A stretch of 64,000 nucleotides of DNA, taken from assembly GCA_026129905.1 (NCBI GenBank), contig JAHCHE010000019.1, positions 1 through 64,000 on the forward strand. The letters are read 5' to 3'. A program made the translations under genes and the position numbers. The number at the start of each line of letters is the position of its first letter. Positions within the stretch are counted from its first letter, which is position 1. The notes below the pieces were generated by a model, which made no database searches, was not told where the DNA came from, and saw only the letters and a list, made by a program, of their open reading frames with translations. Positions 1 to 64,000 of the stretch are shown here, piece by piece. The stretch comes from Bryobacteraceae bacterium (GTDB lineage: Bacteria > Acidobacteriota > Terriglobia > Bryobacterales > Bryobacteraceae).

Positions 1-30
1 TCTATTCAACTTATAGCCGGACAGCAGTGA

Positions 31-1296
31 ACGGACACCTTCGTGGTCCGTTCGGGTTATTCGCTCACGTGGATTGAACAGGCTGGAATCACTACCCCTT
101 TCACCACACCTCTGTTCCCTTTCATTCAGACTCTCAGCCAGCAGACCCTGGACAATATCAATCCTGCTTTCTATCTCTCGCAGGGTCCCAGCGTGACGCC
201 GCAACCTGCGAGTCCGGACGCGGGACTGGGCCAAGGCGTATTCGGCGTTCAGAGAAACAATGGAAGCGGCTATGCGCAGCAGTGGAACCTCAGTCTGCAG
301 AAAACCTTTGGAGAGAACTGGAGCGTCGAGGCCGGGTACTTGGGATCGAAGCTCACAAGGCTGGGCGTACCGGATGTGAATCTGAACCAACTCACAGTGG
401 AGCAACTCGCGCTTGGCGCGCAGCTAACCCAGCAGGTCGAGAACCCGTTCTTCGGAGAAATCCCGGCGATCACGTCGCTCGGCAGGCCCACGATTGCCCG
501 AGGGCAGTTGCTGCGGCTATTTCCACGATTTACCACCGTGACGCTCTATCGCAACAACACCGGAAATTCGACGTATCATTCGTTCCAGTCGCGCGTGGAG
601 AAGCGGTTTTCAAAGTGGCTCACGTTCACCGTCGCATACACGTTTTCGCGGTTGATCGACGACGCCGGCGCGGTGTTCGATTCGGCCGTGCTTACGGGTC
701 CGGTCGCAAACTTCCAGGCCGCGGACAGCGTCAACAAGCGGATCGAGAAGGACGTTTCCACCGGCAATGTACCGCATATTCTCTCGAGCGGCTTTGTATA
801 CGAATTGCCGTTCGGACGGGGCTGGACCCGTTCGTTGAGCGGATGGAAGGAGATGCTTGCGGGGGGTTGGCAGGTTGCCGGCATACTGCGACTACAGTCC
901 GGCAGTCCGGTAGCGGTGACCAATACGAACGCCTTCGCCAGGTTCGGGATCCAGCGCCCGAACCGGGTCGCGGATCCGAAGCTGCCGCCGGACCAGCGCA
1001 CGACGGCGCGGTACTTCGATACGGCCGCGTTCACGCAGGCGCCGCAGTTCACGATCGGCAGCAGTTCACGCAATCCCGTGACAGGACCGGGATATCGCGC
1101 GGCGGATGTCATGGTGGGCAAAGTGTTCACGATTAGCGAAGGTTTCCGGGTGGAGTTCCGGGCAGAAGCATTCAACGTCGCGAACACGCCTCCACTTGGG
1201 AACCCCAACGGGAGCTTCGGAAACCCGGCGTTTGGCTCGATCACCACGGCGCAGGATCCTCGGGTCTACGAGTTCGTCCTGAAGCTACAGTTCTGA
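31..1296 (+). CDS. Oar-like TonB-dependent receptor, C-terminal part (5' end outside window)
   Basis: C-terminal beta-barrel portion of an outer-membrane Oar/TonB-dependent receptor of the kind amplified in Acidobacteria; these normally exceed 1000 residues, so most of the protein lies outside the window. Visible signs are alternating barrel strands (for example YSLTWIEQAGITTPF near the start, FTVAYTFSRLIDDAG, VEFRAEAFNVANTPP) and a terminal aromatic residue (VLKLQF), the usual outer-membrane insertion signal. The reading frame is open only from base 31, because TGA occupies 28-30. Upstream, another frame gives barrel-like residues that would join after loss of one base near 33-37, so a frameshift is possible. 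The ligand cannot be told. Confidence 0.8.
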   Translation, partial: TDTFVVRSGYSLTWIEQAGITTPFTTPLFPFIQTLSQQTLDNINPAFYLSQGPSVTPQPASPDAGLGQGVFGVQRNNGSGYAQQWNLSLQKTFGENWSVEAGYLGSKLTRLGVPDVNLNQLTVEQLALGAQLTQQVENPFFGEIPAITSLGRPTIARGQLLRLFPRFTTVTLYRNNTGNSTYHSFQSRVEKRFSKWLTFTVAYTFSRLIDDAGAVFDSAVLTGPVANFQAADSVNKRIEKDVSTGNVPHILSSGFVYELPFGRGWTRSLSGWKEMLAGGWQVAGILRLQSGSPVAVTNTNAFARFGIQRPNRVADPKLPPDQRTTARYFDTAAFTQAPQFTIGSSSRNPVTGPGYRAADVMVGKVFTISEGFRVEFRAEAFNVANTPPLGNPNGSFGNPAFGSITTAQDPRVYEFVLKLQF

Positions 1297-1309
1297 GCAC
1301 TACCGTGCG

Positions 1310-1336
1310 GCAGCCGGCCTCCGGCCGAATGGCTGC
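1310..1336 (+). terminator. hairpin after receptor gene
   Basis: GCAGCC-GGCC-TCC-GGCC-GAAT-GGCTGC forms a 10-bp stem with a 4-nt bulge starting 14 nt after the receptor stop codon. No T-run follows, so intrinsic termination would be weak; it may instead mark the mRNA 3' end. Confidence 0.35.
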
Positions 1337-1399
1337 ACGTCGATGAACCAAGGGATGTTCTTCAGACGTCTCGTGAGAAGTCAGGTGGCCGGGCGCGAA

Positions 1400-1465
1400 C
1401 TCAGCCGGCGCCTTTGGGGAATTGCTTGATGCGTGGAGGGCGCGGGGGTGCGGCAGATCTTGCGG
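1400..1465 (-). pseudogene. decayed, internally deleted copy of the 3' end of the neighbouring aminotransferase gene
   Basis: Bases 1400-1453 align with 2096-2151, the 3' end of the aminotransferase gene, at roughly 80 percent identity by eye (shared core GGAATTGCTT). The match then jumps to 2389-2406: the 18 bases 1448-1465 are identical to it. The two matching blocks meet at GTGCGG, which occurs at both ends of the missing segment in the intact gene, as expected for a deletion between short direct repeats. The fragment codes for nothing and lies just upstream of the toxin-antitoxin pair. Confidence 0.6.
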
Positions 1466-1484
1466 CCTCGTCGCCCGGAAGCGA

Positions 1485-1508
1485 CCGTACGATGTACGGC
1501 GATACAAT
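1485..1508 (+). promoter_or_regulatory. putative autoregulatory operator and -10 of the toxin-antitoxin operon
   Basis: A perfect inverted repeat CCGTAC-GAT-GTACGG (1485-1499) directly precedes TACAAT (1503-1508), a good -10 hexamer whose start site would fall about 16 nt before the antitoxin ATG. No convincing -35 is seen. Antitoxins of RelBE/ParDE-type modules usually repress their own promoter through such palindromes; that role here is inference. Confidence 0.4.
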
Positions 1509-1530
1509 ACCGGTAGCCGAGTGAAGCGGT

Positions 1531-1821
1531 ATGGCTGGGAATCGAACGCAGGAAAAACAGGAACTTCACGAGCTGGTGGACCGTCTAACCGCGGGGCAAG
1601 TGCACGCCGTGCGGGGCCTGCTCGAGGCGATGCTAGATCCCGTCGGTCGCGCGATCGCCAACGCCCCGCTGGATGACGAGCCGCTTAGCGCTGAAGAGGA
1701 GCAGGCCCTCGCAGAAGCCCGCGAGTGGCTGAAGCACAACCAGCCCATTCCGCATGAGCAGATCCTCGATGAGCTCGGCATTACACGGGAAGAAATCGAG
1801 AACTATCGAGAGCCGGCGTGA
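1531..1821 (+). CDS. antitoxin-like protein of a type II toxin-antitoxin pair
   Basis: A 96-residue acidic, mostly helical protein. The N-terminal half (ELHELVDRLTAGQVHAVRGLLEAML) looks like a helical dimerisation segment and the C-terminal half (LSAEEEQALAEAREWLKHNQ, then ILDELGITREEI) like the extended acidic tail that wraps a toxin. I do not recognise a ribbon-helix-helix or classical HTH. Its stop codon overlaps the GTG start of the RelE/ParE-like toxin by four bases (GTGA), the usual translational coupling of antitoxin then toxin. The assignment rests mainly on this context. Confidence 0.65.
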   Translation: MAGNRTQEKQELHELVDRLTAGQVHAVRGLLEAMLDPVGRAIANAPLDDEPLSAEEEQALAEAREWLKHNQPIPHEQILDELGITREEIENYREPA

Positions 1822-2066
1822 AGCGGATCGCGTGGACCGAACAGGCCAGGGCGGACGTTCGCAGCCTCGACAAGAATATCGCCATGCGCATCTTGTCGGC
1901 TCTTCATCGTTTTGCGGAATCGGGCACGGGCGACGTGAAAGCGCTCCAGGCCGGCGCAGAGGAGTTGCGGTTACGGGTGGGCGCTTACCGGCTTTTTTTC
2001 GTCTTGAGCGGCGACGATGTCATTGAAGTTCGTCGTGTGCGCCACCGCCGCGAAGCCTATCGGTAG
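1818..2066 (+). CDS. RelE/ParE-family toxin
   Basis: An 82-residue basic protein with the RelE/ParE fold order: start MKRIAWTEQARADVRSLDKNIAMRILSALHRFA (strand, two helices), then [33 protein letters not shown] (the sheet with the conserved G-x-Y-R-x-x-F and terminal R-x-x-R/H-R-x-x-x-Y). Family members cleave ribosome-bound mRNA (RelE) or poison gyrase (ParE); the arginine-rich C terminus with a final tyrosine fits RelE-like mRNA interferases slightly better. The GTG start is fixed by the four-base overlap with the antitoxin stop. Length is normal, so it looks intact. Confidence 0.85.
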   Translation: MKRIAWTEQARADVRSLDKNIAMRILSALHRFAESGTGDVKALQAGAEELRLRVGAYRLFFVLSGDDVIEVRRVRHRREAYR

Positions 2067-2090
2067 CGGCTTCTCGGTGGCGCGCCTTCC

Positions 2091-2105
2091 GCGGACTCAG
2101 TCCGC
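2091..2105. terminator. palindrome between convergent toxin and aminotransferase genes
   Basis: GCGGACT-C-AGTCCGC is a near-perfect palindrome covering the aminotransferase stop codon and lying 25 nt past the toxin stop. It can form a short hairpin on either strand but lacks T-runs. Confidence 0.25.
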
Positions 2106-3296
2106 GCCCTTCAGGAATTGCTTAATGCAGCGGAGGGCCTGACGGGTGCGGTGCTCGTTCTCGATCAGAGAGAAACGGACGAAGCCTTCGCCCATCGGGC
2201 CGAAGCCGATGCCGGGGGAGACAGCCGTGAGGGCTTTTTCGAGGAGTTGCTTCGAGAATTCCAGCGAACCCAGGGCGCGGAAGGGCTCGGGGATGGGAGC
2301 CCAGACGAACATGGTGCCCTTTGGGGATTCGACCGGCCAGCCCGCGGCGCACAGGCCGGAAACGAGAACGTCGCGGCGGCGCTTGTACGTGCGGCAGATC
2401 TTGCGGGTCTCTTCCTCACATTCGCGGAGCGCAATAATCGAGGCGATCTGGATGGGCTGGAAAACGCCGTAATCGAGGTAACTCTTGATGCGGGCAAGCG
2501 CCGCGATCATTTTACGGTTGCCCACGCAGAAGCCAACGCGCCAGCCGGCCATGTTGTAGCTCTTGGACATGGAGAAGATCTCGACGCCGATCTCCTTGGC
2601 GCCCTCCACCTGCATCAGGCTCGGCGCGCGATACCCGTCAAAGCAGAGGTCGGCGTAGGCGAAATCGTGCACGATCATCGAGCCGTGACGGCCGGCCAGG
2701 CGCACCACTTCCTTGAAGAAGTCGAGGTCGACGCACTGTGTGGTGGGGTTGTGGGGGAAGGAAAACAGCAGCACGCGCGGCGGGATGTACGAGCGGCGGT
2801 AGAGCGTCTCAAGATTGTCGAGCAGCGTGGACGCGTCGGGCATCTCGAGCATCACCGAGTGTCCCTCCGCCATCGTGACGCCCCACTGGTGGATGGGGTA
2901 GGCCGGATTCACCGACACCACTTCGTCGCCCGGACCGATGATGGCGAACAGCAGGTGTGCGAGGGAGTCCTTCGCGCCGATAGTGACGATCGCTTCCGAT
3001 TCCGGGTCGAGATCGACGTCGTAATTGCGCTTGTAGCGCCGGGCGATCTCGAGGCGCAGGTTCGGGATGCCGCGCGACAGCGAGTAGCGGTGGTTGCGGG
3101 GATTCTGCGCCGCCTCGATGAGTTTCTCGACGATCGGAGCGGGCGTGGCGCCGTCCGGGTTTCCCATCCCGAAATCCACGATGTCCATCTGCTGCGCGCG
3201 CAGCTTCGCTTTCATCTCGTTGACGATGGCGAAAACGTAGGGGGGCAGCTTTCGGATGCGATAAAACTCGTCCGGTGGCAAGGGCATATTGTCCAT
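2097..3296 (-). CDS. class I/II PLP aminotransferase (AlaC/LL-DAP aminotransferase-like)
   Basis: A 399-residue fold-type I aminotransferase of the AlaC (YfdZ)/DapL branch, cytoplasmic, transferring amino groups between alanine or a related amino acid and a 2-oxo acid. Visible are DFGMGNPDG (about 41-49), the cofactor-contacting NPTT (183-186), HDFAYADLCF (210-219) and the Schiff-base lysine K245 in SMSKSYNMAGWRVGF. Length is that of the family (about 390-410). The start could also be Met4. Alanine transaminase is the commonest annotation for such sequences; LL-diaminopimelate aminotransferase cannot be excluded. A decayed fragment of its 3' end lies upstream of the toxin-antitoxin pair. Confidence 0.85.
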   Translation of the reverse strand: MDNMPLPPDEFYRIRKLPPYVFAIVNEMKAKLRAQQMDIVDFGMGNPDGATPAPIVEKLIEAAQNPRNHRYSLSRGIPNLRLEIARRYKRNYDVDLDPESEAIVTIGAKDSLAHLLFAIIGPGDEVVSVNPAYPIHQWGVTMAEGHSVMLEMPDASTLLDNLETLYRRSYIPPRVLLFSFPHNPTTQCVDLDFFKEVVRLAGRHGSMIVHDFAYADLCFDGYRAPSLMQVEGAKEIGVEIFSMSKSYNMAGWRVGFCVGNRKMIAALARIKSYLDYGVFQPIQIASIIALRECEEETRKICRTYKRRRDVLVSGLCAAGWPVESPKGTMFVWAPIPEPFRALGSLEFSKQLLEKALTAVSPGIGFGPMGEGFVRFSLIENEHRTRQALRCIKQFLKGAD

Positions 3297-3339
3297 TCTA
3301 TGGGCGGCGGCGGCGACAAGCGAATCCGGGCATTGCCGG

Positions 3340-5886
3340 CTATTTTCGAAGCAGGCGCACGGTGAGCATCTGCGCGCCGCGAATTACGGCGGAGGCGCGG
3401 GAATCGTGCACCGGAATTTCTTCGGCGTCCGTTTCGATGTGGGTGGCGCGGCGGGCGCGGCCGAGGGGGAACGAAGGCGCGAGGGCGACGGTTTTTTCCT
3501 GCGCGCCGAGGTTCCAAAGGCGGACGATGACCCCATCGGCGATGCCCTCCTCCGCCGGTTTCAGGGACCAGAGGAGCGTGTCGGGGTCGGAGATGGTCAG
3601 GGCCGACCAGGATGCCTCGGGATAGGGGCCCTTGCCGCGGACGCGTCCGGCGACGAGGGGGTTCTGGTGCTCAAGCGCGAAGCGCATGGCGGCGGGGGCG
3701 TGGAAGCCTCCGTGGGTCCGAAGCGCGAACCGCTGGAGGAACCGGTCGTCGCCGCCCTGGCGCGGAATGCCCGCCTGCGGGGCGTCGATCTGGCCGCCGG
3801 CAAGCACCGAGATGCGCGGCGTGTTCGTGTCCAGGCGTGAGACGCCGCCGGCGGTCGCGCTGTCGCCGAGCCGCATGAACGCGCAGTCGCGGTTGGAGAG
3901 CGTAATGCCGGCGCCGCCCGCCCCGCTCATGTCGGCGAAGTGATTCAGAGTGAGCCAGTCCAGGCGGGAATTCGTGGGCGAATAATGACCGCCCGCGGCA
4001 AGTAATTTCGCCCGGATCACGGCGCCGACCTCCTCGTGCCAGACGTCCGGGGAGGTCAGATTAAAGCCGAAATCCCACGCGAGTGTTTCGCCGAAATTCC
4101 GGGTAATCTCGTTCTCAATATCCACGCGGGAAACGCTGCGGTAGAGCGTCACGCGCGTGGCGTGCTCCACCGGTGAGGCGCCGCGGGCCACAAGCGTCAC
4201 GGAGACGAGTCCGGCGTTCTCGACATCGACAGCGCCGCCGCCGGGGCCGAGATCGTTGATCGCGGGGCCTTTCAAGGCGGAAAGCTCGCGGCCGTCGCGG
4301 GTTTTGTCCACCAGGCTGGAAAGGGCACCGCGTCCTTCCAGCCGCAGCCGGTAGAACTCGTTTTCGGCCACGTTGCCTTCGGCGCTGACAGTTGCGGGGA
4401 AGCTTTGGCCGGGACCGGGCCGGACCTCGAACACCTTGTAGCCTACGGCGGGCACGTCCGGGGCGAGGACGCGCAGCAGGCGTTGGGGTTTATGGAACCC
4501 CTGCGCCTCGATGCCGATGAACTGCGACGGCGTTTCGGCGCCGGTGACCAGGTCGACGACATGCGCCGGTTCGGGCCCATCGTAAGGGAGATCCGCCGCG
4601 TCCGTGCGGCTCCAACTCAAGGGGTTGAAGACGAAGAAGCGCTCGCGGCTTCCTCCTCCGGCGATAAGGCCGCCGAACGAGAAGGCCGCGTCGGCGTGGA
4701 GGCGGTCGACGTAGCTCTCGACGTCGCCGGCGACTCGCCGCTGCCAGGCCGCGCGACCTTCGCGGGTGACCACCGGGCCGTCGGCTGTCCAGTTGTGTTC
4801 CCAGTAGAGGCCGAGGGCGCGCCAGGCGCGGTCGCGCTCGTCGTCACGGCCGGCGAGGAATTCCGGGGATTCGAGCGCAACTAGGACGGCGAGCGCCTCG
4901 GCCGCGCGGAGTTTTTCGACGGCGCGGCGCACGCGAGACGAGACTTCGGCCAGCGAGGCCGAGTAGAGATCCCACTCGTTACCAAAGGCGGCGCTGAATT
5001 CGGGCAGAGATTCCCCATGTGATTTCTCGAAATCTTCGAAGAAATCCACCTGGTTGGACACAATTACCGAGTCATCAGGCGACGATTTTGCGCGGGCGGC
5101 TCGGACGAACTCGTCGTCGAGCGTCTTGAGCCGGTCCCACCCCTGGCCGAACAGCCCGATGACGGGGTAGGGATGGATGGCGGAAAAGGCTTCGCTTGTC
5201 CGGACGAAATCGATGGACGCGGCCGGATCGAACGCCTCGGCGTAGCCCCCCACGGACTTGTTCTCGCCGAGCAGGGTGTACCACTTCATGAGAATGCGAC
5301 TGCCGTCGGGTCCACGCCACCAGTAGATTTCGTGGGGTCTCCGCTCGTTCTTCTTGAGCTTCGTCAGACAACCGCAGATGCCTTTCCAGCTATACTTGGC
5401 GCCGGCGCCGGCCCACAGGGCGCCGAGGCCGTAGGGCAGCGTCTGGTCCTCCATGGCGACGGCGATCGGGAACCGGAGCCCGTAGCGCCGCTCGAGGCGG
5501 CCGGCGTAGAACATGCCGCGGAGGACGGCTTCGGCGGGAGCGGCGCCGTAGCAGGCCACCAGCGTGTTCAGCGGGGCGGAGATGTGTCCGTCGCGGATGC
5601 GGGCGATCAGCCGCTCGAAGTCCGCCCGGGGCTTGCTGCGCTCGTAGGCGTGGAGCCAGATGGAACCGTCGCAGTTCCAGCGGCTTCGATGCTCCGGCGG
5701 CAACGACGCGGTAGCGTCGGCGAGGTCGAGGTAATGGTCGAGCATCTCGACGAAAGCCTGGCGGTAGGTTTCCTCGTCGGCGCTCCAGAGGTAGTCGGTG
5801 TGGTCGTCGGGAGCGATGTAGATGCGACGGGGTTCTCCGGCGAGGAGGGCCGTAGCCAGCAGCAGTGCGCTGAGGATTTTGCTCAT
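3340..5886 (-). CDS. secreted glycoside hydrolase family 38-like protein (alpha-mannosidase-like)
   Basis: An 848-residue protein with a short Sec signal ([19 protein letters not shown]). The N-terminal domain begins [13 protein letters not shown], where H29-x-D31 resembles the zinc-binding H-x-D of GH38 alpha-mannosidases, and MEDQTLPYG (D147) is a candidate for the nucleophile strand. The C-terminal half has beta-rich segments as in the GH38 middle/C-terminal domains (for example [26 protein letters not shown]). The substrate is likely an alpha-linked sugar in the periplasm or outside. Motifs deviate from textbook GH38, so specificity is uncertain. It is divergently paired with an MFS permease (47 bp apart), suggesting shared sugar use. 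Confidence 0.65.
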
Positions 5887-5933
5887 GCGAAGCTGCTAGC
5901 ATATCCGAAACCGCTTGGAAGAGACATCGCCAC

Positions 5934-7241
5934 GTGAATCCCTCCCATACCCGACGCGCCATCCCTCGCTTGCGCTGGTGGATCGGCGGCCTGCTGTTCG
6001 CTTCGACCGTTATCAACTACATCGACCGCCAGACGCTGAGCGTGCTGGCGCCGTTTCTGAAGGAAGAATTCGAGTGGACGAATTCCGATTTCGCGCTCAT
6101 CGTGATCGCGTTCCGGATCGCCTACGCGTTCATGCAGACGGTGGCGGGGCGGTTCCTCGACTGGCTGGGGACGCGCCGGGGGCTGCTGATCACCGTAACG
6201 TGGTACTCGACAGCCGCGGCACTCACGGCTGCGGCTAACGGGCTGCGGAGCTTCGCGGTATTCCGTTTCCTGCTCGGCTGCGGGGAGGCGGCGAACTGGC
6301 CGGGAGCGACCAAGACGGTATCGGAGTGGTTCCCGAAGTCCGAGCGGGGGTGGGCGGTGGCGCTGTTCGACAGCGGCTCGTCGGTGGGCGGAGCGATCGC
6401 GCCGGCGCTGGTGGTGTGGCTGTACCACACGTTCGGAAGCTGGCGGCCGGCGTTCGTGATCACCGGCCTGCTGGGTTTTGGGTGGGTCCTGGTTTGGAGA
6501 GCGTTCTATCATCCGCCGGAGACGCACCCGCGGCTGGGCGAGGATGAGCGGCGGATGCTGCTGGAATCGCGGCGCGAGGAGCAGCGGACCGAAAGCCGGG
6601 CCATCGCCGACTCGGCGCAGGACCGGCCGGCCTCTTGGGGCAAGCTGCTGAGCCTGCCGCAGACGTGGGGCATCATCCTCGGGAGGTCGCTGACGGACCC
6701 AGTCTGGTTCTTCATCACGGACTGGTTTGCCATTTTTCTGGTGGCGCGGGGATTCCAGCTCGAGAGCACGCTGGTGGGATTCTGGATACCGTTTCTGGCA
6801 GCGGACCTGGGAAATTTCTCGGGCGGCGGCTTTTCGAGCTACCTGATCCAGCGCGGCTGGCCGGTGGTTAAGGCGAGAAAGCTGGTGATTCTGGTGGGCG
6901 GCTTCGGGATGGCGCTGCTGATTCCGGTGGTGCTGGTCTCCAAGTTCGCGCTGATCATCGGGCTGTTCGCGGTTTCGACGTTCTCCTACGCGGCGTGGTC
7001 GACGATGGCGCTGTCGCTTCCCTCGGACCTTTACCCAAGCCGATCGGTGGCGTCGGTCAGCGGCCTGAGCGGGACGGGCGCGGGAGTGGGGACAATCATC
7101 TCGACGTACCTCATCGGGTGGGTAAGCGACCGTTACTCGTTCGAGCCGGTGCTGATTGCCGGAAGCATGATCCCGCTTGTCGCCACCGCCCTGGTGTTCC
7201 TGTTGGTGCGCGAGAGGCGGCGAGAGGAGGCGGTCCGCTGA
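5934..7241 (+). CDS. MFS transporter, anion:cation symporter (ACS/hexuronate) family
   Basis: A 435-residue inner-membrane permease with about 12 hydrophobic helices. The N-terminal block [23 protein letters not shown] followed by a helix ending in [12 protein letters not shown] is typical of ACS-family sugar-acid transporters (ExuT, GudP, DgoT type), and [25 protein letters not shown] is the family's TM4 signature region. GTG start; no strong Shine-Dalgarno. Its divergence from the GH38-like glycosidase suggests import of a sugar or sugar acid released outside. The exact substrate cannot be read from the sequence. Confidence 0.85.
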
Positions 7242-7290
7242 ATCCGTCTATGATGAGGGGTGGTCCCGAGCGGGACCTCGGAACGAAGCA

Positions 7291-8154
7291 GTGAGGTACG
7301 CCGTAGCAATTGCCTGCCTGTTGACGCCCGCCGCGCTGGTGGCGCAAACAATTCAAGTGTTTTCCGAATTTCGGCGGGTGGATCCGTTCGGGGAAATCGC
7401 GGCGCCTGACCGTGCGGGACAGCCGCGGGAGATTCTGTCGCCGCTGATGGCGCGCAACTGTCACGCGACGTTTCGGGTGATGGTGGAAGCGCCGCCGGGC
7501 AAAATCTACTTCCTGTTCGTCGAGCAGAACCCGGAGAAGGTGCTGGACGTGACGGTGTACAAGGAGATGTACCGCCAGTACGAGGATGCGTGGATCGCCG
7601 ACAGCCTGCTGGAGGTATCGCTGCCGTACATGAGCCACGTTCCGGACCGATACCACAACCTGCCGCAGCAGAGAGCGGAGAGTTTCCTGGTGGATGTCTG
7701 GGTGCCGCCGGACGCGCCCAGCGTCCGCATGAAGCTGGATTTCCAGTTGAGCCTGGACAGCAAGTGGACGCTCTATCCGATGGAGATCCGGATTTCCGAC
7801 GTGGTGGCGCCCGGAGCGAAACCGACGGAGGCAAAGCTGCCTCCCGTGACGGCCCCGAGCGACGAGGTGGCGCTGGGACCGCTGCGGGATTACCTGTGCG
7901 GCGTGCCGGAGCGGGGAAAGAGCGGCGTGTTCGGCGCGCGGCAAATCATCCGGCGGAACGTGATCGAGCATCTGGCCATCGCCCGCGAGCGGGAGCGGAA
8001 GGTGGGCCGCGAGGCGGTTGTCAAGGGGCTGCTGCGCGGCCTCGATATGGAGCCTGCGGCCTTCTGCGAAGCAGCGACCTTGACCAGCGACGCCGGGCCT
8101 GAGTGGTACTTGCGGGGGCGCGATTTTCTGTTCCGCGGCGCGGCGGACCCGTAA
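7291..8154 (+). CDS. secreted protein of unknown function
   Basis: 287 residues beginning with a clear Sec signal (MRYAVAIACLLTPAALVAQ) if the GTG at 7291 is used; an upstream ATG in the same frame would add 38 implausible residues. The mature part has beta-rich segments (HATFRVMVEAPPGKIYFLFVEQNPEKVLDVTVYK, PSVRMKLDFQL, TLYPMEIRISDVV) and a helical C-terminal region ending in a WYLRGRDFLFRG motif. I do not recognise a family. It follows the MFS gene by 49 bp on the same strand and may be co-transcribed with it and the isomerase gene downstream. Confidence 0.7.
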   Translation: MRYAVAIACLLTPAALVAQTIQVFSEFRRVDPFGEIAAPDRAGQPREILSPLMARNCHATFRVMVEAPPGKIYFLFVEQNPEKVLDVTVYKEMYRQYEDAWIADSLLEVSLPYMSHVPDRYHNLPQQRAESFLVDVWVPPDAPSVRMKLDFQLSLDSKWTLYPMEIRISDVVAPGAKPTEAKLPPVTAPSDEVALGPLRDYLCGVPERGKSGVFGARQIIRRNVIEHLAIARERERKVGREAVVKGLLRGLDMEPAAFCEAATLTSDAGPEWYLRGRDFLFRGAADP

Positions 8155-8191
8155 GCTTGTTCGGCTCTGGCAGGGCTGGAATTCGGATTCT

Positions 8192-8743
8192 ATGAACTAC
8201 GCGGAAGGATATCGAGCAGAACTGCTGGCGGCAATCGCCGCGATCGATGTGGCGCGGGTGGAGCACGCGATCGAATGGTTTCGGGAGGCTCGCGACGCGG
8301 GGAGGCAGATCTTCGTCTGTGGCAATGGAGGGAGCGCCTCGACCGCCTCGCATTTCGCCTGCGACATGGTGAAGGGCGCCAGCTATCGGCGGCCGCAACG
8401 CTTCCGCATCATGGCGCTGACCGATTCGCTTCCCACCATCACGGCCTACGCCAACGACGTTGGGTACGAGCACGCTTTCGTGGAGCACCTCAGGAACTTC
8501 GCGCAGGCGGACGACCTGGTGATGGCGATCAGCGGGTCGGGTAACTCGCTGAATGTCATTCGCGCCGTCGAATACGGCAATTCGGCCGGGTGCAGGACGC
8601 TGGCGCTCACGGGCCGCGACGGCGGAGCGCTGGGAGGAATGGCCCAGCTCAACATCCGGATCCCCGTGCCGCACATGGGCCGGATTGAAGACGCCCACAT
8701 GATCGTCTGCCACATGATCGCCTACTGCTTCATGGATAGCTGA
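8192..8743 (+). CDS. SIS-domain sugar-phosphate isomerase, GmhA/DiaA-like
   Basis: A 183-residue single SIS-domain protein. CGNGGSASTASHFACDMVKG (about 43-62) and SGSGNSLNVIRAVEY (about 114-128) are the two phosphosugar-binding loops characteristic of GmhA, which converts sedoheptulose 7-phosphate to D-glycero-D-manno-heptose 7-phosphate for LPS core synthesis. DiaA, a DnaA-binding paralogue, has the same fold, so isomerase activity is likely but unproven. Other heptose-synthesis genes are not next to it. The C-terminal helix MGRIEDAHMIVCHMIAYCF is also typical of the family. Confidence 0.75.
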   Translation: MNYAEGYRAELLAAIAAIDVARVEHAIEWFREARDAGRQIFVCGNGGSASTASHFACDMVKGASYRRPQRFRIMALTDSLPTITAYANDVGYEHAFVEHLRNFAQADDLVMAISGSGNSLNVIRAVEYGNSAGCRTLALTGRDGGALGGMAQLNIRIPVPHMGRIEDAHMIVCHMIAYCFMDS

Positions 8744-8768
8744 AAAGGCGCTTGCGCGGCCGGCCGGA

Positions 8769-9800
8769 TCATAACGCCACCAGCAGCTTGCCGACGCCGT
8801 CGGCGTATGCCTCGAGCAACTCGAACCCCGGCTGGATACGCTCCATGGGGAACGTGTGGGTGAGCATGGGGCGAAACAGCTCGGGCTTTTCCCGCAGCAA
8901 CTGGATGGCGGCGTCGGATTCGTGGTTCGAACGCCGCACGTTGAAGAAGCCCAGCTCCTTTCGCCGCATAACGTGATAATCCAGGGTGACCACGGCCTCC
9001 GACGGGATTCCCGTCACAACCACTCGCCCCGCGTTTCGGGTGACGTGCAGGCAGTCGTTCAGCGAGGTCCCGCGCGTCACGCAGTCGATCGAGACGTCGA
9101 CGCCGCGGCCCTTCGTTTCGCTGAGGACGGCTTGGCGCGGCTCGGACGAACCCGGGTCGATGGCGGCATCCGCTCCGAGCGCCAGGGCAAGGTCGCGCCG
9201 CGCCGCGACTGGATCGACGGCATAGATGCGTCCCGCTCCGGCCTGTTTAGCGGCGGCGACGGTTAGCAATCCGATGGGTCCGACGCCGAAGACCGCCACC
9301 GAGTCGCCGAGCAGGATCGAGGCGAACTTCATGGAGTGGAGGATGATAGCCAGCGGCTCGAACAGCGTACCTTCCTCGAGACTGAGATTGTCCGGCAGCG
9401 GGAAGACGTTATAGGCCGGCAGGTTCACGTAGTCGCGAAAAAAACCCGGGTCGCCCGGCTGGCTGAGGAAGCGCAGGTTACGGCAGACATTGTGGTGGCC
9501 GGAAAGGCAGAACTCGCAGTGGTAGCAATAGACGGCCGGCTCGAGCAGCACTTTGTCCCCGGGCGACCAGCCGGTCACTCCCGGTCCCGTTTTGACGATC
9601 TGTCCCGAAGGCTCATGTCCCAGGACCATGGGGTATTGGGCGGGCATGTCGCCCACCGAGCCTTCCGAGAAGTTGTGGAGGTCCGAGCCGCAGGCGCCCA
9701 CGAAGAGGACGCGAGCCTGCACTTCTCCCGGACCAGGATCCTGTTGGGATTCGTCGGTCAGTTGGAACCGGCGTTGCGAAACGAGTTGGGCGACGCGCAT
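8769..9800 (-). CDS. zinc-dependent alcohol/polyol dehydrogenase (MDR family)
   Basis: A 343-residue medium-chain dehydrogenase of the sorbitol/threonine dehydrogenase branch. Catalytic-zinc ligands are C37 (ACGSD) and the GHE motif at 61-63; the structural zinc site is C92, C95, C98 and C106. The nucleotide-binding Rossmann stretch GVGPIGLLTVAAAKQAGA follows, then YAVDP, where the Asp favours NAD(H). It oxidises a polyol or secondary alcohol; L-iditol/sorbitol 2-dehydrogenase or L-threonine 3-dehydrogenase are candidates. Convergent with the isomerase gene, 25 bp apart. Confidence 0.85.
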   Translation of the reverse strand: MRVAQLVSQRRFQLTDESQQDPGPGEVQARVLFVGACGSDLHNFSEGSVGDMPAQYPMVLGHEPSGQIVKTGPGVTGWSPGDKVLLEPAVYCYHCEFCLSGHHNVCRNLRFLSQPGDPGFFRDYVNLPAYNVFPLPDNLSLEEGTLFEPLAIILHSMKFASILLGDSVAVFGVGPIGLLTVAAAKQAGAGRIYAVDPVAARRDLALALGADAAIDPGSSEPRQAVLSETKGRGVDVSIDCVTRGTSLNDCLHVTRNAGRVVVTGIPSEAVVTLDYHVMRRKELGFFNVRRSNHESDAAIQLLREKPELFRPMLTHTFPMERIQPGFELLEAYADGVGKLLVAL

Positions 9801-9810
9801 GGGTAGTGGG

Positions 9811-9838
9811 TAGCGCTCACCCTGCGGGGGACGCGCTA
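9811..9838 (-). terminator. hairpin between zinc-ribbon gene and dehydrogenase gene
   Basis: On the minus strand TAGCGC, then CCCCC-GCA-GGG, then GCGCTA can form a long GC-rich stem that covers the stop of the zinc-ribbon gene and ends shortly before the dehydrogenase start. No T-run is present. Confidence 0.3.
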
Positions 9839-10303
9839 CTTCTTGAACAGGTTATCAAATGCGGCCCTGGCGTCCTGCGGGGTCCTCGGCGTCACGGTGG
9901 TCGGGGCATAGGGCGAAGTGGTGACGCTCGTCGCATCGCGGGCCACGGTGACGCGGGTCTCGAAAAGCTCGCACTCGTTGGGCTTGTCCTTGGACCCGAT
10001 GCGAACCAGGATAGGCTTCAGGCACTGGAGCCGCGCGGAGGGCTCGAAGTGAGCGCACTGCTTGCAGCAGTGGAGCGCGGCGTTACACTTGGGGCAATTG
10101 CCGGTGAAATCGGTTCCAGGCGGCAGAGTGGTGGAACAATTGAAGCAGCGCGCCGCGACGACGGTCTGGACCATGCGGGGCAGGCGGGGGCCGGTCACGT
10201 CGATAGGAAGCTTCGGCCCGCGGGGGCGGCGATCGTCCCGGGCGCGAGACTCGTGTTCCTGCTCGTCCATGTAACCGCGCTGTCGGTATTTGCGGTCGCC
10301 CAT
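9836..10303 (-). CDS. small zinc-ribbon protein of unknown function
   Basis: 155 residues. The basic, charged N-terminal 45 residues precede a cysteine cluster: C53-x2-C56, C70-x2-C73, C79-C80-x2-C83, then C94 and C111. The first four cysteines match a zinc ribbon (CFNC, CPKC). No transmembrane segment or signal peptide is seen. The C-terminal tail (SPYAPTTVTPRTPQDARAAFDNLF) looks disordered with a final helix. I recognise the architecture but no named family; a nucleic-acid or protein-binding accessory role is only a guess. The putative 6S-like RNA promoter overlaps the start of this gene on the opposite strand. Confidence 0.65.
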   Translation of the reverse strand: MGDRKYRQRGYMDEQEHESRARDDRRPRGPKLPIDVTGPRLPRMVQTVVAARCFNCSTTLPPGTDFTGNCPKCNAALHCCKQCAHFEPSARLQCLKPILVRIGSKDKPNECELFETRVTVARDATSVTTSPYAPTTVTPRTPQDARAAFDNLFKK

Positions 10304-10317
10304 AGCTAGTGTGTACT
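10290..10317 (+). promoter_or_regulatory. putative promoter of the 6S-like RNA
   Basis: TTGCGG (10290-10295), 16-nt spacer, TGTACT (10312-10317). The expected start site about 7 nt later (10324-10325) coincides with the first paired base of the RNA structure. The -10 matches the consensus at 4 of 6 positions. Confidence 0.35.
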
Positions 10318-10324
10318 CCTCAGA

Positions 10325-10517
10325 GGTTTGATCGAAGGCCGTTCCGTTGGCTAACAGGGATATTCTTCAAGGGCTTGCGGGGCGCACAGCAATCCTGCGG
10401 ACAACATGGGCCGTCTCTTAGACCAGAGTTGAGCCTCACGTCCCTTGAGGAGAGCTGACCGCGACCCCGATGGCAGTGGTCAGAGGGAAGCTGAGGGACC
10501 GCCGTGGTCGAAAAACC
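10325..10517 (+). ncRNA. structured RNA, 6S RNA-like candidate
   Basis: A gene-free stretch that folds into one long interrupted rod. Pairing by eye: 10325-10329 with 10513-10517 (GGUUU/AAACC), 10330-10333 with 10506-10509, 10337-10339 with 10501-10503, 10341-10345 with 10495-10499, 10347-10352 with 10489-10494; then a large internal bubble (10353-10377 opposite 10470-10488); then an apical arm 10378-10382 with 10465-10469 (CGGGG/CCCCG), 10383-10385 with 10461-10463, and CAGC 10387-10390 with 10454-10457. Terminal stem, central bubble and apical arm in about 193 nt is the 6S RNA plan. Four G-U pairs in the terminal helices hold only on the plus strand. 6S RNA binds the housekeeping RNA polymerase holoenzyme by mimicking an open promoter. 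The identity is inferred from structure only. Confidence 0.55.
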
Positions 10518-10579
10518 AACAGCCCGGACCCCGCTGAAGTCCTAAACTAATTATCTATCACGGATTGGCAAGAGAATCC

Positions 10580-10612
10580 ACCAAAATCGTAAGCAGTGGC
10601 ACGATTTTTGGT
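10580..10612. terminator. A/T-rich hairpin downstream of the structured RNA
   Basis: ACCAAAATCGT (10580-10590), 10-nt loop, ACGATTTT-T-GGT (10601-10612): an 11-bp stem with a single bulged T. It lies about 60 nt past the RNA and may end transcripts from either side, although a separate T-tract is missing. Confidence 0.4.
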
Positions 10613-10763
10613 TGGGGCATCCTCCTTCCTCCATTCTATCGGATAAACCGGCGCGATGCTTGAGGGTCGCGGAGGCCTGGAAACCCCGGTGCACGCGCCC
10701 CTCGAGTGGCGGGTGGCCAAGGCCGAAAGAGACGGCCCTCCAACCGATAAAGGGGGCGAGCGG

Positions 10764-11456
10764 CTAGTCGATGGCCCGCTGCTGCTGCGCCGCCGCGGCG
10801 GCCGTCCGCCGGGCGGCCTTGTGCGCCCGCGTCGCCCGCAACCACTCGATCACGGCCGGCAGGACGGAGATCACCACAATCCCCAGGATGAACAAGCTGA
10901 AGTTTTGCTTGACAAACGGCAGATTCCCCCAGAGGTACCCGGCGCCGAGGCACACGCCGACCCAGAGGAAGGCCCCGCCGACGTTGCAGGCGAGAAAGCG
11001 GGGGTAGGCCATTTTGGCGATTCCGGCGACAAAAGGAACGAAGGTCCGGATGATCGGCATGAAGCGGCCCATGATGATGGCCATCGCGCCGTAGCGGCGG
11101 TAGAAGTCGCGGGTTCGTTCCAGGTGTTGCTCATTGAGAAAGCGGACGCGTCCTTCAAGGAAGAGCTTAGGCGCCACCACGGAGCCGATCCAGTAGTTCA
11201 CCGTGTCGCCGATGATGGCGGCCGAGATGAAGACGCCCAAAAGCCAGACCACATCCAGGGAACCGGCGGCCGCCAGCGCGCCGGCGGCGAACAGGAGCGA
11301 GTCGCCGGGCAGCCACGGGGTAACCACCAGGCCGGTCTCGCAGAACACCACCGCGAACAGGATGATGTAGATGACGTTGTGGTACGTCGCCACCAGTTGA
11401 TGCAGGTGCTGGTCCAAGTGCAGGAAATAACTGAACAGAGTCTGAATCAGTTCCAT
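10764..11456 (-). CDS. DedA family inner-membrane protein
   Basis: A 230-residue polytopic protein of the DedA/SNARE-associated (VTT) family, which act as undecaprenyl-phosphate or other lipid flippases at the inner membrane. Signatures are VFCETGLVVTPWLPGDSLLF (about 37-56), GDTVNYWIGS and GRFMPIIRTFVPFVAGIA, containing the conserved G-R-F-x-P and following arginine required for activity. The C-terminal tail after the last helix is alanine/glutamine-rich and basic (AARRTAAAAAQQQ). It stands alone, 33 bp downstream of the glycogen phosphorylase gene on the same strand and so possibly co-transcribed with it. Confidence 0.9.
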   Translation of the reverse strand: MELIQTLFSYFLHLDQHLHQLVATYHNVIYIILFAVVFCETGLVVTPWLPGDSLLFAAGALAAAGSLDVVWLLGVFISAAIIGDTVNYWIGSVVAPKLFLEGRVRFLNEQHLERTRDFYRRYGAMAIIMGRFMPIIRTFVPFVAGIAKMAYPRFLACNVGGAFLWVGVCLGAGYLWGNLPFVKQNFSLFILGIVVISVLPAVIEWLRATRAHKAARRTAAAAAQQQRAID

Positions 11457-11489
11457 GACAGATAACTCACCGGGGCAGCGGCGGCCGCC

Positions 11490-14045
11490 TCATCCACCCA
11501 CCTGAACCCATTTAAGCAGGCTGTGACAGGCCCGGGTCAGCGGGTCGTCGTAATGGTTTGGGCTGATGCGGATGGACAGGCCAAGCCGGCCTGTCAACTG
11601 CGGGATGAACTCCTTGGCGAACACGGCCACCGACCCGCGCAGTTCGTTCCGGGGAAGCGTGAGCACCTCCGTTTCGTTGAGATGGCCGTCGGCGTTGATG
11701 CGGCCGATGATGGCCTCCACCCGAACATCCTCGGGTTGCAGGCCGGCCAGTTCGACGGTCGCGCTGATGGGAATAGGGGAACCGCTGAAAACCGGGTCGC
11801 GGAGCGGAGGCCCCACTTCGAGGAAACGCACCCGCTCCCAGGCCTGTGCCACCTGGGTGTTCCAGCGGGTGCGCTTGCGGATGGTGGCAAACCGGTCCTT
11901 ACGGATGACCGTGTAGGCGGCGTGGGCCGATTCGTAGAACTGCGCCACGTAGTCCCTGACCATCCGGAGGGAGTTGAAATGGGGGCTTATGTTTTTCAGC
12001 GCCGTCTTTACGCGGCGCATCCATTCCTCCGGCACCGTTTCGTCCCGTTCGTAGAACAGCGGCACGACTTCATTTTCGAGGGTGGAGTAGATCGTGCTGG
12101 CGTGAACGCCATCCTGGTCGTCGGAGTACGGTTCGCGGTGGCCGATCGCCCAGCCGCCGGAATCCTCGTAAGCTTCGTCGTACCAGCCGTCGAGGACGCT
12201 GAGGTTGAGGACGCCGTTAATGGCCGCCTTCATGCCGCTGGTCCCGCACGCTTCCTCGCCGCGGCGCGGGCTGTTGAGCCACAGGTCGACGCCCTGCACC
12301 AGGGCGCGGCCCACCTCGATGCCGTAGTTTTCCACGAACACCAGGCGCTTGGAAATCTCCGGGTCGCGGGAGAGCTGAATGACATCCCGGATGAGGGACT
12401 TGCCGTGGTCGTCGCGGGGATGCGCCTTGCCGGCGATCACGATCTGGACGGGCATCTGCGGGTTGGTGAGGATGCGCCGCAGGCGCTCGCGGTCACGAAG
12501 GATGAGAGCAGGCCTTTTGTACTCGGCGAACCGGCGCGCAAAGCCGATGGTGAAGGCCTCGGGGTCGAGCACTTCCGACAGCCGGCGGATTTCGGTCGAA
12601 GACGCGCGCCTCTCAATGGCGCTGGCGCGCACGTGCTCCCGCACGAAGTTCACCAGAAGCCGCTTGCGGCGCCGGTGGACATCCCAGAGTTCCGAGCTGG
12701 GGATGTCGTCGATCAAGTCCCAGGTTCTGGGATCGAGGTACCGGTCGCGCCAGTCCGGCTGCAGGTACTGATCGTAAAGAGCCGCCAGATCCACGTTCAG
12801 CCACGAGGGCAGATGGACGCCATTGGTAACCGAGGTTATGGGCACCTCCCAGACGGGCAGTTGGGGCCAGAGATCCTGCCACATCTCCTGGGACACCCGG
12901 CGGTGCAGGAGACTGACCGCATTGCGATACGAGGAGGTGTTGATGGCGGAGATAGCCATCGAGAAGCGCTCGTGCGGATCGTTGCGGTTACGGCGGCCGA
13001 GGGCCAGCAACTGGTCGAAGGGTATGCCGGCATCGTGGCAATAGGCGTGGAAGTACTCGTACATCAGGCCGGAATCGAACAAGTCGATCCCGGCGGGTAC
13101 CGACGTGTGCGTGGTGAAGATATTGTTGGCCCGGGCGGCCTCGAGCGCTTCGTCGAAGCTGAGCTGGTATTCCTCGCTCAGCAAACGGATCCGCTCCACT
13201 GCCAGGAAAGCGGAGTGGCCTTCATTCATGTGGAAAACGGTGGGTCGCATGCCCAGCGCGCGCAATGCGCGGAGGCCTCCGATGCCGAGGACGATCTCCT
13301 GCCGGATCCGCGTGTGGTTGTCGCCGCCGTACAGTTGCGCGGTGATGTCGCGATGGAAGTGGATGGCGGCGTTCTCCGGAATATTGGTGTCCAGCAGGTA
13401 AAGCTTCACCTGCCCCACGTGCTGCTGCCACACTTTGATGGCGACCGGCCCCGAGGGGAGGTTGACATGAACGCGCAGTTCGTTGCCGGCCGAATCGACC
13501 ACGGGCGTTACCGGTAGCGTGTAGAAGTCGTTCAAGGGATAGCGCTCGATCTGCCAGCCGTCTGGATTCAGCGACTGTGTCAGGTAGCCCTTCTGGTAAA
13601 GCAGGCCGACGCCTACCAGCGGGAGTCCGGCGTCGCTTGCCGCCTTGAGGTGATCGCCGGCCAGCAGGCCCAGGCCTCCGGAGTATATCGGCATGCAAGT
13701 CACCAGCCCGTACTCCATCGAGAAGTATGCGACCAGCATCCCCGGATGCGAATCGTGCCGCTGCATGCAAGCGTCGTAGCGTTCGCACGCCCGCCGGTAA
13801 AGGGCCCGATAGCGCGGGTCGGCGGCCGCGCGAGCCAGGCTCTCCTGGGAAATCTCTCCGAGCATCAGGACCGGGTTCTTGTCCGACGCCAACCACAGCT
13901 TCGGGTCCAGGCGCCGGAATAAGGACCGGATGGTGAAATCCCAGCTCCAGAGCACGTTGTTGGCGAGTTCCGACATGCGGGCGAGTTCCGGCGGCAGCGC
14001 CGGACGAACAAGGAACTCCTTCAGTGGGCGAATCTCAAAGGGCAT
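11490..14045 (-). CDS. glgP: alpha-glucan (glycogen/maltodextrin) phosphorylase
   Basis: A GT35 phosphorylase of the bacterial/archaeal TIGR02094-type branch: phosphorolysis of alpha-1,4-glucan to glucose 1-phosphate, PLP-dependent, cytoplasmic. The start is placed at the ATG giving MPFEIRPLKEFLVRPALPPEL, producing 851 residues; a longer frame upstream is low-complexity and lacks support. The N-terminal domain includes AYFSMEYGL and GGLGLLAGDHLKAASD; the C-terminal GT-B half has EACGTSGMKAAINGVLNLS with the PLP lysine, and FVENYGIEVGR. There is no visible Shine-Dalgarno directly before the ATG. Other glycogen genes are not nearby. Confidence 0.92.
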   Translation of the reverse strand: MPFEIRPLKEFLVRPALPPELARMSELANNVLWSWDFTIRSLFRRLDPKLWLASDKNPVLMLGEISQESLARAAADPRYRALYRRACERYDACMQRHDSHPGMLVAYFSMEYGLVTCMPIYSGGLGLLAGDHLKAASDAGLPLVGVGLLYQKGYLTQSLNPDGWQIERYPLNDFYTLPVTPVVDSAGNELRVHVNLPSGPVAIKVWQQHVGQVKLYLLDTNIPENAAIHFHRDITAQLYGGDNHTRIRQEIVLGIGGLRALRALGMRPTVFHMNEGHSAFLAVERIRLLSEEYQLSFDEALEAARANNIFTTHTSVPAGIDLFDSGLMYEYFHAYCHDAGIPFDQLLALGRRNRNDPHERFSMAISAINTSSYRNAVSLLHRRVSQEMWQDLWPQLPVWEVPITSVTNGVHLPSWLNVDLAALYDQYLQPDWRDRYLDPRTWDLIDDIPSSELWDVHRRRKRLLVNFVREHVRASAIERRASSTEIRRLSEVLDPEAFTIGFARRFAEYKRPALILRDRERLRRILTNPQMPVQIVIAGKAHPRDDHGKSLIRDVIQLSRDPEISKRLVFVENYGIEVGRALVQGVDLWLNSPRRGEEACGTSGMKAAINGVLNLSVLDGWYDEAYEDSGGWAIGHREPYSDDQDGVHASTIYSTLENEVVPLFYERDETVPEEWMRRVKTALKNISPHFNSLRMVRDYVAQFYESAHAAYTVIRKDRFATIRKRTRWNTQVAQAWERVRFLEVGPPLRDPVFSGSPIPISATVELAGLQPEDVRVEAIIGRINADGHLNETEVLTLPRNELRGSVAVFAKEFIPQLTGRLGLSIRISPNHYDDPLTRACHSLLKWVQVGG

Positions 14046-14440
14046 AGTGGAAGACCGAGGGTTGCGGCCCGGGTCACGAAACTTCAAAATAGCAGACTGG
14101 CCCGACTCTCCTCCAGGTCGAGCCCCGCGGGCTCTCCGCGCGTCGAGCTTCCAGCGCGGCGGGAAGGTATCGACGACGCTACCGGGCGCGAGCGGTTCCT
14201 GCCGCCAGAGGCATCCGGAAGAGCCCCGCTGCCAACCCGCTGGCAAGCTCCTCCTGCTGGCCCCCGGGCGCTGTTCTTATCCAAACGGATAACGATTAAG
14301 GCCGCGACATATCCCGAATTTCATAGTTCGCCCTGGGGGCAGACGTTTGGATGAGGCTGCTTCTCGCCGAATGAAGCACTTAGGGCAATAGCTCGTATTG
14401 CATCTGCCTTGGCCCCGGAATTGCCCTCCCACACAGCCGA
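14046..14440. other. intergenic region between glgP and the SBBP gene
   Basis: No convincing gene on either strand. GC content is high for the first 230 bases, then falls. TATTTT on the minus strand (reverse complement of AAAATA near 14090) is a possible -10 for glgP. The only clear element is the palindrome at 14277-14292. Confidence 0.4.
14277..14292. promoter_or_regulatory. palindrome TTATCC-N4-GGATAA upstream of glgP
   Basis: A perfect 6-bp inverted repeat with a 4-nt spacer, the geometry of a dimeric regulator site, 230 bp upstream of glgP and 190 bp upstream of the SBBP gene. No regulator gene adjoins it. Confidence 0.25.
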
Positions 14441-14470
14441 ATTCAGGTTTTCATATCTTCAAACCTGAAT
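14441..14470 (+). promoter_or_regulatory. 10-bp inverted repeat in the leader of the SBBP gene
   Basis: ATTCAGGTTT (14441-14450), a 10-nt loop and AAACCTGAAT (14461-14470) form a perfect hairpin that ends 4 nt before the Shine-Dalgarno AGGAG (14475-14479) of the next gene. It could be a DNA operator or a leader hairpin affecting ribosome access. Confidence 0.45.
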
Positions 14471-14485
14471 ATGTAGGAGTAATCG

Positions 14486-16633
14486 GTGAAAAGCAGAATC
14501 CTGACAGCTACGTGCATATTCCTGGCAGCATCCGTCCTCGGCGCCGCCACGCCGGGCGCGGATGCCCAACCAAAGCTAGCCGCCAGTTACGGCCAACCAC
14601 CCCTGGTGTTCGAGCCCAATCACGGGCAGGCGGATGCCCAGGCGAGATGGCTGGCTCGCGGCCCGGGCTACACCCTGTTCCTGACCGAAAGCGAAGCGGC
14701 CATGGCGCTGCGCGAGGGCAAGGGAAAGCCGGGCAGCGTGGTGCGGATGAAGCTCTCCGGCAGCCGCGCGTGGGCAAACAGCGAGGGGCTGGAGCCCACC
14801 GGTGGCATCAGCAATTACTTCATCGGGGACGATCCGTCGAAATGGCGGACCGACGTCCCGCACTACCGGCGGGTGAGCTACGCCGGCGTCTACGAAGGCA
14901 TCGACCTGGTGTTCTACGGCAGCGGCCGCAATGTGGAATACGATTTCGTGGTCGAGCCGGGCGCCGACCCGCGGCAGATCCAACTGGCGTACGACGGAGT
15001 GGAGCGGATGGAGGTGGAGGCCTCGACAGGCGACCTGGTGCTGACGACGGCTTCGGGCGCCGAACTGCGGCAGCCCCGCCCGAGAGTCTACCAGGAGATC
15101 GGCGGCGAGCGGGTGGAGGTGGCGGGGATCTACGAGATCCTCGACCGCCGGCAGGTGACCATCCAACTGGCCTTCTACGACGCCGGACGGCGCTTGGTGA
15201 TCGACCCGAAGCTGGTCTATTCCACGTACTTAGGTGGATCCCAGGGCGAAGGGGTGACTGGCATCGCCGTGGACAAATACGGTTTCGCCTACGTGACGGG
15301 TACAACTTACTCGGACGACTTTCCGACAAAGTCGCCGATCCAGCCGTTTCAGGCCTCCTGGATGCCGTGTGTGTTCGTAAGTAAGCTCGGACCGAACGGA
15401 AGTGCCCTTGTTTTTTCGACCTACCTCGGGCCGGTTGATGTCAACAACTTGTTTGTAATCGGGAAGGATGGACCTGGAATCGCGCTGGACAGCGCCGGCT
15501 CCGCGCATATTGTCGCGAGCGCCTTTGAAGGCTATCCAACCAGGTCCCCGCTGCAGACGTACAGGGGCGGCGTGGACGCTGTCGTAACCAAGCTGAACCC
15601 GAAGGGCAATGCGCTGGAGTATTCGACATACCTCGGCGGGAGCTACGATGACCTCGGCGCCGGGATTGCCGTCGACGCCAAGGAGTGCGCGTACGTTGTT
15701 GGCGTCACGGAGTCCACCAATTTTCCGACGAAGACGCCGTACCAAACGTATCGCGGCGGACGGGACGCCTTCGTCACCAAACTGGCGCCGCGGGGAGACG
15801 CCCTGGTCTATTCGACTTACCTTGGCGGCAGTTTGAATGATATGGCGACGGCGGTGACTCTGGATTCGGCCGGCGCGGCCTACGTTGCCGGGTCGACCTC
15901 TTCAACCAACTTCCCGTTGAAGTCGGCCTACCAGACCACCAGGAAAGGGACGGGTTCCGACCCGTGGACCACTCTTGACGTTTTCGTGACCAAGCTGACT
16001 CCGGCCGGCAGCGCGCTGGCTTATTCCACTTACGTCGGCGGCGCGGATGAGGACAGAGCGACATCGATCGCGGTCGATCGCTACGGCGCCGCTTACGTGA
16101 CGGGCTATACCGCTTCACGCAATTTCCCGACCAAGTCCGCCTACCAGGCGAAGCCTGCCTGGATGGAAGACTATGGGTACCAGAACGCGTTCGTGACCAA
16201 GTTAACGGCGGCCGGCAACGCGCTGGGGTACTCCACCTATCTCGGCGGCGCTGTGGCGGATTGGGCCTCCAGCATCGTAGTAGACAACAGCAACCAGGCC
16301 ATAGTGGCTGGATACACCATCTCCTGGGACTTCCCGACCACCAAGAACGCCTTTCCGGCGGAAATCAGCTACATCAAGGACGTAATGGCTGTGCTCACCA
16401 GGTTGAACGCGGCGGGTAATGCGCTCGTCTTTTCAACCTACCTCGGCAGCCATGACGTCGGCGACGCCGGCGCCCTAGCCTGCGCTGTGGCGATGGATGC
16501 GTCGGGTTTCCTCTATGTCGGCGGTGGGACATCGTCGAAGCACTTTCCGACTAAACAGCCGCTCCAAAACAAGCTCAGAAGCCTGGAACCCTGGGTCATG
16601 GACGCGTTCGTGACCAAAATCGACCTGCGCTGA
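14486..16633 (+). CDS. secreted SBBP-repeat beta-propeller protein
   Basis: A 715-residue exported protein. GTG start with AGGAG six bases upstream; Sec signal MKSRILTATCIFLAASVLG. Residues about 30-230 form the conserved N-terminal domain that accompanies SBBP repeats (PLVFEPNHGQAD, RGPGYTLFLTESEAAMALR, NYFIGDDPSKWRTDVPHY, VFYGSGRNVEYDFVV). From about 245 there are seven repeats of about 62-71 residues, each with (Y/F)STY(L/V)GG-like, AxDxxGxAYVxGxT and NFPTKxxYQ motifs, i.e. propeller blades. Family members are probably extracellular adhesion or matrix proteins; no enzymatic site is visible. A hairpin follows the stop. Confidence 0.85.
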   Translation: MKSRILTATCIFLAASVLGAATPGADAQPKLAASYGQPPLVFEPNHGQADAQARWLARGPGYTLFLTESEAAMALREGKGKPGSVVRMKLSGSRAWANSEGLEPTGGISNYFIGDDPSKWRTDVPHYRRVSYAGVYEGIDLVFYGSGRNVEYDFVVEPGADPRQIQLAYDGVERMEVEASTGDLVLTTASGAELRQPRPRVYQEIGGERVEVAGIYEILDRRQVTIQLAFYDAGRRLVIDPKLVYSTYLGGSQGEGVTGIAVDKYGFAYVTGTTYSDDFPTKSPIQPFQASWMPCVFVSKLGPNGSALVFSTYLGPVDVNNLFVIGKDGPGIALDSAGSAHIVASAFEGYPTRSPLQTYRGGVDAVVTKLNPKGNALEYSTYLGGSYDDLGAGIAVDAKECAYVVGVTESTNFPTKTPYQTYRGGRDAFVTKLAPRGDALVYSTYLGGSLNDMATAVTLDSAGAAYVAGSTSSTNFPLKSAYQTTRKGTGSDPWTTLDVFVTKLTPAGSALAYSTYVGGADEDRATSIAVDRYGAAYVTGYTASRNFPTKSAYQAKPAWMEDYGYQNAFVTKLTAAGNALGYSTYLGGAVADWASSIVVDNSNQAIVAGYTISWDFPTTKNAFPAEISYIKDVMAVLTRLNAAGNALVFSTYLGSHDVGDAGALACAVAMDASGFLYVGGGTSSKHFPTKQPLQNKLRSLEPWVMDAFVTKIDLR
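15218..16449 (+). repeat. seven SBBP-type coding repeats
   Basis: The motif encoding (Y/F)-S-T-Y-(L/V)-G recurs at about 15218, 15417, 15620, 15809, 16021, 16229 and 16429, a period of about 190-212 bp. At DNA level the copies have diverged, so this is an old protein-level repeat. Confidence 0.8.
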
Positions 16634-16657
16634 GCGCGCCCCGCGCGCCGCAAACTC

Positions 16658-16701
16658 GGCGGGTTTCCCGGATCGCCGCCCGCGGTCCGGGAAATTCCGC
16701 C
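16658..16701 (+). terminator. strong hairpin after the SBBP gene
   Basis: GGCGG, a bulged G, TTTCCCGGA (16664-16672), a 13-nt loop, TCCGGGAAA (16686-16694), TT, CCGCC: 14 paired bases starting 24 nt after the stop codon. No T-tract follows. Confidence 0.5.
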
Positions 16702-16816
16702 CGCTGGCTAACGTCTCGCAGCTCTCCGCGTCCATAGCGTTGATACGCGTGTCTGGTTTGGGGTAACCTGGATTAACCCCACGGTTAGGGTCTCGCACGA
16801 AGAACGCGCACACGAG

Positions 16817-18622
16817 GTGGACGGCTTGAGGGCTTCTGTAGCCAGACGCAGCGCCGCTGCCGGGGCGGCGGTTCTGCCCGAAGGAATCAACGCCGCCGCA
16901 GTCCGAAAACAGCTCGAGAAGATCCAGCGCTGCGGCGTGTTCTCGGGATCGGAGCGGATGATCCGGTTCCTGCGCTTCGCCGTCGAGGAGGCGCTCGCCG
17001 GCCGCGCCGGGAACCTCAAGGAATACGCCATCGGGCTGGCCGTGTTCGACCGTCCGCCGTCGTACGACCCGCGCATCGATCCGCTGGTTCGCGTCGAAGC
17101 CCGCCGCCTTCGCGATAAGCTCAAAACTTATTATCGAACCGACGGCAACGCGGACCGTCTTTTCATCGACTTCCCGAAAGGAAGCTACGCGCCGCAGTTC
17201 CGGCTGCGTTCCGACAGCGACGAACCCCTCCAGGAGGCGACAGAGAGCACGATTGCGGTGCTGCCGTTCGCCAACCTCAGCCCGGATCCCGAGAACGAAT
17301 ACTTCAGCGACGGACTGACCGAGGAACTGATCCACGCGCTGACCAAAGTGGAAGGGCTGAAGGTGGTGGCCTGGAGTTCCGCGCTGCAGCTCAAAGACAA
17401 GTCCCGCGACATCTATGAAATAGGCCGGCGGCTCCGCGTGGCGCGCGTGCTCGAAGGCAGCGTCCGCAGCGCCGGGGATCGGCTCCGGATCACAGTCCAG
17501 CTCATCGACACCGCCACCGGCTATTACCTGTGGTCGGAGACCTACGACCGGCGCATGCAGGATTTGTTCGCGGTGCAGGCCGAGATCGCCGGCGCCATCG
17601 GCAACCTGCTGGCAACGCGGCTGGCGGCGAGCCGAAAGCCGGAGGCGCCGCGGCTCAGCCAAACCGCCATCGAAGCCTACAACCTCTACCTGAAGGGCCG
17701 CTACCTCTGGAACAAGAGGACCGCCGAGGGGATGCGCAAGAGCATCGAGTATTTTCATCAGGCCCTGGAGCGCGACGGCGAATGCGCGCTGGCGTACGCC
17801 GGGCTGGCCGACGCCTACCTGATCCTCGCCCACTACGGGTTGCAGCACCCGGCGGAGCTTGTGCCGCAGGGCAAGGCCGCGGCGATGAAGGCATTGGAAC
17901 TCGATCCTTCTCTCGCCGAAGCCCATACCTCGCTGGGGTTCATCCGCTCGCTGTACGACTGGAAATGGGACGAGGCGGAACGGCACTATCTGCGCGCCAT
18001 CGAATTGAACCCCGGCTATGCGACCGCGCACTTCTGGTACAGCGGCGATTTTCTCGTAAACCGCGGACGATTTGATGAGGCCTTCGAGGAGCTGAAGGTC
18101 GCCATGCGGCTCGATCCGCTCTCGGCGATCGTTAAGCAGTCGCAAGGCTACCTTCTGTTTCTGTCCAGGCGCTACCAGGAAGCCACGGCGGCGCTCCGGC
18201 AGGTCCTTGAAGAGGAGCCGACGTTCTACAAGGCCCACACCGCCCTCGGGCGGACGCTGATCCACATGGGCCAGTACGAGCAGGCCATCGAAGCGCTCCA
18301 GAAGGGCCGGATGTTCGGCGGCGATGTGCCCAGCATATTCGGCGCGCTGGGCCAGGCTCACGCGCTTGCCGGCAATCGCCAGGAAGCGCGGCGCATCCTC
18401 GAACGATTGTCGGAGATGGCGCGCCGAACCTACGTCCCGTGCACCTGCTTTGCCCTGATCCACCTGGGGCTGGGCGACCGTCAAGCCGCGCTCGACTGGC
18501 TGGAGCGCAGCGCGGCGTTGCGCGAGTTGACGCTGGCTGTTCTCGGAATCCATCCGGCGTACGACGACCTTCGATCGGAGCCCCGGTTCGCCGCCGTTCT
18601 TAGAACGATCGGGCTGGCTTAG
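16817..18622 (+). CDS. TolB-like/TPR protein with an acidobacterial N-terminal domain
   Basis: 601 residues. The N-terminal segment (about 25-110; VRKQLEKIQRCGVFSGSERMIRFLRF, then EYAIGLAVFDRPPSYDPRIDPLVRVEARRLRDKL) is a domain seen before TolB/TPR modules in Acidobacteria. It is followed by the TolB/adenylate-cyclase-associated domain (IAVLPFANLSPDPENEYFSDGLTEELIHALT and ARVLEGSVRSAGDRLRITVQLID), then TPR repeats from about 290 (AEAHTSLGFIRS, ELNPGYATAHFWYSGDFL, KAHTALGRTLIHMGQYEQAIEAL). No cyclase catalytic domain is present. A cytoplasmic protein-interaction or signalling scaffold is likely. GTG start; convergent with the next gene with overlapping stop codons. Confidence 0.75.
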   Translation: MDGLRASVARRSAAAGAAVLPEGINAAAVRKQLEKIQRCGVFSGSERMIRFLRFAVEEALAGRAGNLKEYAIGLAVFDRPPSYDPRIDPLVRVEARRLRDKLKTYYRTDGNADRLFIDFPKGSYAPQFRLRSDSDEPLQEATESTIAVLPFANLSPDPENEYFSDGLTEELIHALTKVEGLKVVAWSSALQLKDKSRDIYEIGRRLRVARVLEGSVRSAGDRLRITVQLIDTATGYYLWSETYDRRMQDLFAVQAEIAGAIGNLLATRLAASRKPEAPRLSQTAIEAYNLYLKGRYLWNKRTAEGMRKSIEYFHQALERDGECALAYAGLADAYLILAHYGLQHPAELVPQGKAAAMKALELDPSLAEAHTSLGFIRSLYDWKWDEAERHYLRAIELNPGYATAHFWYSGDFLVNRGRFDEAFEELKVAMRLDPLSAIVKQSQGYLLFLSRRYQEATAALRQVLEEEPTFYKAHTALGRTLIHMGQYEQAIEALQKGRMFGGDVPSIFGALGQAHALAGNRQEARRILERLSEMARRTYVPCTCFALIHLGLGDRQAALDWLERSAALRELTLAVLGIHPAYDDLRSEPRFAAVLRTIGLA

Positions 18623-19968
18623 AGCGCTGGGTCGCGGCGCCCTCCTGCGCCGGCTTGTGGCGCCAGCGATCTCACCGCTTTCACGCGCGCTTCCACCTCC
18701 GCGGCTTCCGCCTCGCGCCGGGAAGCCCGCAGCAGCGCAGCGTAAGTCGCCAATCCCCGGCTGAGGCGTGGATCGCCGGGCGAGAGCGTTCGTTCCAGAA
18801 CCGGCAGCGCCCGGGCGAGCAACATCCCGGCTTCCACCGTCCGTCTTCGCGACAGGTACACGCCGGCCAGCGCGCGGCGCGCATGGGCCGTCTTCGGGTG
18901 CTCGGGCCCGAGCTTTTCCAGTATCGCGATGGCCCGCAGGTACAGCCGCTCGGCCGCGGAGTGCTTCTCGCGCGAATGGCAGAAGTCGGCGAAATTCATC
19001 AGCGCCAGGGCGGTATTCGGGTGCTCGGCGCCAACCGCGGCTTCGGTGATTTCCAGCGCGTCTCGATAAGTCCTCTCCGCTTCCGCGTAGCGCTCCTGAA
19101 GCCGCAGGATTTTCGCCAGGTTGATCTCGCTCACCGCCACGGAAGCGTGGCGGGGGCCCAGCGCCCGCTCCCAGACCTCGCGAGCCCGGCGGTACAGAGG
19201 TTCCGCTTCCGCGTAGCGGCCCTGCGCAACATACGTTTCCGCCAGGTTGTTCAGAGCGTTGGCCACCGTGGGATGGTCCGGTCCCAGCGCTCGCTCGCGG
19301 ATGATCAGGGCTTGCCGGCCCATCCGCTCCGCGTCCTCGTTGCGGCCTTGGTCGCGCCGCGAGGCGGCCAGCGTCTGAAGCAGAAATGATACCGTGGAGT
19401 GCTCTTCCCCAAGAGCTTTTCTGGCGATGGCCAGGCCCCTCTCGATCGCCGCTTCGGCCTCCGCAAACCGGCCCAGGTCTCGGTATAGCTGTGCCAGGTT
19501 GTTCAGCGGAACCGCCAGTTCCGCGCCGCCCGGTCCGGATATCTCCTCGCGGATCGCCAGCGCCCGGCGGAGCAGTGGCTCGGCCTCGGCGTAGCGGCCC
19601 AACGCGCTGTAAACGGCGGCGAGGTTGGTCAGCGCCGCCGCGCACTCTGGCCGGCGCGCCTCGCCCGCCGCTTCCCACGCTGACAGCGCGCGCCGCAGCG
19701 TGTCCTCCGCGTCCTGGTAGTTCCCCAGATGATAGAGAGCTGCGCCCAGGTTATTCCACAGTTGCGCCAACTCTTGGCCGCTTCTGCCGCTCCGGGCCGC
19801 CTCCGCCACCGCCTCTCGAAACATCGGCGCGGACGCGGCGTAATTCCCCGCTTCATGGAGGCGCCTTGCCTCTTGGGCGCGCGCTTCCCAGCCCGAACCG
19901 TCCGCCAGGCAGACGCCCGTTACAAACGCCGCCAGAACAATTCCCCTCACAAACGTGCGCTTCTGCAT
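18619..19968 (-). CDS. secreted tetratricopeptide (kinesin-light-chain-like) repeat protein
   Basis: A 449-residue protein with a signal peptide (MQKRTFVRGIVLAAFVTGVCLA) and about eight consecutive 42-residue TPR_10/TPR_12-type repeats, for example LWNNLGAALYHLGNYQDAEDTLRRAL, ALTNLAAVYSALGRYAEAEPLLRRAL and ALNNLAETYVAQGRYAEAEPLYRRAR. Such proteins are protein-binding scaffolds in the periplasm or cell envelope. The stop codon overlaps that of the convergent TolB/TPR gene. A shorter paralogue of the same type occurs at 41.2 kb. Confidence 0.85.
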   Translation of the reverse strand: MQKRTFVRGIVLAAFVTGVCLADGSGWEARAQEARRLHEAGNYAASAPMFREAVAEAARSGRSGQELAQLWNNLGAALYHLGNYQDAEDTLRRALSAWEAAGEARRPECAAALTNLAAVYSALGRYAEAEPLLRRALAIREEISGPGGAELAVPLNNLAQLYRDLGRFAEAEAAIERGLAIARKALGEEHSTVSFLLQTLAASRRDQGRNEDAERMGRQALIIRERALGPDHPTVANALNNLAETYVAQGRYAEAEPLYRRAREVWERALGPRHASVAVSEINLAKILRLQERYAEAERTYRDALEITEAAVGAEHPNTALALMNFADFCHSREKHSAAERLYLRAIAILEKLGPEHPKTAHARRALAGVYLSRRRTVEAGMLLARALPVLERTLSPGDPRLSRGLATYAALLRASRREAEAAEVEARVKAVRSLAPQAGAGGRRDPAL

Positions 19969-20177
19969 CCCGCGCTCCTCTCCGGGCCGTATCCTCGTCA
20001 GCCCTTCTGTGCTCCAGAATCGAGCGGATTTGCCGCCGACGTAAGTAGGAAAAGGTTAGGAGGGGAAGGTAACTAACTACGCGCGCGCCCCGAAGCGCCG
20101 ATTGTCGGGCTGTTTCTCAAAGGTCCGGCGAAAAGCTATCTTACCGTAAGCGCCGCCGGCAACGGCCGCGCGGGCCA

Positions 20178-21371
20178 CTACGCCTTCATCTTTTGTATCT
20201 TGGGATCGAAGACCATTCGCTTGCCGGTCCTTAGCGACTCGATGGCCATGCACAGCGAGACGGAGGTCCACTGGCCCATCTCGACGGTCGCGTTTGGGTC
20301 TTCCCGGCTGCGCACGCATTCGAGGAAATTGCGGATGTGGCTTCGCGTGGAGGCGTTGAAGCTGCCCGGGCGCCGCTCGACGACGCTGGGTTTCATGTCG
20401 ATTTCGGTGCTCTGCGGATAGAGCGCGTAGGCCTCGCGGCCCACGTCGAACCGGGCCTTGTTGCCGTGGAACTGCTTCATCTGGTCGTTGAACATCGCGT
20501 ACCGCATGGCCTTGTAGCCGATGGTGAAGACGGCCAGAAAGTTCTCGGGGTACTCGATGATCATGCTGGCTGTCTCCGGTATTTCCGCCCCTTCGACGTT
20601 GGGCGAGATGCCTGAGCAGGTGACTGTGCTGGGGAATGACGACTTCATCAGCATGTTGATAGCGTCGACGATATGCGCCGCCTGGCCCACCAGCATGCCG
20701 CCGGAGTAGTCGAAAAAGAAATACCAGCCGAAAAACCGCACGGGGTCGAGTTCGCGTTTCGGCGCCGGGCCAAGCCATTGCTGCCAGTCGAGCTTTCCCT
20801 TCAGTTCCCGCCCTTTGAGCGATCCGGCGTAATTCACCCACCAGGAGTTCACCAGGCGCACCTCGCCGGCGTCGCCCTGCTCGATGATCCTGCGCGCTTG
20901 CATGAACAGGTCGTTGCTCCGCCGCTGCGTGCCGACCTGAACCACCCGGCGCGTCTGGCGCGTGGCGCGTATCATGCGGAAGCCTTCTTCGATGGTGTGG
21001 GCCATCGGCTTCTCCACGTACACGTCCTTGCCCGCTTGCACGGCGTCGATTGTCTGCTGCGCGTGCCAGTGGTCCGGCGTGGCGACGATCACGAAATCGA
21101 GCGACTTATCTTCCAGAAGCTGCTTGTAATTGTCGAACGGGCGCGCGCCGGTCGAGGCCGCCTTAAGGCCGCCTTGGAGGTTCGGCTCGTACACGTCGCA
21201 CACGGCGGCAATTTCCGCGCCGATCTCCTTGAATTCGCCGCTGAGATACTGGCCGCGGCCGCCGCTGCCGATCACGCCGCCGCGAAGCCGTTCGTTGGCG
21301 CCAAGCACGCGGCGGGCCGAGGCCGCTGTCGTCGCCAGCGCCGTCTTTGAGAGAAAAGTCCTGCGTTCCAT
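20178..21371 (-). CDS. Tat-exported Gfo/Idh/MocA family oxidoreductase
   Basis: A 397-residue NAD(P)-dependent oxidoreductase with an N-terminal signal whose twin-Arg (MERRTFLSKTALATTAA) suggests Tat export after cofactor loading. The Rossmann motif GVIGSGGRG (about 32-40) and EKPMAH with the conserved catalytic lysine are present; WYFFFDYSGGML and the preceding substrate-domain strands match the C-terminal alpha/beta domain. Substrates of the family are sugars, inositols or glycosides. It lies 2 bp after purN on the same strand, so it appears to be the last gene of a purM-purN transcript despite being unrelated in function. Confidence 0.88.
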   Translation of the reverse strand: MERRTFLSKTALATTAASARRVLGANERLRGGVIGSGGRGQYLSGEFKEIGAEIAAVCDVYEPNLQGGLKAASTGARPFDNYKQLLEDKSLDFVIVATPDHWHAQQTIDAVQAGKDVYVEKPMAHTIEEGFRMIRATRQTRRVVQVGTQRRSNDLFMQARRIIEQGDAGEVRLVNSWWVNYAGSLKGRELKGKLDWQQWLGPAPKRELDPVRFFGWYFFFDYSGGMLVGQAAHIVDAINMLMKSSFPSTVTCSGISPNVEGAEIPETASMIIEYPENFLAVFTIGYKAMRYAMFNDQMKQFHGNKARFDVGREAYALYPQSTEIDMKPSVVERRPGSFNASTRSHIRNFLECVRSREDPNATVEMGQWTSVSLCMAIESLRTGKRMVFDPKIQKMKA

Positions 21372-21373
21372 CG

Positions 21374-21976
21374 TTATGTCTCCTGGATGACTCGCCGGCC
21401 GTTCAGGCGAAACGCGCCGGAAAGTACGATGTTAATCGCTTCCGAGTAAATGCGGTGCTCCTGCTCGAGAATTCTCGCCGAGAGAGTCTCCACGGTGTCA
21501 TTATCCAGAACCGGCGTCGCCGCTTGCAGAATGATGGGCCCCGCGTCGAGACGTTCGTCCACAAAGTGGACGGTGCAGCCGCTGATCTTCACGCCGTGCT
21601 CGAGCGCCTGGTGCTGCGCATCCAGCCCCGGAAACGCCGGCAGCAGCGAAGGATGGATATTGAGGATGCGCAGGGGAAACTCGCGGACGAACATCGCGCT
21701 CAGCAGCCGCATGAAGCCGGCCAGGCACACCAGCTCGACCCGGCGCTTGCGAAGCTCCTCAAGCAACATGCGATCGTACATCTCGCGATCCAGTCCCTTC
21801 GAGGGAAGGCAGATCGCGTTCAACCCGCGCCGGCGCGCTGTCTCCAACCCTCTCGCTTCCGGCCGGTTGGAAATCACAAGCGCGATTTCCGCCGCAATCG
21901 TGCCGGCGGCGACGTTGTCGGCGATTGCCTCGAAATTCGATCCCCGCCCGGAGAGGAGAATGCCGAGGCGCTTCAT
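21374..21976 (-). CDS. purN: phosphoribosylglycinamide formyltransferase (GART)
   Basis: A 200-residue enzyme of purine synthesis transferring the formyl group of 10-formyl-THF to GAR, cytoplasmic. The start at MKRLGILLSGRGSNFEAI gives the phosphate-binding GRGSNF motif at the proper position. LALVISNRPEARGLE, LAGFMRLLSAMFV and NIHPSLLPAFPGLDAQHQALEHGVKISGCTVHFVDE carry the catalytic N-x-H and the downstream catalytic D (DAGPII). The start overlaps the purM stop by four bases (ATGA), i.e. translational coupling. Confidence 0.95.
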   Translation of the reverse strand: MKRLGILLSGRGSNFEAIADNVAAGTIAAEIALVISNRPEARGLETARRRGLNAICLPSKGLDREMYDRMLLEELRKRRVELVCLAGFMRLLSAMFVREFPLRILNIHPSLLPAFPGLDAQHQALEHGVKISGCTVHFVDERLDAGPIILQAATPVLDNDTVETLSARILEQEHRIYSEAINIVLSGAFRLNGRRVIQET

Positions 21977-23019
21977 TGGTAAATCACGCGCCTCCGCTCG
22001 CGCGCGCGCTGCTCGATGATCTCGCCGATAACGCAATGCGGTTCGCCGGCGCGGTCGAGTAACCGCTCCACCTTACTTAGCCGCCGTCGGCCCACGACTA
22101 CGATCATGCCGATGCCTAAGTTGAACGTCCTGCGGTAATCGTCGTCTGGGAGGTTACCCAGCCGCTTGAGCAGCGGGAAAATGGGAGGCTCGCGCCAGGA
22201 GGAGGCGTCGATCGACGCTGCCGCCCCGTCCGGCAGGACGCGCGGAAGGTTGTCGGTAATGCCTCCTCCGGTTATGTGCGCGGCGCCCTTGAGGACGCCT
22301 TTGTCCAGTAAGACGGCCAGCGCCTTGCGGTAGCTGCGATGCACTTTCAGCAACTCCTCGCCGACTGTGCATCCGAGCTCGTCCAGGCGCGCGTCGTGCC
22401 GGTAGCCGCCGACCTCGAACAGCAGCTTTCGCGCCAGCGAATAGCCGTTGGTGTGCAGCCCGGTGGAAGGTAACCCGAGCACGACGTCGCCCGGCCGGAT
22501 CTTCGATCCCGTCAACAGCCGGTCGCGTTCGACGGCGCCGACGATGAAGCCGGCCAGGTCGTACTCGCCGTCCACGTAGAAGCCCGGCATTTCCGCCGTC
22601 TCGCCTCCGATGAGCGCGCACCCATTGGCGGCGCACCCCCGCGCGATGCCGGCCACCACCTGTTCCGCCACCATCGCGTCCAGCTTGCCGGTGGCGAAGT
22701 AGTCGAGGAAGAACAGCGGCGCCGCGCCTTGAACCATGATGTCGTTGACGCAATGGTTCACCAGGTCTTCACCGACCGTGTCGTGCCGTCCGGTGAGGAA
22801 GGCGACCTTCAGCTTGGTACCGACGCCGTCGGCCGAGCTGACCAGGACCGGCTTGCGCCAGCCGGAAAGCCGGTAGCCGGCCCCGAAGCTGCCAATGGAA
22901 GTAAGTACGTGTCGGTTGAGGGTCGCGCCGGCATGTTTCTTGATGCGATCGACGGCGCGTTCCGCGACATCGATATCGACACCGGCGTCTTTGTAGCGCA
23001 GTCGCGGTGTGGAGGCCAT
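21973..23019 (-). CDS. purM: phosphoribosylformylglycinamidine cyclo-ligase (AIRS)
   Basis: 348 residues, full family length. ATP-dependent closure of FGAM to AIR in purine synthesis. Recognised by YKDAGVDIDVAERAVDRIKKHA at the N terminus, SSADGVGTKLKVAF, VNHCVNDIMVQGAAPLFFLDYFATGKLD, the GGETAEMPGFY loop and HITGGGITDNLPRVLP. It leads the purM-purN unit. I see no purine riboswitch in the roughly 90 bp upstream of it. Confidence 0.96.
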   Translation of the reverse strand: MASTPRLRYKDAGVDIDVAERAVDRIKKHAGATLNRHVLTSIGSFGAGYRLSGWRKPVLVSSADGVGTKLKVAFLTGRHDTVGEDLVNHCVNDIMVQGAAPLFFLDYFATGKLDAMVAEQVVAGIARGCAANGCALIGGETAEMPGFYVDGEYDLAGFIVGAVERDRLLTGSKIRPGDVVLGLPSTGLHTNGYSLARKLLFEVGGYRHDARLDELGCTVGEELLKVHRSYRKALAVLLDKGVLKGAAHITGGGITDNLPRVLPDGAAASIDASSWREPPIFPLLKRLGNLPDDDYRRTFNLGIGMIVVVGRRRLSKVERLLDRAGEPHCVIGEIIEQRARERRRVIYQ

Positions 23020-23110
23020 CCTTCGGAACTCCTATCATACAGCGATAGGCCCCGGATGGCCCGCCAGCCGCCGACTGCGGGGCGCGCCTGCGCTTCCTGG
23101 CGGCGAAGCC

Positions 23111-23392
23111 TTAGTCGATATACCCGCGCCAGAGATTTCCGCGCTCGTCCCGCAGCACCACTCCGTAACGATCCGCGATGCCGGATATGCGCTTGCCGTC
23201 GGCGTCGCGAAACAGGTAGCGGACTCCCTTGTCTTCCGTCACCTCGGCCTGGCCACGCCAGACGTTACCGTATTCATCCCGCAGCTTCACATAATCTCCG
23301 TCTCCGAAGCCGTAAACGGCTTTGCGCTGCGCGTTTTCGAAGCGAAAGAAAGCATTTTGCAGAGCGGACCGTCGCCTGCGGTGGTAGATCAT
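23111..23392 (-). CDS. small protein with duplicated LRDE-x-GN-x-WRG motif
   Basis: 93 residues, no family recognised. A basic N terminus (MIYHRRRRSALQNAFFRFE) is followed by two copies of a strand-turn motif, KLRDEYGNVWRG (about 36-47) and VLRDERGNLWRG (about 79-90), separated by a similar RYLFRDADGKRISG unit. The repeats suggest a small all-beta domain, possibly SH3-like or propeller-blade-like. It precedes purM on the same strand by about 90 bp; no functional link is evident. Confidence 0.6.
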   Translation of the reverse strand: MIYHRRRRSALQNAFFRFENAQRKAVYGFGDGDYVKLRDEYGNVWRGQAEVTEDKGVRYLFRDADGKRISGIADRYGVVLRDERGNLWRGYID

Positions 23393-23482
23393 ACGCGCGT
23401 AATTCGGATGTTTTCGGAGCGGGCCGGATACGCGAGATGCACGAACCGCGCACCCGAGATGACTTAATCGAAACCGCTGTTC

Positions 23483-24508
23483 CTACGGGGCGCCGCCCGA
23501 TCTCCCCGCAGTCTTCTCCAGCAACTCCGGGCGCACCACCGCTACCCCCACTTCCGCCATCGCTTCCGTTAGCCGGCGGTACATCGCATCGTCCTCATAG
23601 GTGCCGACAATGGCGCCGCCGGAGCCTGCGAAGTTCGCCGTGGCGCCGGCCCGGCGCGCGATATGTACCATGTCGAGGTTACCGGCGCTTAGTTTGTAGA
23701 TGGTGGCGCGAAGGTCGAAGTTAGCGTCGATCAGGTCTTTCAAAACGCCGTAGTTTCGTTCGAGCAGGGCCTGCCGGCCTTGTTCGGCGTAGGAAGCCCA
23801 GGTCCGCATCGCGCCCACCACCTCCGGGTCGCCGTTCAACCAGCGCTGCCGCACGTTGTTGTGGAACACTTCGGTTCCCTCGCTCAAGCTGGTGCGGTAG
23901 GCAAGATAGAGGCTGGGCAGCAGCGCGGGATCCATCGGTTCGTAGCGTCCGTAGCCCTGGGTTTCCATGAGTTGCCGTTCGAAGTTCATGTAGACCAGGC
24001 CCTCATAGACCTGAATTACGCGATCCTGAGGGCCCGCCGGCACGCCCAGTTCGCGGGTCTCCGTCTCCAGGATCAGCTTCGCCTGCACCGGCAGCGGAAT
24101 CTCGACTTCGAAGTAAACGCACAGCGCGCGGAGAGCGGCGGTGATGATGGAACTGGACCCGCCCATCCCCAGACGGAGCGGAATGGTTGTCTCGTATTCC
24201 AGCGTGAAGTTCCGGTTGGGGATCTCGATTTCGTGTTCCCGGCAATAGTCGAGAAAACGAACGATGAGCGCCTGGATAATGCGGATGCCGCCGTAGTAGC
24301 CGCGCCAGCGGGTGACCGCGTACAGGTCGTCCAGGCTTTCGAAAATCGGCATGTCCGCCTTCGACGGTTTGATCTCCAGCCGGGCGCTGGGATAGAGTAA
24401 GACGCGCGCGCGGAAGTTCCGTACAATGCAAGCGATTGTCTTTCCGAAGTAGCCGTCGCTCGGGTTTCCGAGAAGCCCGGCGCGGGCGTAGGCGTACGTT
24501 TCAATCAT
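23483..24508 (-). CDS. GHMP kinase (glucuronokinase-like)
   Basis: With the start at [22 protein letters not shown] the protein is 341 residues. That N terminus is GHMP motif 1 (A-x-x-R-x-x-x-x-G-x-x). [19 protein letters not shown] is the phosphate-binding motif 2, and [16 protein letters not shown] near the C terminus is motif 3. The sequence resembles glucuronokinases and related sugar kinases, which make sugar 1-phosphates; D-glycero-manno-heptose 7-phosphate kinase is another possibility. Divergent from dtd with 24 bp between starts. Confidence 0.8.
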
Positions 24509-24532
24509 GGAGAACCCGGAAGTTATAGCATA

Positions 24533-24982
24533 ATGCGAGCCGTGATACAGCGCGTGACGCGTGCGAGCGTAACCGTGGAGGGAGCGACGGTCAGTTCCAT
24601 CGGCCGGGGACTGCTGGTGCTGCTGGGCGTCTCTCGCGACGACTCTCCCGCCGACGCCGACTATCTCTTGGACAAAGTTCTCGGCCTGCGGGTGTTTCCC
24701 GACAGCGACCGCAAGATGAATCTGGACGTATTTCAGGCCGGCGGAAGCCTGCTCGTGATCTCCCAGTTCACTTTGTACGGCGATTGCCGCAAAGGACGGC
24801 GCCCCAGTTTCGATCAGGCCGCCGCGCCGGAAACCGCCCGGGCGCTTTACCAATACTTTGTGACGCGCGCACGGGAGAGGAAGATTCGCGTGGAAACCGG
24901 CGAGTTTCAGGCCTACATGGCCGTTGAACTCACCAACGACGGACCGGTAACCATCCTGTTCGACTCGACCAGGCTTTTTTGA
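24533..24982 (+). CDS. dtd: D-aminoacyl-tRNA deacylase
   Basis: 149 residues, normal length. Hydrolyses D-aminoacyl-tRNAs to recycle mischarged t[20 protein letters not shown] at the N terminus, [24 protein letters not shown] with the S-Q-x-T active-site motif, and [15 protein letters not shown] with the N-x-G-P-V-T Gly-cisPro motif are all present. ATG start very near TATAGC, so the transcript may be almost leaderless. Confidence 0.96.
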
Positions 24983-25018
24983 ACAACGGCGGAGCGGGAG
25001 GCGGTCGCGCTTTTTATC

Positions 25019-25047
25019 TTGTAAACTTCTCTAAGTTGTTAGATACT
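25019..25047 (+). promoter_or_regulatory. sigma70-type promoter of the small basic protein gene
   Basis: TTGTAA (25019-25024), 17-nt spacer, GATACT (25042-25047) in an unusually A/T-rich stretch. The start would lie near 25054, about 43 nt before the ATG. This is the best two-box promoter in the window. Confidence 0.55.
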
Positions 25048-25096
25048 CTTATCGATAGGTCAATAAGTTCCGCAAGTTCATGTTGGGAGAGTTCGA

Positions 25097-25348
25097 ATGG
25101 CCAGGACGTCTTCGCTTATTAACGGCGACGCGGGGTTACTCCTTGCGGCGCTCGAGGGGTTGGAACTACAGAAACAGCGGATTGAAGAGCAGATCGCCGA
25201 GGTAAAATCGCGCCTCGGACGGGCGGCGGGTCCTGCCAGACAAACGTCCCGGCGGGTACTGAGCGTCGCGGCGCGCAAGCGGATCGCGGCGGCCCAGAAG
25301 AAGCGCTGGGCCGAGTTTCGGAAGAAGGCCAACGCCGCGCACGCCTGA
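25097..25348 (+). CDS. small basic coiled-coil protein
   Basis: 83 residues. An N-terminal coiled coil (LAALEGLELQKQRIEEQIAEVKSRL, about 17-41) is followed by a strongly basic tail with RRVLSVAARKRIAAAQKKRWAEFRKK, a motif common in small acidobacterial proteins annotated as hypothetical and resembling histone-like tails. DNA or RNA binding is plausible. GGGAGAG lies six bases before the ATG. Convergent with cbiO, two bases apart. Confidence 0.7.
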   Translation: MARTSSLINGDAGLLLAALEGLELQKQRIEEQIAEVKSRLGRAAGPARQTSRRVLSVAARKRIAAAQKKRWAEFRKKANAAHA

Positions 25349-25350
25349 AT

Positions 25351-26076
25351 TCAATCCAGGCGCGCCGGCATCGCTTCCGCGGCGTCGCATTCCCAATCGA
25401 AGCGTTTCAATAGTTCGTCTGTCGCGCCATCGCCCATGATCCGCCCTCCTTCGAAGAACACCGATCGGACGGCCAACCTGCGCGCCAGCCACGCGTCGTG
25501 AGTGACGATGATTTTCGCCTGCGGCAACCGGCCCAGCAGGCGCGCCAGGTCGCGGCGGCCTGGCGGGTCCAGGGATGTCGTCGGCTCGTCCAGGATCAGG
25601 ATCTCCGGGTTCATCGCCAGAACGCCCGCCAGCGCAACGCGGCGTTTTTCGCCCGCGCTCAAGTGGTACGGCGCTTTGTCCAACGCGTGCAGCATGCCGA
25701 CATCCCCGAGCGCCGACTTCGCCCGCTCCACCGCGGCGGCTGGTTCGATCCCAAGGTTGAGCGGTCCGAACGAGACGTCGTCGAGCACCGTCGGCATAAA
25801 CAGTTGCTCGTCCGCTTCCTGGAATACGATCCCCACCCGGCGCCGGATCTCGGTCAGGTTCTCTTTGGTCACCGGCATCCCGCACACCACCACCCGTCCT
25901 TCTCCCGTCAGCACTCCATTAAGGTGCAGGACGAAGGTGGTTTTGCCCGAGCCGTTCGCGCCGAACAGCGCCACGGTTTCTCCCGGAAACAGGTGGAAAT
26001 CGACCCCTTGAAGGGCCGCGGTTCCGTCGTCGTAACGGAATCGCAAGCCGGAAACTTCCACCACCGGTTGCATCAC
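25351..26076 (-). CDS. cbiO: ECF transporter ATPase for cobalt/nickel
   Basis: 241-residue ABC ATPase of energy-coupling-factor importers. Walker A GANGSGKTT (39-47), Q-loop VFQEADEQLFMPTVLDDVSFGPLNLG (the FGP stretch is typical of ECF ATPases), signature LSAGEKRRVALAG (variant of LSGGQ common in CbiO), Walker B ILILDEPT and switch histidine IVTHD. It overlaps cbiQ by four bases and is the last gene of the cbiM-cbiQ-cbiO operon, powering metal uptake. Confidence 0.93.
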   Translation of the reverse strand: MMQPVVEVSGLRFRYDDGTAALQGVDFHLFPGETVALFGANGSGKTTFVLHLNGVLTGEGRVVVCGMPVTKENLTEIRRRVGIVFQEADEQLFMPTVLDDVSFGPLNLGIEPAAAVERAKSALGDVGMLHALDKAPYHLSAGEKRRVALAGVLAMNPEILILDEPTTSLDPPGRRDLARLLGRLPQAKIIVTHDAWLARRLAVRSVFFEGGRIMGDGATDELLKRFDWECDAAEAMPARLD

Positions 26077-26798
26077 AAGCCCGCTCCCGCGCTGAGACGC
26101 GACGCAAACGCCAGAACCAACGCCCCGCCGAGAAATAGCGCATCGGTAACGGTAAGCGCCAGCGCCGAGGCCGGCATGAGCCGCCCTTCAAAACCTCGCG
26201 ACAGCATGGCGCGATGGATTCCTACCGCGCGCTGGTAGGAATGCCCGAACAGTACGGCCACCGCGCCGCCGGCCGCGCGAAAACGCAGCGGGCGCGCTTT
26301 CCCGAACAGGCCTCCGCGCGCCGCCGCCGCCTGCAGCATATGCTGCGCCTGTTCGGACACGATGAACAGGTATCGATAAAGGAACAGCGCCACCAGCACG
26401 ATCATACGCGGCGCTCCCAGTTTTTCCAGGCCGAGAAGCAACTTGGGCATCGGCGTCGTCCCGATCAGGACCAGCGCGGCTGTCGCCGACAGGTAGCTCT
26501 TCAACACCAGGGCGGCGGCTCGTTCCGGGTCGCCGGATACCCAACTGATAGCGGCGAAAGTTGCCGAGAACGGCAAGACCACTGCGGCGCGAGCGAGGAC
26601 GCCGCTGACCGGCAGGCCCGACGCCGCACTGGCGCCGATGAGCAGTATGGCGTAAGCCGCGAACGGCGCGGCCGTTTGGGGCGGCGTTGTGGCGATCGCC
26701 ACCAAGATAGCCAGGGCGGCGAGGATCTTCACCCTCGGGTCGCGCGCGTGGAGAAAGCTGCCGCCGCGGCTCCAGCGCTCAAGGACGACGTGGTGCAA
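26073..26798 (-). CDS. cbiQ: ECF transporter transmembrane protein CbiQ
   Basis: 241-residue T-component of the cobalt/nickel ECF importer. N terminus HHVVLERWSRGGSFLHARDPRVKILAALAILVAIATTP is the conserved first region; the two cytoplasmic coupling motifs appear as AARGGL (A-R-G) in AAAARGGLFGKARP and SRGFEGR in AMLSRGFEGRLMPA, as in known T-components. It adjoins cbiM (one base gap) and overlaps cbiO, so the three form a tight operon. Confidence 0.9.
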   Translation of the reverse strand: MHHVVLERWSRGGSFLHARDPRVKILAALAILVAIATTPPQTAAPFAAYAILLIGASAASGLPVSGVLARAAVVLPFSATFAAISWVSGDPERAAALVLKSYLSATAALVLIGTTPMPKLLLGLEKLGAPRMIVLVALFLYRYLFIVSEQAQHMLQAAAARGGLFGKARPLRFRAAGGAVAVLFGHSYQRAVGIHRAMLSRGFEGRLMPASALALTVTDALFLGGALVLAFASRLSAGAGL

Positions 26799-27737
26799 CT
26801 AGTCGCCCCCTGCGGCGTTCGCGGGACGGCCGGCCGCGCGCCGGTTTCGGAGGAGCTTCCCCAAACCAAGCCCAAGCCCGAAGATCAGGGCCAGTCCCGC
26901 CAACCCGGCGGCAGCCTGCGCCAGCCAGTCCGCCTCGAAAAACCGGGCCTGGTAATCGGCGAACGGCGTCTCGAACAGGCTGCGCGCCTGATCCGCGATG
27001 CCTACCTGCTCCGCGAAACTCTCGAGCGTGTCCGGGCTGGAGGAGGCCACCAGCCCTCCCAACGTAACCAGCAGCAGCGCGGCAGTGGCGATGAATCCCA
27101 GCGCCGGCTTGCCCATGGCTTCCGGCCCGCGAATCCAGCCGGCGTTAACCCGCTCGATGGCGCGAATCACGGCGACGGTAATGGCGCCTTCCGCCACCGC
27201 GCACACCAGAATCAAACCGAGCGAAACCGTCACCACCGGCCCGGGCATTCGTACGCCGGACAGCAGGAGTTCCGACAGCGCCAGGCAAGCCGCGGTCAGA
27301 ACCGATAGTAGGCCGCCAAGGAAAATGGCGAACGTTCGCATCCGGCCCCGCCCGAACTGCCGGTACGGGAGGTAAGCCGCCATCACCCCGACGATGGCCA
27401 TGTTGAACACGTTCGCTCCCAGCGCGAGGATGCCGCCGTCCTGAAATACGAGAGCCTGAAGCGCGAGGATGGCCGTCATCACCACGGCCGCGGCCGCCGG
27501 TCCCACCGTGTACGCCAGCAACGCGCTCCCTACCAGGTGGCCGCTTGTGCCCATGCCCACCGGGAAGTTGATCATCTGCGCGGCGAACACGAACGCGCCC
27601 ATCACGCCGAGCAGCGGCGCCTTAATGTCGCCGGACTCCCGCTGCGCCCGTCGCGCGAGCAGGCCCACCGCGGGCGCGCCGACGGCGTTCAGCGTCAGCC
27701 ACACCGGCGTGGAGAGGAAGCCGTCGGGGATATGCAT
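26799..27737 (-). CDS. cbiM: ECF substrate-binding protein CbiM with C-terminal CbiN/PDGLE-like part
   Basis: The ATG giving MHIPDGFLSTPVWL is chosen because the family requires His2 at the free N terminus for metal binding; an upstream ATG in frame would add 14 residues and bury it. The protein has 312 residues. Residues 1-210 are the CbiM/NikM core (MGTSGHLVGSALLAYTVGP, VFQDGGILALGANVFNMAIVG); from about 230 comes a PDGLE/CbiN-like section (SSSPDTLESFAEQVG and a final membrane helix). A fused M-N protein occurs in both nickel and cobalt systems. No B12 gene or nickel enzyme gene is nearby. Confidence 0.9.
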   Translation of the reverse strand: MHIPDGFLSTPVWLTLNAVGAPAVGLLARRAQRESGDIKAPLLGVMGAFVFAAQMINFPVGMGTSGHLVGSALLAYTVGPAAAAVVMTAILALQALVFQDGGILALGANVFNMAIVGVMAAYLPYRQFGRGRMRTFAIFLGGLLSVLTAACLALSELLLSGVRMPGPVVTVSLGLILVCAVAEGAITVAVIRAIERVNAGWIRGPEAMGKPALGFIATAALLLVTLGGLVASSSPDTLESFAEQVGIADQARSLFETPFADYQARFFEADWLAQAAAGLAGLALIFGLGLGLGKLLRNRRAAGRPANAAGGD

Positions 27738-27803
27738 GGGACCGCTATCACAGTAGCACGTTCCGCCGATTCGTGCCACTCGCCCCGTGCGCCTTTATTG
27801 CCC

Positions 27804-29093
27804 TTACAGCGCCGCGATCGTCTCGATCACCGCGTCGCCGTTCTTGAACGCCTCCTCGCGCAATTCCAGCCCGAGCCCGGGCGCCTCCGGTGCAGTAACG
27901 TAACCGTCCACCGGCCGCGGCACGTTGCGCAGGAAATGCGGATACAGGTCGTTGTAGAGGTGGTAGACGCTCTCCATGATGTAGAAGTTGTTCAGCGAGC
28001 TGGCCGTGTGGATAGAGGCGTACCAGAGGATGGGTCCGCCGCCGGTATGCGGCGAAGTCGGGATCTTGTAGGTGTCCGCCATGTCGGAGATCTTCTTGGC
28101 TTCCGAGATCCCGCCGCACCAGGTGACGTCGTACATCACCACGTCCACGGCCCGTAGCTCGAACATTTCTCGGAACCGGAAGCGGGTGGCCAACCGCTCG
28201 CTGATGCAGACGGGAATCGACGTCTCGGCGGCGAGCCGGGCGTAGGCCTCCAGGTTGTCGGGCAGCATGGGGTCTTCCAGGTACAGGATGCCGTAGGGCT
28301 CCAGCGACTTCGCGATCTGCAGCGTACAGGGGAGATTCCACTTGCTGCTCAGATCGAGCGCGATCTCCATCTCGTCGCCCGCCGTCTTGCGGATGCGCTT
28401 CACGATGTCGAGTGACTGCTTCAACTCCGCTTGCGTGATGAACGTGCCGCCGTGACGGGCGAAGGCGTTCACCGGACCTCTATCGTATGGGTAGATCTTG
28501 ATCGCCTTGATGCCGCGCCCGAGCAGGAATTCGGTGATCTTTTCCGGCGCTTCGTACTCCATCATGCCGTTGATGGCCCAACCGTTCATGGTGTTGTACA
28601 CCAGCAGCTTCTCCTGCGACTTGCCGCCTAACAACTTATAGATGGGCAGTCCGGCCGCCTTACCGAGAAGGTCCCACTGGGCGATGTTGATGGCGGTCAG
28701 CATGCGCGTCTCGGCGCCGCCCCAAGGCCGGTAGGAGATCTGATAGAAGAGGTCCTGCCACAGGCGCTCGATCTTCGTGGGGTCCTTGCCAAGCAGGAAG
28801 CGCGAAAGCTCCTTGAGCGCGCCGGCGTGCGCGTCATAGCCGGGATACGATTCGCCCGTGCCCACCAGTCCCGTATCGGTGTGCAGGCGCACCCAGGTCC
28901 AGTTGGGCGAGACCCCCTGCATTCGCAAGTCGGACCGGAACCGGACCGCCTCGATTTTTGTGATCCTCATGGGTCCGGCGTTCTCGGCCGCGGCCCGCGC
29001 CTGCGGAGTCAGAAACGGCGAGGCGAAGAGTCCGAGTCCGCCGCCCGCGGCGGCTTGGAGAAAGCGCCTGCGCGTATTGCCTTGTTGCTGCAT
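27804..29093 (-). CDS. Tat-exported mandelate racemase/enolase-superfamily dehydratase
   Basis: 429 residues from the ATG giving MQQQGNTRRRFLQAAAGGGLG, a typical Tat signal (RRRFLQ). The barrel carries an IKIY strand with the catalytic-lysine region, ALDLS, YLEDPMLPDN and ISERL as metal-binding positions, and SPHTGGGPILWYASIH with the C-terminal His. This resembles D-galactonate/sugar-acid dehydratases of the enolase superfamily, which remove water alpha to a carboxylate. Export is unusual for such enzymes in proteobacteria but recurrent in Acidobacteria. A TATAAT lies about 105 nt upstream. Confidence 0.85.
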   Translation of the reverse strand: MQQQGNTRRRFLQAAAGGGLGLFASPFLTPQARAAAENAGPMRITKIEAVRFRSDLRMQGVSPNWTWVRLHTDTGLVGTGESYPGYDAHAGALKELSRFLLGKDPTKIERLWQDLFYQISYRPWGGAETRMLTAINIAQWDLLGKAAGLPIYKLLGGKSQEKLLVYNTMNGWAINGMMEYEAPEKITEFLLGRGIKAIKIYPYDRGPVNAFARHGGTFITQAELKQSLDIVKRIRKTAGDEMEIALDLSSKWNLPCTLQIAKSLEPYGILYLEDPMLPDNLEAYARLAAETSIPVCISERLATRFRFREMFELRAVDVVMYDVTWCGGISEAKKISDMADTYKIPTSPHTGGGPILWYASIHTASSLNNFYIMESVYHLYNDLYPHFLRNVPRPVDGYVTAPEAPGLGLELREEAFKNGDAVIETIAAL

Positions 29094-29197
29094 CTTGCCC
29101 CTTTCAAAGGTGAGGTTGCAGACCCGTTCCCGGTAGCTACTCTCCATGCGGAGCGTGAGTACTCCAGGCGGGAAAGCGGATCGTGCTGGAACCCGCT

Positions 29198-29203
29198 ATT
29201 ATA
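29198..29203 (-). promoter_or_regulatory. consensus -10 (TATAAT) of the dehydratase gene
   Basis: Perfect TATAAT on the minus strand about 105 nt before the ATG. The -35 position (GCAGCC) is poor. This would leave a leader of about 98 nt. Confidence 0.35.
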
Positions 29204-29239
29204 AACCGCGATTTCAGCAGGGCTGCCGCGTCGCGCCAA

Positions 29240-29860
29240 TCAAGCCAGCAGCGCGTAGCCCGCGCCGGGCGGAAACCAGGATGCCAGCAGCTCAAGCCGC
29301 TTGCGGAGCCACGGCGCAGGCAGGTGCTCCGGACCCGTCCTTATCGTGACGTCATGCCACAGCGAATGCGCGTACTCCGCCGCGGTGGAGGCAAACGAAA
29401 CCGCGGCGTAGCGCAGCAGGCGCCTCGGGCTGCGTGCCAGAGTCGCGCTCGACAGCAGGCGCCGCTTCTCCTCAAGTGCGCCTTCGTCGATTTCGCCGGT
29501 TACTCCCGCGTCCATCTCCGCGGCCAGCAACCCCAGAAAGCGGTCGCGTTCGGCGGCGGCTAACGCGTCCCACAAAACCTGGCCCAGGCAGACAAGCATT
29601 TCCATGGCGACATCGTGAGGCTCGATCCCGCCGGTCGCCAGCGCGATTTCAAGGCCCGTCTCCGCGAGGGTCCACCGCGACGCGGCCTCCGGATCGTCCA
29701 GACCGAGGGAAATCACGCACGGACCCACGCGCGCCGCCATCGTCGGCGGAACGGCGTCCACAGCCGGCTCAATGAAGTCGCGAACCAGGTCTTCGGATGC
29801 GGCCGTCTCGCCCGCGAGCCGCCAGCCATGCGCCAGGTCGTGCATTGACGCTCCGATCAT
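29240..29860 (-). CDS. hypothetical cytoplasmic protein
   Basis: With the ATG giving MIGASMHDLAHGWRLAG the product is 206 residues; longer frames would run into the divergent promoter region. It is mostly helical with blocks TAASEDLVRDFIEPAVDAVPPTMAARVGPCVISLG, RWTLAETGLEIALATGGIEPHDVAMEMLVCLGQVLWD and a terminal WLRKRLELLASWFPP. No family recognised and no membrane segment. It is divergent from the C69 dipeptidase gene. Confidence 0.55.
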   Translation of the reverse strand: MIGASMHDLAHGWRLAGETAASEDLVRDFIEPAVDAVPPTMAARVGPCVISLGLDDPEAASRWTLAETGLEIALATGGIEPHDVAMEMLVCLGQVLWDALAAAERDRFLGLLAAEMDAGVTGEIDEGALEEKRRLLSSATLARSPRRLLRYAAVSFASTAAEYAHSLWHDVTIRTGPEHLPAPWLRKRLELLASWFPPGAGYALLA

Positions 29861-29951
29861 CGCGCATCGCGAGCGGCGTCCGCTGGGCGCGAGAACCTGC
29901 TTTTTGACTCGACGTCCGTTGCGGCGATATGTTCGCCGGTGGAGATCCGCT

Positions 29952-31388
29952 ATGCGACACAGAGCAATATGGGCAGCGGCTGCCACCCTGATCGCCGCCA
30001 GCCCGGCATGGGCGAGCTACGGCATCTACGTGGGCAAGGATCTGACCGCCGACGGAAGCGTTTTTCTTGCCGGCTACGGAGATGAACCGTCCAGCCACTG
30101 GCTGGAAATCGTTCCCGCGAAGGAATGGCCCGCCGGCGCGACGATCAAAGTCGGTGCGACCGCGAGCGCACGCTATCCCGGCGAGCTGATCGAGATCCCG
30201 CAGGTGGCTCGGACGGCCAAGTACATCACCATGAACTATTCCTCCTTCGCCGGTTTCCCCGCTCCACTCACCAACGGCGGCCTGAACGAGTACCACCTCG
30301 CCGCGCGCGACATCTGGTCTCCGTCCCGCGAGGAACTGCGGACGATGACGCCCAATCCGCAGCGAGGGCTCAATTACAGCGACCTGTCGCGGATTGTGAT
30401 GGAGCGGGCGCGCACCGCGCGGGAGGCGGTGGAGATCGTCGGCGCTCTCGTCAATCGGTATGGCTACGCCACCTACGGCGGCAACTCCCACATGTTCGCC
30501 GACGCCGACGAGGGCTGGGTCCTCATCGAGTTCGCCGGCGGCAATGGGCTCTGGGCGGCCGAGCGGCTCGGGCGCGATCGGATTCGGGTGTCCCGCCCCG
30601 GCTACATCGGGGAGATTCCGCTCGACTATATGAACCATCCGGACTACCGTGGTTCGCCGAATTTAGTCTCGTTTGCCGTCGAACAGGGCTGGTATGACCC
30701 GAAAGCCGGCGCGCCATTTAATCTTAATAAGGTGTATGGCGACGGCAAAATGCGACACGATGCCGTCGAGTTGATCGAAACTCGCCTGCAAGCGCTTGCC
30801 GGAAAAATCACCCTCGCCGACATGATCGCGGCGGTCCGAGCGGCGGAGGTGACCCGGGACTCGGCCGGTTACGGACAGGTGGCGCGCCTCCGCAAGACGC
30901 CGCACCCGGAGCTGGGCGCTGTGTGGGTGGCCGGCGCGACGTCCGTCACCGCGCCATTCATTCCTTATTGTCTCGGCGTCGCGGACGCGCCGCCCGAATA
31001 CAAGCGTCACCGTTACCTGACCAGCGGCGAATCCGACGGCTTCATGGATCCCGAGTGGCAGGGCGTGGAATCCACGCAGTACGCCTTCCAGGTCTTCAAG
31101 CGCCTGTTCTACCTGGCCAGCGAACACCGCGAGCGCTTCCTGCCGGAGGTCACCGCCGCCCTGAACGCATTCGAAGGCCGGCTCGCCGCCGCCCAACCGG
31201 CCGTCGAGCGCACCGCCCTGAAGCTCTTTGAATCCGGCGAGCCCGAGTTGGCGCGCTCCTACCTGACTTACTACAGCAACACCGAGGCGATGAATGGACT
31301 CCGGCTGGCCGAGGCGCTTTCCGCGAGTATCGAGGCGCGCACGAAAGCCATCTTCGGTGTTCGGACTCCACCGGACGCCTCGCGCTGA
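29952..31388 (+). CDS. peptidase family C69-like (dipeptidase A) exported protein with N-terminal Ser
   Basis: 478 residues from the ATG giving MRHRAIWAAAATLIAASPAWA, a Sec signal with A-x-A cleavage. The mature protein starts SYGIYVGKDLTADGSVFLAGYGDE, aligning with the C69/U34 N-terminal nucleophile strand (normally C-T-S/T...GKxASxDGS). NEYHLAARDIWSPSREEL and REAVEIVGALVNRYGYATYGGNSHMFADADEGWVLIEF are conserved C69 blocks. The catalytic N-terminal cysteine is replaced by serine, still compatible with Ntn chemistry. GGTGGAG upstream serves as ribosome-binding site. Confidence 0.8.
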   Translation: MRHRAIWAAAATLIAASPAWASYGIYVGKDLTADGSVFLAGYGDEPSSHWLEIVPAKEWPAGATIKVGATASARYPGELIEIPQVARTAKYITMNYSSFAGFPAPLTNGGLNEYHLAARDIWSPSREELRTMTPNPQRGLNYSDLSRIVMERARTAREAVEIVGALVNRYGYATYGGNSHMFADADEGWVLIEFAGGNGLWAAERLGRDRIRVSRPGYIGEIPLDYMNHPDYRGSPNLVSFAVEQGWYDPKAGAPFNLNKVYGDGKMRHDAVELIETRLQALAGKITLADMIAAVRAAEVTRDSAGYGQVARLRKTPHPELGAVWVAGATSVTAPFIPYCLGVADAPPEYKRHRYLTSGESDGFMDPEWQGVESTQYAFQVFKRLFYLASEHRERFLPEVTAALNAFEGRLAAAQPAVERTALKLFESGEPELARSYLTYYSNTEAMNGLRLAEALSASIEARTKAIFGVRTPPDASR

Positions 31389-31408
31389 CCCGGCCTTCTC
31401 ATCGGTTT

Positions 31409-31469
31409 GCCGGCGCAAGAGTCCACACGCTTGTGGACTCAGCGTCGCAGGAGTGGCGACGGCGCCGGC
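31409..31469. terminator. three-way-junction inverted repeats between convergent genes
   Basis: Outer stem GCCGGCGC (31409-31416) with GCGCCGGC (31462-31469) encloses two hairpins: GAGTCCACA-CGCT-TGTGGACTC (31419-31440, perfect 9 bp) and GTCGC-N7-GCGAC (31444-31460). It fills the 80-bp gap between the dipeptidase and lepA stops. Probably a bidirectional terminator or 3' end stabiliser, without T-tract. Confidence 0.5.
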
Positions 31470-33274
31470 TATTCCTCGGCGCCGACTTTGAGGACGGACA
31501 GGAACGCTTCCTGCGGGATGTCCACGCGGCCGACGCGCTTCATGCGGCGCTTGCCTTCCTTCTGCTTTTCGAGGAGCTTGCGCTTGCGGGTGATGTCGCC
31601 GCCGTAGCACTTGGCGAGCACGTTCTTGCGCATGGCGGGAATGTTGTCGCGGGCGATGACCTTGTTGCCGATGGCGGCTTGCAGCGCGACTTCAAACATC
31701 TGGCGGGGAATCAGCTTGCGGAGGCGGGCGATGAGTTCCTTGCCCCGGTCGTAGGCGTGATCGCGGTGGACGATCAGCGAGAGCGCATCCACCTGGTCGC
31801 CGGCCACCAGGACGTCGAGCTTCACCATGGGCGAGGCGCGGTAACCGGCGAAGTGATAATCGAGCGAGGCGTACCCGCGGGAAACGGTCTTGAGGCGGTC
31901 GTAGAAATCGAGGACGATTTCGTTGAGCGGGAGTTCGTAGGTAAGCATGACCCGGCCCGCGCCAAGGTACTCGAATTTCTTCTGAACGCCGCGCTTTTCT
32001 TCGAGAAGCTTGAGGATTTCGCCCAGGTATTCCTCGCGCGAAATCACCGAGGCCTCGATAATCGGCTCTTCGACAGTTTCGATTTCGGCCGGATTGGGAA
32101 ATTTCGCGGGACTGTCGATTTCCAGGACGTCGCCGTTCCGGCGGAGGATGCGATAGCGGACGCCCGGGGCGGTGGTGATGAGGTCGAGATCGAACTCGCG
32201 CTCCAGGCGCTCCTGGACGATTTCCAGGTGAAGCAGGCCGAGAAAGCCGCAGCGGAAACCGAAACCGAGGGCGACGGAACTCTCGGGCTCAAAGCTGAAA
32301 GCGCTGTCGTTGAGGCGGAGTTTCTCGAGCGCGTCGCGCAGCTCGCCGTGCGCGTGGGACTCGACCGGGTAGAGGCCGGCGAAGACCATCGGCTTAATCT
32401 CCTCGAAGCCGGGCAGCGCTTCTTCGGCCGGGATGGCGTCGTCGGTGACGGTGTCGCCGATGCGGGCGTCGGAGACGGTCTTGATGTTGGCAAACATGAA
32501 GCCGACTTCGCCGGCGTCGAGCTGGTCGCAAGGAACAGGCTTGGGCGACTGGAAGCCGAGGCCTTCGACTTCGTAGGACTTGCCGTGGGACATCAGCCGG
32601 ATGCGCTGGCCGAGGCGCACGGAACCGTCGACGACGCGCAGCAGCGTAATGACGCCGCGATAGGGGTCGTACCAGGAGTCGAAAATCAACGCCCGCAGCG
32701 GGGCGTCCGGGTTTCCGCGCGGAGGCGGCGTGAGGTGAACGATGGCTTCGAGGACATCGCGCACGCCCGCGCCCTGCTTGGCGCTGACCAGGAGGGCGCC
32801 GGCGCCGTCGAGGCCGATGACGTCGTGAATCTGCTCGCGGATGCGGTCCGGCTCGGCGGCGGGGAGGTCGATTTTATTGATGACGGGAATGATTTCGAGG
32901 TTGTGGTGCAGGGCGAGGTAGGTGTTGGCGAGCGTCTGCGCTTCGACGCCCTGCGTCGCGTCGACGACCAGGAGGGCGCTTTCGCAGGCCTGGAGGCTGC
33001 GGGCCACCTCGTAAGTGAAATCGACGTGGCCGGGGGTGTCGATGAGGTTCAGTTGGTACGCGTTGCCGTCCTCGGCGGCGTAGACGAGGCGGACGGCGTG
33101 GGCCTTGATGGTGATGCCGCGCTCGCGCTCGAGATCCATCGAATCCAGGACCTGGTCAGTCATCTCCCGCTGGGACAACGCGCCGGTGATCTCGAGCAAG
33201 CGGTCCGCCAAGGTAGACTTGCCGTGATCTATGTGCGCAATAATGCTGAAATTGCGAATGCGGGCTGGATCCAT
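31469..33274 (-). CDS. lepA: elongation factor 4 (LepA)
   Basis: 601 residues, canonical length. Ribosome-associated GTPase that back-translocates tRNAs. G1 [16 protein letters not shown]2/G3 region with [14 protein letters not shown] and [16 protein letters not shown], and G4 [13 protein letters not shown] are intact; LepA-specific C-terminal sequence includes [30 protein letters not shown]. Divergent from ribH; both probably share the -10 palindrome GATAATTATC. Confidence 0.97.
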
Positions 33275-33293
33275 GCGGTAAGATGAAGCCTGA

Positions 33294-33303
33294 GATAATT
33301 ATC
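33294..33303. promoter_or_regulatory. back-to-back -10 elements of lepA and ribH
   Basis: The palindrome GATAATTATC provides a GATAAT -10 on each strand. Start sites would be near 33306 for ribH (30-nt leader) and 33291 for lepA (17-nt leader). -35 boxes are poor in both directions. Confidence 0.45.
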
Positions 33304-33335
33304 CCACGCGGGCGTGAAGGCTGCGAAACAGGCAC

Positions 33336-33812
33336 ATGAAACATCGAGTGACGGAAGGCAATCTCAACGCGGAAGGGCTGAAGTTCGCCATCGTCGTCAG
33401 CCGCTTCAACAGCTTTGTCACGGAGCGCCTGTTGACGGGAACGCTGGATGCGCTGGCGCGGACGGGCGCGCGGGACGAGGATATCGAGATTGTACGCGTT
33501 CCGGGGTCGTGGGAAATGCCGGTGGCGGCGGCGGAGTTGGCGCGGCAGAAGCGGCACGACGCGCTGATCTGCCTGAGCGCGGTGATTCGCGGGGACACGC
33601 CGCACTTCGATCACATCGCGGCCGAGGCGGCCAAGGGGCTGGCGCAGACCTCGCTCGAAAACGGAGTTCCGGTGGCATTCGGGGTTCTGACGACGAACAC
33701 GCTGGAACAGGCGATCGACCGCGCGGGGGCCAAGAGCGGCAACAAGGGCTACGACGCAGCGATGAGCGCGGTGGAGATGGGCAACCTGATGCGCCGGCTG
33801 CGGGAGAAGTAG
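33336..33812 (+). CDS. ribH: 6,7-dimethyl-8-ribityllumazine synthase
   Basis: 158 residues, the small subunit size that assembles into 60-mers or decamers. Condenses 5-amino-6-ribitylaminouracil with dihydroxybutanone phosphate in riboflavin synthesis. Motifs: [48 protein letters not shown] with the catalytic histidine, and [21 protein letters not shown]. It starts the ribH-nusB pair, as in many bacteria; nusB begins 11 bp after its stop. Confidence 0.96.
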
Positions 33813-33823
33813 GCGCCGCCGTT

Positions 33824-34258
33824 ATGCCCTCGCGCCAGCGATCGCGGCAACGAGCGCTGCAAATGCTGTACCTCTGGGACATGCGACGGCAGCCGGTTCG
33901 GGATTCGCTATTGGAACTTTACCGGTCGCTGGCCGCCGACGGGGAGGAGCAGGAGAACGAACCGGACGCGTTCACGCAGGGGCTGGTGCGCGGCGCGGTC
34001 GAGCAGACGGCGGAGATCGACAAGCGGATCCTCGAGCATTCCGAACATTGGCGGCTGGAGCGAATGGCGGTGGTCGACCGTAACATCCTGCGGCTGGCTG
34101 TGTACGAGATGATGAACCACGATACGCCGCACGCGGTGGTGATCGACCAGGCGCTGGAGCTGGCGCGGCGGTACTCGACTGAGGAAGCGGTGTCGTTCGT
34201 GAACGCGGTTCTGGACGCGGTCCGCCGAGCGCTGGAGAAGAATTCGTTCGCACGGTAG
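33824..34258 (+). CDS. nusB: transcription antitermination factor NusB
   Basis: 144 residues from the ATG giving MPSRQRSRQRALQMLYLWD. NusB forms the boxA-binding complex with S10 in rRNA antitermination. R-Q-R-A-L-Q-M-L-Y at the N terminus, QGLVRGAVEQTAEIDKRIL, ERMAVVDRNILRLAVYEM and VVIDQALELARRYSTEEAVSFVNAVLDAV are classic. The ribH-nusB order supports the call. Confidence 0.96.
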   Translation: MPSRQRSRQRALQMLYLWDMRRQPVRDSLLELYRSLAADGEEQENEPDAFTQGLVRGAVEQTAEIDKRILEHSEHWRLERMAVVDRNILRLAVYEMMNHDTPHAVVIDQALELARRYSTEEAVSFVNAVLDAVRRALEKNSFAR

Positions 34259-34264
34259 CCGTCC

Positions 34265-35041
34265 ATGTCATACGCCAACATCACGGTCGCCCGCGAAAAC
34301 CAAATCGCGGTGATCACGCTGAACCGCCCGCAGCGGCGCAATGCGCTTTCGCTCGAGCTGATGCAGGAATTGATCGCCGCGTTGTCGGAGACCGGTTCCG
34401 ACGGCGGGACGCGGGCCGTGATTCTGGCCGCGGCGGGGCAGGTCTACTGCTCAGGGCACGACCTCAGCGAGATGCGCGGCCGCACGGTGGTGGAGTACCG
34501 GCGCATCTTCGACATCTGCACGGACCTGATGACGAAGATCCAGTCGATCCCGCAGCCGGTGATAGCCGAGGTGCAGGGGCTGGCCACCGCAGCGGGGTGC
34601 CAGTTGGCCGCCACGTGCGACCTGGTGGTGGCCGGCGAAGAGGCGCGGTTCGCCACTCCGGGAGTGAAGATCGGCCTGTTCTGCACGACGCCGATGGTGG
34701 CGTTGACCCGCGTGATCGGCCGCAAGCGCGCCATGGAAATGCTGCTTACCGGGCGAGCCATCGACGCGCATACCGCGGCCGAATGGGGCCTTGTAAACCG
34801 CGTGGTTCCGGCCGAAGCGCTAGCGGCGGAGACGCGGAAACTCGCGGACGAGGTGGCGGCGGCCAGTTCGCTGGTGACGGCGATCGGCAAGCAGGCCTTC
34901 TACTCGCAGATCGATCTCGACCAGACGAAAGCCTACGCGTATGCCAAGGAAGTGATGGCAATGAACTCGCTGGCAGCGGACGCCGGAGAGGGAATTTCGG
35001 CCTTTCTGGAGAAGCGCGCCCCGTGCTGGAGCGGGCGGTAG
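34265..35041 (+). CDS. enoyl-CoA hydratase/isomerase family protein (ECHDC3-like)
   Basis: A 258-residue crotonase-fold protein. Oxyanion-hole segments YCSGHDLSEM (about 59-68) and ATAAGCQLAATCDLVVA (about 101-117) are intact, AAEWGLVNRVV carries the glutamate equivalent to the second catalytic residue, but the first catalytic Glu region reads PGVKIGLFCTTPMVALTR, as in the ECHDC3 branch, whose activity is unclear. It follows nusB by 6 bp and is likely co-transcribed. Confidence 0.85.
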   Translation: MSYANITVARENQIAVITLNRPQRRNALSLELMQELIAALSETGSDGGTRAVILAAAGQVYCSGHDLSEMRGRTVVEYRRIFDICTDLMTKIQSIPQPVIAEVQGLATAAGCQLAATCDLVVAGEEARFATPGVKIGLFCTTPMVALTRVIGRKRAMEMLLTGRAIDAHTAAEWGLVNRVVPAEALAAETRKLADEVAAASSLVTAIGKQAFYSQIDLDQTKAYAYAKEVMAMNSLAADAGEGISAFLEKRAPCWSGR

Positions 35042-35109
35042 CGGGGCGCAGGAGCCAATGTTATCCTGAATTCACTGCTTAGCGATCGATACGGGAGGGT
35101 TAATTCACA

Positions 35110-35787
35110 GTGAAACGACGCACGCTCGCACTCAGCCTGTTCGGCATAAGCCTGCTGTTTGGCCAGTCGGACGCGGATAAGCGGTTGGACGCCGCAGCCG
35201 ACATGTTCACAGAAACGATGGAAATGAAGGATCAGGGAATTCCGCAGGACCTGCTCAACAAGTCGCACTGCCTGGTTCTGATCCCCGGCTTGAAGAAAGG
35301 CGCCTTTATCGTAGGCGGCAGTTTTGGGCGGGGATTCGTCACCTGCCGGAGCGCAGGTGGAGAAGGCTGGTCCGCCCCGGCGTCGGTCCGGCTGGAGGGC
35401 GGCAGTTTCGGTTTGCAGATCGGCGGTTCGGAAACCGACCTCATTCTGCTGGTGATGAACGAGACAGGCATGGGCAAGCTGCTGTCCAGCAAGTTCACGC
35501 TTGGCGCGGACGCTTCAGCGGCGGCGGGCCCGGTGGGGCGAACGGCGGCGGCGGAGACGGACGCGCAGATGCGGGCTGAAATCCTGGCATACTCGCGGGC
35601 GCGCGGCGTCTTTGCGGGCATCTCGCTCAAAGGCTCGACGCTCCGTCCGGACAACCGGGCGAACAAGGAACTGTACGGCAAAGAAGTGGCCAACAGGGAT
35701 GTCGTGACGTCAGGGATGACGCCGCCGGCGGGGGCGAGCAAGCTCCTGAGCACGCTGAACAAGTACTCGCCGCGCAAAGCTTCCTGA
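35110..35787 (+). CDS. secreted SYLF-domain (YSC84/Ysc84-like) lipid-binding protein
   Basis: 225 residues; GTG start after GGGAGG. Sec signal MKRRTLALSLFGISLLFGQ. SYLF domain features: KSHCLVLIPGLKKGAFIVGGSFGRGFVTCRS, SVRLEGGSFGLQIGGSETDLILLVMNETGM and FTLGADASAAAGPVGRTAAAETD, the last with the family's conserved acidic/glycine pattern. Eukaryotic homologues bind phosphoinositides; bacterial members are exported and of unknown role. Confidence 0.85.
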   Translation: MKRRTLALSLFGISLLFGQSDADKRLDAAADMFTETMEMKDQGIPQDLLNKSHCLVLIPGLKKGAFIVGGSFGRGFVTCRSAGGEGWSAPASVRLEGGSFGLQIGGSETDLILLVMNETGMGKLLSSKFTLGADASAAAGPVGRTAAAETDAQMRAEILAYSRARGVFAGISLKGSTLRPDNRANKELYGKEVANRDVVTSGMTPPAGASKLLSTLNKYSPRKAS

Positions 35788-35834
35788 GCAGCCGTTCTGC
35801 GTCAGCTCCCGCTGGGTAGGGCTAAGATAGGGGA

Positions 35835-38570
35835 GTGCCTTATCCCGAACTTCCCGCTCCCCGCGGCCGCGGCCGCCTCGCCGTCATCGTCATCGCTCTG
35901 TTCGTTCTGCTGATCAGCGCACGCACCATCGCAACCTTCATCATCGACTACAACTGGTGGCGGGAAATGGACCAGCTCTCGACCTGGTTCAGCATGCTCA
36001 GCTACCGGCTGATTCCGACGATCGTCGCCGCGCTGATTGCTATCGGCGTGCTGATGGTCGCTCACTCGCGAGGGCTGCGGTTCGCGGAAGTGGGGCGCAT
36101 CTACAATCCCTGGTACTGGCGGATCGTGCTGCTGATCCTGGTGGTGGTGGGCTTTATCGTCGGGACGTCGAGCATCGACACCTGGGCGGTGGTGCGGTTC
36201 TTTGGCGGACGCAACCTTCCGCCCGAGACCTTGGGGTGGCAGGAACCGGTGTTCGGGCGGCCTCTGACTTTTTTCCTGTTCGACCTGCCGTTCTATTCGA
36301 TCCTGCGCGGATACGTGCTCGCGGTAACGTTCGCGGCGGCGTTCGTGTACTGGGTTACCGCCCGCGGCTGGCAATTGAAGGACCAGTTGCCGGAGATCCA
36401 GCAAACGCAGGAAGTGGATCCGCGAATGTTCCGGCTCGAGGGCGGCTTGGAGTCCAAGTTTCTGCGGGGGGCGGCGGCGGTGTTTTTGGTGGCGCTGGCG
36501 ACGCGGTACTTCCTCGGCCGGTACGAGATGGTCTACAACGAGCACGGCTTTATGGTCGGGGTGGACTGGGTGAACGAGAATATCACCCTTCCGCTGCAAT
36601 GGCTGGTGATCGCGTGGTGTCTTCTGGCGGCGGCGTTCGTGTGGATGGGGCGCTGGGTCTGGGCGGTATCGCTGATCGTAGTGCTGGCGCTCCACGCGAT
36701 TGTGCCGCGGGTCGTCGGCGCCGTATACGTGCGGCCGAACGAAATCGCGATCCAAAGGCCATATATCAACACGCATATTCACGCCAGCCGGGCGGCGTTC
36801 AGCCTCGACCGCCGAGCGAAGGAGTTCGAATACCAGGCGCAACTGGAGTCGGCGATCGATCCCTCGCAGCACAAGGCGTTGTTCGACAATGTACGGCTTT
36901 GGGACTGGCGCGCCTTCCACGACACCATCAGCCAGATCCAGGCACTGCGCACCTATTATGTGTTCAGCGACTCGGACGTGGACCGCTACGTCATCGATGG
37001 ACAGCTACGGCAGGTGATGCTATCGCCGCGGGAACTCGACATCCGGCAGCTTCCCGACGCGCAGACGAGCTGGATCAATCCTCATTTCGTGTACACGCAC
37101 GGCTACGGCATGGTGATGGCGGAGGCGAATCGGATCACCGCCAATGGGCTTCCGGTGCTGTTTGTGCAAGACGCGCCGCCGACGGTGAAAGCGGCGAACC
37201 TCAAGCTGACGCGGCCGGAGATCTACTACGGCGAGGTGAACCACGAACCGGTCTTCGTGCGGACGAAAGAAAGGGAATTCAACTATCCATCGGGCGCGGA
37301 GAACGTGTTTTCGCGGTACGAAGGCACGGGGGGATTTCCGGTGTCGTCGCTGCCGATGCGGGTGGCTTCGGCGCTCGCCTACGGCGACGTCAACATCCTG
37401 CTGACCTCGGTGCTGACCGGCGAAAGCCGGATGATGATCCGGCGGAAGGTCCGTCCGCGGCTTCAGGAACTGGCGGGCTTCATCGCGTGGGACGAAGATC
37501 CGTACCTGGTGCTGACCGACGAGGGCCGGCTGGTGTGGACGCTGGACGGTTACACGACCTCACGGGCGCACCCGTATTCGCAGACCTTCCGGTTCGCCGG
37601 GCTGGCGCCGCTGAACTACATCCGGAATTCCGTCAAGGCGACAGTAGACGCCTATAGCGGGGAGACCCGGTTGTATATCTTCGACTCCGAGGACCCCATC
37701 ATCCAGTCGTACCGGCAGCTCTTTCCGAAGCTGTTCCTACCCGAGTCGGAAATGCCGCAGGATCTACGTCTTCATGCGCGCTATCCGATGACAATGTTCC
37801 GCATCCAGGCCGAGGTGTACCGGACGTTCCACATGTTGGACCCGCAGGCCTTTTATAACAAAGAGGACGTCTGGGATATCGCACGCAACATTTACGGGCA
37901 GGAAGCGCAGGCGCAGGCGCTGACGCCGATTTACGTGGTGGCCACGGTTCCGGGCGAGGACCAGGCGGAGTTTCTCCTCATCCTGCCGTTCACGCCGCGT
38001 AACAAGGACAATCTCATCGGCCTGATGTTGGCGCGGTGCGATGGCCCGAAGTTGGGCGAGCTGCTGTTCCTGCAGCTTTCCAAGCAGGAGCTGTTCTTCG
38101 GGACGATGCAGATCGAGGCGCGCATCAACCAGGACCAGATCATCAGCAAGGATCTGAGCCTGTGGAACCAGCAGGGCTCTCAGGTATTGCGGGGCCAGCT
38201 CATGGTGCTTCCGGTGGAGCAGACTCTGGTCTACATCGAGCCGCTGTACATCCAGGCGGCGCAGGCGCGGATGCCGCAGCTTAAGAAGGTTGTGCTGGCG
38301 ATGGGGAACCGCCTGATCTACCGCGACACCTACGAAGAGGCGCTGGAAGAACTTGCGAGTCTCGGCGGCCTCGAGCCTCCACCGCCGCGCGGCGAGCTAT
38401 TGACCCAGGTAAAGGAGCCGCCTCCAGCGGCCGCATCGCCGCCGCCGGGAGTCGACCGGCGAGTGGAGACGATCCGCAGCCATCTCCGGCGATACCGCGA
38501 GCTGTCGGCCGAAGGGCGGTGGGCCGAAGCAGGCCGGGAGTTGGAACAACTGGAGTCGCTGGTGAAATAG
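35835..38570 (+). CDS. UPF0182 family membrane protein
   Basis: 911 residues. Seven predicted N-terminal helices (from LAVIVIALFVLLISARTIATFIIDYNWW through ALHAIVPRVVGAVYV) are followed by a large outside domain with family motifs LDRRAKEFEYQAQL, YYVFSDSDVDRYVIDGQLRQVMLSPREL, WINPHFVYTHGYGMVMAEAN and DEDPYLVLTDEGRLVWTLDGYTTS. Function unknown across bacteria. The start is a GTG with a purine run immediately before it (too close to act as Shine-Dalgarno) and TAAGAT at 35823-35828, suggesting a leaderless mRNA. Confidence 0.9.
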   Translation: MPYPELPAPRGRGRLAVIVIALFVLLISARTIATFIIDYNWWREMDQLSTWFSMLSYRLIPTIVAALIAIGVLMVAHSRGLRFAEVGRIYNPWYWRIVLLILVVVGFIVGTSSIDTWAVVRFFGGRNLPPETLGWQEPVFGRPLTFFLFDLPFYSILRGYVLAVTFAAAFVYWVTARGWQLKDQLPEIQQTQEVDPRMFRLEGGLESKFLRGAAAVFLVALATRYFLGRYEMVYNEHGFMVGVDWVNENITLPLQWLVIAWCLLAAAFVWMGRWVWAVSLIVVLALHAIVPRVVGAVYVRPNEIAIQRPYINTHIHASRAAFSLDRRAKEFEYQAQLESAIDPSQHKALFDNVRLWDWRAFHDTISQIQALRTYYVFSDSDVDRYVIDGQLRQVMLSPRELDIRQLPDAQTSWINPHFVYTHGYGMVMAEANRITANGLPVLFVQDAPPTVKAANLKLTRPEIYYGEVNHEPVFVRTKEREFNYPSGAENVFSRYEGTGGFPVSSLPMRVASALAYGDVNILLTSVLTGESRMMIRRKVRPRLQELAGFIAWDEDPYLVLTDEGRLVWTLDGYTTSRAHPYSQTFRFAGLAPLNYIRNSVKATVDAYSGETRLYIFDSEDPIIQSYRQLFPKLFLPESEMPQDLRLHARYPMTMFRIQAEVYRTFHMLDPQAFYNKEDVWDIARNIYGQEAQAQALTPIYVVATVPGEDQAEFLLILPFTPRNKDNLIGLMLARCDGPKLGELLFLQLSKQELFFGTMQIEARINQDQIISKDLSLWNQQGSQVLRGQLMVLPVEQTLVYIEPLYIQAAQARMPQLKKVVLAMGNRLIYRDTYEEALEELASLGGLEPPPPRGELLTQVKEPPPAAASPPPGVDRRVETIRSHLRRYRELSAEGRWAEAGRELEQLESLVK

Positions 38571-38574
38571 GCCG

Positions 38575-38643
38575 AGCCGACCGATACGGTGCGAGTGGCG
38601 GCGGCCGGGTGGCAGCCGCCTTCGAATCCGGCTTCGGTCGGCT
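38575..38643. terminator. nested inverted repeats between convergent genes
   Basis: Outer 10-bp stem AGCCGACCGA (38575-38584) with TCGGTCGGCT (38634-38643); inside, GGCGGC (38597-38602) with GCCGCC (38615-38620). The structure spans nearly the whole 76-bp gap between two convergent genes. Likely bidirectional terminator or 3' barrier. Confidence 0.45.
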
Positions 38644-38646
38644 GGG

Positions 38647-40032
38647 CTATCGCTGGATCACGTTCAGCCGGTAGTGATGGATCTCGGCGGGCGGGCGTTC
38701 TCTGGTGCGCTTGGTCTGGTACATCCGTTCCTTGGCCGCAGCCACGAGTGTGGCGAACAGCTCGTGCTCAGCTTCGGATGATCCCCAATAGAACAGGATC
38801 GAAGCGGTTCCCACGGAGCGAATCTGGTAATCCCAGAGGCTCTCGGAGACGTATTGCAGCCGCCGGTGCGCCTTGGGGCCGTTTTCGTTCGGGAGAACGA
38901 TCAGGTACTCATCTTCACCAGAAGCGAAAGCGGCATCCTGATCGGTGAGCAGTGATTCGATCAGCCTTTCGACCGCCTGGCTGGCCTCGGGAGAATCCTG
39001 AGGTTTGGTTCCGGACTTGCCCCTCCCGCGGCCAAATCCGACGGCAATCACGGTCCCGCAAAACGGCAACGCGCTCTGGAGCGCTTCCTCAAGCGCCGCC
39101 CCGCCTTGCATTCCCGAGGGAAGCGCCAGCCGGTTCTGCTCGCGTTCCTGCGGCGGTTCGGTGGAGTGAACGGCTTCGGCCAACGCCGCGGCATCCGCGG
39201 TAACCGGTCCCACTCCGGTTTCCGGCTCGACGGGAGGTTCCGAGTCTGGAGGAAACGTCTCATCCGCCGGCTCACGGGGACTCTCTCCGATCCGGGTTTC
39301 GGCAGGCGCCGCTTCGTCAGGCGCTTCAGCTTCCAGGACTTGGCTCCCGAACTCCGACTCCTGGGGCGGCTCAGCCTTCGGTTGCTCAGGCAGCGCAACT
39401 TCTTCGACCGCTTCGGCGGGAAGGTCTGAGGGTTCCTCCTCCGTCATCCCGGCTACATCTTCTTCAGTTTCAAAGCCTTCCACGGCGCGGCAGCGCTCGA
39501 TGGTGTCGATGGACATCACTTTCGCGCCTCCATTCCGCTTGTTCCTGGCTTCGTCGGGTTCGGGCGCGGTTTCCACCAGCCTGGGCAGCGAGGGTGGGGG
39601 CTCCGGCGGAGGTGGCGCTTTAGGATGAGGCTGGATCTGCGTCTCCGCATCCTTCTGCACGCCCACTTCCGGTTCCGGTCGCGAGGTGACGATCGGAGGC
39701 TTGCGCGGCTCGGTCACTCCCGAGCCACTCGTTTCCCGGTTCGGCGGCTTTACAGGAGGGGATGCCGGCCGTTCCGGCGCAAACGGAGGCCTGGGGGAAG
39801 GCGGGCTTTCCGGCGCCGGGAGGCTAATCCTTGCCGCCGGCTGTTCCCTGGCGGACCGGCTGGGCGGCTCCCGCTGACTCCTCTCCTCCTGCCGGACGAG
39901 TAACTCAATCGTGTGTTCCCGCAGTACCTCGTTGTTTCCTTTGAGGAAGTCGCAAACGAGTGCGACGAACAGAGCCCCCAACAGGAGCAGGAGGCTTACG
40001 AAAATCTGAAGCTGTAGGGCATCTAAGTCCAT
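38647..40032 (-). CDS. membrane-anchored Pro-rich protein with degenerate GGDEF domain
   Basis: 461 residues. One N-terminal helix (about 8-28, QIFVSLLLLLGALFVALVCDFL) then a long Pro/Glu-rich low-complexity linker (about 55-320). The C-terminal about 140 residues resemble a GGDEF domain: SGEDEYLIVLPNENG with GEDEY (about 372-376) at the catalytic G-G-D/E-E-F loop, SVGTASILFYWGSSE at the position of the S-I-G-x-A strand, and LVAAAKERMYQTKR matching the terminal A-D-x-A-M-Y-x-A-K helix. With GEDEY it could be active or a c-di-GMP/GTP sensor. It may transmit envelope signals. Confidence 0.65.
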   Translation of the reverse strand: MDLDALQLQIFVSLLLLLGALFVALVCDFLKGNNEVLREHTIELLVRQEERSQREPPSRSAREQPAARISLPAPESPPSPRPPFAPERPASPPVKPPNRETSGSGVTEPRKPPIVTSRPEPEVGVQKDAETQIQPHPKAPPPPEPPPSLPRLVETAPEPDEARNKRNGGAKVMSIDTIERCRAVEGFETEEDVAGMTEEEPSDLPAEAVEEVALPEQPKAEPPQESEFGSQVLEAEAPDEAAPAETRIGESPREPADETFPPDSEPPVEPETGVGPVTADAAALAEAVHSTEPPQEREQNRLALPSGMQGGAALEEALQSALPFCGTVIAVGFGRGRGKSGTKPQDSPEASQAVERLIESLLTDQDAAFASGEDEYLIVLPNENGPKAHRRLQYVSESLWDYQIRSVGTASILFYWGSSEAEHELFATLVAAAKERMYQTKRTRERPPAEIHHYRLNVIQR

Positions 40033-40171
40033 AGCCGCTTCCCTTCTTATCGACGGCCTTAGAGGGAAAGTATAGGTGGTTCGGCTAATTTCTCGGAGAT
40101 CGTAGATCCTACAGCGATTTCAGGCGGGCCCAAGGGGGTCCCCCGAGCGCCCGCGACGCGTCCGCCGCCAG

Positions 40172-40996
40172 CTAGAGCGGGAATCTGCCGTAGGGAACCG
40201 AGCGAGTCTGGGTCTTGCGGCTGGGCAAGGGACCGTCTCCGGTCCCCGAAGGCCGCCGGAGCGCGGGCGCTCCGAAATCCAGGTCCGCTTCGGTAAAAGT
40301 CAGCGTGCGGTCCAGAACCATATCGAGCGTAGTCCCCTTGGCCAGGACGGCGTCGGGGCCGCGCGTCAGAAGAACGCCGACCAGTCCGGCGGTGGCGCCG
40401 GCGGCCGCGCCGATGCCCGCGCCCATGCCAGTGTGTCCGCCAACGGCGCCGCCCAGTGCGCCTACGGATGCGCCTGCCGCGGCTACCTCACCCACGGTAC
40501 GCGCGTCACCCGACTTGTTTCCCTCGCTCTTGATGGTGCCTTCGTCGCGATTCAGTTCTTCGCTCGCCCGGCCGTCCATCGCGCCGATACGGGCCCGGAA
40601 GTCGCGCGTCACGCCATTGGGCAGAGTCAGCGAATCGAATCGGACATACAGTTCACCCCGCCCCTTCACGCGTCCCGGCCGCTTCACGCTGGTCACGGTG
40701 CCGGCCACGTAGCTGCCGGGCGGGATAACAATCCGGCCGTTCACCATGATGGGAAACACGGTCTCGAGATAGATCCGGTCGCCGATGGCGGAATTTCTGG
40801 TGCTGACGCTGTTGATCATGCTCAGCGGAATCCGGGTACCGGGATCCACCGCGAACTGGTCCGGCGCCGCCGGGCGCTCCACCGCCTGCGCCGGCGAGGC
40901 CGCGGGCGGCTCGTTTTCCTGCGCCGACAGAATCATGCCGAAACCGAGAATCGCCAGGGCTAGACAAACTGCCATTCCTGTTGTCCTTGACGCCAT
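40172..40996 (-). CDS. exported VirB10/TrbI-like domain protein
   Basis: 274 residues if started at the second ATG, which has GTGGAG five bases upstream; the first in-frame ATG adds four residues. Signal or anchor MAVCLALAILGFGMILSAQ, then a beta-rich domain: TRIPLSMINSVSTRNSAIGDRIYLETVFPIMVNGRIVIPPGSYVAGTVTSVKRPGRVKGRGELYVRFDSLTLPNG. This pattern (release of high/low-molecular-weight forms, promoter of pore) resembles the TrbI/VirB10 beta-barrel repeat found alone in many acidobacterial proteins. A glycine/alanine stretch and LAKGTTLDMVLDRTLTF follow. No conjugation genes are nearby. Confidence 0.6.
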   Translation of the reverse strand: MASRTTGMAVCLALAILGFGMILSAQENEPPAASPAQAVERPAAPDQFAVDPGTRIPLSMINSVSTRNSAIGDRIYLETVFPIMVNGRIVIPPGSYVAGTVTSVKRPGRVKGRGELYVRFDSLTLPNGVTRDFRARIGAMDGRASEELNRDEGTIKSEGNKSGDARTVGEVAAAGASVGALGGAVGGHTGMGAGIGAAAGATAGLVGVLLTRGPDAVLAKGTTLDMVLDRTLTFTEADLDFGAPALRRPSGTGDGPLPSRKTQTRSVPYGRFPL

Positions 40997-41216
40997 TTTA
41001 CTCCACATTCCCGTAGACGCATGCTAACGCGCGACGGTTTGAGGTTTGATGCGCCTGCTGCCGGCGCCGGCCCTTCCGACCGGCTTATGTCGGCGCGCTG
41101 CGGGGTGCGGTGTCAAATCCGCTAACGCGATATTGCGGGTTCGTAACCCTTTCCTGACCCTGAGAGGCGAATTTGCACTCCACTTTTTGTTAGGTTTGCA
41201 TTAAAATAAAGTTGCA

Positions 41217-42212
41217 ATGCTGTTACAGCAGCTTTGTTTGCTTGCGGTTACAGGCCTTCCGGGAATCGCCGCCCTCATCGGAGATCCTGGCTCGGGCGCG
41301 TGGGAGCGCCTCGTTCAATCGGCCTTGGCCGAAGCGCAGGCGGGACGATACGACCTCTCCGAGGAGAAGCTGAACGCCGCGCTGACTCTGGCCGAGAGCG
41401 ACGAACTGCGAACGGCGCTCACGCTAAACCTGCTCGGTTCCGTTTACGTCGACCTTGGCCGCTATCTCGAAGCGGAGCGGTGTAACCGCCGGGCCATCCT
41501 GATCTGGGACCGCGCGGCGCCGCCCGCCGATCTCAGGTTGTGCCGGGCGCTGGAAAATCTCGGCCGGGCATATGTCCGGATGGGCCGCTATTCCAATGCC
41601 GAAACGCTGTTCCGCCGGTCGCTGCTGATCCGGCAGAACGCGAGCGGCGTGACAGAAGAGGGGGTGGCGGCGGCGCTGAACAACCTGGGGGAGGTCTACC
41701 GGCTGCAAGGAATGAGCGGCGACGCCGAGCGGATGTTCCGCGAATCGCTCGCGTTTTCGGAATCGGCTGGCGATCCCGACGACCTGGATGCCGCCGCGTC
41801 GCTGAACAACCTCGCGACGCTGTACGCCGACCAGGGACAATCGGAAGCGGCTGGGGCGTGTTACCGGCGCGCGGTAGCGATATGGCGGAACGCGCTGGGC
41901 GACAGGCATCCGGTTTACGCCAAGGGTCTGACGAACCTGGCGGCGGCCTACGCCGAATCCGGCCGCAGGAGCGAAGCCGAAGCGTTGTACCGGGAGGCGC
42001 TGGGCATCGCCGAAGAAGCGCTGGGCCCGGACAACCGGCAAGTGGGCTGGATCCTGTCCAACTACGCGGTCCTGCTTCGCAGCGCGGGAAGGAAGGACGA
42101 AGCGGCGAAACTGGACAAGCGGGCCCGCGACATTCTGAACCGTCACGCCCGCGAGAACCTGCTGAACCACACGGTGGACGTCAACGAACTCCGCCGGAGA
42201 AACGGCAGGTAG
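41217..42212 (+). CDS. TPR (kinesin-light-chain-like) protein
   Basis: 331 residues with a hydrophobic start MLLQQLCLLAVTGLPGIAALIG (possible weak signal) and five to six 42-residue TPRs (LNLLGSVYVDLGRYLEAERCNRRAI, ALNNLGEVYRLQGMSGDAERMFRESL, ASLNNLATLYADQGQSEAAGACYRRAV, LTNLAAAYAESGRRSEAEALYREAL). It is closely similar in plan to the 449-residue TPR protein near 19 kb. No Shine-Dalgarno; TAAAAT at 41202-41207 lies ten bases before the ATG. Confidence 0.82.
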   Translation: MLLQQLCLLAVTGLPGIAALIGDPGSGAWERLVQSALAEAQAGRYDLSEEKLNAALTLAESDELRTALTLNLLGSVYVDLGRYLEAERCNRRAILIWDRAAPPADLRLCRALENLGRAYVRMGRYSNAETLFRRSLLIRQNASGVTEEGVAAALNNLGEVYRLQGMSGDAERMFRESLAFSESAGDPDDLDAAASLNNLATLYADQGQSEAAGACYRRAVAIWRNALGDRHPVYAKGLTNLAAAYAESGRRSEAEALYREALGIAEEALGPDNRQVGWILSNYAVLLRSAGRKDEAAKLDKRARDILNRHARENLLNHTVDVNELRRRNGR

Positions 42213-42241
42213 CGCCGTCCGGCTGTGCGACAATCTCGAAG

Positions 42242-44182
42242 GTGCGAACCCTGCGGATTGGCGTGGATGCCGGCGGTACGTTCACCGATTTCGCGGTATT
42301 GCGCGCCGACGGGCGCGTCGAGAGCTTTAAAATCCGGTCCGATCCGCGGAATCCAGCCCGGGTGATCCTTGAAGGGATCCGCCGCGCGGCCGGAGACGAG
42401 CCGGTGGAAGTCATTCACGGATCCACCGTCGCCACCAACGCCCTGCTCGAACGCAAAGGCGCGCGTACCGTTTTCGTCACGACGGAAGGATTCGAGGAGC
42501 TGATCCGCATCGGCCGGCAGAACCGGCGCCGTCTCTACGACCTGACCCCCGAATTGAAGGAGGGCTTGGTAGCGGCGGCGGACTGCCTGGGACTGGCGGA
42601 GCGAACGCATTTCGACGGCGCCATCGCCCTCCGCCCCTCCGCCGACGCCTTGAAACGCCTGCGGGAGGCGGTGAAGCGACGCAGGGGCGCCTCGGTTGCG
42701 ATCTGCCTTCTCCACTCGTACCGGAATGCGGCCAACGAGAAGCTCGCGGCCGACGCGTTGAAAGACGCCGGCTATGTCTGCTGCTCGCACGAAGTCTCGC
42801 CGGAGTTCCGCGAGTTCGAGCGCGCCAGCACCACAGTGGTCAACGCGTACGTAGGTCCGTTGATGGACGCCTACCTCGGAGAACTGGACCGCGCCGGCTC
42901 GGGCCGCCTCTCGATTCTGCAATCGAACGGCGGGTTCATGAGCGCGCGAGAAGCGCGGCGCCACGCGGTGCGGACCGTGCTCTCGGGACCGGCGGGCGGC
43001 GTGGTGGGCGCGGTGGAGATGGCCAAAGCCTCGGGCTATTCCCGCGTCCTTGGCTTCGATATGGGCGGGACCTCGACGGACGTCAGCCTGGCCGAAGGAC
43101 GCCCGCGCGAAACCACGGAAGCGTCGGTGGACGGCTTTCCCATCCGCGTTCCGATGCTCGACATCCATACGGTGGGCGCGGGAGGAGGATCGATCGCAAG
43201 GGTGGACGAAGGCGGGTTGCTCCGGGTGGGTCCGGAAAGCGCGGGCGCCGATCCGGGTCCGGCCTGCTACGGCGTGGGCGAAGAGCCCACGGTCACCGAC
43301 GCGCACGTCGTTCTGGGGCGAATCGCCGCGCGCCAGTTCCTGGGGGGCGCAATGGACATCGATCCGGAACGTTCGCTCCGCGCCGTCCGCAAGATCGGCG
43401 CGCGGCTGGGCCTGAGCGAGGTCGCCGCCGCGCAGGGAATTCTCCGCGTGGCCGACGCCAACATGCAGCGCGCCATCCGAACCGTCTCGGTCGAGCGGGG
43501 GCACGATCCGCGCGAGTTCGCGTTGGCGGCGTTCGGCGGTTGCGGCGGCCTGCACGCGTGCGCGCTGGCAGAGGAACTCGGGATCCGAACGGTGATCGTG
43601 CCACGGCACGCCGGAGCGTTATCCGCGCTGGGCATGCTGATGGCCGATCGGGTGCGCGACTACGCGGCGGGCGCGCTCGGGCGGACCGACCTGGCGCGGT
43701 TGTTTCGCGAACTCGAGCGGCGCGCTCTCCGCGAGTCGCCGGAAGCGGAGCTCGAGCGGTTCGCGGACGCTCGCTACGCGGGTCAGAGCTACGAACTCAC
43801 CATTGGTTGGGACGAGGCCGCGCTGGCGGACCGCTTCCATCGCGAGCACGCGCGCGTCTACGGGTATGCGAATCCGAAGAAACCCGTAGAAATCGTGACT
43901 TTGCGCGTGCGTGCGAGGACCGCGGTTTCCAAGCCGAAGCTCAAGGGACCGGAGGAGGGTCCGACGCAGGACGGGCCGCGCGAGCGCCGGCGCGTGCACG
44001 TAGGAGGGCGGTGGCGTATCCTGAGCGCCTATCGGCGCGAAGAAGTTACTTTTCACGCGGCGAACGGTCCCGCGCTGGTGGTGGATTACGGCGCAACCAC
44101 GCTGGCGCTTGAGAGTTGGACGCTGCGCCGGGACGGGACCGGGAACCTCGTGCTGACGCGCCGCTCCGGCCGCCCGTCATAA
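42242..44182 (+). CDS. hydantoinase A/5-oxoprolinase family protein (HyuA-like)
   Basis: 646 residues from a GTG giving MRTLRIGVDAGGTFTDFAVL, the ATPase P-loop-like start of HyuA. The second actin-like half contains SGPAGGVVGAVEMAKASGYSRVLGFDMGGTSTDVSL, and FALAAFGGCGGLHACALAEELGI is the conserved C-terminal block. These ATP-dependent enzymes open hydantoins or 5-oxoproline, or carboxylate acetone-type substrates, normally with a HyuB subunit. No hyuB is adjacent here, so either it lies elsewhere or the protein acts alone. It begins 29 bp after the TPR gene. Confidence 0.85.
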   Translation: MRTLRIGVDAGGTFTDFAVLRADGRVESFKIRSDPRNPARVILEGIRRAAGDEPVEVIHGSTVATNALLERKGARTVFVTTEGFEELIRIGRQNRRRLYDLTPELKEGLVAAADCLGLAERTHFDGAIALRPSADALKRLREAVKRRRGASVAICLLHSYRNAANEKLAADALKDAGYVCCSHEVSPEFREFERASTTVVNAYVGPLMDAYLGELDRAGSGRLSILQSNGGFMSAREARRHAVRTVLSGPAGGVVGAVEMAKASGYSRVLGFDMGGTSTDVSLAEGRPRETTEASVDGFPIRVPMLDIHTVGAGGGSIARVDEGGLLRVGPESAGADPGPACYGVGEEPTVTDAHVVLGRIAARQFLGGAMDIDPERSLRAVRKIGARLGLSEVAAAQGILRVADANMQRAIRTVSVERGHDPREFALAAFGGCGGLHACALAEELGIRTVIVPRHAGALSALGMLMADRVRDYAAGALGRTDLARLFRELERRALRESPEAELERFADARYAGQSYELTIGWDEAALADRFHREHARVYGYANPKKPVEIVTLRVRARTAVSKPKLKGPEEGPTQDGPRERRRVHVGGRWRILSAYRREEVTFHAANGPALVVDYGATTLALESWTLRRDGTGNLVLTRRSGRPS

Positions 44183-44203
44183 TAAAGGCAGCGGCCTCTG
44201 CCA

Positions 44204-45001
44204 ATGCGAATCTGGAGTATCGCTGTCACGCTCGTCGTGGTCGTCGTCTGGGCGGCGCCGGCGCGGGCGCAGTTGAAGACCAAGCTGCGCGAAGACACGC
44301 TGGCCGCGTTCACCCGCTACATCGCCGCGGCCGAGAAGACCATGCGCCAGCGCTGGGACCTCCAGCGTTCGTTTCTCTGGGCACACGAACGCAAGGAGGT
44401 TATCGAACGGCTGCGCAAAGGCGAGATCGTCATCGAGAAGGCGGCGGTGAACCCGAAGATCGACATTCCCAACGGAATAGCGCACCACTGGATCGCCGCC
44501 GTCCTGATTCCTAACGGGAAGATGGAGAACGCTTTGGCGCTGCTCCAGGATTTCGACCGCCACCAGCAGATCTACCCCGAGATCGTTTCTTCCCGGGTGC
44601 TGGAGCAAAAGGGAGACTCCCTGCGCGGTTATTGGCGCCTGCGCAAAGAAAAGATCCTCACCGTAGTGCTGGACGTCGAGCAGACGGCGGAGTATTTCCA
44701 GGCCGGCGGGGGCCGGTGGTACAACGTCGCGGCGTTTAAGCAAGTGCGCGAAGTGGAAGACGCCGGCGAGCCGGACGAGCGCGCGCTGCCCCCGGATGAA
44801 GGACATGGATTTCTGTGGCGGCTAAACGGCTACTGGCGGCTTGAACCCGCGCCGGAAGGCCTGTACATGGAATGCGAAACCATCACCCTCAGCCGCGATA
44901 TTCCGTTCGGCCTGTCGTTTGTGATCGGACCGATGACGAACGGCCTGCCGCGCGAATCCCTCCTCGGCAGCATGCGGGCCACTCGCGACGCCCTGCGGTA
45001 G
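44204..45001 (+). CDS. secreted protein of unknown function
   Basis: 265 residues with a clear signal peptide (MRIWSIAVTLVVVVVWAAPARAQ). The N-terminal half is helical (FTRYIAAAEKTMRQRWDLQRSFLWA), and the C-terminal half alternates strands (KILTVVLDVEQTAEYF, WYNVAAFKQVREVED, WRLNGYWRLEPAPEGLYMECETITLSRDIP), a pattern like START/Bet v1 ligand-binding domains. Similar proteins occur widely in Acidobacteria as hypothetical. It begins 21 bp after hydantoinase A. Confidence 0.7.
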   Translation: MRIWSIAVTLVVVVVWAAPARAQLKTKLREDTLAAFTRYIAAAEKTMRQRWDLQRSFLWAHERKEVIERLRKGEIVIEKAAVNPKIDIPNGIAHHWIAAVLIPNGKMENALALLQDFDRHQQIYPEIVSSRVLEQKGDSLRGYWRLRKEKILTVVLDVEQTAEYFQAGGGRWYNVAAFKQVREVEDAGEPDERALPPDEGHGFLWRLNGYWRLEPAPEGLYMECETITLSRDIPFGLSFVIGPMTNGLPRESLLGSMRATRDALR

Positions 45002-45013
45002 ACTCCGTCGCGA

Positions 45014-45754
45014 TCAAGCCCCGGCGGCCTGTTTTCCTTCAATCGCGTCGGCCAGCGCGCGCAGCAGGGCGGCGCCGTCGCCTCGCCAGGCGCTCCCGTG
45101 CATGCAGGCGAGCGTCGTGGGTTGCTGCTCGGCCAGGCGCTCCAGCAGCGCGCGCGTGTCCACGGCGTGGGCGTAGTAGTCCATCTGCCGGCGAAAAGCT
45201 TCGCTCGGACCGAGAATGTCGGCTTGGGTGAGCGGGGGATGATCCGCCCCGCCCTGCGTGAACAGATCGCCGGACAGCAGCGTCTGCGTTTGTTCGTCGA
45301 ACAGATAGCCGCAGTCCCATCCGTGGGGCGCGTGGGGGGCGTCCAACCACCGCAGGCGGCGCGAACCCAACAGCAGCGTATCGCCGTGCGCCAAGGCATG
45401 CGCGGGGCGGTCGGCGACATCGTTGATCGACACCATGGCGCCCACGGCCGAGCACACCGGGACGGCCGAGGGCGCGACGGTCAGCCAGTCATTGAGCGCC
45501 CCGCACTCGTCCGCCTCGAAATGCGAAAGGCCGATGTACCCCAGGCGTTCCACCGGCATCACCGCGGCGACAGCCTCCCGCACCAACGGAAACATGCGCT
45601 TAAGCCCCGCGTGGAACAGCAGCGGCGTTTCGTCCACCACCAGGTATTGATTGAACGTGAACCCGCCCGGCAAGACGGTTACCGGAGTGCTGATGCGATA
45701 GATGCCGGCGGCGATTTCATCTACGGTCGTCCCGGACTGAGAATTTGTAATCAC
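45014..45754 (-). CDS. flavodiiron-type metallo-beta-lactamase (ODP) protein without flavodoxin domain
   Basis: 246 residues from a GTG preceded by GGGGAGGG; longer upstream frames run antisense through the divergent gene. The diiron-site motif H78-F-E80-A-D82 is present (SHFEADECG), with LLSGDLFTQGG and ACMHGSAWRGDG supplying further Asp and His ligands. In flavodiiron NO/O2 reductases the first motif is H-x-E-x-D-H; here Glu replaces the second His. There is no C-terminal flavodoxin domain, so it may be an O2/NO sensor (ODP type) rather than a reductase. Divergent from the hemerythrin-PAS operon. Confidence 0.8.
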   Translation of the reverse strand: MITNSQSGTTVDEIAAGIYRISTPVTVLPGGFTFNQYLVVDETPLLFHAGLKRMFPLVREAVAAVMPVERLGYIGLSHFEADECGALNDWLTVAPSAVPVCSAVGAMVSINDVADRPAHALAHGDTLLLGSRRLRWLDAPHAPHGWDCGYLFDEQTQTLLSGDLFTQGGADHPPLTQADILGPSEAFRRQMDYYAHAVDTRALLERLAEQQPTTLACMHGSAWRGDGAALLRALADAIEGKQAAGA

Positions 45755-45851
45755 GGTTCCCTCCCCAAACGCGATCTTACCGCTTGCCTTGGGGCCGCGC
45801 AGCCGTAGCAGCGGAGATGCGACAGGTTCGCGCCCTTCGCGCGCCGCGGCG

Positions 45852-45863
45852 TGACCAAAGTCA
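45852..45863. promoter_or_regulatory. TGAC-CAAA-GTCA palindrome in the divergent O2/NO-module promoter region
   Basis: Perfect inverted repeat with a 4-nt spacer, in the half-site geometry of CRP/FNR-superfamily regulators (compare TTGAT-N4-ATCAA of FNR/DNR). It lies 38 bp before the hemerythrin-PAS start and about 100 bp before the metallo-beta-lactamase start. No regulator gene is nearby. Confidence 0.5.
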
Positions 45864-45901
45864 TAGATCGCCGGAGCGCCACTTCGTATTCTGGTCGTGG
45901 A

Positions 45902-47143
45902 ATGAGCGAAGTGATCAATAACCGCGAGCACCGGATTCTGGCGCTTAAGAGCGTCATCGAGCGCCTGCACGCGGGCGAGCCGCCGGAACAGGTGAAGGGC
46001 GTTCTGAAGGACATCGTCCGGCAGACGGATTATTCGGAAATCGTCGCCATGGAAGAGCAGCTCATGGCGGAAGGAATGCCGGTGGAGGAGGTCAAGTCGA
46101 TGTGCGACCTCCACTCGCAAGTGACGCGGGACATCCTGGTGCAGCTTCCCGCGAGGGCGCTGCCGCCAGGGCATCCGGTGGATACGTTCCGCCGGGAGAA
46201 CGAGGCATTGCGTGGGGTCGCGTTCAAAATGCGCGGGGTGATGGCGGAGATCGGCGCCCTGCCGGACGACGCCGCGCCGGAAGCATTGGTCCAGCAGTGG
46301 CGACAGAGCTTCAACGAGCTGATGGATATCGATAAGCACTACCAGCGCAAGGAGCACGCCCTGTTCCCGTTCCTGGAGCGGCACGGGATCACCGGCCCCT
46401 CCAAGGTGATGTGGGCGAAGGACGACGACGTGCGCGCTCTGCTCAAAGATCTCGGCGAAGCGCTCGGGCAACGCGGCGCCACGGCGGCGGAATGGAAACT
46501 GGTGGCCGCCAGCGTCGCCGACGCCGCGCTCTCGGCGATCGAGGAAATGATCTACAAGGAGGAAAACATCCTCCTGCCGATGTGCCTGAACACCTTCACC
46601 GATGACGAATGGGCGGAAATCTGGGCTTCGTCGCCGCGCTACGGCTGGTGCCTGGTGGAGCCGCGCGAAGGTTACCGCCCACCGCAACCCGCCGTGCGCG
46701 AGGGGCTGAGGCTGCCGCCGTCGGACACGATCATGCTCCCGACGGGAAACCTTTCGCTCGACCAGCTTGTCCGCATTTTCTCCACCATGCCGCTCGATCT
46801 GACGTTCGTGGACGCCGACGACCGGGTGTGTTTCTTCTCGGAGGGACCGCATCGCGTGTTCGCGCGGAGCAAGGCGATCATCGGCCGCAAGGTCCAGCAC
46901 TGCCATCCCCCGCGGAGCGTCGACGTGGTCGACCGGATCCTGACCGATTTCCGGGAAGGACGGCAGAGCGTGGCCGAATTCTGGATTAACTTTCACGGAC
47001 GCTTCGCGCACATTCGCTACTTCGCCGTTCGCGACGGGGAGGGCAAGTACATGGGCACGCTCGAGGTGACGCAGGACGTTACGGGAATCCGGGCGCTGGA
47101 AGGCGAGCGCCGCCTGCTCCAATACGACGGAGTTGCGCAATGA
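45902..47143 (+). CDS. DUF438 hemerythrin-PAS protein
   Basis: 413 residues from the ATG giving MSEVINNREHRILALKSVI. Order: DUF438 helical N-terminal domain (about 1-80, HAGEPPEQVKGVLKDIV), hemerythrin-like domain (about 90-250: HPVDTFRRENEALRG, HYQRKEHALFPFLERHG, MIYKEENILLPM), then a PAS domain (about 280-400: STMPLDLTFVDADDRVCFFSEGP, IIGRKVQHCHPPRSVDVVDRIL). The PAS segment is of the heme/NO-linked type found in this architecture. One canonical hemerythrin His (in the first motif) is Asp here. Probably senses or handles O2/NO. It overlaps the next gene by four bases. Confidence 0.88.
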   Translation: MSEVINNREHRILALKSVIERLHAGEPPEQVKGVLKDIVRQTDYSEIVAMEEQLMAEGMPVEEVKSMCDLHSQVTRDILVQLPARALPPGHPVDTFRRENEALRGVAFKMRGVMAEIGALPDDAAPEALVQQWRQSFNELMDIDKHYQRKEHALFPFLERHGITGPSKVMWAKDDDVRALLKDLGEALGQRGATAAEWKLVAASVADAALSAIEEMIYKEENILLPMCLNTFTDDEWAEIWASSPRYGWCLVEPREGYRPPQPAVREGLRLPPSDTIMLPTGNLSLDQLVRIFSTMPLDLTFVDADDRVCFFSEGPHRVFARSKAIIGRKVQHCHPPRSVDVVDRILTDFREGRQSVAEFWINFHGRFAHIRYFAVRDGEGKYMGTLEVTQDVTGIRALEGERRLLQYDGVAQ

Positions 47144-47664
47144 CGCTGCCCATCACTCCCGAAACCAAAGTCGGCGCGCTGCTGGAGGCGTACCCTGCCC
47201 TGGAGAAAGTCCTTGTCGGCATCGCCCCGGCATTCGCGAAGCTGCGGAATCCGATTCTGAGACGAACGGTTGCCAAAGTGGCGACGCTCGACCAGGCCGC
47301 GAAGATTGGAGGCGTCGGCGCCCGGGAACTCGTGCGAACGCTGCGCGAGGCCGCCGGACAAGCGGACGCCGATCTGCCGGAATCCGCTGCCGCTTCGCCG
47401 GACGCCGGAGCGGCGAGCGGGCCGGAGTGGCTGGCGGGAGCGACGGTGCGACTCGAGATCGATGCGGACGCAATGCTGGAGACGGGCGAGCATCCGCTCG
47501 GCAAGGTGCGGCAATGCGCCGCCGCCCTGGGGCCGCGCGAGGTGGTCCGCCTGACGAGTTCGTTTCGGCCGGCCCCGCTGGTGGACGCCGTCTCGCGCGG
47601 CGGATTGCGGGCTCATTGCCGGCAGACGGATGGCGGCTACGTCACGTACGTCTGGCGAGCGTGA
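47140..47664 (+). CDS. DUF1858-DUF2249 protein, coupled partner of the hemerythrin-PAS protein
   Basis: 174 residues. The N-terminal DUF1858 domain (about 1-70: ITPETKVGALLEAYPALEKVLVGIAPAFAKLRNPILRRTVAKVATLDQAA) resembles the N-terminal part of ScdA/Ric-type iron-sulfur repair proteins; a short linker leads to DUF2249 (about 105-172: VRLEIDADAMLETGEHPLGKVRQCAAALGPREVVRLTSSFRPAPLVDAV), a TusA/SirA-like fold. ATGA overlap with the preceding stop shows translational coupling. A role in NO-damaged iron centre repair is inference from domains. Confidence 0.85.
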   Translation: MTLPITPETKVGALLEAYPALEKVLVGIAPAFAKLRNPILRRTVAKVATLDQAAKIGGVGARELVRTLREAAGQADADLPESAAASPDAGAASGPEWLAGATVRLEIDADAMLETGEHPLGKVRQCAAALGPREVVRLTSSFRPAPLVDAVSRGGLRAHCRQTDGGYVTYVWRA

Positions 47665-47679
47665 CTGGCGGCCGTCCGT

Positions 47680-48876
47680 TCACGCGGCGGCGAGAATGTC
47701 GAGCCGTTTTGCCACGCGCGTGAGAATGTCAAGCGCGCGGTCAAGCTGATCGCGGGTGTGCGTCGCGGTAACGATCGTCCGCACGCGCGCCTTGCCTTTT
47801 GCCACGGTGGGAAAGCCGATTCCGGTGGCCAGCACCCCCTCGTCGAACAGCGCCCGCGAGTAAGCGTGCGCGGCCGCAGCCTCGCCTACCATGATCGGCG
47901 TGATCGGCGTTTCGCTGCTGCCCGTGGCGAAACCTGCCTCGCAGAGGTTCTTCTTGAAGTACCGCGTGTTGTCCCACAGCGCCTGAATCCGTTCCGGTTC
48001 CTGCTCCAGGAGGTCGAACGCGGCCAGGCACGCCGCCGCGACCCCCGGAGGGTGGGAGGTCGAAAACAGGAACGGCCGCCCGCGGTGATACAGGAACTCG
48101 ACCAGATCGCGGCTCCCGCAGATGTAGCCGCCGAGGCAACCGATCGCCTTCGATAGCGTGCCCACCTGGATGTGCACGCGCCCGTGCAGCCCGAAGTGAT
48201 CCACCGTTCCGCGCCCCGCGCCTCCCAGCACGCCGGAAGCGTGCGCGTCGTCCAGCATCATGATGGCGCCGTACCGCTCCGCCACGTCCACCAGTTCGGG
48301 CAGCGGCGCGATGTCGCCGTCCATGGAGAAAACGCCGTCGGTGATCAGCAGCTTTCGTCCCGGCAGCCCGGACAGTTCGCTCAGGATGGCGTCCGCCGCC
48401 GCCGCATCACGGTGCGGAAACACTTTGATCTTGGCTTTCGAAAGACGGCAGCCGTCGATGATGCTCGCGTGGTTTAATTCATCCGAAACGATATGGTCGT
48501 CCGGTCCTAATATCGCCGAAACCGTGCCGGAATTCGCCGTAAATCCGGATTGAAAAACGACGCATGCCTCGACATGCTTGAACTCGGCGATGCGCCGCTC
48601 GAGTTCCAGGTGGAGGCTCATCGTGCCGGAAATCGTGCGGACGGCGCCGGAGCCCGCGCCGTACTTCCTTGTCGCCTCGACGGCCGCTTCGATCAATTTC
48701 GGATGATCGGCCAAGCCGAGATAATTGTTAGAGGCGAGGTTGATCACCTCCCGCCCGTCGACGCGCGCCACCGGCTCGCACGCCGACTGCAGTTCGCGCA
48801 GCGTCTGGTATGTGCCGGCTTCCCGCCACGCCTGGAGCTGTTCGGTTAAGTAAGAGAGCGGGTTCACCGCGGACAT
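47680..48876 (-). CDS. kbl: glycine C-acetyltransferase (2-amino-3-oxobutyrate CoA ligase)
   Basis: 398 residues. PLP alpha-oxoamine synthase that cleaves 2-amino-3-oxobutyrate with CoA to glycine and acetyl-CoA in threonine degradation. INLASNNYLGLADHP near the N terminus, DELNHASIIDGCRLS, DDAHASGVLGGAGRGTVDHFG, and the PLP lysine in VGTLSKAIGCLGGYICG are present; the C terminus VRTIVTATHTRDQLDRALDIL matches the family. The threonine dehydrogenase partner is not adjacent; the MDR dehydrogenase near 9 kb is a remote candidate. Confidence 0.88.
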   Translation of the reverse strand: MSAVNPLSYLTEQLQAWREAGTYQTLRELQSACEPVARVDGREVINLASNNYLGLADHPKLIEAAVEATRKYGAGSGAVRTISGTMSLHLELERRIAEFKHVEACVVFQSGFTANSGTVSAILGPDDHIVSDELNHASIIDGCRLSKAKIKVFPHRDAAAADAILSELSGLPGRKLLITDGVFSMDGDIAPLPELVDVAERYGAIMMLDDAHASGVLGGAGRGTVDHFGLHGRVHIQVGTLSKAIGCLGGYICGSRDLVEFLYHRGRPFLFSTSHPPGVAAACLAAFDLLEQEPERIQALWDNTRYFKKNLCEAGFATGSSETPITPIMVGEAAAAHAYSRALFDEGVLATGIGFPTVAKGKARVRTIVTATHTRDQLDRALDILTRVAKRLDILAAA

Positions 48877-48896
48877 GGTTCTCGATCCTCGACGCT

Positions 48897-50186
48897 TCAG
48901 ACCTTTTCCGGCACGACGAAGGGCTTTCGGTAATCGCGCGTAAACAGGCGGTTCGCCTCGCTGTCGCCGCGGCAGGTCATGGTCTCGGCGTCGAATTCCA
49001 GGGTCCGCCCCAGCCGGTACGAAATATTCGCCAGGTGGACCAGCGTGGTGGAGATCGCCCCTTCTTCAATTTCCGCGTTCAGCAGATTGCGGTTGCGCGC
49101 CCGCACCGCCGCCAGGAAATTGGCGTAGTGGCTCTCGCCGCCGCCGCGCGCCGAAGGTCCCGGCGCCTGCTCCTTTCCGAGGAAGGTCTTGTAGCCGCCT
49201 TCCACCGTCATGTACCCCTTGGCGCCGTAGAACAGGTTGCCGATCACGTTGGTGTTGGGCCGCGACGCGCCTATCTCCGCCTCACGGTTGCTGATCCAGT
49301 GCCGCACTTCGAAAACCAGCATCTTCTTCCTGCCCGCGCCGTTAAACTCGAATGTCGCCACCATCGTGTTCGGCGTCTCCTGGTCGTCGTCGAACATGAA
49401 GTGGCCGCCCATCGCGCTCACGCGAACCGGGTAGGTGACGCCCAATCCCCACCGCGCGACGTCCATCTGGTGTATGCCCTGGTTGCCGATGTCGCCGTTG
49501 CCGTAGTCCCAGAACCAGTGCCAGTTGTAGTGGAACCGGTTGCGCGTGAACGGCCGCGCGCGCGCCGGACCCAGCCACAGGTCGTAATGGACGCCCGCCG
49601 GAACCGCCTCCTCGGCCGTTCGCCCGATGGTGTCGCGCCACTTGTAGCAGAGGCCGCGCGCCATGTAGACGTCGCCGATCAGCCCATCGGACATTTTCTG
49701 AAACCCCTCGCGCAGTCCTGCCGAAGAGCGGCTCTGCGACCCGTGTTGCACGATACGGTCGTACTTCCGCGCCGCCGCCACGATCTGACGCGACTCGAAC
49801 ATGTTATGCGAGCATGGCTTCTCGACGTAGACATCCTTGCCTGCCTGGCACGCCCAGATGGTTTGCAGCGTGTGATTGTGGTTCTGCGTCGCGATTGATA
49901 CCGCGTCGATGGACTTGTCCTCGATCAGCTTGCGGAAATCGACGAACGCGGCCGGACGTTTTTTGCCCAGCTTTTCCACGTCGGCGAGCCGCGTTTCCAG
50001 CACGGATTCGTCCACGTCGCACAGCGCGGCGATCTCGACGTTCGGCAACTCGGCGTAGCCTCGGATGTGATCGCGGCCGCGTCCCCTCAGCCCGACGCAG
50101 GCGACCCGCACCGTATCGTTGGCGCTGCGCGCCGGTTTCGACGCCGCCGCGGCGGCGGAACTCATCAGAAAGATTCTACGGTTCAT
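48897..50186 (-). CDS. exported Gfo/Idh/MocA family oxidoreductase
   Basis: 429 residues from the ATG giving MNRRIFLMSSAAAAASKPARSANDTVRVACVGLRGRGRDH, with AAAGGA nine bases upstream. The NRRIFLMSS start is a probable Tat signal. Rossmann motif GLRGRG and catalytic EKPCSH are clear; HWFWDYGNGDIGNQGIHQMDVARWGLG is the C-terminal-domain signature. A likely substrate is a sugar or inositol derivative. It is divergent from the UxuA-like gene 101 bp away, with TATAGT 25 bp upstream. Confidence 0.9.
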   Translation of the reverse strand: MNRRIFLMSSAAAAASKPARSANDTVRVACVGLRGRGRDHIRGYAELPNVEIAALCDVDESVLETRLADVEKLGKKRPAAFVDFRKLIEDKSIDAVSIATQNHNHTLQTIWACQAGKDVYVEKPCSHNMFESRQIVAAARKYDRIVQHGSQSRSSAGLREGFQKMSDGLIGDVYMARGLCYKWRDTIGRTAEEAVPAGVHYDLWLGPARARPFTRNRFHYNWHWFWDYGNGDIGNQGIHQMDVARWGLGVTYPVRVSAMGGHFMFDDDQETPNTMVATFEFNGAGRKKMLVFEVRHWISNREAEIGASRPNTNVIGNLFYGAKGYMTVEGGYKTFLGKEQAPGPSARGGGESHYANFLAAVRARNRNLLNAEIEEGAISTTLVHLANISYRLGRTLEFDAETMTCRGDSEANRLFTRDYRKPFVVPEKV

Positions 50187-50210
50187 GGTGGCGATTCCTT
50201 TGCTGTTCCC

Positions 50211-50216
50211 ACTATA
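50211..50216 (-). promoter_or_regulatory. -10 element (TATAGT) of the Gfo/Idh/MocA gene
   Basis: Reverse complement of ACTATA. The start would fall near 50205, just before the AAAGGA ribosome-binding site. The -35 (CGATAA) is weak. Confidence 0.35.
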
Positions 50217-50287
50217 GCGCCGGGCCGCAGGACTTATCGCAGGCAAGCGCCCGCGCTGCTAAGCTTTAACCCGGAGGAAGATTCGCC

Positions 50288-51403
50288 TTGAAGCGACGAA
50301 GTTTCGCGCAGCGCGTCCTGGCCGCCGGAGCGACGGCGGCGTATGGAGGCCATGCTCCGGCGCCGGCCGCCGCTCAGGCGTCCCGCCCGCGGCCAAACAC
50401 CCTCATGCATGTCGGAGGAGACTATCACAGCGTGGCGGGCGCCGGCATCACATCCAGGGAGAACCTCGAATACAACCTTCGCCACGGCGTGAAACACCTT
50501 ACCGTGCTGGCGAAGAACCGGACCCCCGAAACCGGGTGGGATCCCGACGAGTTGAACCGCATGCGGGACGATTGCGACAAGCTCGGCGTCACGCTGGAAG
50601 CCATCCGCATGGAGCCCGACTACATTCTGCTGCGGAAAGGCCCCGAGCGCGACCGCGCCGTCGAAACGATCGTCGGGAACCTTGAAAAAGCCTCCCACGT
50701 CGGCGTGGGGATCGTCACCTATCACTGGACCGTGATTCCCATTCGCCGCAACCGCCGGACCACGGGCCGCGGCGGCGCGATGTATCCAGGATTCCTGCTG
50801 GAAGAAAATTGGAAAGACCTCCCGCCCGGCCCCGCCGGCGTGGTCAATTCCGAAGATTACTGGGAACGCATCGGCTATTTCCTCGAAAAGGTTGTCCCGG
50901 CGGCCGCGGAATTTGACGTCCGCCTGGCCTGCCACCCCTACGACCCGCCCGGTCTGCCGTTCGGCTATCAGGGCGCCGATAACTGGGACTCGCCATCGAT
51001 CTTTGACGCCATCAGGCGATATGAGGCGGTGGTCGAGAGCCCGTACAACGGCTTTCAGCTATGCCTCGGAACGGTGGCGGAGGGTCTGCGCCACCCACGG
51101 ACGGAGGTCCTGCCGGTGGTCCGCTATCTCGCCGCGCGAGGCAAAATCTACCAGGTCCACATGCGCAACATTCGCGGGCAGCTCCACGGCTTCGAGGAGG
51201 TCTATCCCGACGAAGGCGAGATGGACTTCTTTGGGATCATGCGAATCTTCCGCGACGAACAGTTCAGCGGGTCCATCTGTCCCGACCACATGCCGCATCA
51301 TCCCAGCGACCCGCGCCTGCTCCAGGCCTTTGCGTTCGGCTACGGCTACATCAAGGCGCTGATTCAAGCCGTCAACGCAGAAGCGGGCGGCGCGCCAGTC
51401 TGA
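50288..51403 (+). CDS. exported mannonate dehydratase (UxuA)-like enzyme
   Basis: 371 residues from a TTG preceded by GGAGG ten bases upstream. The start MKRRSFAQRVLAAGATAAYGG is a Tat-like signal. The TIM-barrel of the UxuA family follows, with GVKHLTVLAKNRTPETGWDPDEL, VRLACHPYDPPGLPFGYQG (metal-binding His), NGFQLCLGTVAEGL, QVHMRNIRGQLHGFEEVYPDEGEMDFFGIM and SICPDHMPHHP. D-mannonate dehydratase makes 2-keto-3-deoxygluconate; exported homologues may instead act on other acids or be isomerases. Spacing and orientation pair it with the divergent oxidoreductase. Confidence 0.82.
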   Translation: MKRRSFAQRVLAAGATAAYGGHAPAPAAAQASRPRPNTLMHVGGDYHSVAGAGITSRENLEYNLRHGVKHLTVLAKNRTPETGWDPDELNRMRDDCDKLGVTLEAIRMEPDYILLRKGPERDRAVETIVGNLEKASHVGVGIVTYHWTVIPIRRNRRTTGRGGAMYPGFLLEENWKDLPPGPAGVVNSEDYWERIGYFLEKVVPAAAEFDVRLACHPYDPPGLPFGYQGADNWDSPSIFDAIRRYEAVVESPYNGFQLCLGTVAEGLRHPRTEVLPVVRYLAARGKIYQVHMRNIRGQLHGFEEVYPDEGEMDFFGIMRIFRDEQFSGSICPDHMPHHPSDPRLLQAFAFGYGYIKALIQAVNAEAGGAPV

Positions 51404-51430
51404 AGCCCTCGAGCCGTTGCTGCCCGCGCT

Positions 51431-52390
51431 CTACCCCTCGGCGTCACGCATCGCGCGCGCGATCGCCTCGATGTCCGCGTCGCTCAACGCGAGGTCCGGC
51501 GCGCCGAGGACGCCTTGAAGTTGCTGCGGCGAGCGCACGCCCACAATTGCCGCCGTCACCGCTGGGTTCCGCAGCGTCCAGGCAATCGCCGCCTCGCCCG
51601 GTCCCCGCCCCCGGCGCCCGCCGATCTTGCGCAGTTCCTCCACCACGGCAAGCCCCCGGGTCAACATCGGCTCCTGGAAAAACGGCGACCGGCGCCGCCA
51701 ATCGTCCGGCGGCAGACTGGCCAGCCGCTCCCGCGTCATCCCGCCGGTCAGCAGCCCCGATTTCATCGGCGCGTAGACAATGACGCCGATTCCTTGACTG
51801 GCGGCGTAAGGCAGAATCGCCCGCTCCGCTTCCGGCTGCACGATCGAATACGGCGGCTGCGTAGAGGTGATCGGCGCGATCGGACGGATGCGCTCCATCT
51901 GCTCGACGCTGCAATTCGATACGCCGATGTAGCGGACTTTGCCTTCCTGCTTCAGCTTCGCCAGCGTTTCCCAGCCCTCTTCGAGTTCTTCGTCGGGCTC
52001 CGGCCAGTGAATCTGGTACAGGTCGATCACGTCGGTCCTAAGCCGCCGCAGGCTGTTCTCGCATTCTTTCCGGACGGCGTCCCGCTTCAGCAGCTTCACG
52101 ATGCCCCCGGTCTCGTTCCAGTTCCGCCCGCACTTGGTGAAGACGTACGGCCGCGGCGAGATCCCTTCCAGAGCGCGCGCCACCACTTCTTCGGCGTGCC
52201 CCAATCCGTAAACGGCGGCCGTGTCGATCCAGTTGATGCCGGCTTCGAGCGCCGCCCGGATCGCGGCAATGGAATCCCCGTCGTCCTGCGGCCCCCACGA
52301 GAACGCCCATCCCGCTCCGCCCATCGCCCACGCGCCGAGGCCGATTCGCGTCAGCCGCATGTCGCTACCGCCGAGTTGCCTGGTCTCCAT
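51431..52390 (-). CDS. aldo/keto reductase
   Basis: A 319-residue NADPH-dependent aldo/keto reductase of the general AKR11/AKR12-like type. Tetrad: D and Y in NWIDTAAVYGLGHAEEVV, K in PYVFTKCGRNW and H in LYQIHWPEPDEEL. SNCSVEQMERI and VGVRSPQQLQGVLGA are the cofactor-binding parts. Cytoplasmic, without signal peptide, unlike its neighbours. It may reduce sugar or keto products of the exported set. Confidence 0.93.
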   Translation of the reverse strand: METRQLGGSDMRLTRIGLGAWAMGGAGWAFSWGPQDDGDSIAAIRAALEAGINWIDTAAVYGLGHAEEVVARALEGISPRPYVFTKCGRNWNETGGIVKLLKRDAVRKECENSLRRLRTDVIDLYQIHWPEPDEELEEGWETLAKLKQEGKVRYIGVSNCSVEQMERIRPIAPITSTQPPYSIVQPEAERAILPYAASQGIGVIVYAPMKSGLLTGGMTRERLASLPPDDWRRRSPFFQEPMLTRGLAVVEELRKIGGRRGRGPGEAAIAWTLRNPAVTAAIVGVRSPQQLQGVLGAPDLALSDADIEAIARAMRDAEG

Positions 52391-52494
52391 GAAAGTTCCA
52401 GACCATCATACAAGCAGCGGTATCGGCAGCAGAGTTGCCGTTCTCGTGTATGATCGTAGGGTTCCCATTAATCCCGGAAAACAGGAGCTTGACG

Positions 52495-53853
52495 ATGAAA
52501 GCTTTCAGGAAGACCTTGCCCGGCCGGCGCTCGTTCCTCTCAGCCGGCGCCGCCGGTTTGGCCGCGACGTTCTGGTCGCCGGACGACGCAGAGGCCGCGA
52601 CCCAGAACGTCAATACGCGTTCCCGGCCCTCCGATCTGAAAATCACCGACATGCGCATCGCCATGATCAGCCGCGGCGGACCGCGTGGAATTCCCGTCAT
52701 CCGGCTCGATACCAACCAGGGAATCTACGGGCTGGGCGAAGTGCGCGACGGCGCCTCGAAAACCTACGCGCTGATCCTGAAGAGCCGTCTTCTCGGCGAA
52801 AATCCTTGCAATGTCGACAAGATTTTTCGCAAAATCAAGCAATTCGGCTTCCACGCTCGCCAGGCCGGCGGCGTATGCGGGGTTGAAATGGCCCTCTGGG
52901 ACCTTGCCGGCAAAGCCTACAACGTTCCTGCTTACCAGATGCTGGGCGGGCGGTTCCGGGACCAGGTCCGCATCTATTGCGACACCACCATGTCGCCCGA
53001 CCCGAAAATCTATGCCCAGCGCATGAAGGAACGCCTGGACGCCGGCTTCACCTACATGAAGATGGATCTCGGCATCGGACTCATCGAGAAGACCCCCGGA
53101 ACCCTGACCCGGCCTCTGGGTCTCCAGTTGCGGGACGTCAACCAGGTCGAGCACATGTTCACCGGCATCGAGGTCACCCCAAAGGGCATCGAAATGATGG
53201 CCGATTACGTTGCGCAAATCCGTGAAATCATCGGCATGGAAGTGCCGCTGGCGGCGGACCATTTCGGACATATCGGCGTCAATTCGTGCATTAAGCTGGG
53301 GCGGGCGCTCGGCCGCTACAATATGGCCTGGCTCGAGGACATGATTCCCTGGCAATATACCCAGCTTTGGAAACAGATCACCGACGCCATCGACGTGCCG
53401 ACGCTGACCGGCGAGGATATCTATCTGAAAGAGCCGTTCAAAGTGCTCTGCGAGAACCACGCCGTGGATATCGTCCATCCCGACCTCGCCAGCTCCGGCG
53501 GCTTGCTCGAAACCAAGAAGATCGGCGACCTGGCCCAGGAATACGGCGTCGCCATGGCCATGCACTTCGCGGGCACGCCCGTCTCGTTTTTCGCCAACAT
53601 CCATTGCGCGGCGGCGACGGAGAACTTCCTCGCTCTCGAACACCACTCCGTGGACGTGCCGTGGTGGGAGGACCTGGTGGACGGGGTCGAGAAGCCCATC
53701 GTCCGGAAAGGCTTCGTGACCGTCCCCGAAGGTCCGGGCCTCGGCATACGGCTCAACGACGAAGCCTGCAAGGCCCACCTCACCGAAGGCGGCTACTTCG
53801 ATCCGACGCCGGAATGGGACAACGAGGTTTCCTGGGATCGTCTCTGGAGCTGA
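52495..53853 (+). CDS. Tat-exported mandelate racemase/muconate lactonizing enzyme family protein
   Basis: 452 residues from the ATG giving MKAFRKTLPGRRSFLSAGAAGLAATFW, a Tat signal (GRRSFLS). CAGGAG upstream. Enolase-superfamily barrel: YMKMDLGIGL with the acid/base Lys, LAADHFG, MAWLEDMIPWQ and LTGEDIYLKEP as metal ligands, and AMHFAGTPVSFFANIHC with a catalytic-type His. Acid-sugar dehydratase or racemase activity is likely; specificity unknown. Not closely similar to the enzyme at 28 kb. Confidence 0.87.
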   Translation: MKAFRKTLPGRRSFLSAGAAGLAATFWSPDDAEAATQNVNTRSRPSDLKITDMRIAMISRGGPRGIPVIRLDTNQGIYGLGEVRDGASKTYALILKSRLLGENPCNVDKIFRKIKQFGFHARQAGGVCGVEMALWDLAGKAYNVPAYQMLGGRFRDQVRIYCDTTMSPDPKIYAQRMKERLDAGFTYMKMDLGIGLIEKTPGTLTRPLGLQLRDVNQVEHMFTGIEVTPKGIEMMADYVAQIREIIGMEVPLAADHFGHIGVNSCIKLGRALGRYNMAWLEDMIPWQYTQLWKQITDAIDVPTLTGEDIYLKEPFKVLCENHAVDIVHPDLASSGGLLETKKIGDLAQEYGVAMAMHFAGTPVSFFANIHCAAATENFLALEHHSVDVPWWEDLVDGVEKPIVRKGFVTVPEGPGLGIRLNDEACKAHLTEGGYFDPTPEWDNEVSWDRLWS

Positions 53854-53991
53854 GCATACGGATCGCATCGGACTCACCGCCCGGCGCCGGCGGCTTGCTT
53901 CCGGCGCCACCCCGGTTTCGCGTCCGGCCGGCGGCTCGAAGAGCATGTAACCGGCGGACGGTCTCAGGCGATCTCAGTTATTGAGGCTCGG

Positions 53992-54417
53992 ATGCTATCG
54001 TTCCTGGCGGTGAACTGGACCTGGGTGCTCCTGGGGTTGGCGTCTTTCGTCCTGGTGTCGGCGGGGAGCCTCGCGCTGATCTCTGCGGTGCTGGTCCGTC
54101 TCCCGGCCACGTACTTCACCCGGCCCGAACCTCGCGGACTATGGATCGACGCCCATCCCGTTCTCCGCTGGACCGGCCTGATTCTCAAGAACGTACTCGG
54201 CGTGGCGCTGGTTGCCCTCGGCGTCGTTCTGTCGCTGCCGGGCGTGCCGGGCCCCGGTCTTCTCACGATTCTGGTTGGCCTCGCCTTGACGGATTTCCCC
54301 GGCAAGCGGCGGCTGCAACAATGGCTGCTCCAACGGCCGGCGATTCGCGGGGCCGTGAACCGCTTGCGCCATCGCTACGGCAAACCGCCTTTTGTCCTCG
54401 ATGAGCCCGCGGCGTAG
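53992..54417 (+). CDS. PGPGW-family small membrane protein
   Basis: 141 residues with two clear hydrophobic segments (WVLLGLASFVLVSAGSLALISAVLV and LILKNVLGVALVALGVVLSLPG). The motif LPGVPGPGLLTILVGLALTDFPGKRRLQQWLLQRP is the PGPGW/TMEM-like signature found in small proteobacterial and acidobacterial membrane proteins. Function unknown. Confidence 0.8.
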   Translation: MLSFLAVNWTWVLLGLASFVLVSAGSLALISAVLVRLPATYFTRPEPRGLWIDAHPVLRWTGLILKNVLGVALVALGVVLSLPGVPGPGLLTILVGLALTDFPGKRRLQQWLLQRPAIRGAVNRLRHRYGKPPFVLDEPAA

Positions 54418-54482
54418 CGGCGCTTCCCGCCCGCGCGGTCCGGTCCGGCCCCTGCTATGATAGGCTCCGCGCAGCGCACCCT

Positions 54483-55529
54483 ATGCCTACCGTCATCTAC
54501 GATCCCGATCGCCTGGACTTCGACGCCCCCGGCAAACGTCACTACCAATTGGCGTTTCATTTCGATTCCGCCTGGGGCTATTCGCTCGTTCCCATCACCG
54601 TCATCAACGGTTCCAAGGAACCCGGTCCCGCCGGCCGCCCTCCCGGCGTGGTCGCCTTCGGCGGCACGCACGGCAACGAGTGGGAAGGCCAGGTGGCCGT
54701 CAAGCGGCTGTGCGCCGACCTCGATCCGTCCGAAATCTGCGGCCGCGTCATTCTCATCCCGCAGTTGAGCGAAAGCGCGTGCGTCGCCAACCGCCGCGTA
54801 TCGCCGCTGGACAACGTCAACATGAATCGCGCGTTCCCCGGGGACCCGGGCGGATCCATTTCCTATCGCATCTCGAATTTCGTCAAAACCCGCATTTTCC
54901 CGCGCGTCCACGTCGTGCTCGATATCCACTCCGGCGGCAATGAAGGCGGCTTCGCGCTATGCACGTCGTTCCACCCCATTCCGGACCCGGCGCAGCGCGC
55001 CGAAATCGCCACCGTCGCCGCCCTGTTCGACCCGCCCTTCATGCTCATCTACTCCAGTCAGATGGCTTCCGGCCTCCTCACCGACGAAGCCGAGGCCGAG
55101 GGCAAGATCACGGTCGGCGGCGAATTCGGCTACGGCGAATCGGTCAGCCGCATCGGCGTCCGCCACGCCTATGAAGGCATCAAGAACGTCCTGCGCTATT
55201 ACGGGCTGATGGACGGCGAGGTGACCAAGATCGATCCCAACCGCTCCTCCCACCCACGCCTGGTGGAAGCCGCGAATCTCGAGGATTATGTTCCGTGTCC
55301 CAGGGATGGCATCTGGGAACCGGCGGTCCAACTCGGCGACGACGTCCGCGCCGGCGACCTCCTGGGCCGCCTGCACGATTTTTCCGACCACTCCTCGCCG
55401 CCGCTGGAACTGCGCGCGCATCGTTCCGGGGTCCTCCTCATGATGCGCTTTCCCGCACTCTGTCCCAAGGGCGTCACCTTGTACGTCATCGCGCGCGACG
55501 TCACCGACAACCTCGTCCGCGCCGTCTGA
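54483..55529 (+). CDS. succinylglutamate desuccinylase/aspartoacylase-family zinc deacylase
   Basis: 348 residues. M14-like zinc amidohydrolase: metal ligands in FGGTHGNEWEGQVAVKRL (H and E) and in VVLDIHSGGNEGG (H), arginine/asparagine pocket in VNMNRAFPGDPGGSI, catalytic Glu in TVGGEFGYGESV. These resemble DoeB-type N-acetyl-diaminobutyrate deacetylases and other ectoine-degradation or N-acyl amino-acid hydrolases. No ectoine genes are adjacent. Cytoplasmic; no signal. Confidence 0.85.
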   Translation: MPTVIYDPDRLDFDAPGKRHYQLAFHFDSAWGYSLVPITVINGSKEPGPAGRPPGVVAFGGTHGNEWEGQVAVKRLCADLDPSEICGRVILIPQLSESACVANRRVSPLDNVNMNRAFPGDPGGSISYRISNFVKTRIFPRVHVVLDIHSGGNEGGFALCTSFHPIPDPAQRAEIATVAALFDPPFMLIYSSQMASGLLTDEAEAEGKITVGGEFGYGESVSRIGVRHAYEGIKNVLRYYGLMDGEVTKIDPNRSSHPRLVEAANLEDYVPCPRDGIWEPAVQLGDDVRAGDLLGRLHDFSDHSSPPLELRAHRSGVLLMMRFPALCPKGVTLYVIARDVTDNLVRAV

Positions 55530-55616
55530 TCGCGCGCCCTCAAGCTCCCGACCCGCATTGATCGCTGCACTTGACTGCCGGTGGCGTCGCCGGCAGCTTG
55601 GAGTCACAATCGACGT

Positions 55617-56306
55617 ATGCGCGTTTTGTTGTTTGCCGCGATTGGCGTGGGCGCGTGGGCGCAAACGCCGCCGGAGCCGTTGCAGGCGCCGTGGGAGGGC
55701 GTTCCGGAGAGTTTTCGAAAGCTGCCTATCGGGAGGCTTAACCTGTCTGACGATCTGGGCGGATGGAAGGCGCAGCGGGCGAAGGTGAAGCGGATCGTGA
55801 CGGAGTCGCTGGGAGAGTTGCCGGCGAGGCCTGTGGCCAGAGTACGCGTGGTGCGCGTGGACCAACGGGACGGCTGGCGCGTCGAGAAGTCCGAATTCGA
55901 CAACGGCGCGGATTCGCTCGTGCCGGGGTACATCGCGATTCCCGACGGCGGAAAGCGGCGCCCCGCGATCCTGACGATGCACGGCCATTCGAGCAGCAAG
56001 GAAAACATGTTTGGCGGGATCTACTACTTCGTGCCGGGCCTGCTCAAGCGCTTCGATAGCGAAGGCGTGATGGCGCTGCTGGCGCCCCGGCCTTTCCTGG
56101 CGCTGACGGGCGACAGGGACGCCGGTTCGCCGCCCGAGGGCATGAGGAAGCTGGAGGACATCGAGGGAGAGGTTTACCGTCTGTATGGCAAGCCGGAGGC
56201 GTTCCAAAGCATCGTCCACCCGGAGATAGGGCACGTCTACAACGACGATCAGAAACGGAAGATGGTGGAATGGTTCAACCGGCATCTCGCGGGAGGACAA
56301 TCGTGA
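55617..56306 (+). CDS. alpha/beta hydrolase with internal deletion of the nucleophile region
   Basis: 229 residues, Sec signal MRVLLFAAIGVGAWAQ. The N-terminal half matches secreted alpha/beta hydrolases up to ILTMHGHSSSKENMFG (about 119-133), then continues directly with GIYYFVPGLLKRFDSEGVMALLAPRPFLALTGD. In full-length relatives roughly 120-130 residues, including the G-x-S-x-G nucleophile, lie between these blocks. Asp in LTGDRDAGSP and His in HPEIGHVY of the triad remain. The frame is intact. It is likely inactive, or an in-frame-deleted pseudogene, yet is translationally coupled (GTGA) to the next gene. Confidence 0.75.
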   Translation: MRVLLFAAIGVGAWAQTPPEPLQAPWEGVPESFRKLPIGRLNLSDDLGGWKAQRAKVKRIVTESLGELPARPVARVRVVRVDQRDGWRVEKSEFDNGADSLVPGYIAIPDGGKRRPAILTMHGHSSSKENMFGGIYYFVPGLLKRFDSEGVMALLAPRPFLALTGDRDAGSPPEGMRKLEDIEGEVYRLYGKPEAFQSIVHPEIGHVYNDDQKRKMVEWFNRHLAGGQS

Positions 56307-57568
56307 GTACGCGGCGGCAATTCATGGGCGCTCCTTTGGCGGCGCTGCTCCAACCGGTGGAGGAAAACCCGAAGATCAAGGCGGCGCGCGAGGCGGCGGT
56401 CGCAAACCTGAAGCCAAGCGAACGAGATCTTCAGCGCGGACTGGAGCTGCATGCGAACTCGCTGGTGGTGGAATCTTACGGATTCTCGCCCCGATCCGCC
56501 ATCGACGGCGCGGCGATCCGGCAGGCGATCGAGGCCGGAGCGACCAACCGGGAACTCGAGGAGCTGTACACCGAAATGCTGCTGGCTCGTGTGGCGGACG
56601 ATCCGGCGCAACGGCGGGAGTACCTGGATGCGTGGAACGCCTCCGGCGTGACGTGCGTGCTGCAAAATGCCGGAGAGGAGGGCAGTTCGCCGCTGCGGCT
56701 GCTGAAGCGGCTGGCTTACCTCACGTATCTAACCGACCGGCTGCGCGAACACGTGTTTCGAGCGGCGACGCCAGACGACATCGACGCGGCGAAGAAGCAG
56801 GGACGGCGGTGCCTGTACATGACGGCCAACGGCGTTCCGCTCGCTCAGGAGTGGAATTCCGAGACGGAGGAACTGGGGCACATCCGGCTGTTGTTTCAGC
56901 TTGGCGTCCGTATGATGCACCTTACCTACAACCGGCGGAACGCGCTCGGCGACGGGTGCGCGGAACCGGCTAACGGCGGCATCAGCGAACTGGGGCGCGC
57001 CGCCATCGCGGAGATGAACCGCGTCGGGGTGATCGTGGACGTCGCGCACTCCGGGTGGCGCACGAGCCTGGAAGCGGCGAAGGCGTCGAGCAAACCGGTG
57101 GTGGCGAGCCACAGCGGCGCGGTCGCGGTACACAAGCATATCCGCTCCAAGCCCGATGAAGTGATCCGCGCCATTGCCGACAGCGGCGGCTACGTCGGCG
57201 TGTACAGCGTGACCGCGTTTCTCGGCCGGGGCGGCGATCTGAACGCGATGCTGGATCACATCGAGTACCTGGTGAAGAAATTCGGCGCCGGCCACGTGGC
57301 GATCGGCACGGATCTGGCGTACATTCCAACCAGTGCGGACGCGGAGTATCGAAAGGCCGGACGTATGCCGAAGTCGCGGCCACGCTACGAGGCTCTCTGG
57401 CCGCCCGGCGCGCTGGACGGCCGCTCCCATCCGAGCCTGGCTTGGACAAATTGGCCGATGTTCACGGTTGGCATGGCGCAGCGCGGGATCTCCGACGCCG
57501 ACATCCAGAAGATTCTCGGCGGTAATGTGATGCGGGTGGCGCGGGCGGTGTTTCCACAGGCCTCGTAA
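56303..57568 (+). CDS. membrane dipeptidase (peptidase M19) family protein, exported
   Basis: 421 residues from a GTG that overlaps the previous stop by four bases. Start MSTRRQFMGAPLAALLQP is a Tat-like signal. M19 blocks are VRMMHLTYNRRNALGDGCAE, IVDVAHSGWRTSLEAA and VVASHSGAVAVHKHIR with two metal-ligand histidines, and VAIGTDLAYIPTS with Asp. The first H-x-D metal motif of renal dipeptidase is not obvious: LHANSLVVESYGF (about 49-61) sits in its place. It may act on D-containing or substituted dipeptides. Confidence 0.85.
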   Translation: MSTRRQFMGAPLAALLQPVEENPKIKAAREAAVANLKPSERDLQRGLELHANSLVVESYGFSPRSAIDGAAIRQAIEAGATNRELEELYTEMLLARVADDPAQRREYLDAWNASGVTCVLQNAGEEGSSPLRLLKRLAYLTYLTDRLREHVFRAATPDDIDAAKKQGRRCLYMTANGVPLAQEWNSETEELGHIRLLFQLGVRMMHLTYNRRNALGDGCAEPANGGISELGRAAIAEMNRVGVIVDVAHSGWRTSLEAAKASSKPVVASHSGAVAVHKHIRSKPDEVIRAIADSGGYVGVYSVTAFLGRGGDLNAMLDHIEYLVKKFGAGHVAIGTDLAYIPTSADAEYRKAGRMPKSRPRYEALWPPGALDGRSHPSLAWTNWPMFTVGMAQRGISDADIQKILGGNVMRVARAVFPQAS

Positions 57569-57581
57569 CCGGCGCCTGTAT

Positions 57582-57601
57582 CATGGGAACTGCTTCCCAT
57601 G
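57582..57601 (+). promoter_or_regulatory. inverted repeat covering the amidase start codon
   Basis: CATGGGAA-CTGC-TTCCCATG, a perfect 8-bp inverted repeat with a 4-nt loop; the final ATG (57599-57601) is the amidase start codon. As RNA it would hide the start codon in a hairpin; as DNA it could be an operator. Confidence 0.5.
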
Positions 57602-59296
57602 CGAAGAGCCACCGCGCTATTGTTGGGCCTGGCCGCCCTGACGGCCCTTTACGGTCAGGGACGGAGCGCGCAGCCGGCGTTTCGCGTGGTCGAAGCGACC
57701 ATCCCCGAAATGCGCGCCGCGATGGAGCGAGGCCAGATCACCTCGGCGGAACTGGTGCGGCAGTACCTGGTCCGGATCGGACTCTATGAGGACCGGTTAA
57801 ACGCGATCATCGCGGTGAACCCGAAAACGTTGGAGGAAGCCGCGGCGCGGGATCGCGAGCGCTCCGCGGGCCAAACGCGCGGCCCTTTGCACGGCATCCC
57901 CATTGCCCTCAAGGACAACATCCACACCGCCGGTATGCCGACCACCGGCGGCGCCGTGGCCTTCGACGGCCTTGTTCCGCCTTACGAAGCCACGGTTACA
58001 AAGAAACTGCGCGAAGCGGGCGCCGTGATCGTCGCCAAGACCGGCATGACGGAACTGGCGAACTGGGTAGCGCAGGGGATGCCCGGCAACTACAATGCGC
58101 TCACCGGATACGGCATGAACCCGTACGATCCGCGACGCGATCCGCGGCCGGGCACAGCGGACGGGCGGCCGGCGCTGAACACCAGCGGATCGAGTTCGGG
58201 CATCGGCACGGCGGCCAACCTGTGGGCGGCCAACATCGGGACGGAAACCTCGGGGTCCATCCTCGGGCCTGCCAATCAGAACATGCTTGTGGGCATTAAG
58301 CCGACGGTGGGACGCGTCAGCCGTTACGGCATCATTCCGATTACCGCGGATCAGGACACCGCCGGACCCATGGCCCGGACTGTGACGGACGCAGCGATCG
58401 TTCTGAGCGCGATCGAAAGCGCGGCGCCGGATCCGAACGACAGCGCCACCGCAAAGCGCCCCGCCGCGGCCCCGCGCGATTACTCGAGCTTCCTGAGGAA
58501 AGATGCGCTCAAGCGCGCCCGCATCGGCATACCACGCGCGTTCTACTACGAGGCGGTGACGCCTCCGGGGGCGAAAGAGCCGCGCGGCGGACTGAACGCC
58601 GAGCAGAGCAAGCTGATGGAGGAGGCGATCGCCGTCTTGAAACAGCAGGGGGCGGTGATCGTCGATCCGGTGAACATACCGAGCATCGTCGCGGCCGACG
58701 CCGAAAACAACCTGCTGCGGTGGCGCATCTGCGCCGGGATGGGCGCCGCGAAAGGCAAGGACGACAACTGCTCGGTGGTTTTCAAGTACGGGATGAAGCG
58801 GGACTTCAACCGGTGGTTGGCGACGCTGGGGCCGGAGGCGCCGGTGAAGTCGCTGACCGAACTGCGGACGTTCAATCTGGCCCGCCAGGCGGGAGGCGCG
58901 ATTAAGTACGGCCAGGCGCAGTTGGACATTTCCGATGAGATGGACCTGGAGCGCGATCGCGCCCGGTATGAGGCGGACCGCGCCAGAGGGATTCTGCTGA
59001 CCGCCGAACGTGGGATTGACGCCGCGCTGCAGAAGCATAAGCTGGACGCGCTGCTGTTCCCGGGCGCCAGTGGTTACGATATCGCGGCGACGCCGGGTTA
59101 CCCGACCGTCATCGTGCCGTTTGGGACGGTTCCGAACAGCCCGAATCCGCCGTTTCCTGACCGATTCGACGCGAAGCCGCAACCGTTCGGCGTGAGTTTC
59201 ACCGGGACCGCCTGGAGCGAGCCGCGATTGATCGGCTTGGCATACGCCTTTGAGCAGGCGACCAAACGCCGGTTTCCGCCCCCGGAATTTCCATAG
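57599..59296 (+). CDS. secreted amidase (amidase-signature family)
   Basis: 565 residues; Sec signal MRRATALLLGLAALTALYGQ. AS-family triad is complete: Lys in GPLHGIPIALKDNIHTAG, cis-Ser in NTSGSSSGIGTAANLWAA and nucleophile Ser in IGTETSGSILGPA. It hydrolyses amide bonds, possibly of peptides or amino-acid amides, outside the cytoplasm. Only 30 bp after the M19 gene and likely in the same transcript. The start codon lies inside an inverted repeat. Confidence 0.93.
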   Translation: MRRATALLLGLAALTALYGQGRSAQPAFRVVEATIPEMRAAMERGQITSAELVRQYLVRIGLYEDRLNAIIAVNPKTLEEAAARDRERSAGQTRGPLHGIPIALKDNIHTAGMPTTGGAVAFDGLVPPYEATVTKKLREAGAVIVAKTGMTELANWVAQGMPGNYNALTGYGMNPYDPRRDPRPGTADGRPALNTSGSSSGIGTAANLWAANIGTETSGSILGPANQNMLVGIKPTVGRVSRYGIIPITADQDTAGPMARTVTDAAIVLSAIESAAPDPNDSATAKRPAAAPRDYSSFLRKDALKRARIGIPRAFYYEAVTPPGAKEPRGGLNAEQSKLMEEAIAVLKQQGAVIVDPVNIPSIVAADAENNLLRWRICAGMGAAKGKDDNCSVVFKYGMKRDFNRWLATLGPEAPVKSLTELRTFNLARQAGGAIKYGQAQLDISDEMDLERDRARYEADRARGILLTAERGIDAALQKHKLDALLFPGASGYDIAATPGYPTVIVPFGTVPNSPNPPFPDRFDAKPQPFGVSFTGTAWSEPRLIGLAYAFEQATKRRFPPPEFP

Positions 59297-59343
59297 CTGC
59301 AATGCCGCGGCCGGCGAGTTCGGCTCGCGCAAAGGAGGATCGA

Positions 59344-60237
59344 ATGCAAGCGACCAGAGTCGCCGCGGTGAGCATGAATGGACTGCTGGGCGAACCGGAC
59401 CGCGTCCTCAACGCGATTGACGGTTGGTGTGAGCGCGCGGCCGCCGCGAAAGTGGACCTCGCGCTGTTCCCGGAGTTGGTGGTGCACGGCCACTGCACGC
59501 CGAATACCTGGGAGGTGGCCGAACCCGTACCGGACGGGCCGAGCGTACGCCGGCTGTGCGAGATCGCGCGGCGGCATGGGCTGACGATCTCCGCCGGCCT
59601 GAGCGAAAAGGAGCGCGACATCGTCTACAACGCCCAGGTGCTGGTGGGTCCGGCCGGCTACATCGGCAAGCAGCGAAAGCTGCACCTGTCGCGGGACGAA
59701 GTGAATCACTACAAGGGTGGCCGGGAAATCGTCGTGTTCGACATTGGGCGCTGTAAAGTCGGCACGGTGATCTGCTACGACAACCAGTTCCCCGAGATTG
59801 CCCGCGTGCTGGCGTTGCGCGGGGCCGACGTGCTCCTCATGCCGCACGCGGCGCGCTTCAAGCCCTGGCCGGACACTCCGGAGGGCGAGGCGAACGCGCG
59901 GCGTCATTCGCATGCATTCGTCTCGCTGTATGCCCTGCGCGCGAGAGAGAACTCCTGCTTCGCCGTGCTGACCGATCAGGCGGGCCGTGCGGGAACGCTC
60001 GACAGCTATCCTCCCGACCATGAAAACCAGCCCCATCACGCGGGAGTGGCGATCGTCTGGGGGCCCGACGGGGAAGTGCTGGCGGCCGCGCAACAGGAAC
60101 GAGTGCGCGAAGAGATGATCGTCGCCGACCTCGATCCGCTCCTGCTGGCCCGCGAGCGATCGCTGGCCAACTACATGCTCCGCACGCGACGGCCGGAACT
60201 GTTCGCCGAACTGGTCCGGGACCAGGTTTCGTGCTGA
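59344..60237 (+). CDS. carbon-nitrogen hydrolase (nitrilase superfamily)
   Basis: 297 residues from the ATG with AAAGGAGG six bases upstream. Catalytic E-K-C: Glu in ALFPELVVHGH, Lys in GKQRKLHLSRDE, Cys in VGTVICYDNQFPE. Family members include beta-ureidopropionases, omega-amidases and N-carbamoyl amino-acid hydrolases. With amidase and M19 dipeptidase upstream it would complete ammonia release from amides or carbamoyl compounds. Cytoplasmic. Confidence 0.92.
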   Translation: MQATRVAAVSMNGLLGEPDRVLNAIDGWCERAAAAKVDLALFPELVVHGHCTPNTWEVAEPVPDGPSVRRLCEIARRHGLTISAGLSEKERDIVYNAQVLVGPAGYIGKQRKLHLSRDEVNHYKGGREIVVFDIGRCKVGTVICYDNQFPEIARVLALRGADVLLMPHAARFKPWPDTPEGEANARRHSHAFVSLYALRARENSCFAVLTDQAGRAGTLDSYPPDHENQPHHAGVAIVWGPDGEVLAAAQQERVREEMIVADLDPLLLARERSLANYMLRTRRPELFAELVRDQVSC

Positions 60238-60309
60238 ACGCGAGCGGGTTGCGTACGCGCTGTAGCGGGTGCATGTGGCAAACAGAATTCACTGGAGGGG
60301 GGCGCAGAC

Positions 60310-60792
60310 ATGACACAGCAAACCATCGGACTCCACGTCGATCCTGCCGACGAAACCATCCGTCTCGGGCCGCTCGAGGTCCGCTTCCTGCTCACCGGGG
60401 ACGACTCGGCTGGGAGCGTTGCGGTCTTTGAGCTTTTCGTCCCGAGCGGGCAGCGCCTGATGGCGCCGGCACACAGCCATGACCGCTACGAGGAGACGAT
60501 TTACGGCATCTCCGGAGTGTCGACCTGGACAGTGGACGGAAGACCCATCGACGTGGGGCCGCGACAGGCGCTTTGTATTCCGCGCGGCGCTGTTCACCGC
60601 TTCGACAACAACGGAAGCCAGGATGTGAAAGCGCTCTGCGTGATCACTCCGGCAGCGATCGGCCCGCAGTATTTTCGCGAATCCGCGGAGGTGATTAACG
60701 CGGCGGCGGGTGGTCCCCCAGACCCTGCCAGGATGGTCGAGATCATGCGGCGGCATGGCCTCACGCCCGCTCCGCCTCCGGCCCAGGCGTAA
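60310..60792 (+). CDS. cupin-domain protein
   Basis: 160 residues, one cupin_2 domain. MAPAHSHDRYEETIYGISGVSTWTVDG carries motif 1 (H-x-H-x4-E-like, here HSHDRYEE) and IDVGPRQALCIPRGAVHRFDNNG motif 2 (P-x-G-x-x-H). Metal-binding dioxygenase or ligand-sensing role. GGAGGGG precedes the ATG at good spacing. No recognised specific function. Confidence 0.85.
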   Translation: MTQQTIGLHVDPADETIRLGPLEVRFLLTGDDSAGSVAVFELFVPSGQRLMAPAHSHDRYEETIYGISGVSTWTVDGRPIDVGPRQALCIPRGAVHRFDNNGSQDVKALCVITPAAIGPQYFRESAEVINAAAGGPPDPARMVEIMRRHGLTPAPPPAQA

Positions 60793-61101
60793 CGAAAAAG
60801 GGGCGCGCAACCGAAGTCCGGCATCGTGGGTTGGACGACTGTTTCAAGTCCTGAATCGTTCCAATCGGCGCAAGGGCTCAATCGCCGCCTCCACCCCCTC
60901 GAGCAGTCCGTCAATAGAACCACCCGGACCTCCGCCAGGGGAATGGGCCGGTCCTGGAATACGGAAACGTTCCGTCCCTCAACTCGTCTCAACCATAGAA
61001 CTAGGAGTTCCGTGCGCCTTACGCCTGGCGATCCGATGCATCGTTCGCCACGCCAAGAAGGCACTCGCCGTCATCCGAGCGAGAGACACAAGGGGAGTAC
61101 T
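60793..61101. other. 309-bp intergenic region upstream of the FAD oxidoreductase
   Basis: No supported gene. One perfect inverted repeat ACGGAA-ACG-TTCCGT (60961-60975) lies 127 bp before the next ATG and may be a regulator site. A longer in-frame extension of the oxidoreductase through this stretch is rejected: it lacks a ribosome-binding site and does not resemble the family. Confidence 0.45.
60961..60975. promoter_or_regulatory. inverted repeat ACGGAA-N3-TTCCGT
   Basis: Perfect 6-bp half-sites with a 3-nt centre upstream of the FAD oxidoreductase gene. The regulator is unknown. Confidence 0.3.
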
Positions 61102-62466
61102 ATGCTGACGGACGCAGCCATCGCAAGATTCAGGGCAAAACTGCACGGAGATTTGATTCAACCAGGTGACCCCCGCTACAACGAAGCCCGTAAAATTTTC
61201 AATGCCGCAATCGACAAACGACCCGCCTTAGTTGTGCGCTGTGCGGACGCCGCGGACGTGATAGCGGCCGTGACTCTTGCTCGTGACTCCAATGTGCCGG
61301 CGGCCGTTCGCGGCGGCGGCCACGGCGTGACGGGCAACGCTCTGTGCGACGACGGCCTTGTGATCGACCTTTCCCAAATGAAGCGCGTTCGCCTCGATCC
61401 GGGCAATCGGACGGCGCGCGCTGAAGGCGGCGCGACTTGGGGCGACTTTGATCGCGAAACGCAAGCCTTTGGCCTGGCTACCACCGGGGGAATCGTCCCA
61501 TCCACTGGAGTTGCAGGTCTTACCCTGGGCGGCGGCATCGGTTACCTCAATCGAAAATATGGCCTCGCCTGCGACAACCTGCTGAGCGCCGACGTCGTGA
61601 CCGCGGACGGACGATTGCTGAATGTGACCGCCCAGGAAAACGCGGATCTGCTCTGGGCTCTACGCGGCGGGGGTGGGAACTTCGGTGTTGTCACGTCTTC
61701 CGAGTATCAGACCCACCCGGTGGGACCGGTGCTCGCCGGCGAAGTGATCTATCCACTGGATCAGGCAAAGCAGGTGTTGCGTTTCTACCGAGACTGGTCT
61801 GCCACAGCCGCGGACGAGGTCAGGGCGGATGCGACGCTGCTCTCGGGACCCGAGGGTCCGGCGCTGGACGTGATCCTCTGCTACTGCGGGGCTATCGAGG
61901 AGGGCGGGAAGGCGCTGCGGCCGATGCGGTCGTGCGGCTCGCCCATCGCGGATTCCGTTGCGCCCGTCCCATACGCGACAGTCCAAAACCTGCTCATTGA
62001 TGTATTCCAGCCGGGCCGGCTGCACTACTGGAAAGCCGGCTTCGTTCAGCGATTGAGCGATGGAGCGATCGAGGCGCTTGTAGATTTCTTTGCCGCCGAT
62101 GTTCCCGGATTCTTCGCTGCGGTGGCGATCGAGCATCTGGGCGGGGCCGTCAGCCGCGTCGCTCCCCAGGACAGCGCCTTCGGGCACAGGGACGCGCTGC
62201 ACAGTCTCCTGGTACTGCGGATGTGGCAGGATCCCGCGGACTCCGAAAAGAACATCGAGTGGGCTCGAAGGTGTTACCGAGCTGCGGAGCCCTTCCTCAA
62301 AGGCGCGTACGTCAATTATCTGGGCGACGAGGGCGACGCCAGGATCAAGGCAGCCTATGGCGACAATTACGAGCGGCTCCGGATCATCAAAGCCAAGTAC
62401 GATCCAGCGAACTTCTTCCGGCTGAACCAGAACATCAAACCGGCCTCAGACGGAGAAAAGAGCTAG
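61102..62466 (+). CDS. FAD-dependent oxidase of the berberine-bridge (BBE) family
   Basis: 454 residues from the ATG with AGGGGAG upstream. PCMH/FAD_binding_4 domain with VRGGGHGVTGNALCDDG (His for 8-alpha histidyl FAD), GLTLGGGIGYLNRKYGLACDNLL (Cys for 6-S-cysteinyl FAD), and the BBE C-terminal motif YVNYLGDEGDARIKAAYGDNYERLRIIKAKYDPANFFRLNQN. Bicovalent FAD attachment therefore seems possible. Such enzymes oxidise sugars, oligosaccharides or alkaloid-like compounds. No signal peptide. Confidence 0.92.
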   Translation: MLTDAAIARFRAKLHGDLIQPGDPRYNEARKIFNAAIDKRPALVVRCADAADVIAAVTLARDSNVPAAVRGGGHGVTGNALCDDGLVIDLSQMKRVRLDPGNRTARAEGGATWGDFDRETQAFGLATTGGIVPSTGVAGLTLGGGIGYLNRKYGLACDNLLSADVVTADGRLLNVTAQENADLLWALRGGGGNFGVVTSSEYQTHPVGPVLAGEVIYPLDQAKQVLRFYRDWSATAADEVRADATLLSGPEGPALDVILCYCGAIEEGGKALRPMRSCGSPIADSVAPVPYATVQNLLIDVFQPGRLHYWKAGFVQRLSDGAIEALVDFFAADVPGFFAAVAIEHLGGAVSRVAPQDSAFGHRDALHSLLVLRMWQDPADSEKNIEWARRCYRAAEPFLKGAYVNYLGDEGDARIKAAYGDNYERLRIIKAKYDPANFFRLNQNIKPASDGEKS

Positions 62467-62629
62467 AGATCAGCGCGTTCGAGTCAACGACAACGATCAC
62501 GCTGCCCAGACGCTGGGCCTGCATGCGCCCTAGCGCTGAACGGCCATCGTGTATCAGCGCTGAGGCGCCCTCGCGTCAGCATCCGAGCGCAGCGGATGTA
62601 CGCTTTTTCCCCCAGATCGATCTACTTCC

Positions 62630-63109
62630 ATGACGGCCATGGAACAGATAATGCATCACGTCACCGATCCCGACCGGATCCGCGCCAACACTTGGGCTCC
62701 GGTCAACGAGTGGCTCGACCGCAAGGCCGAACTTCGGTTGCGGCAGCACGCCTGGCAGAACGGCGGCATCACCCGCCGCATCGAGGAACTCGGCCGCGAG
62801 TGGGATTTCGAACGCGTGCTCCAGGCGGAAGCCTCTGCAATGGGGCTGCTTGGCCTGGCGCTCTCGCTGGCCGTCCGTCCCGCGTTTCTCGTCCTGCCGG
62901 GCATGGCCACCGCCATGGTGCTCCTGCACGCTCTCCAGGGCTGGTATCCGCTGCTCCCGCTGTTCCGCCGCCTCGGCATTCGCAGCCAGGACGAAATCGA
63001 CCGCGAACGCTACGCCATGAAGTCGCTGCGGGGCGATTTCGACGAACTGTCCGGCGAAACCGACGCCGCCCGACGAGCGGAAGCCGCCTGGCGGGCTGTC
63101 TGCGCTTGA
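62630..63109 (+). CDS. DUF2892-like membrane protein, first of a tandem pair
   Basis: 159 residues. An N-terminal soluble helical part (about 1-65, ending EELGREWDFERVLQAEA) is followed by two hydrophobic segments (GLLGLALSLAVRPAFLVLPGMATAMVLLHALQGW) and a conserved tail (PLFRRLGIRSQDEIDRERYAMKSLRGDFDEL). The tail and membrane part are about 60 percent similar by eye to the next gene, with identical architecture. Related to YgaP-type DUF2892 proteins, whose role is unknown. ATG start. Confidence 0.75.
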   Translation: MTAMEQIMHHVTDPDRIRANTWAPVNEWLDRKAELRLRQHAWQNGGITRRIEELGREWDFERVLQAEASAMGLLGLALSLAVRPAFLVLPGMATAMVLLHALQGWYPLLPLFRRLGIRSQDEIDRERYAMKSLRGDFDELSGETDAARRAEAAWRAVCA

Positions 63110-63140
63110 AGCTCCATCGCCGCTGAGGAGGACCAGTCAA

Positions 63141-63617
63141 ATGGAACATGACGTCGTAATCGCGGAAACAAACATGGAAAACGGCGGCCGCCCGCCGGAC
63201 CGCGTCCGCGCTCACACCGCCCCCGAGATCAACCGCCAAGTCGACCAGCAGGCGAAGGACTGCGTGAAGGCTTTCGCTTCCAGGGATCGCGAGGAAATCT
63301 CCCGCCATATCGACGAGCTCTCGCGCGAGTGGGACCTGGAACGCTACCTCGAAGCCAACGCTGCCATCCTCGCGCTTTCCGGCGTAGTCCTCGGCGCGAC
63401 GGTGAACCGCAAGTTCCTCATCGTTCCCGGGTTCGTGCTCGGCTTCTTTCTACAGCACGCGATCCAGGGCTGGTGCCCACCCGTCCCCGTCTTTCGGCGC
63501 TTCGGCATTCGAACCCGTAAAGAAATCAACCGCGAGAAATATGCCCTCAAGGCGCTACGCGGAGACTTCGACGAGGTAGCCACTTCCGGGGAGGCCGCCC
63601 AGCCGGAATTGAAATAG
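63141..63617 (+). CDS. DUF2892-like membrane protein, second of a tandem pair
   Basis: 158 residues, 31 bp after its paralogue. DELSREWDLERYLEANAAILALSGVVLGATVNRKFLIVPGFVLGFFLQHAIQGWCPPVPVFRRFGIRTRKEINREKYALKALRGDF shares order and motifs with the upstream copy. QGWCPPVPVFRRFGIRT is the typical DUF2892 tail motif with a conserved cysteine; the first copy has YPLLPLF there and lacks the Cys. GAGGAG lies 15 bases before the ATG. Confidence 0.8.
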   Translation: MEHDVVIAETNMENGGRPPDRVRAHTAPEINRQVDQQAKDCVKAFASRDREEISRHIDELSREWDLERYLEANAAILALSGVVLGATVNRKFLIVPGFVLGFFLQHAIQGWCPPVPVFRRFGIRTRKEINREKYALKALRGDFDEVATSGEAAQPELK

Positions 63618-63732
63618 GCGAAGTGGCGCCGCCGGCCCAGCGTTGAATCCCGGCCTACAAAACGGTAGGCTCAAAGAGCAGACACATCCGCCGCACCATG
63701 AAAGACCGGAGTTGTGTCGCCCGGGAGGCAAC

Positions 63733-64000
63733 ATGGCCATGCATCGATTCAGACAGTATCTGGAACGCCGGCTCACCGGACTGAGCCGCCGCGACCTGTT
63801 CCGTGGCGGCGGCGCCGCCGCTTTCACCACCCTGCTCGGAGGCGCCGCCGCATCCGCCGCTGCCGCGCCCATGCGCTTCGGGTCGGAGATCTATTCCTCC
63901 ATCGGCGTCCGCCCCATCGTCAACTGCAAGGGCACCTTCACCATCATCAGCGGCTCCCAGAGCCTGCCGGAAGTGAAGCGCGCCATGGAGGACGCCTCGC
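63733..64000 (+). CDS. Tat-exported PLP enzyme of the SelA/aminotransferase V fold, N-terminal part
   Basis: Only the first 89 codons are in the window. The twin-Arg signal SRRDLFRGGGAAAFTTLLGGAAA is followed by SIGVRPIVNCKGTFTIISGSQSLPEVKRAMEDAS, matching the N terminus of SelA-related PLP proteins (I-N-x-x-G-T-x-T-x-x-x-G-S-x-x-x-P-E-V). In this family aldolase or L-seryl-tRNA selenium transferase-like folds are found. An exported PLP enzyme is unusual. The 3' end is cut by the window edge. Confidence 0.8.
   Translation, partial: MAMHRFRQYLERRLTGLSRRDLFRGGGAAAFTTLLGGAAASAAAAPMRFGSEIYSSIGVRPIVNCKGTFTIISGSQSLPEVKRAMEDAS

Follow-up and report, generated by a model that had tools for sequence, protein, structure and literature searches.

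A conserved DUF438/DUF1858-DUF2249 gene pair in a predicted NO-responsive CRP/FNR regulon of a Bryobacteraceae bacterium, beside a probably independent ODP gene

Introduction

HcpR/DNR regulons are controlled by CRP/FNR regulators that recognise the palindrome TTGACnnnnGTCAA or TGTGA-N6-TCACA (wTGTGAnnnnnnTCACAw), and residue 180 of the regulator tracks position 3 of the motif, R180 being tied to G (TGTGA) and Ser or Pro to T (TTGAC) (Rodionov 2005, PMC1274295). In the available text of that paper, the targets named include norB, nrfHA and hemerythrin-like genes and do not include DUF438 or DUF1858-DUF2249 genes.

Proteins with DUF1858 and DUF2249 domains have been described in other settings. 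DrpB of Thermus thermophilus, composed of DUF1858 and two DUF2249 domains, affects the expression of nitrate respiration genes (PMC6282519), the DUF1858-type protein bsl7085 of Bradyrhizobium is induced in denitrification in an NnrR-dependent manner (PMC6710368), and a DUF1858 or DUF2249 protein is denitrification-induced in Haloferax mediterranei (PMC11218638). DrpB, too, is expressed when Thermus respires nitrate or denitrifies. DrpB shares both domain types with the second protein of the pair described here, but its partner is DrpA and not a DUF438 protein, whereas bsl7085 is a separate small protein, unlike the member of our pair. In the titles and abstracts of the two papers found to name DUF438, no link to NO was seen. 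As for the ODP family, the O2 sensor for chemotaxis of Treponema denticola (PMC7666581) is a distant member and the only one of known function.

Here, a 64,000-nucleotide stretch of a Bryobacteraceae genome (the window) was analysed, in which an ODP gene is divergent from a DUF438/DUF1858-DUF2249 pair. An initial annotation had read the three genes as one O2/NO-responsive module under a possible CRP/FNR-type palindrome.

Results

Organisation of the locus

ORF analysis, Pfam and a motif scan confirmed the three genes and the palindrome (Table 1). The ODP and DUF438 genes diverge across 147 nt. The palindrome in between is centred 44.5 nt before the first codon of DUF438 and 103.5 nt before that of ODP. 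The ODP gene has a GTG start and a ribosome-site-like sequence, GGGAGGGAA, and the end of the DUF438 gene overlaps the start of the DUF1858-DUF2249 gene by 4 nt. Start codons are predictions, genes at other loci were called by a simple ORF script, and some of the comparison genomes are incomplete.

The ODP product reached 49.7 bits against PF19583 (gathering cut-off 27.2) and showed the ODP domain only, with no flavodoxin domain, in agreement with its description as a stand-alone protein divergent from the pair. DUF438, hemerythrin and PAS (PAS_10) domains were all above cut-off in the first protein of the pair, as was DUF1858 in the second. The DUF2249 match of the window copy was sub-threshold (E=0.02, 15.2 bits vs a cut-off of 29.5), and this call stands because all 23 aligned orthologues of the second gene match the model, the best with 4e-11.

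Table 1. Features of the locus and positions of the same site elsewhere in the genome.
Feature	Location	Strand	Evidence or context
ODP-family diiron protein, stand-alone, 246 aa	45014-45754	-	PF19583, alignment, structure comparison
DUF438-hemerythrin-PAS protein, 413 aa, operon gene 1	45902-47143	+	Pfam, alignment, 3cax/2qkp, AlphaFold model
DUF1858-DUF2249 protein, 174 aa, operon gene 2	47140-47664	+	Pfam, 2fi0, pair conservation
Predicted CRP/FNR (HcpR/DNR)-type operator, CGTGACCAAAGTCATA	45850..45865	.	core TGAC-N4-GTCA at 45852-45863
Site in/near intergenic stretch	window operon		precedes DUF438/DUF1858-DUF2249 pair
Site in/near intergenic stretch	C34		precedes qNOR
Site in/near intergenic stretch	C4:153312		precedes RIC (TIGR03652, 245 bits)
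Site in/near intergenic stretch	C1:289448		precedes RIC-like hemerythrin; divergent radical-SAM gene
Site in/near intergenic stretch	C6		precedes nrfHA
Site in/near intergenic stretch	C56		precedes divergent NapH-like/ferredoxin pair
Site in/near intergenic stretch	C4:114161		precedes TetR-HlyD-ABC set
Site in/near intergenic stretch	C4:137613		precedes methyltransferase
Site in/near intergenic stretch	C1:423805		precedes NAD(P)-binding oxidoreductase

Conservation of the pair and its upstream site

Strong DUF438 matches were found in 10 of 41 relatives' genomes. The DUF1858 gene followed DUF438 directly in five of them (G002, G007, G011, G012 and G016) and was fused to it in one frame in G005, and across the phylum it adjoined DUF438 in 28 of 29 loci examined. 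The initial annotation had taken a conserved neighbourhood as the touchstone for its trio; such a neighbourhood was found for the coupled pair, which is thereby supported, and none for the ODP gene. DUF438 also occurs on Lactobacillales plasmids, which was counted against an NO-regulon explanation: on a Lactococcus plasmid the two genes are adjacent in reversed order, and a Lactobacillus plasmid carries DUF438 beside nrdDG, after a gene with the annotation iron-sulfur cluster assembly.

The core TGACCAAAGTCA was the sole such palindrome within the window, against a chance expectation of 0.48, and this count alone has no significance. The bare core TGACYnnRGTCA was not enriched genome-wide (22 sites vs 23 in the control); therefore, the sites were judged by their position, context and conservation and no longer by their number. 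The extended pattern GTGAC-N4-GTCAY gave 46 strand matches in the 8.57 Mb assembly vs 10 for the reversed pattern, mostly within ORFs and with GC-rich centres. A chance match, with the operon controlled otherwise, would fit both the lack of enrichment of the core and the roughly 0.5 sites expected per 64 kb, but it is hardly credible when the orthologous upstream regions are compared. In 6 of 10 same-family genomes (the window genome, G002, G005, G010, G011 and G018) the exact core lies 5' of DUF438 and begins 50-59 nt ahead of its start codon, and G007 and G012 carry it with one mismatch. Further, in G016 the DUF438-DUF1858 genes form the tail of a qNOR-headed operon with the site 5' of qNOR. 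Other acidobacterial families show mostly TTGAC-N4-GTCAA, with six exact and two near cores in 29 loci, and the site is absent in some pair-bearing relatives (G017 and the large group L137-L147). Because it is kept in relatives, the palindrome is far beyond chance, although with a core probability of about 0.0013 per upstream region the binomial figure is a guide only, as the loci are orthologous. These comparisons, together with the match to the HcpR consensus, support TGAC-N4-GTCA as a conserved, putative CRP/FNR-type regulatory site.

Recurrence of the site at NO genes

In this genome, matches of the extended pattern in or near intergenic stretches lie before qNOR, RIC and nrfHA, among other genes (Table 1), a recurrence that also speaks against a chance palindrome. 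Among relatives and this genome, the exact site was upstream of 8 of 15 qNOR genes, and the stand-alone hemerythrin genes of G001 and G015 carry it as well. Moreover, qNOR accompanied DUF438 in 8 of its 10 genomes, a co-occurrence with P 0.001 across the 41 genomes and P 0.005 when restricted to the family. The NO link thus rests on stronger grounds than the initial annotation had at hand.

Some further features of these genes were recorded. This genome has two qNOR genes (L190:2991-5336 on C34, and L283 at C5:170888-173062), with the palindrome upstream of the C34 copy only. The region C4:107000-160000 (L187-L189) holds three palindromes, RIC, several hemerythrin genes, radical-SAM genes and one molybdopterin-oxidoreductase-like gene, and looks like a nitrogen-oxide respiration island. 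The qNOR gene that heads the G016 operon (L118:2861-5245, C410) is interrupted by one TAA stop, possibly an assembly error.

A candidate regulator

Domain searches of the assembly gave seven cNMP-binding domains and a single strong Crp-type HTH; the remaining six cNMP proteins had no comparable HTH match. The sole complete CRP/FNR regulator found in it is a 226 aa protein with cNMP_binding and HTH_Crp_2 domains (G000:C42:3586-4263), which has only two Cys and hence lacks the cysteine cluster that holds the Fe-S centre of FNR. Its best NCBIfam models, FtrB and CRP, were both below cut-off, and its putative assignment to the HcpR/DNR type was made by motif and conservation.

In the alignment made here, the recognition helix of the C42 protein, VREVVSR, places R180 and E181 (CRP numbering), in agreement with the relation between residue 180 and motif position 3 given in the available text of PMC1274295; the site itself matches the palindrome, and the target types are shared with those named there; no hcp gene was noticed among the targets in this genome. 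All same-family orthologues of this protein are R-E, and the sites in those genomes start with GTGAC. In G128, G145, G406, G418, G367 and G384, TTGAC/TTGAT sites coincide with P-E in the best-matching CRP/FNR protein, and in G134 and G184 R-E occurs with mixed GTGAC...GTCAA sites; as these other families have several CRP/FNR paralogues, the pairing of regulator and site is there a best match only. The regulator accompanied DUF438 in 9 of 10 genomes (P 0.002 across the 41, only 0.065 inside the family) and was also present in genomes without DUF438, and in G018 the regulator gene itself bears the site. By sequence, the C42 protein is the best candidate for the regulator of the site.

The ODP gene as a neighbour of the pair

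The ODP protein retains the diiron ligand positions H78, E80, D82, H144, D163 and H219, with Glu83 at the position of the second His of flavodiiron proteins, FDPs (H78-x-E80-x-D82-E83). Its identity as an FDP was rejected on this replacement and on the missing flavodoxin domain. All six ligands and Glu83 were among the positions invariant in 23 of 23 aligned ODPs from several phyla, and Glu83 is therefore a family trait. The Glu noted initially at this position was indeed there, but the suggestion that the protein may for that reason sense rather than reduce did not hold, the residue being common to the aligned family. Structures of the Thermotoga maritima FDP have been solved for the one-histidine variants H90N, H90A and H90D, H90 being what we take to be the equivalent of Glu83. 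From these comparisons, a first-sphere Glu change alone cannot separate an ODP sensor from an enzyme. A PNAS paper has reportedly treated ODP as a sensor. The window protein adopts the flavodiiron fold but has no flavodoxin part (TM about 0.7 and 18-19% identity to 6qrq/6qwo), and the Treponema denticola ODP (6qrq, 6qwo) is likewise a stand-alone PF19583 fold without flavodoxin; unlike in the chemotaxis role of the latter, no chemoreceptor gene was recognised beside the window ODP.

A single three-protein module, with ODP as sensor and with the palindrome controlling transcription in both directions, would explain the divergent layout over 147 nt with the site in between, and some other sites of this genome do serve divergent gene pairs (C56, C6, C34); O2 or NO reactivity is also possible for ODP/FDP folds. 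The comparative evidence nevertheless makes such a module very unlikely. Of 483 candidate ODP relatives in many phyla, the closest 80 (62-72% identical) were kept, and none had a DUF438 or DUF1858 gene in flanks of up to 4 kb. Among 396 acidobacterial genomes, ODP was present in 49, DUF438 in 78 and both in 9, vs 9.7 expected, and the two genes were adjacent in this genome only. The window ODP also falls outside a supported clade (99/95) formed by ODPs of the bacterial family to which this genome belongs and was therefore probably acquired separately. On grounds of neighbourhood, co-occurrence and phylogeny, the reading of the trio as a unit was thus rejected. Control of ODP by the same site was rejected as well, the core palindrome being absent from all 90 other ODP upstream regions, and at the window locus the site lies far from the ODP start (103.5 nt, as above). 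In sum, the claim of a three-protein module was not sustained, and the ODP gene is probably an accidental, independently acquired neighbour of the pair.

Other ODP loci had features of their own. An inverted repeat, GTGTAACG-N11/12-CGTTACAC, was located 48-75 nt upstream of ODP genes of several phyla (L013:1182-1208, and also L002, L003, L014, L015, L018, L027, L033, L040, L085 and L089), and L016 and L066 carry the variant GTGTCACG. This repeat, which is absent before the window ODP, is probably the real operator of many ODP genes. In G011 and G024, ODP adjoins a sigma-70-type factor gene and a possible anti-sigma gene (zf-HC2-like, below cut-off). ODP/sigma-factor loci were L127:6799-8722, L128:6102-8636 and L018:2767-4729, and a related anti-sigma-like cluster was found in 10 of the closest 80 ODP loci.

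Features of the pair proteins

The hemerythrin and PAS parts of the DUF438 protein matched 3cax (PF0695, Pyrococcus furiosus; E 1e-90), and its PAS part matched 2qkp (SMU_1151c), both deposited as uncharacterised. In the DUF438 alignment, H91, H146, E151 and E220 were invariant, and the PAS domain likewise kept a CHPP motif throughout. A four-helix iron site is likely. A hemerythrin-type domain is shared with RIC/YtfE/ScdA, which falls within the same predicted regulon in this genome; unlike those proteins, the DUF438 protein has DUF438 and PAS and lacks ScdA_N. Its identity as RIC/YtfE was rejected (15.9 bits vs a cut-off of 254, and no ScdA_N). The DUF1858 partner is small and helical in the manner of ScdA_N.

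The main rival to a function in NO handling or Fe-S repair is sensing, in which the two proteins would act as a regulatory pair like DrpA/DrpB of Thermus. The invariant CHPP motif, a PAS fold similar to heme- and flavin-binding sensors and the effect of DrpB on nitrate respiration genes (PMC6282519) fit such a role, but Pfam detected no kinase, cyclase or DNA-binding output domain in either protein, the hemerythrin part weakly resembles the repair protein YtfE, and the pair shares its predicted regulon with RIC. A sensor pair is thus possible but doubtful, and NO handling or Fe-S repair is our best guess.

Discussion

The locus is probably best explained by an operator of an NO-responsive CRP/FNR regulon that would drive a DUF438/DUF1858-DUF2249 operon for NO handling or repair, with ODP independent of it. 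Gene anatomy, the conservation of the pair and of its site, the presence of the same site before NO genes and the matching recognition residues were observed directly.

In the mechanism proposed, the palindrome would be an operator of an HcpR/DNR-type regulon, to which the C42 regulator would bind, NO inducing the two-gene operon together with qNOR, RIC-type Fe-S repair proteins and NrfHA encoded elsewhere in the genome. The hemerythrin-type four-helix bundle would bind iron and NO, the PAS domain may gate the iron site, and the DUF1858-DUF2249 protein would be the partner of the DUF438 protein. The operon would then handle NO or mend NO-damaged iron centres. Regulator binding, NO induction, iron occupancy and the repair or NO chemistry are what we infer from the comparisons above. 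As a more tentative extension, the pair could be a second NO-induced system for iron-centre repair or NO handling, apart from RIC, in which redox sensing by PAS gates the iron, present across Acidobacteriota and with variants in archaea and Lactobacillales.

An uncharacterised DUF438/DUF1858/DUF2249 pair, whose relatives have solved structures and are functionally blank, is hereby placed in a predicted acidobacterial NO regulon, and that regulon gains a named candidate regulator and operator. As qNOR-bearing Acidobacteria are candidate N2O producers, their putative NO switch merits attention, together with the proteins accessory to it.
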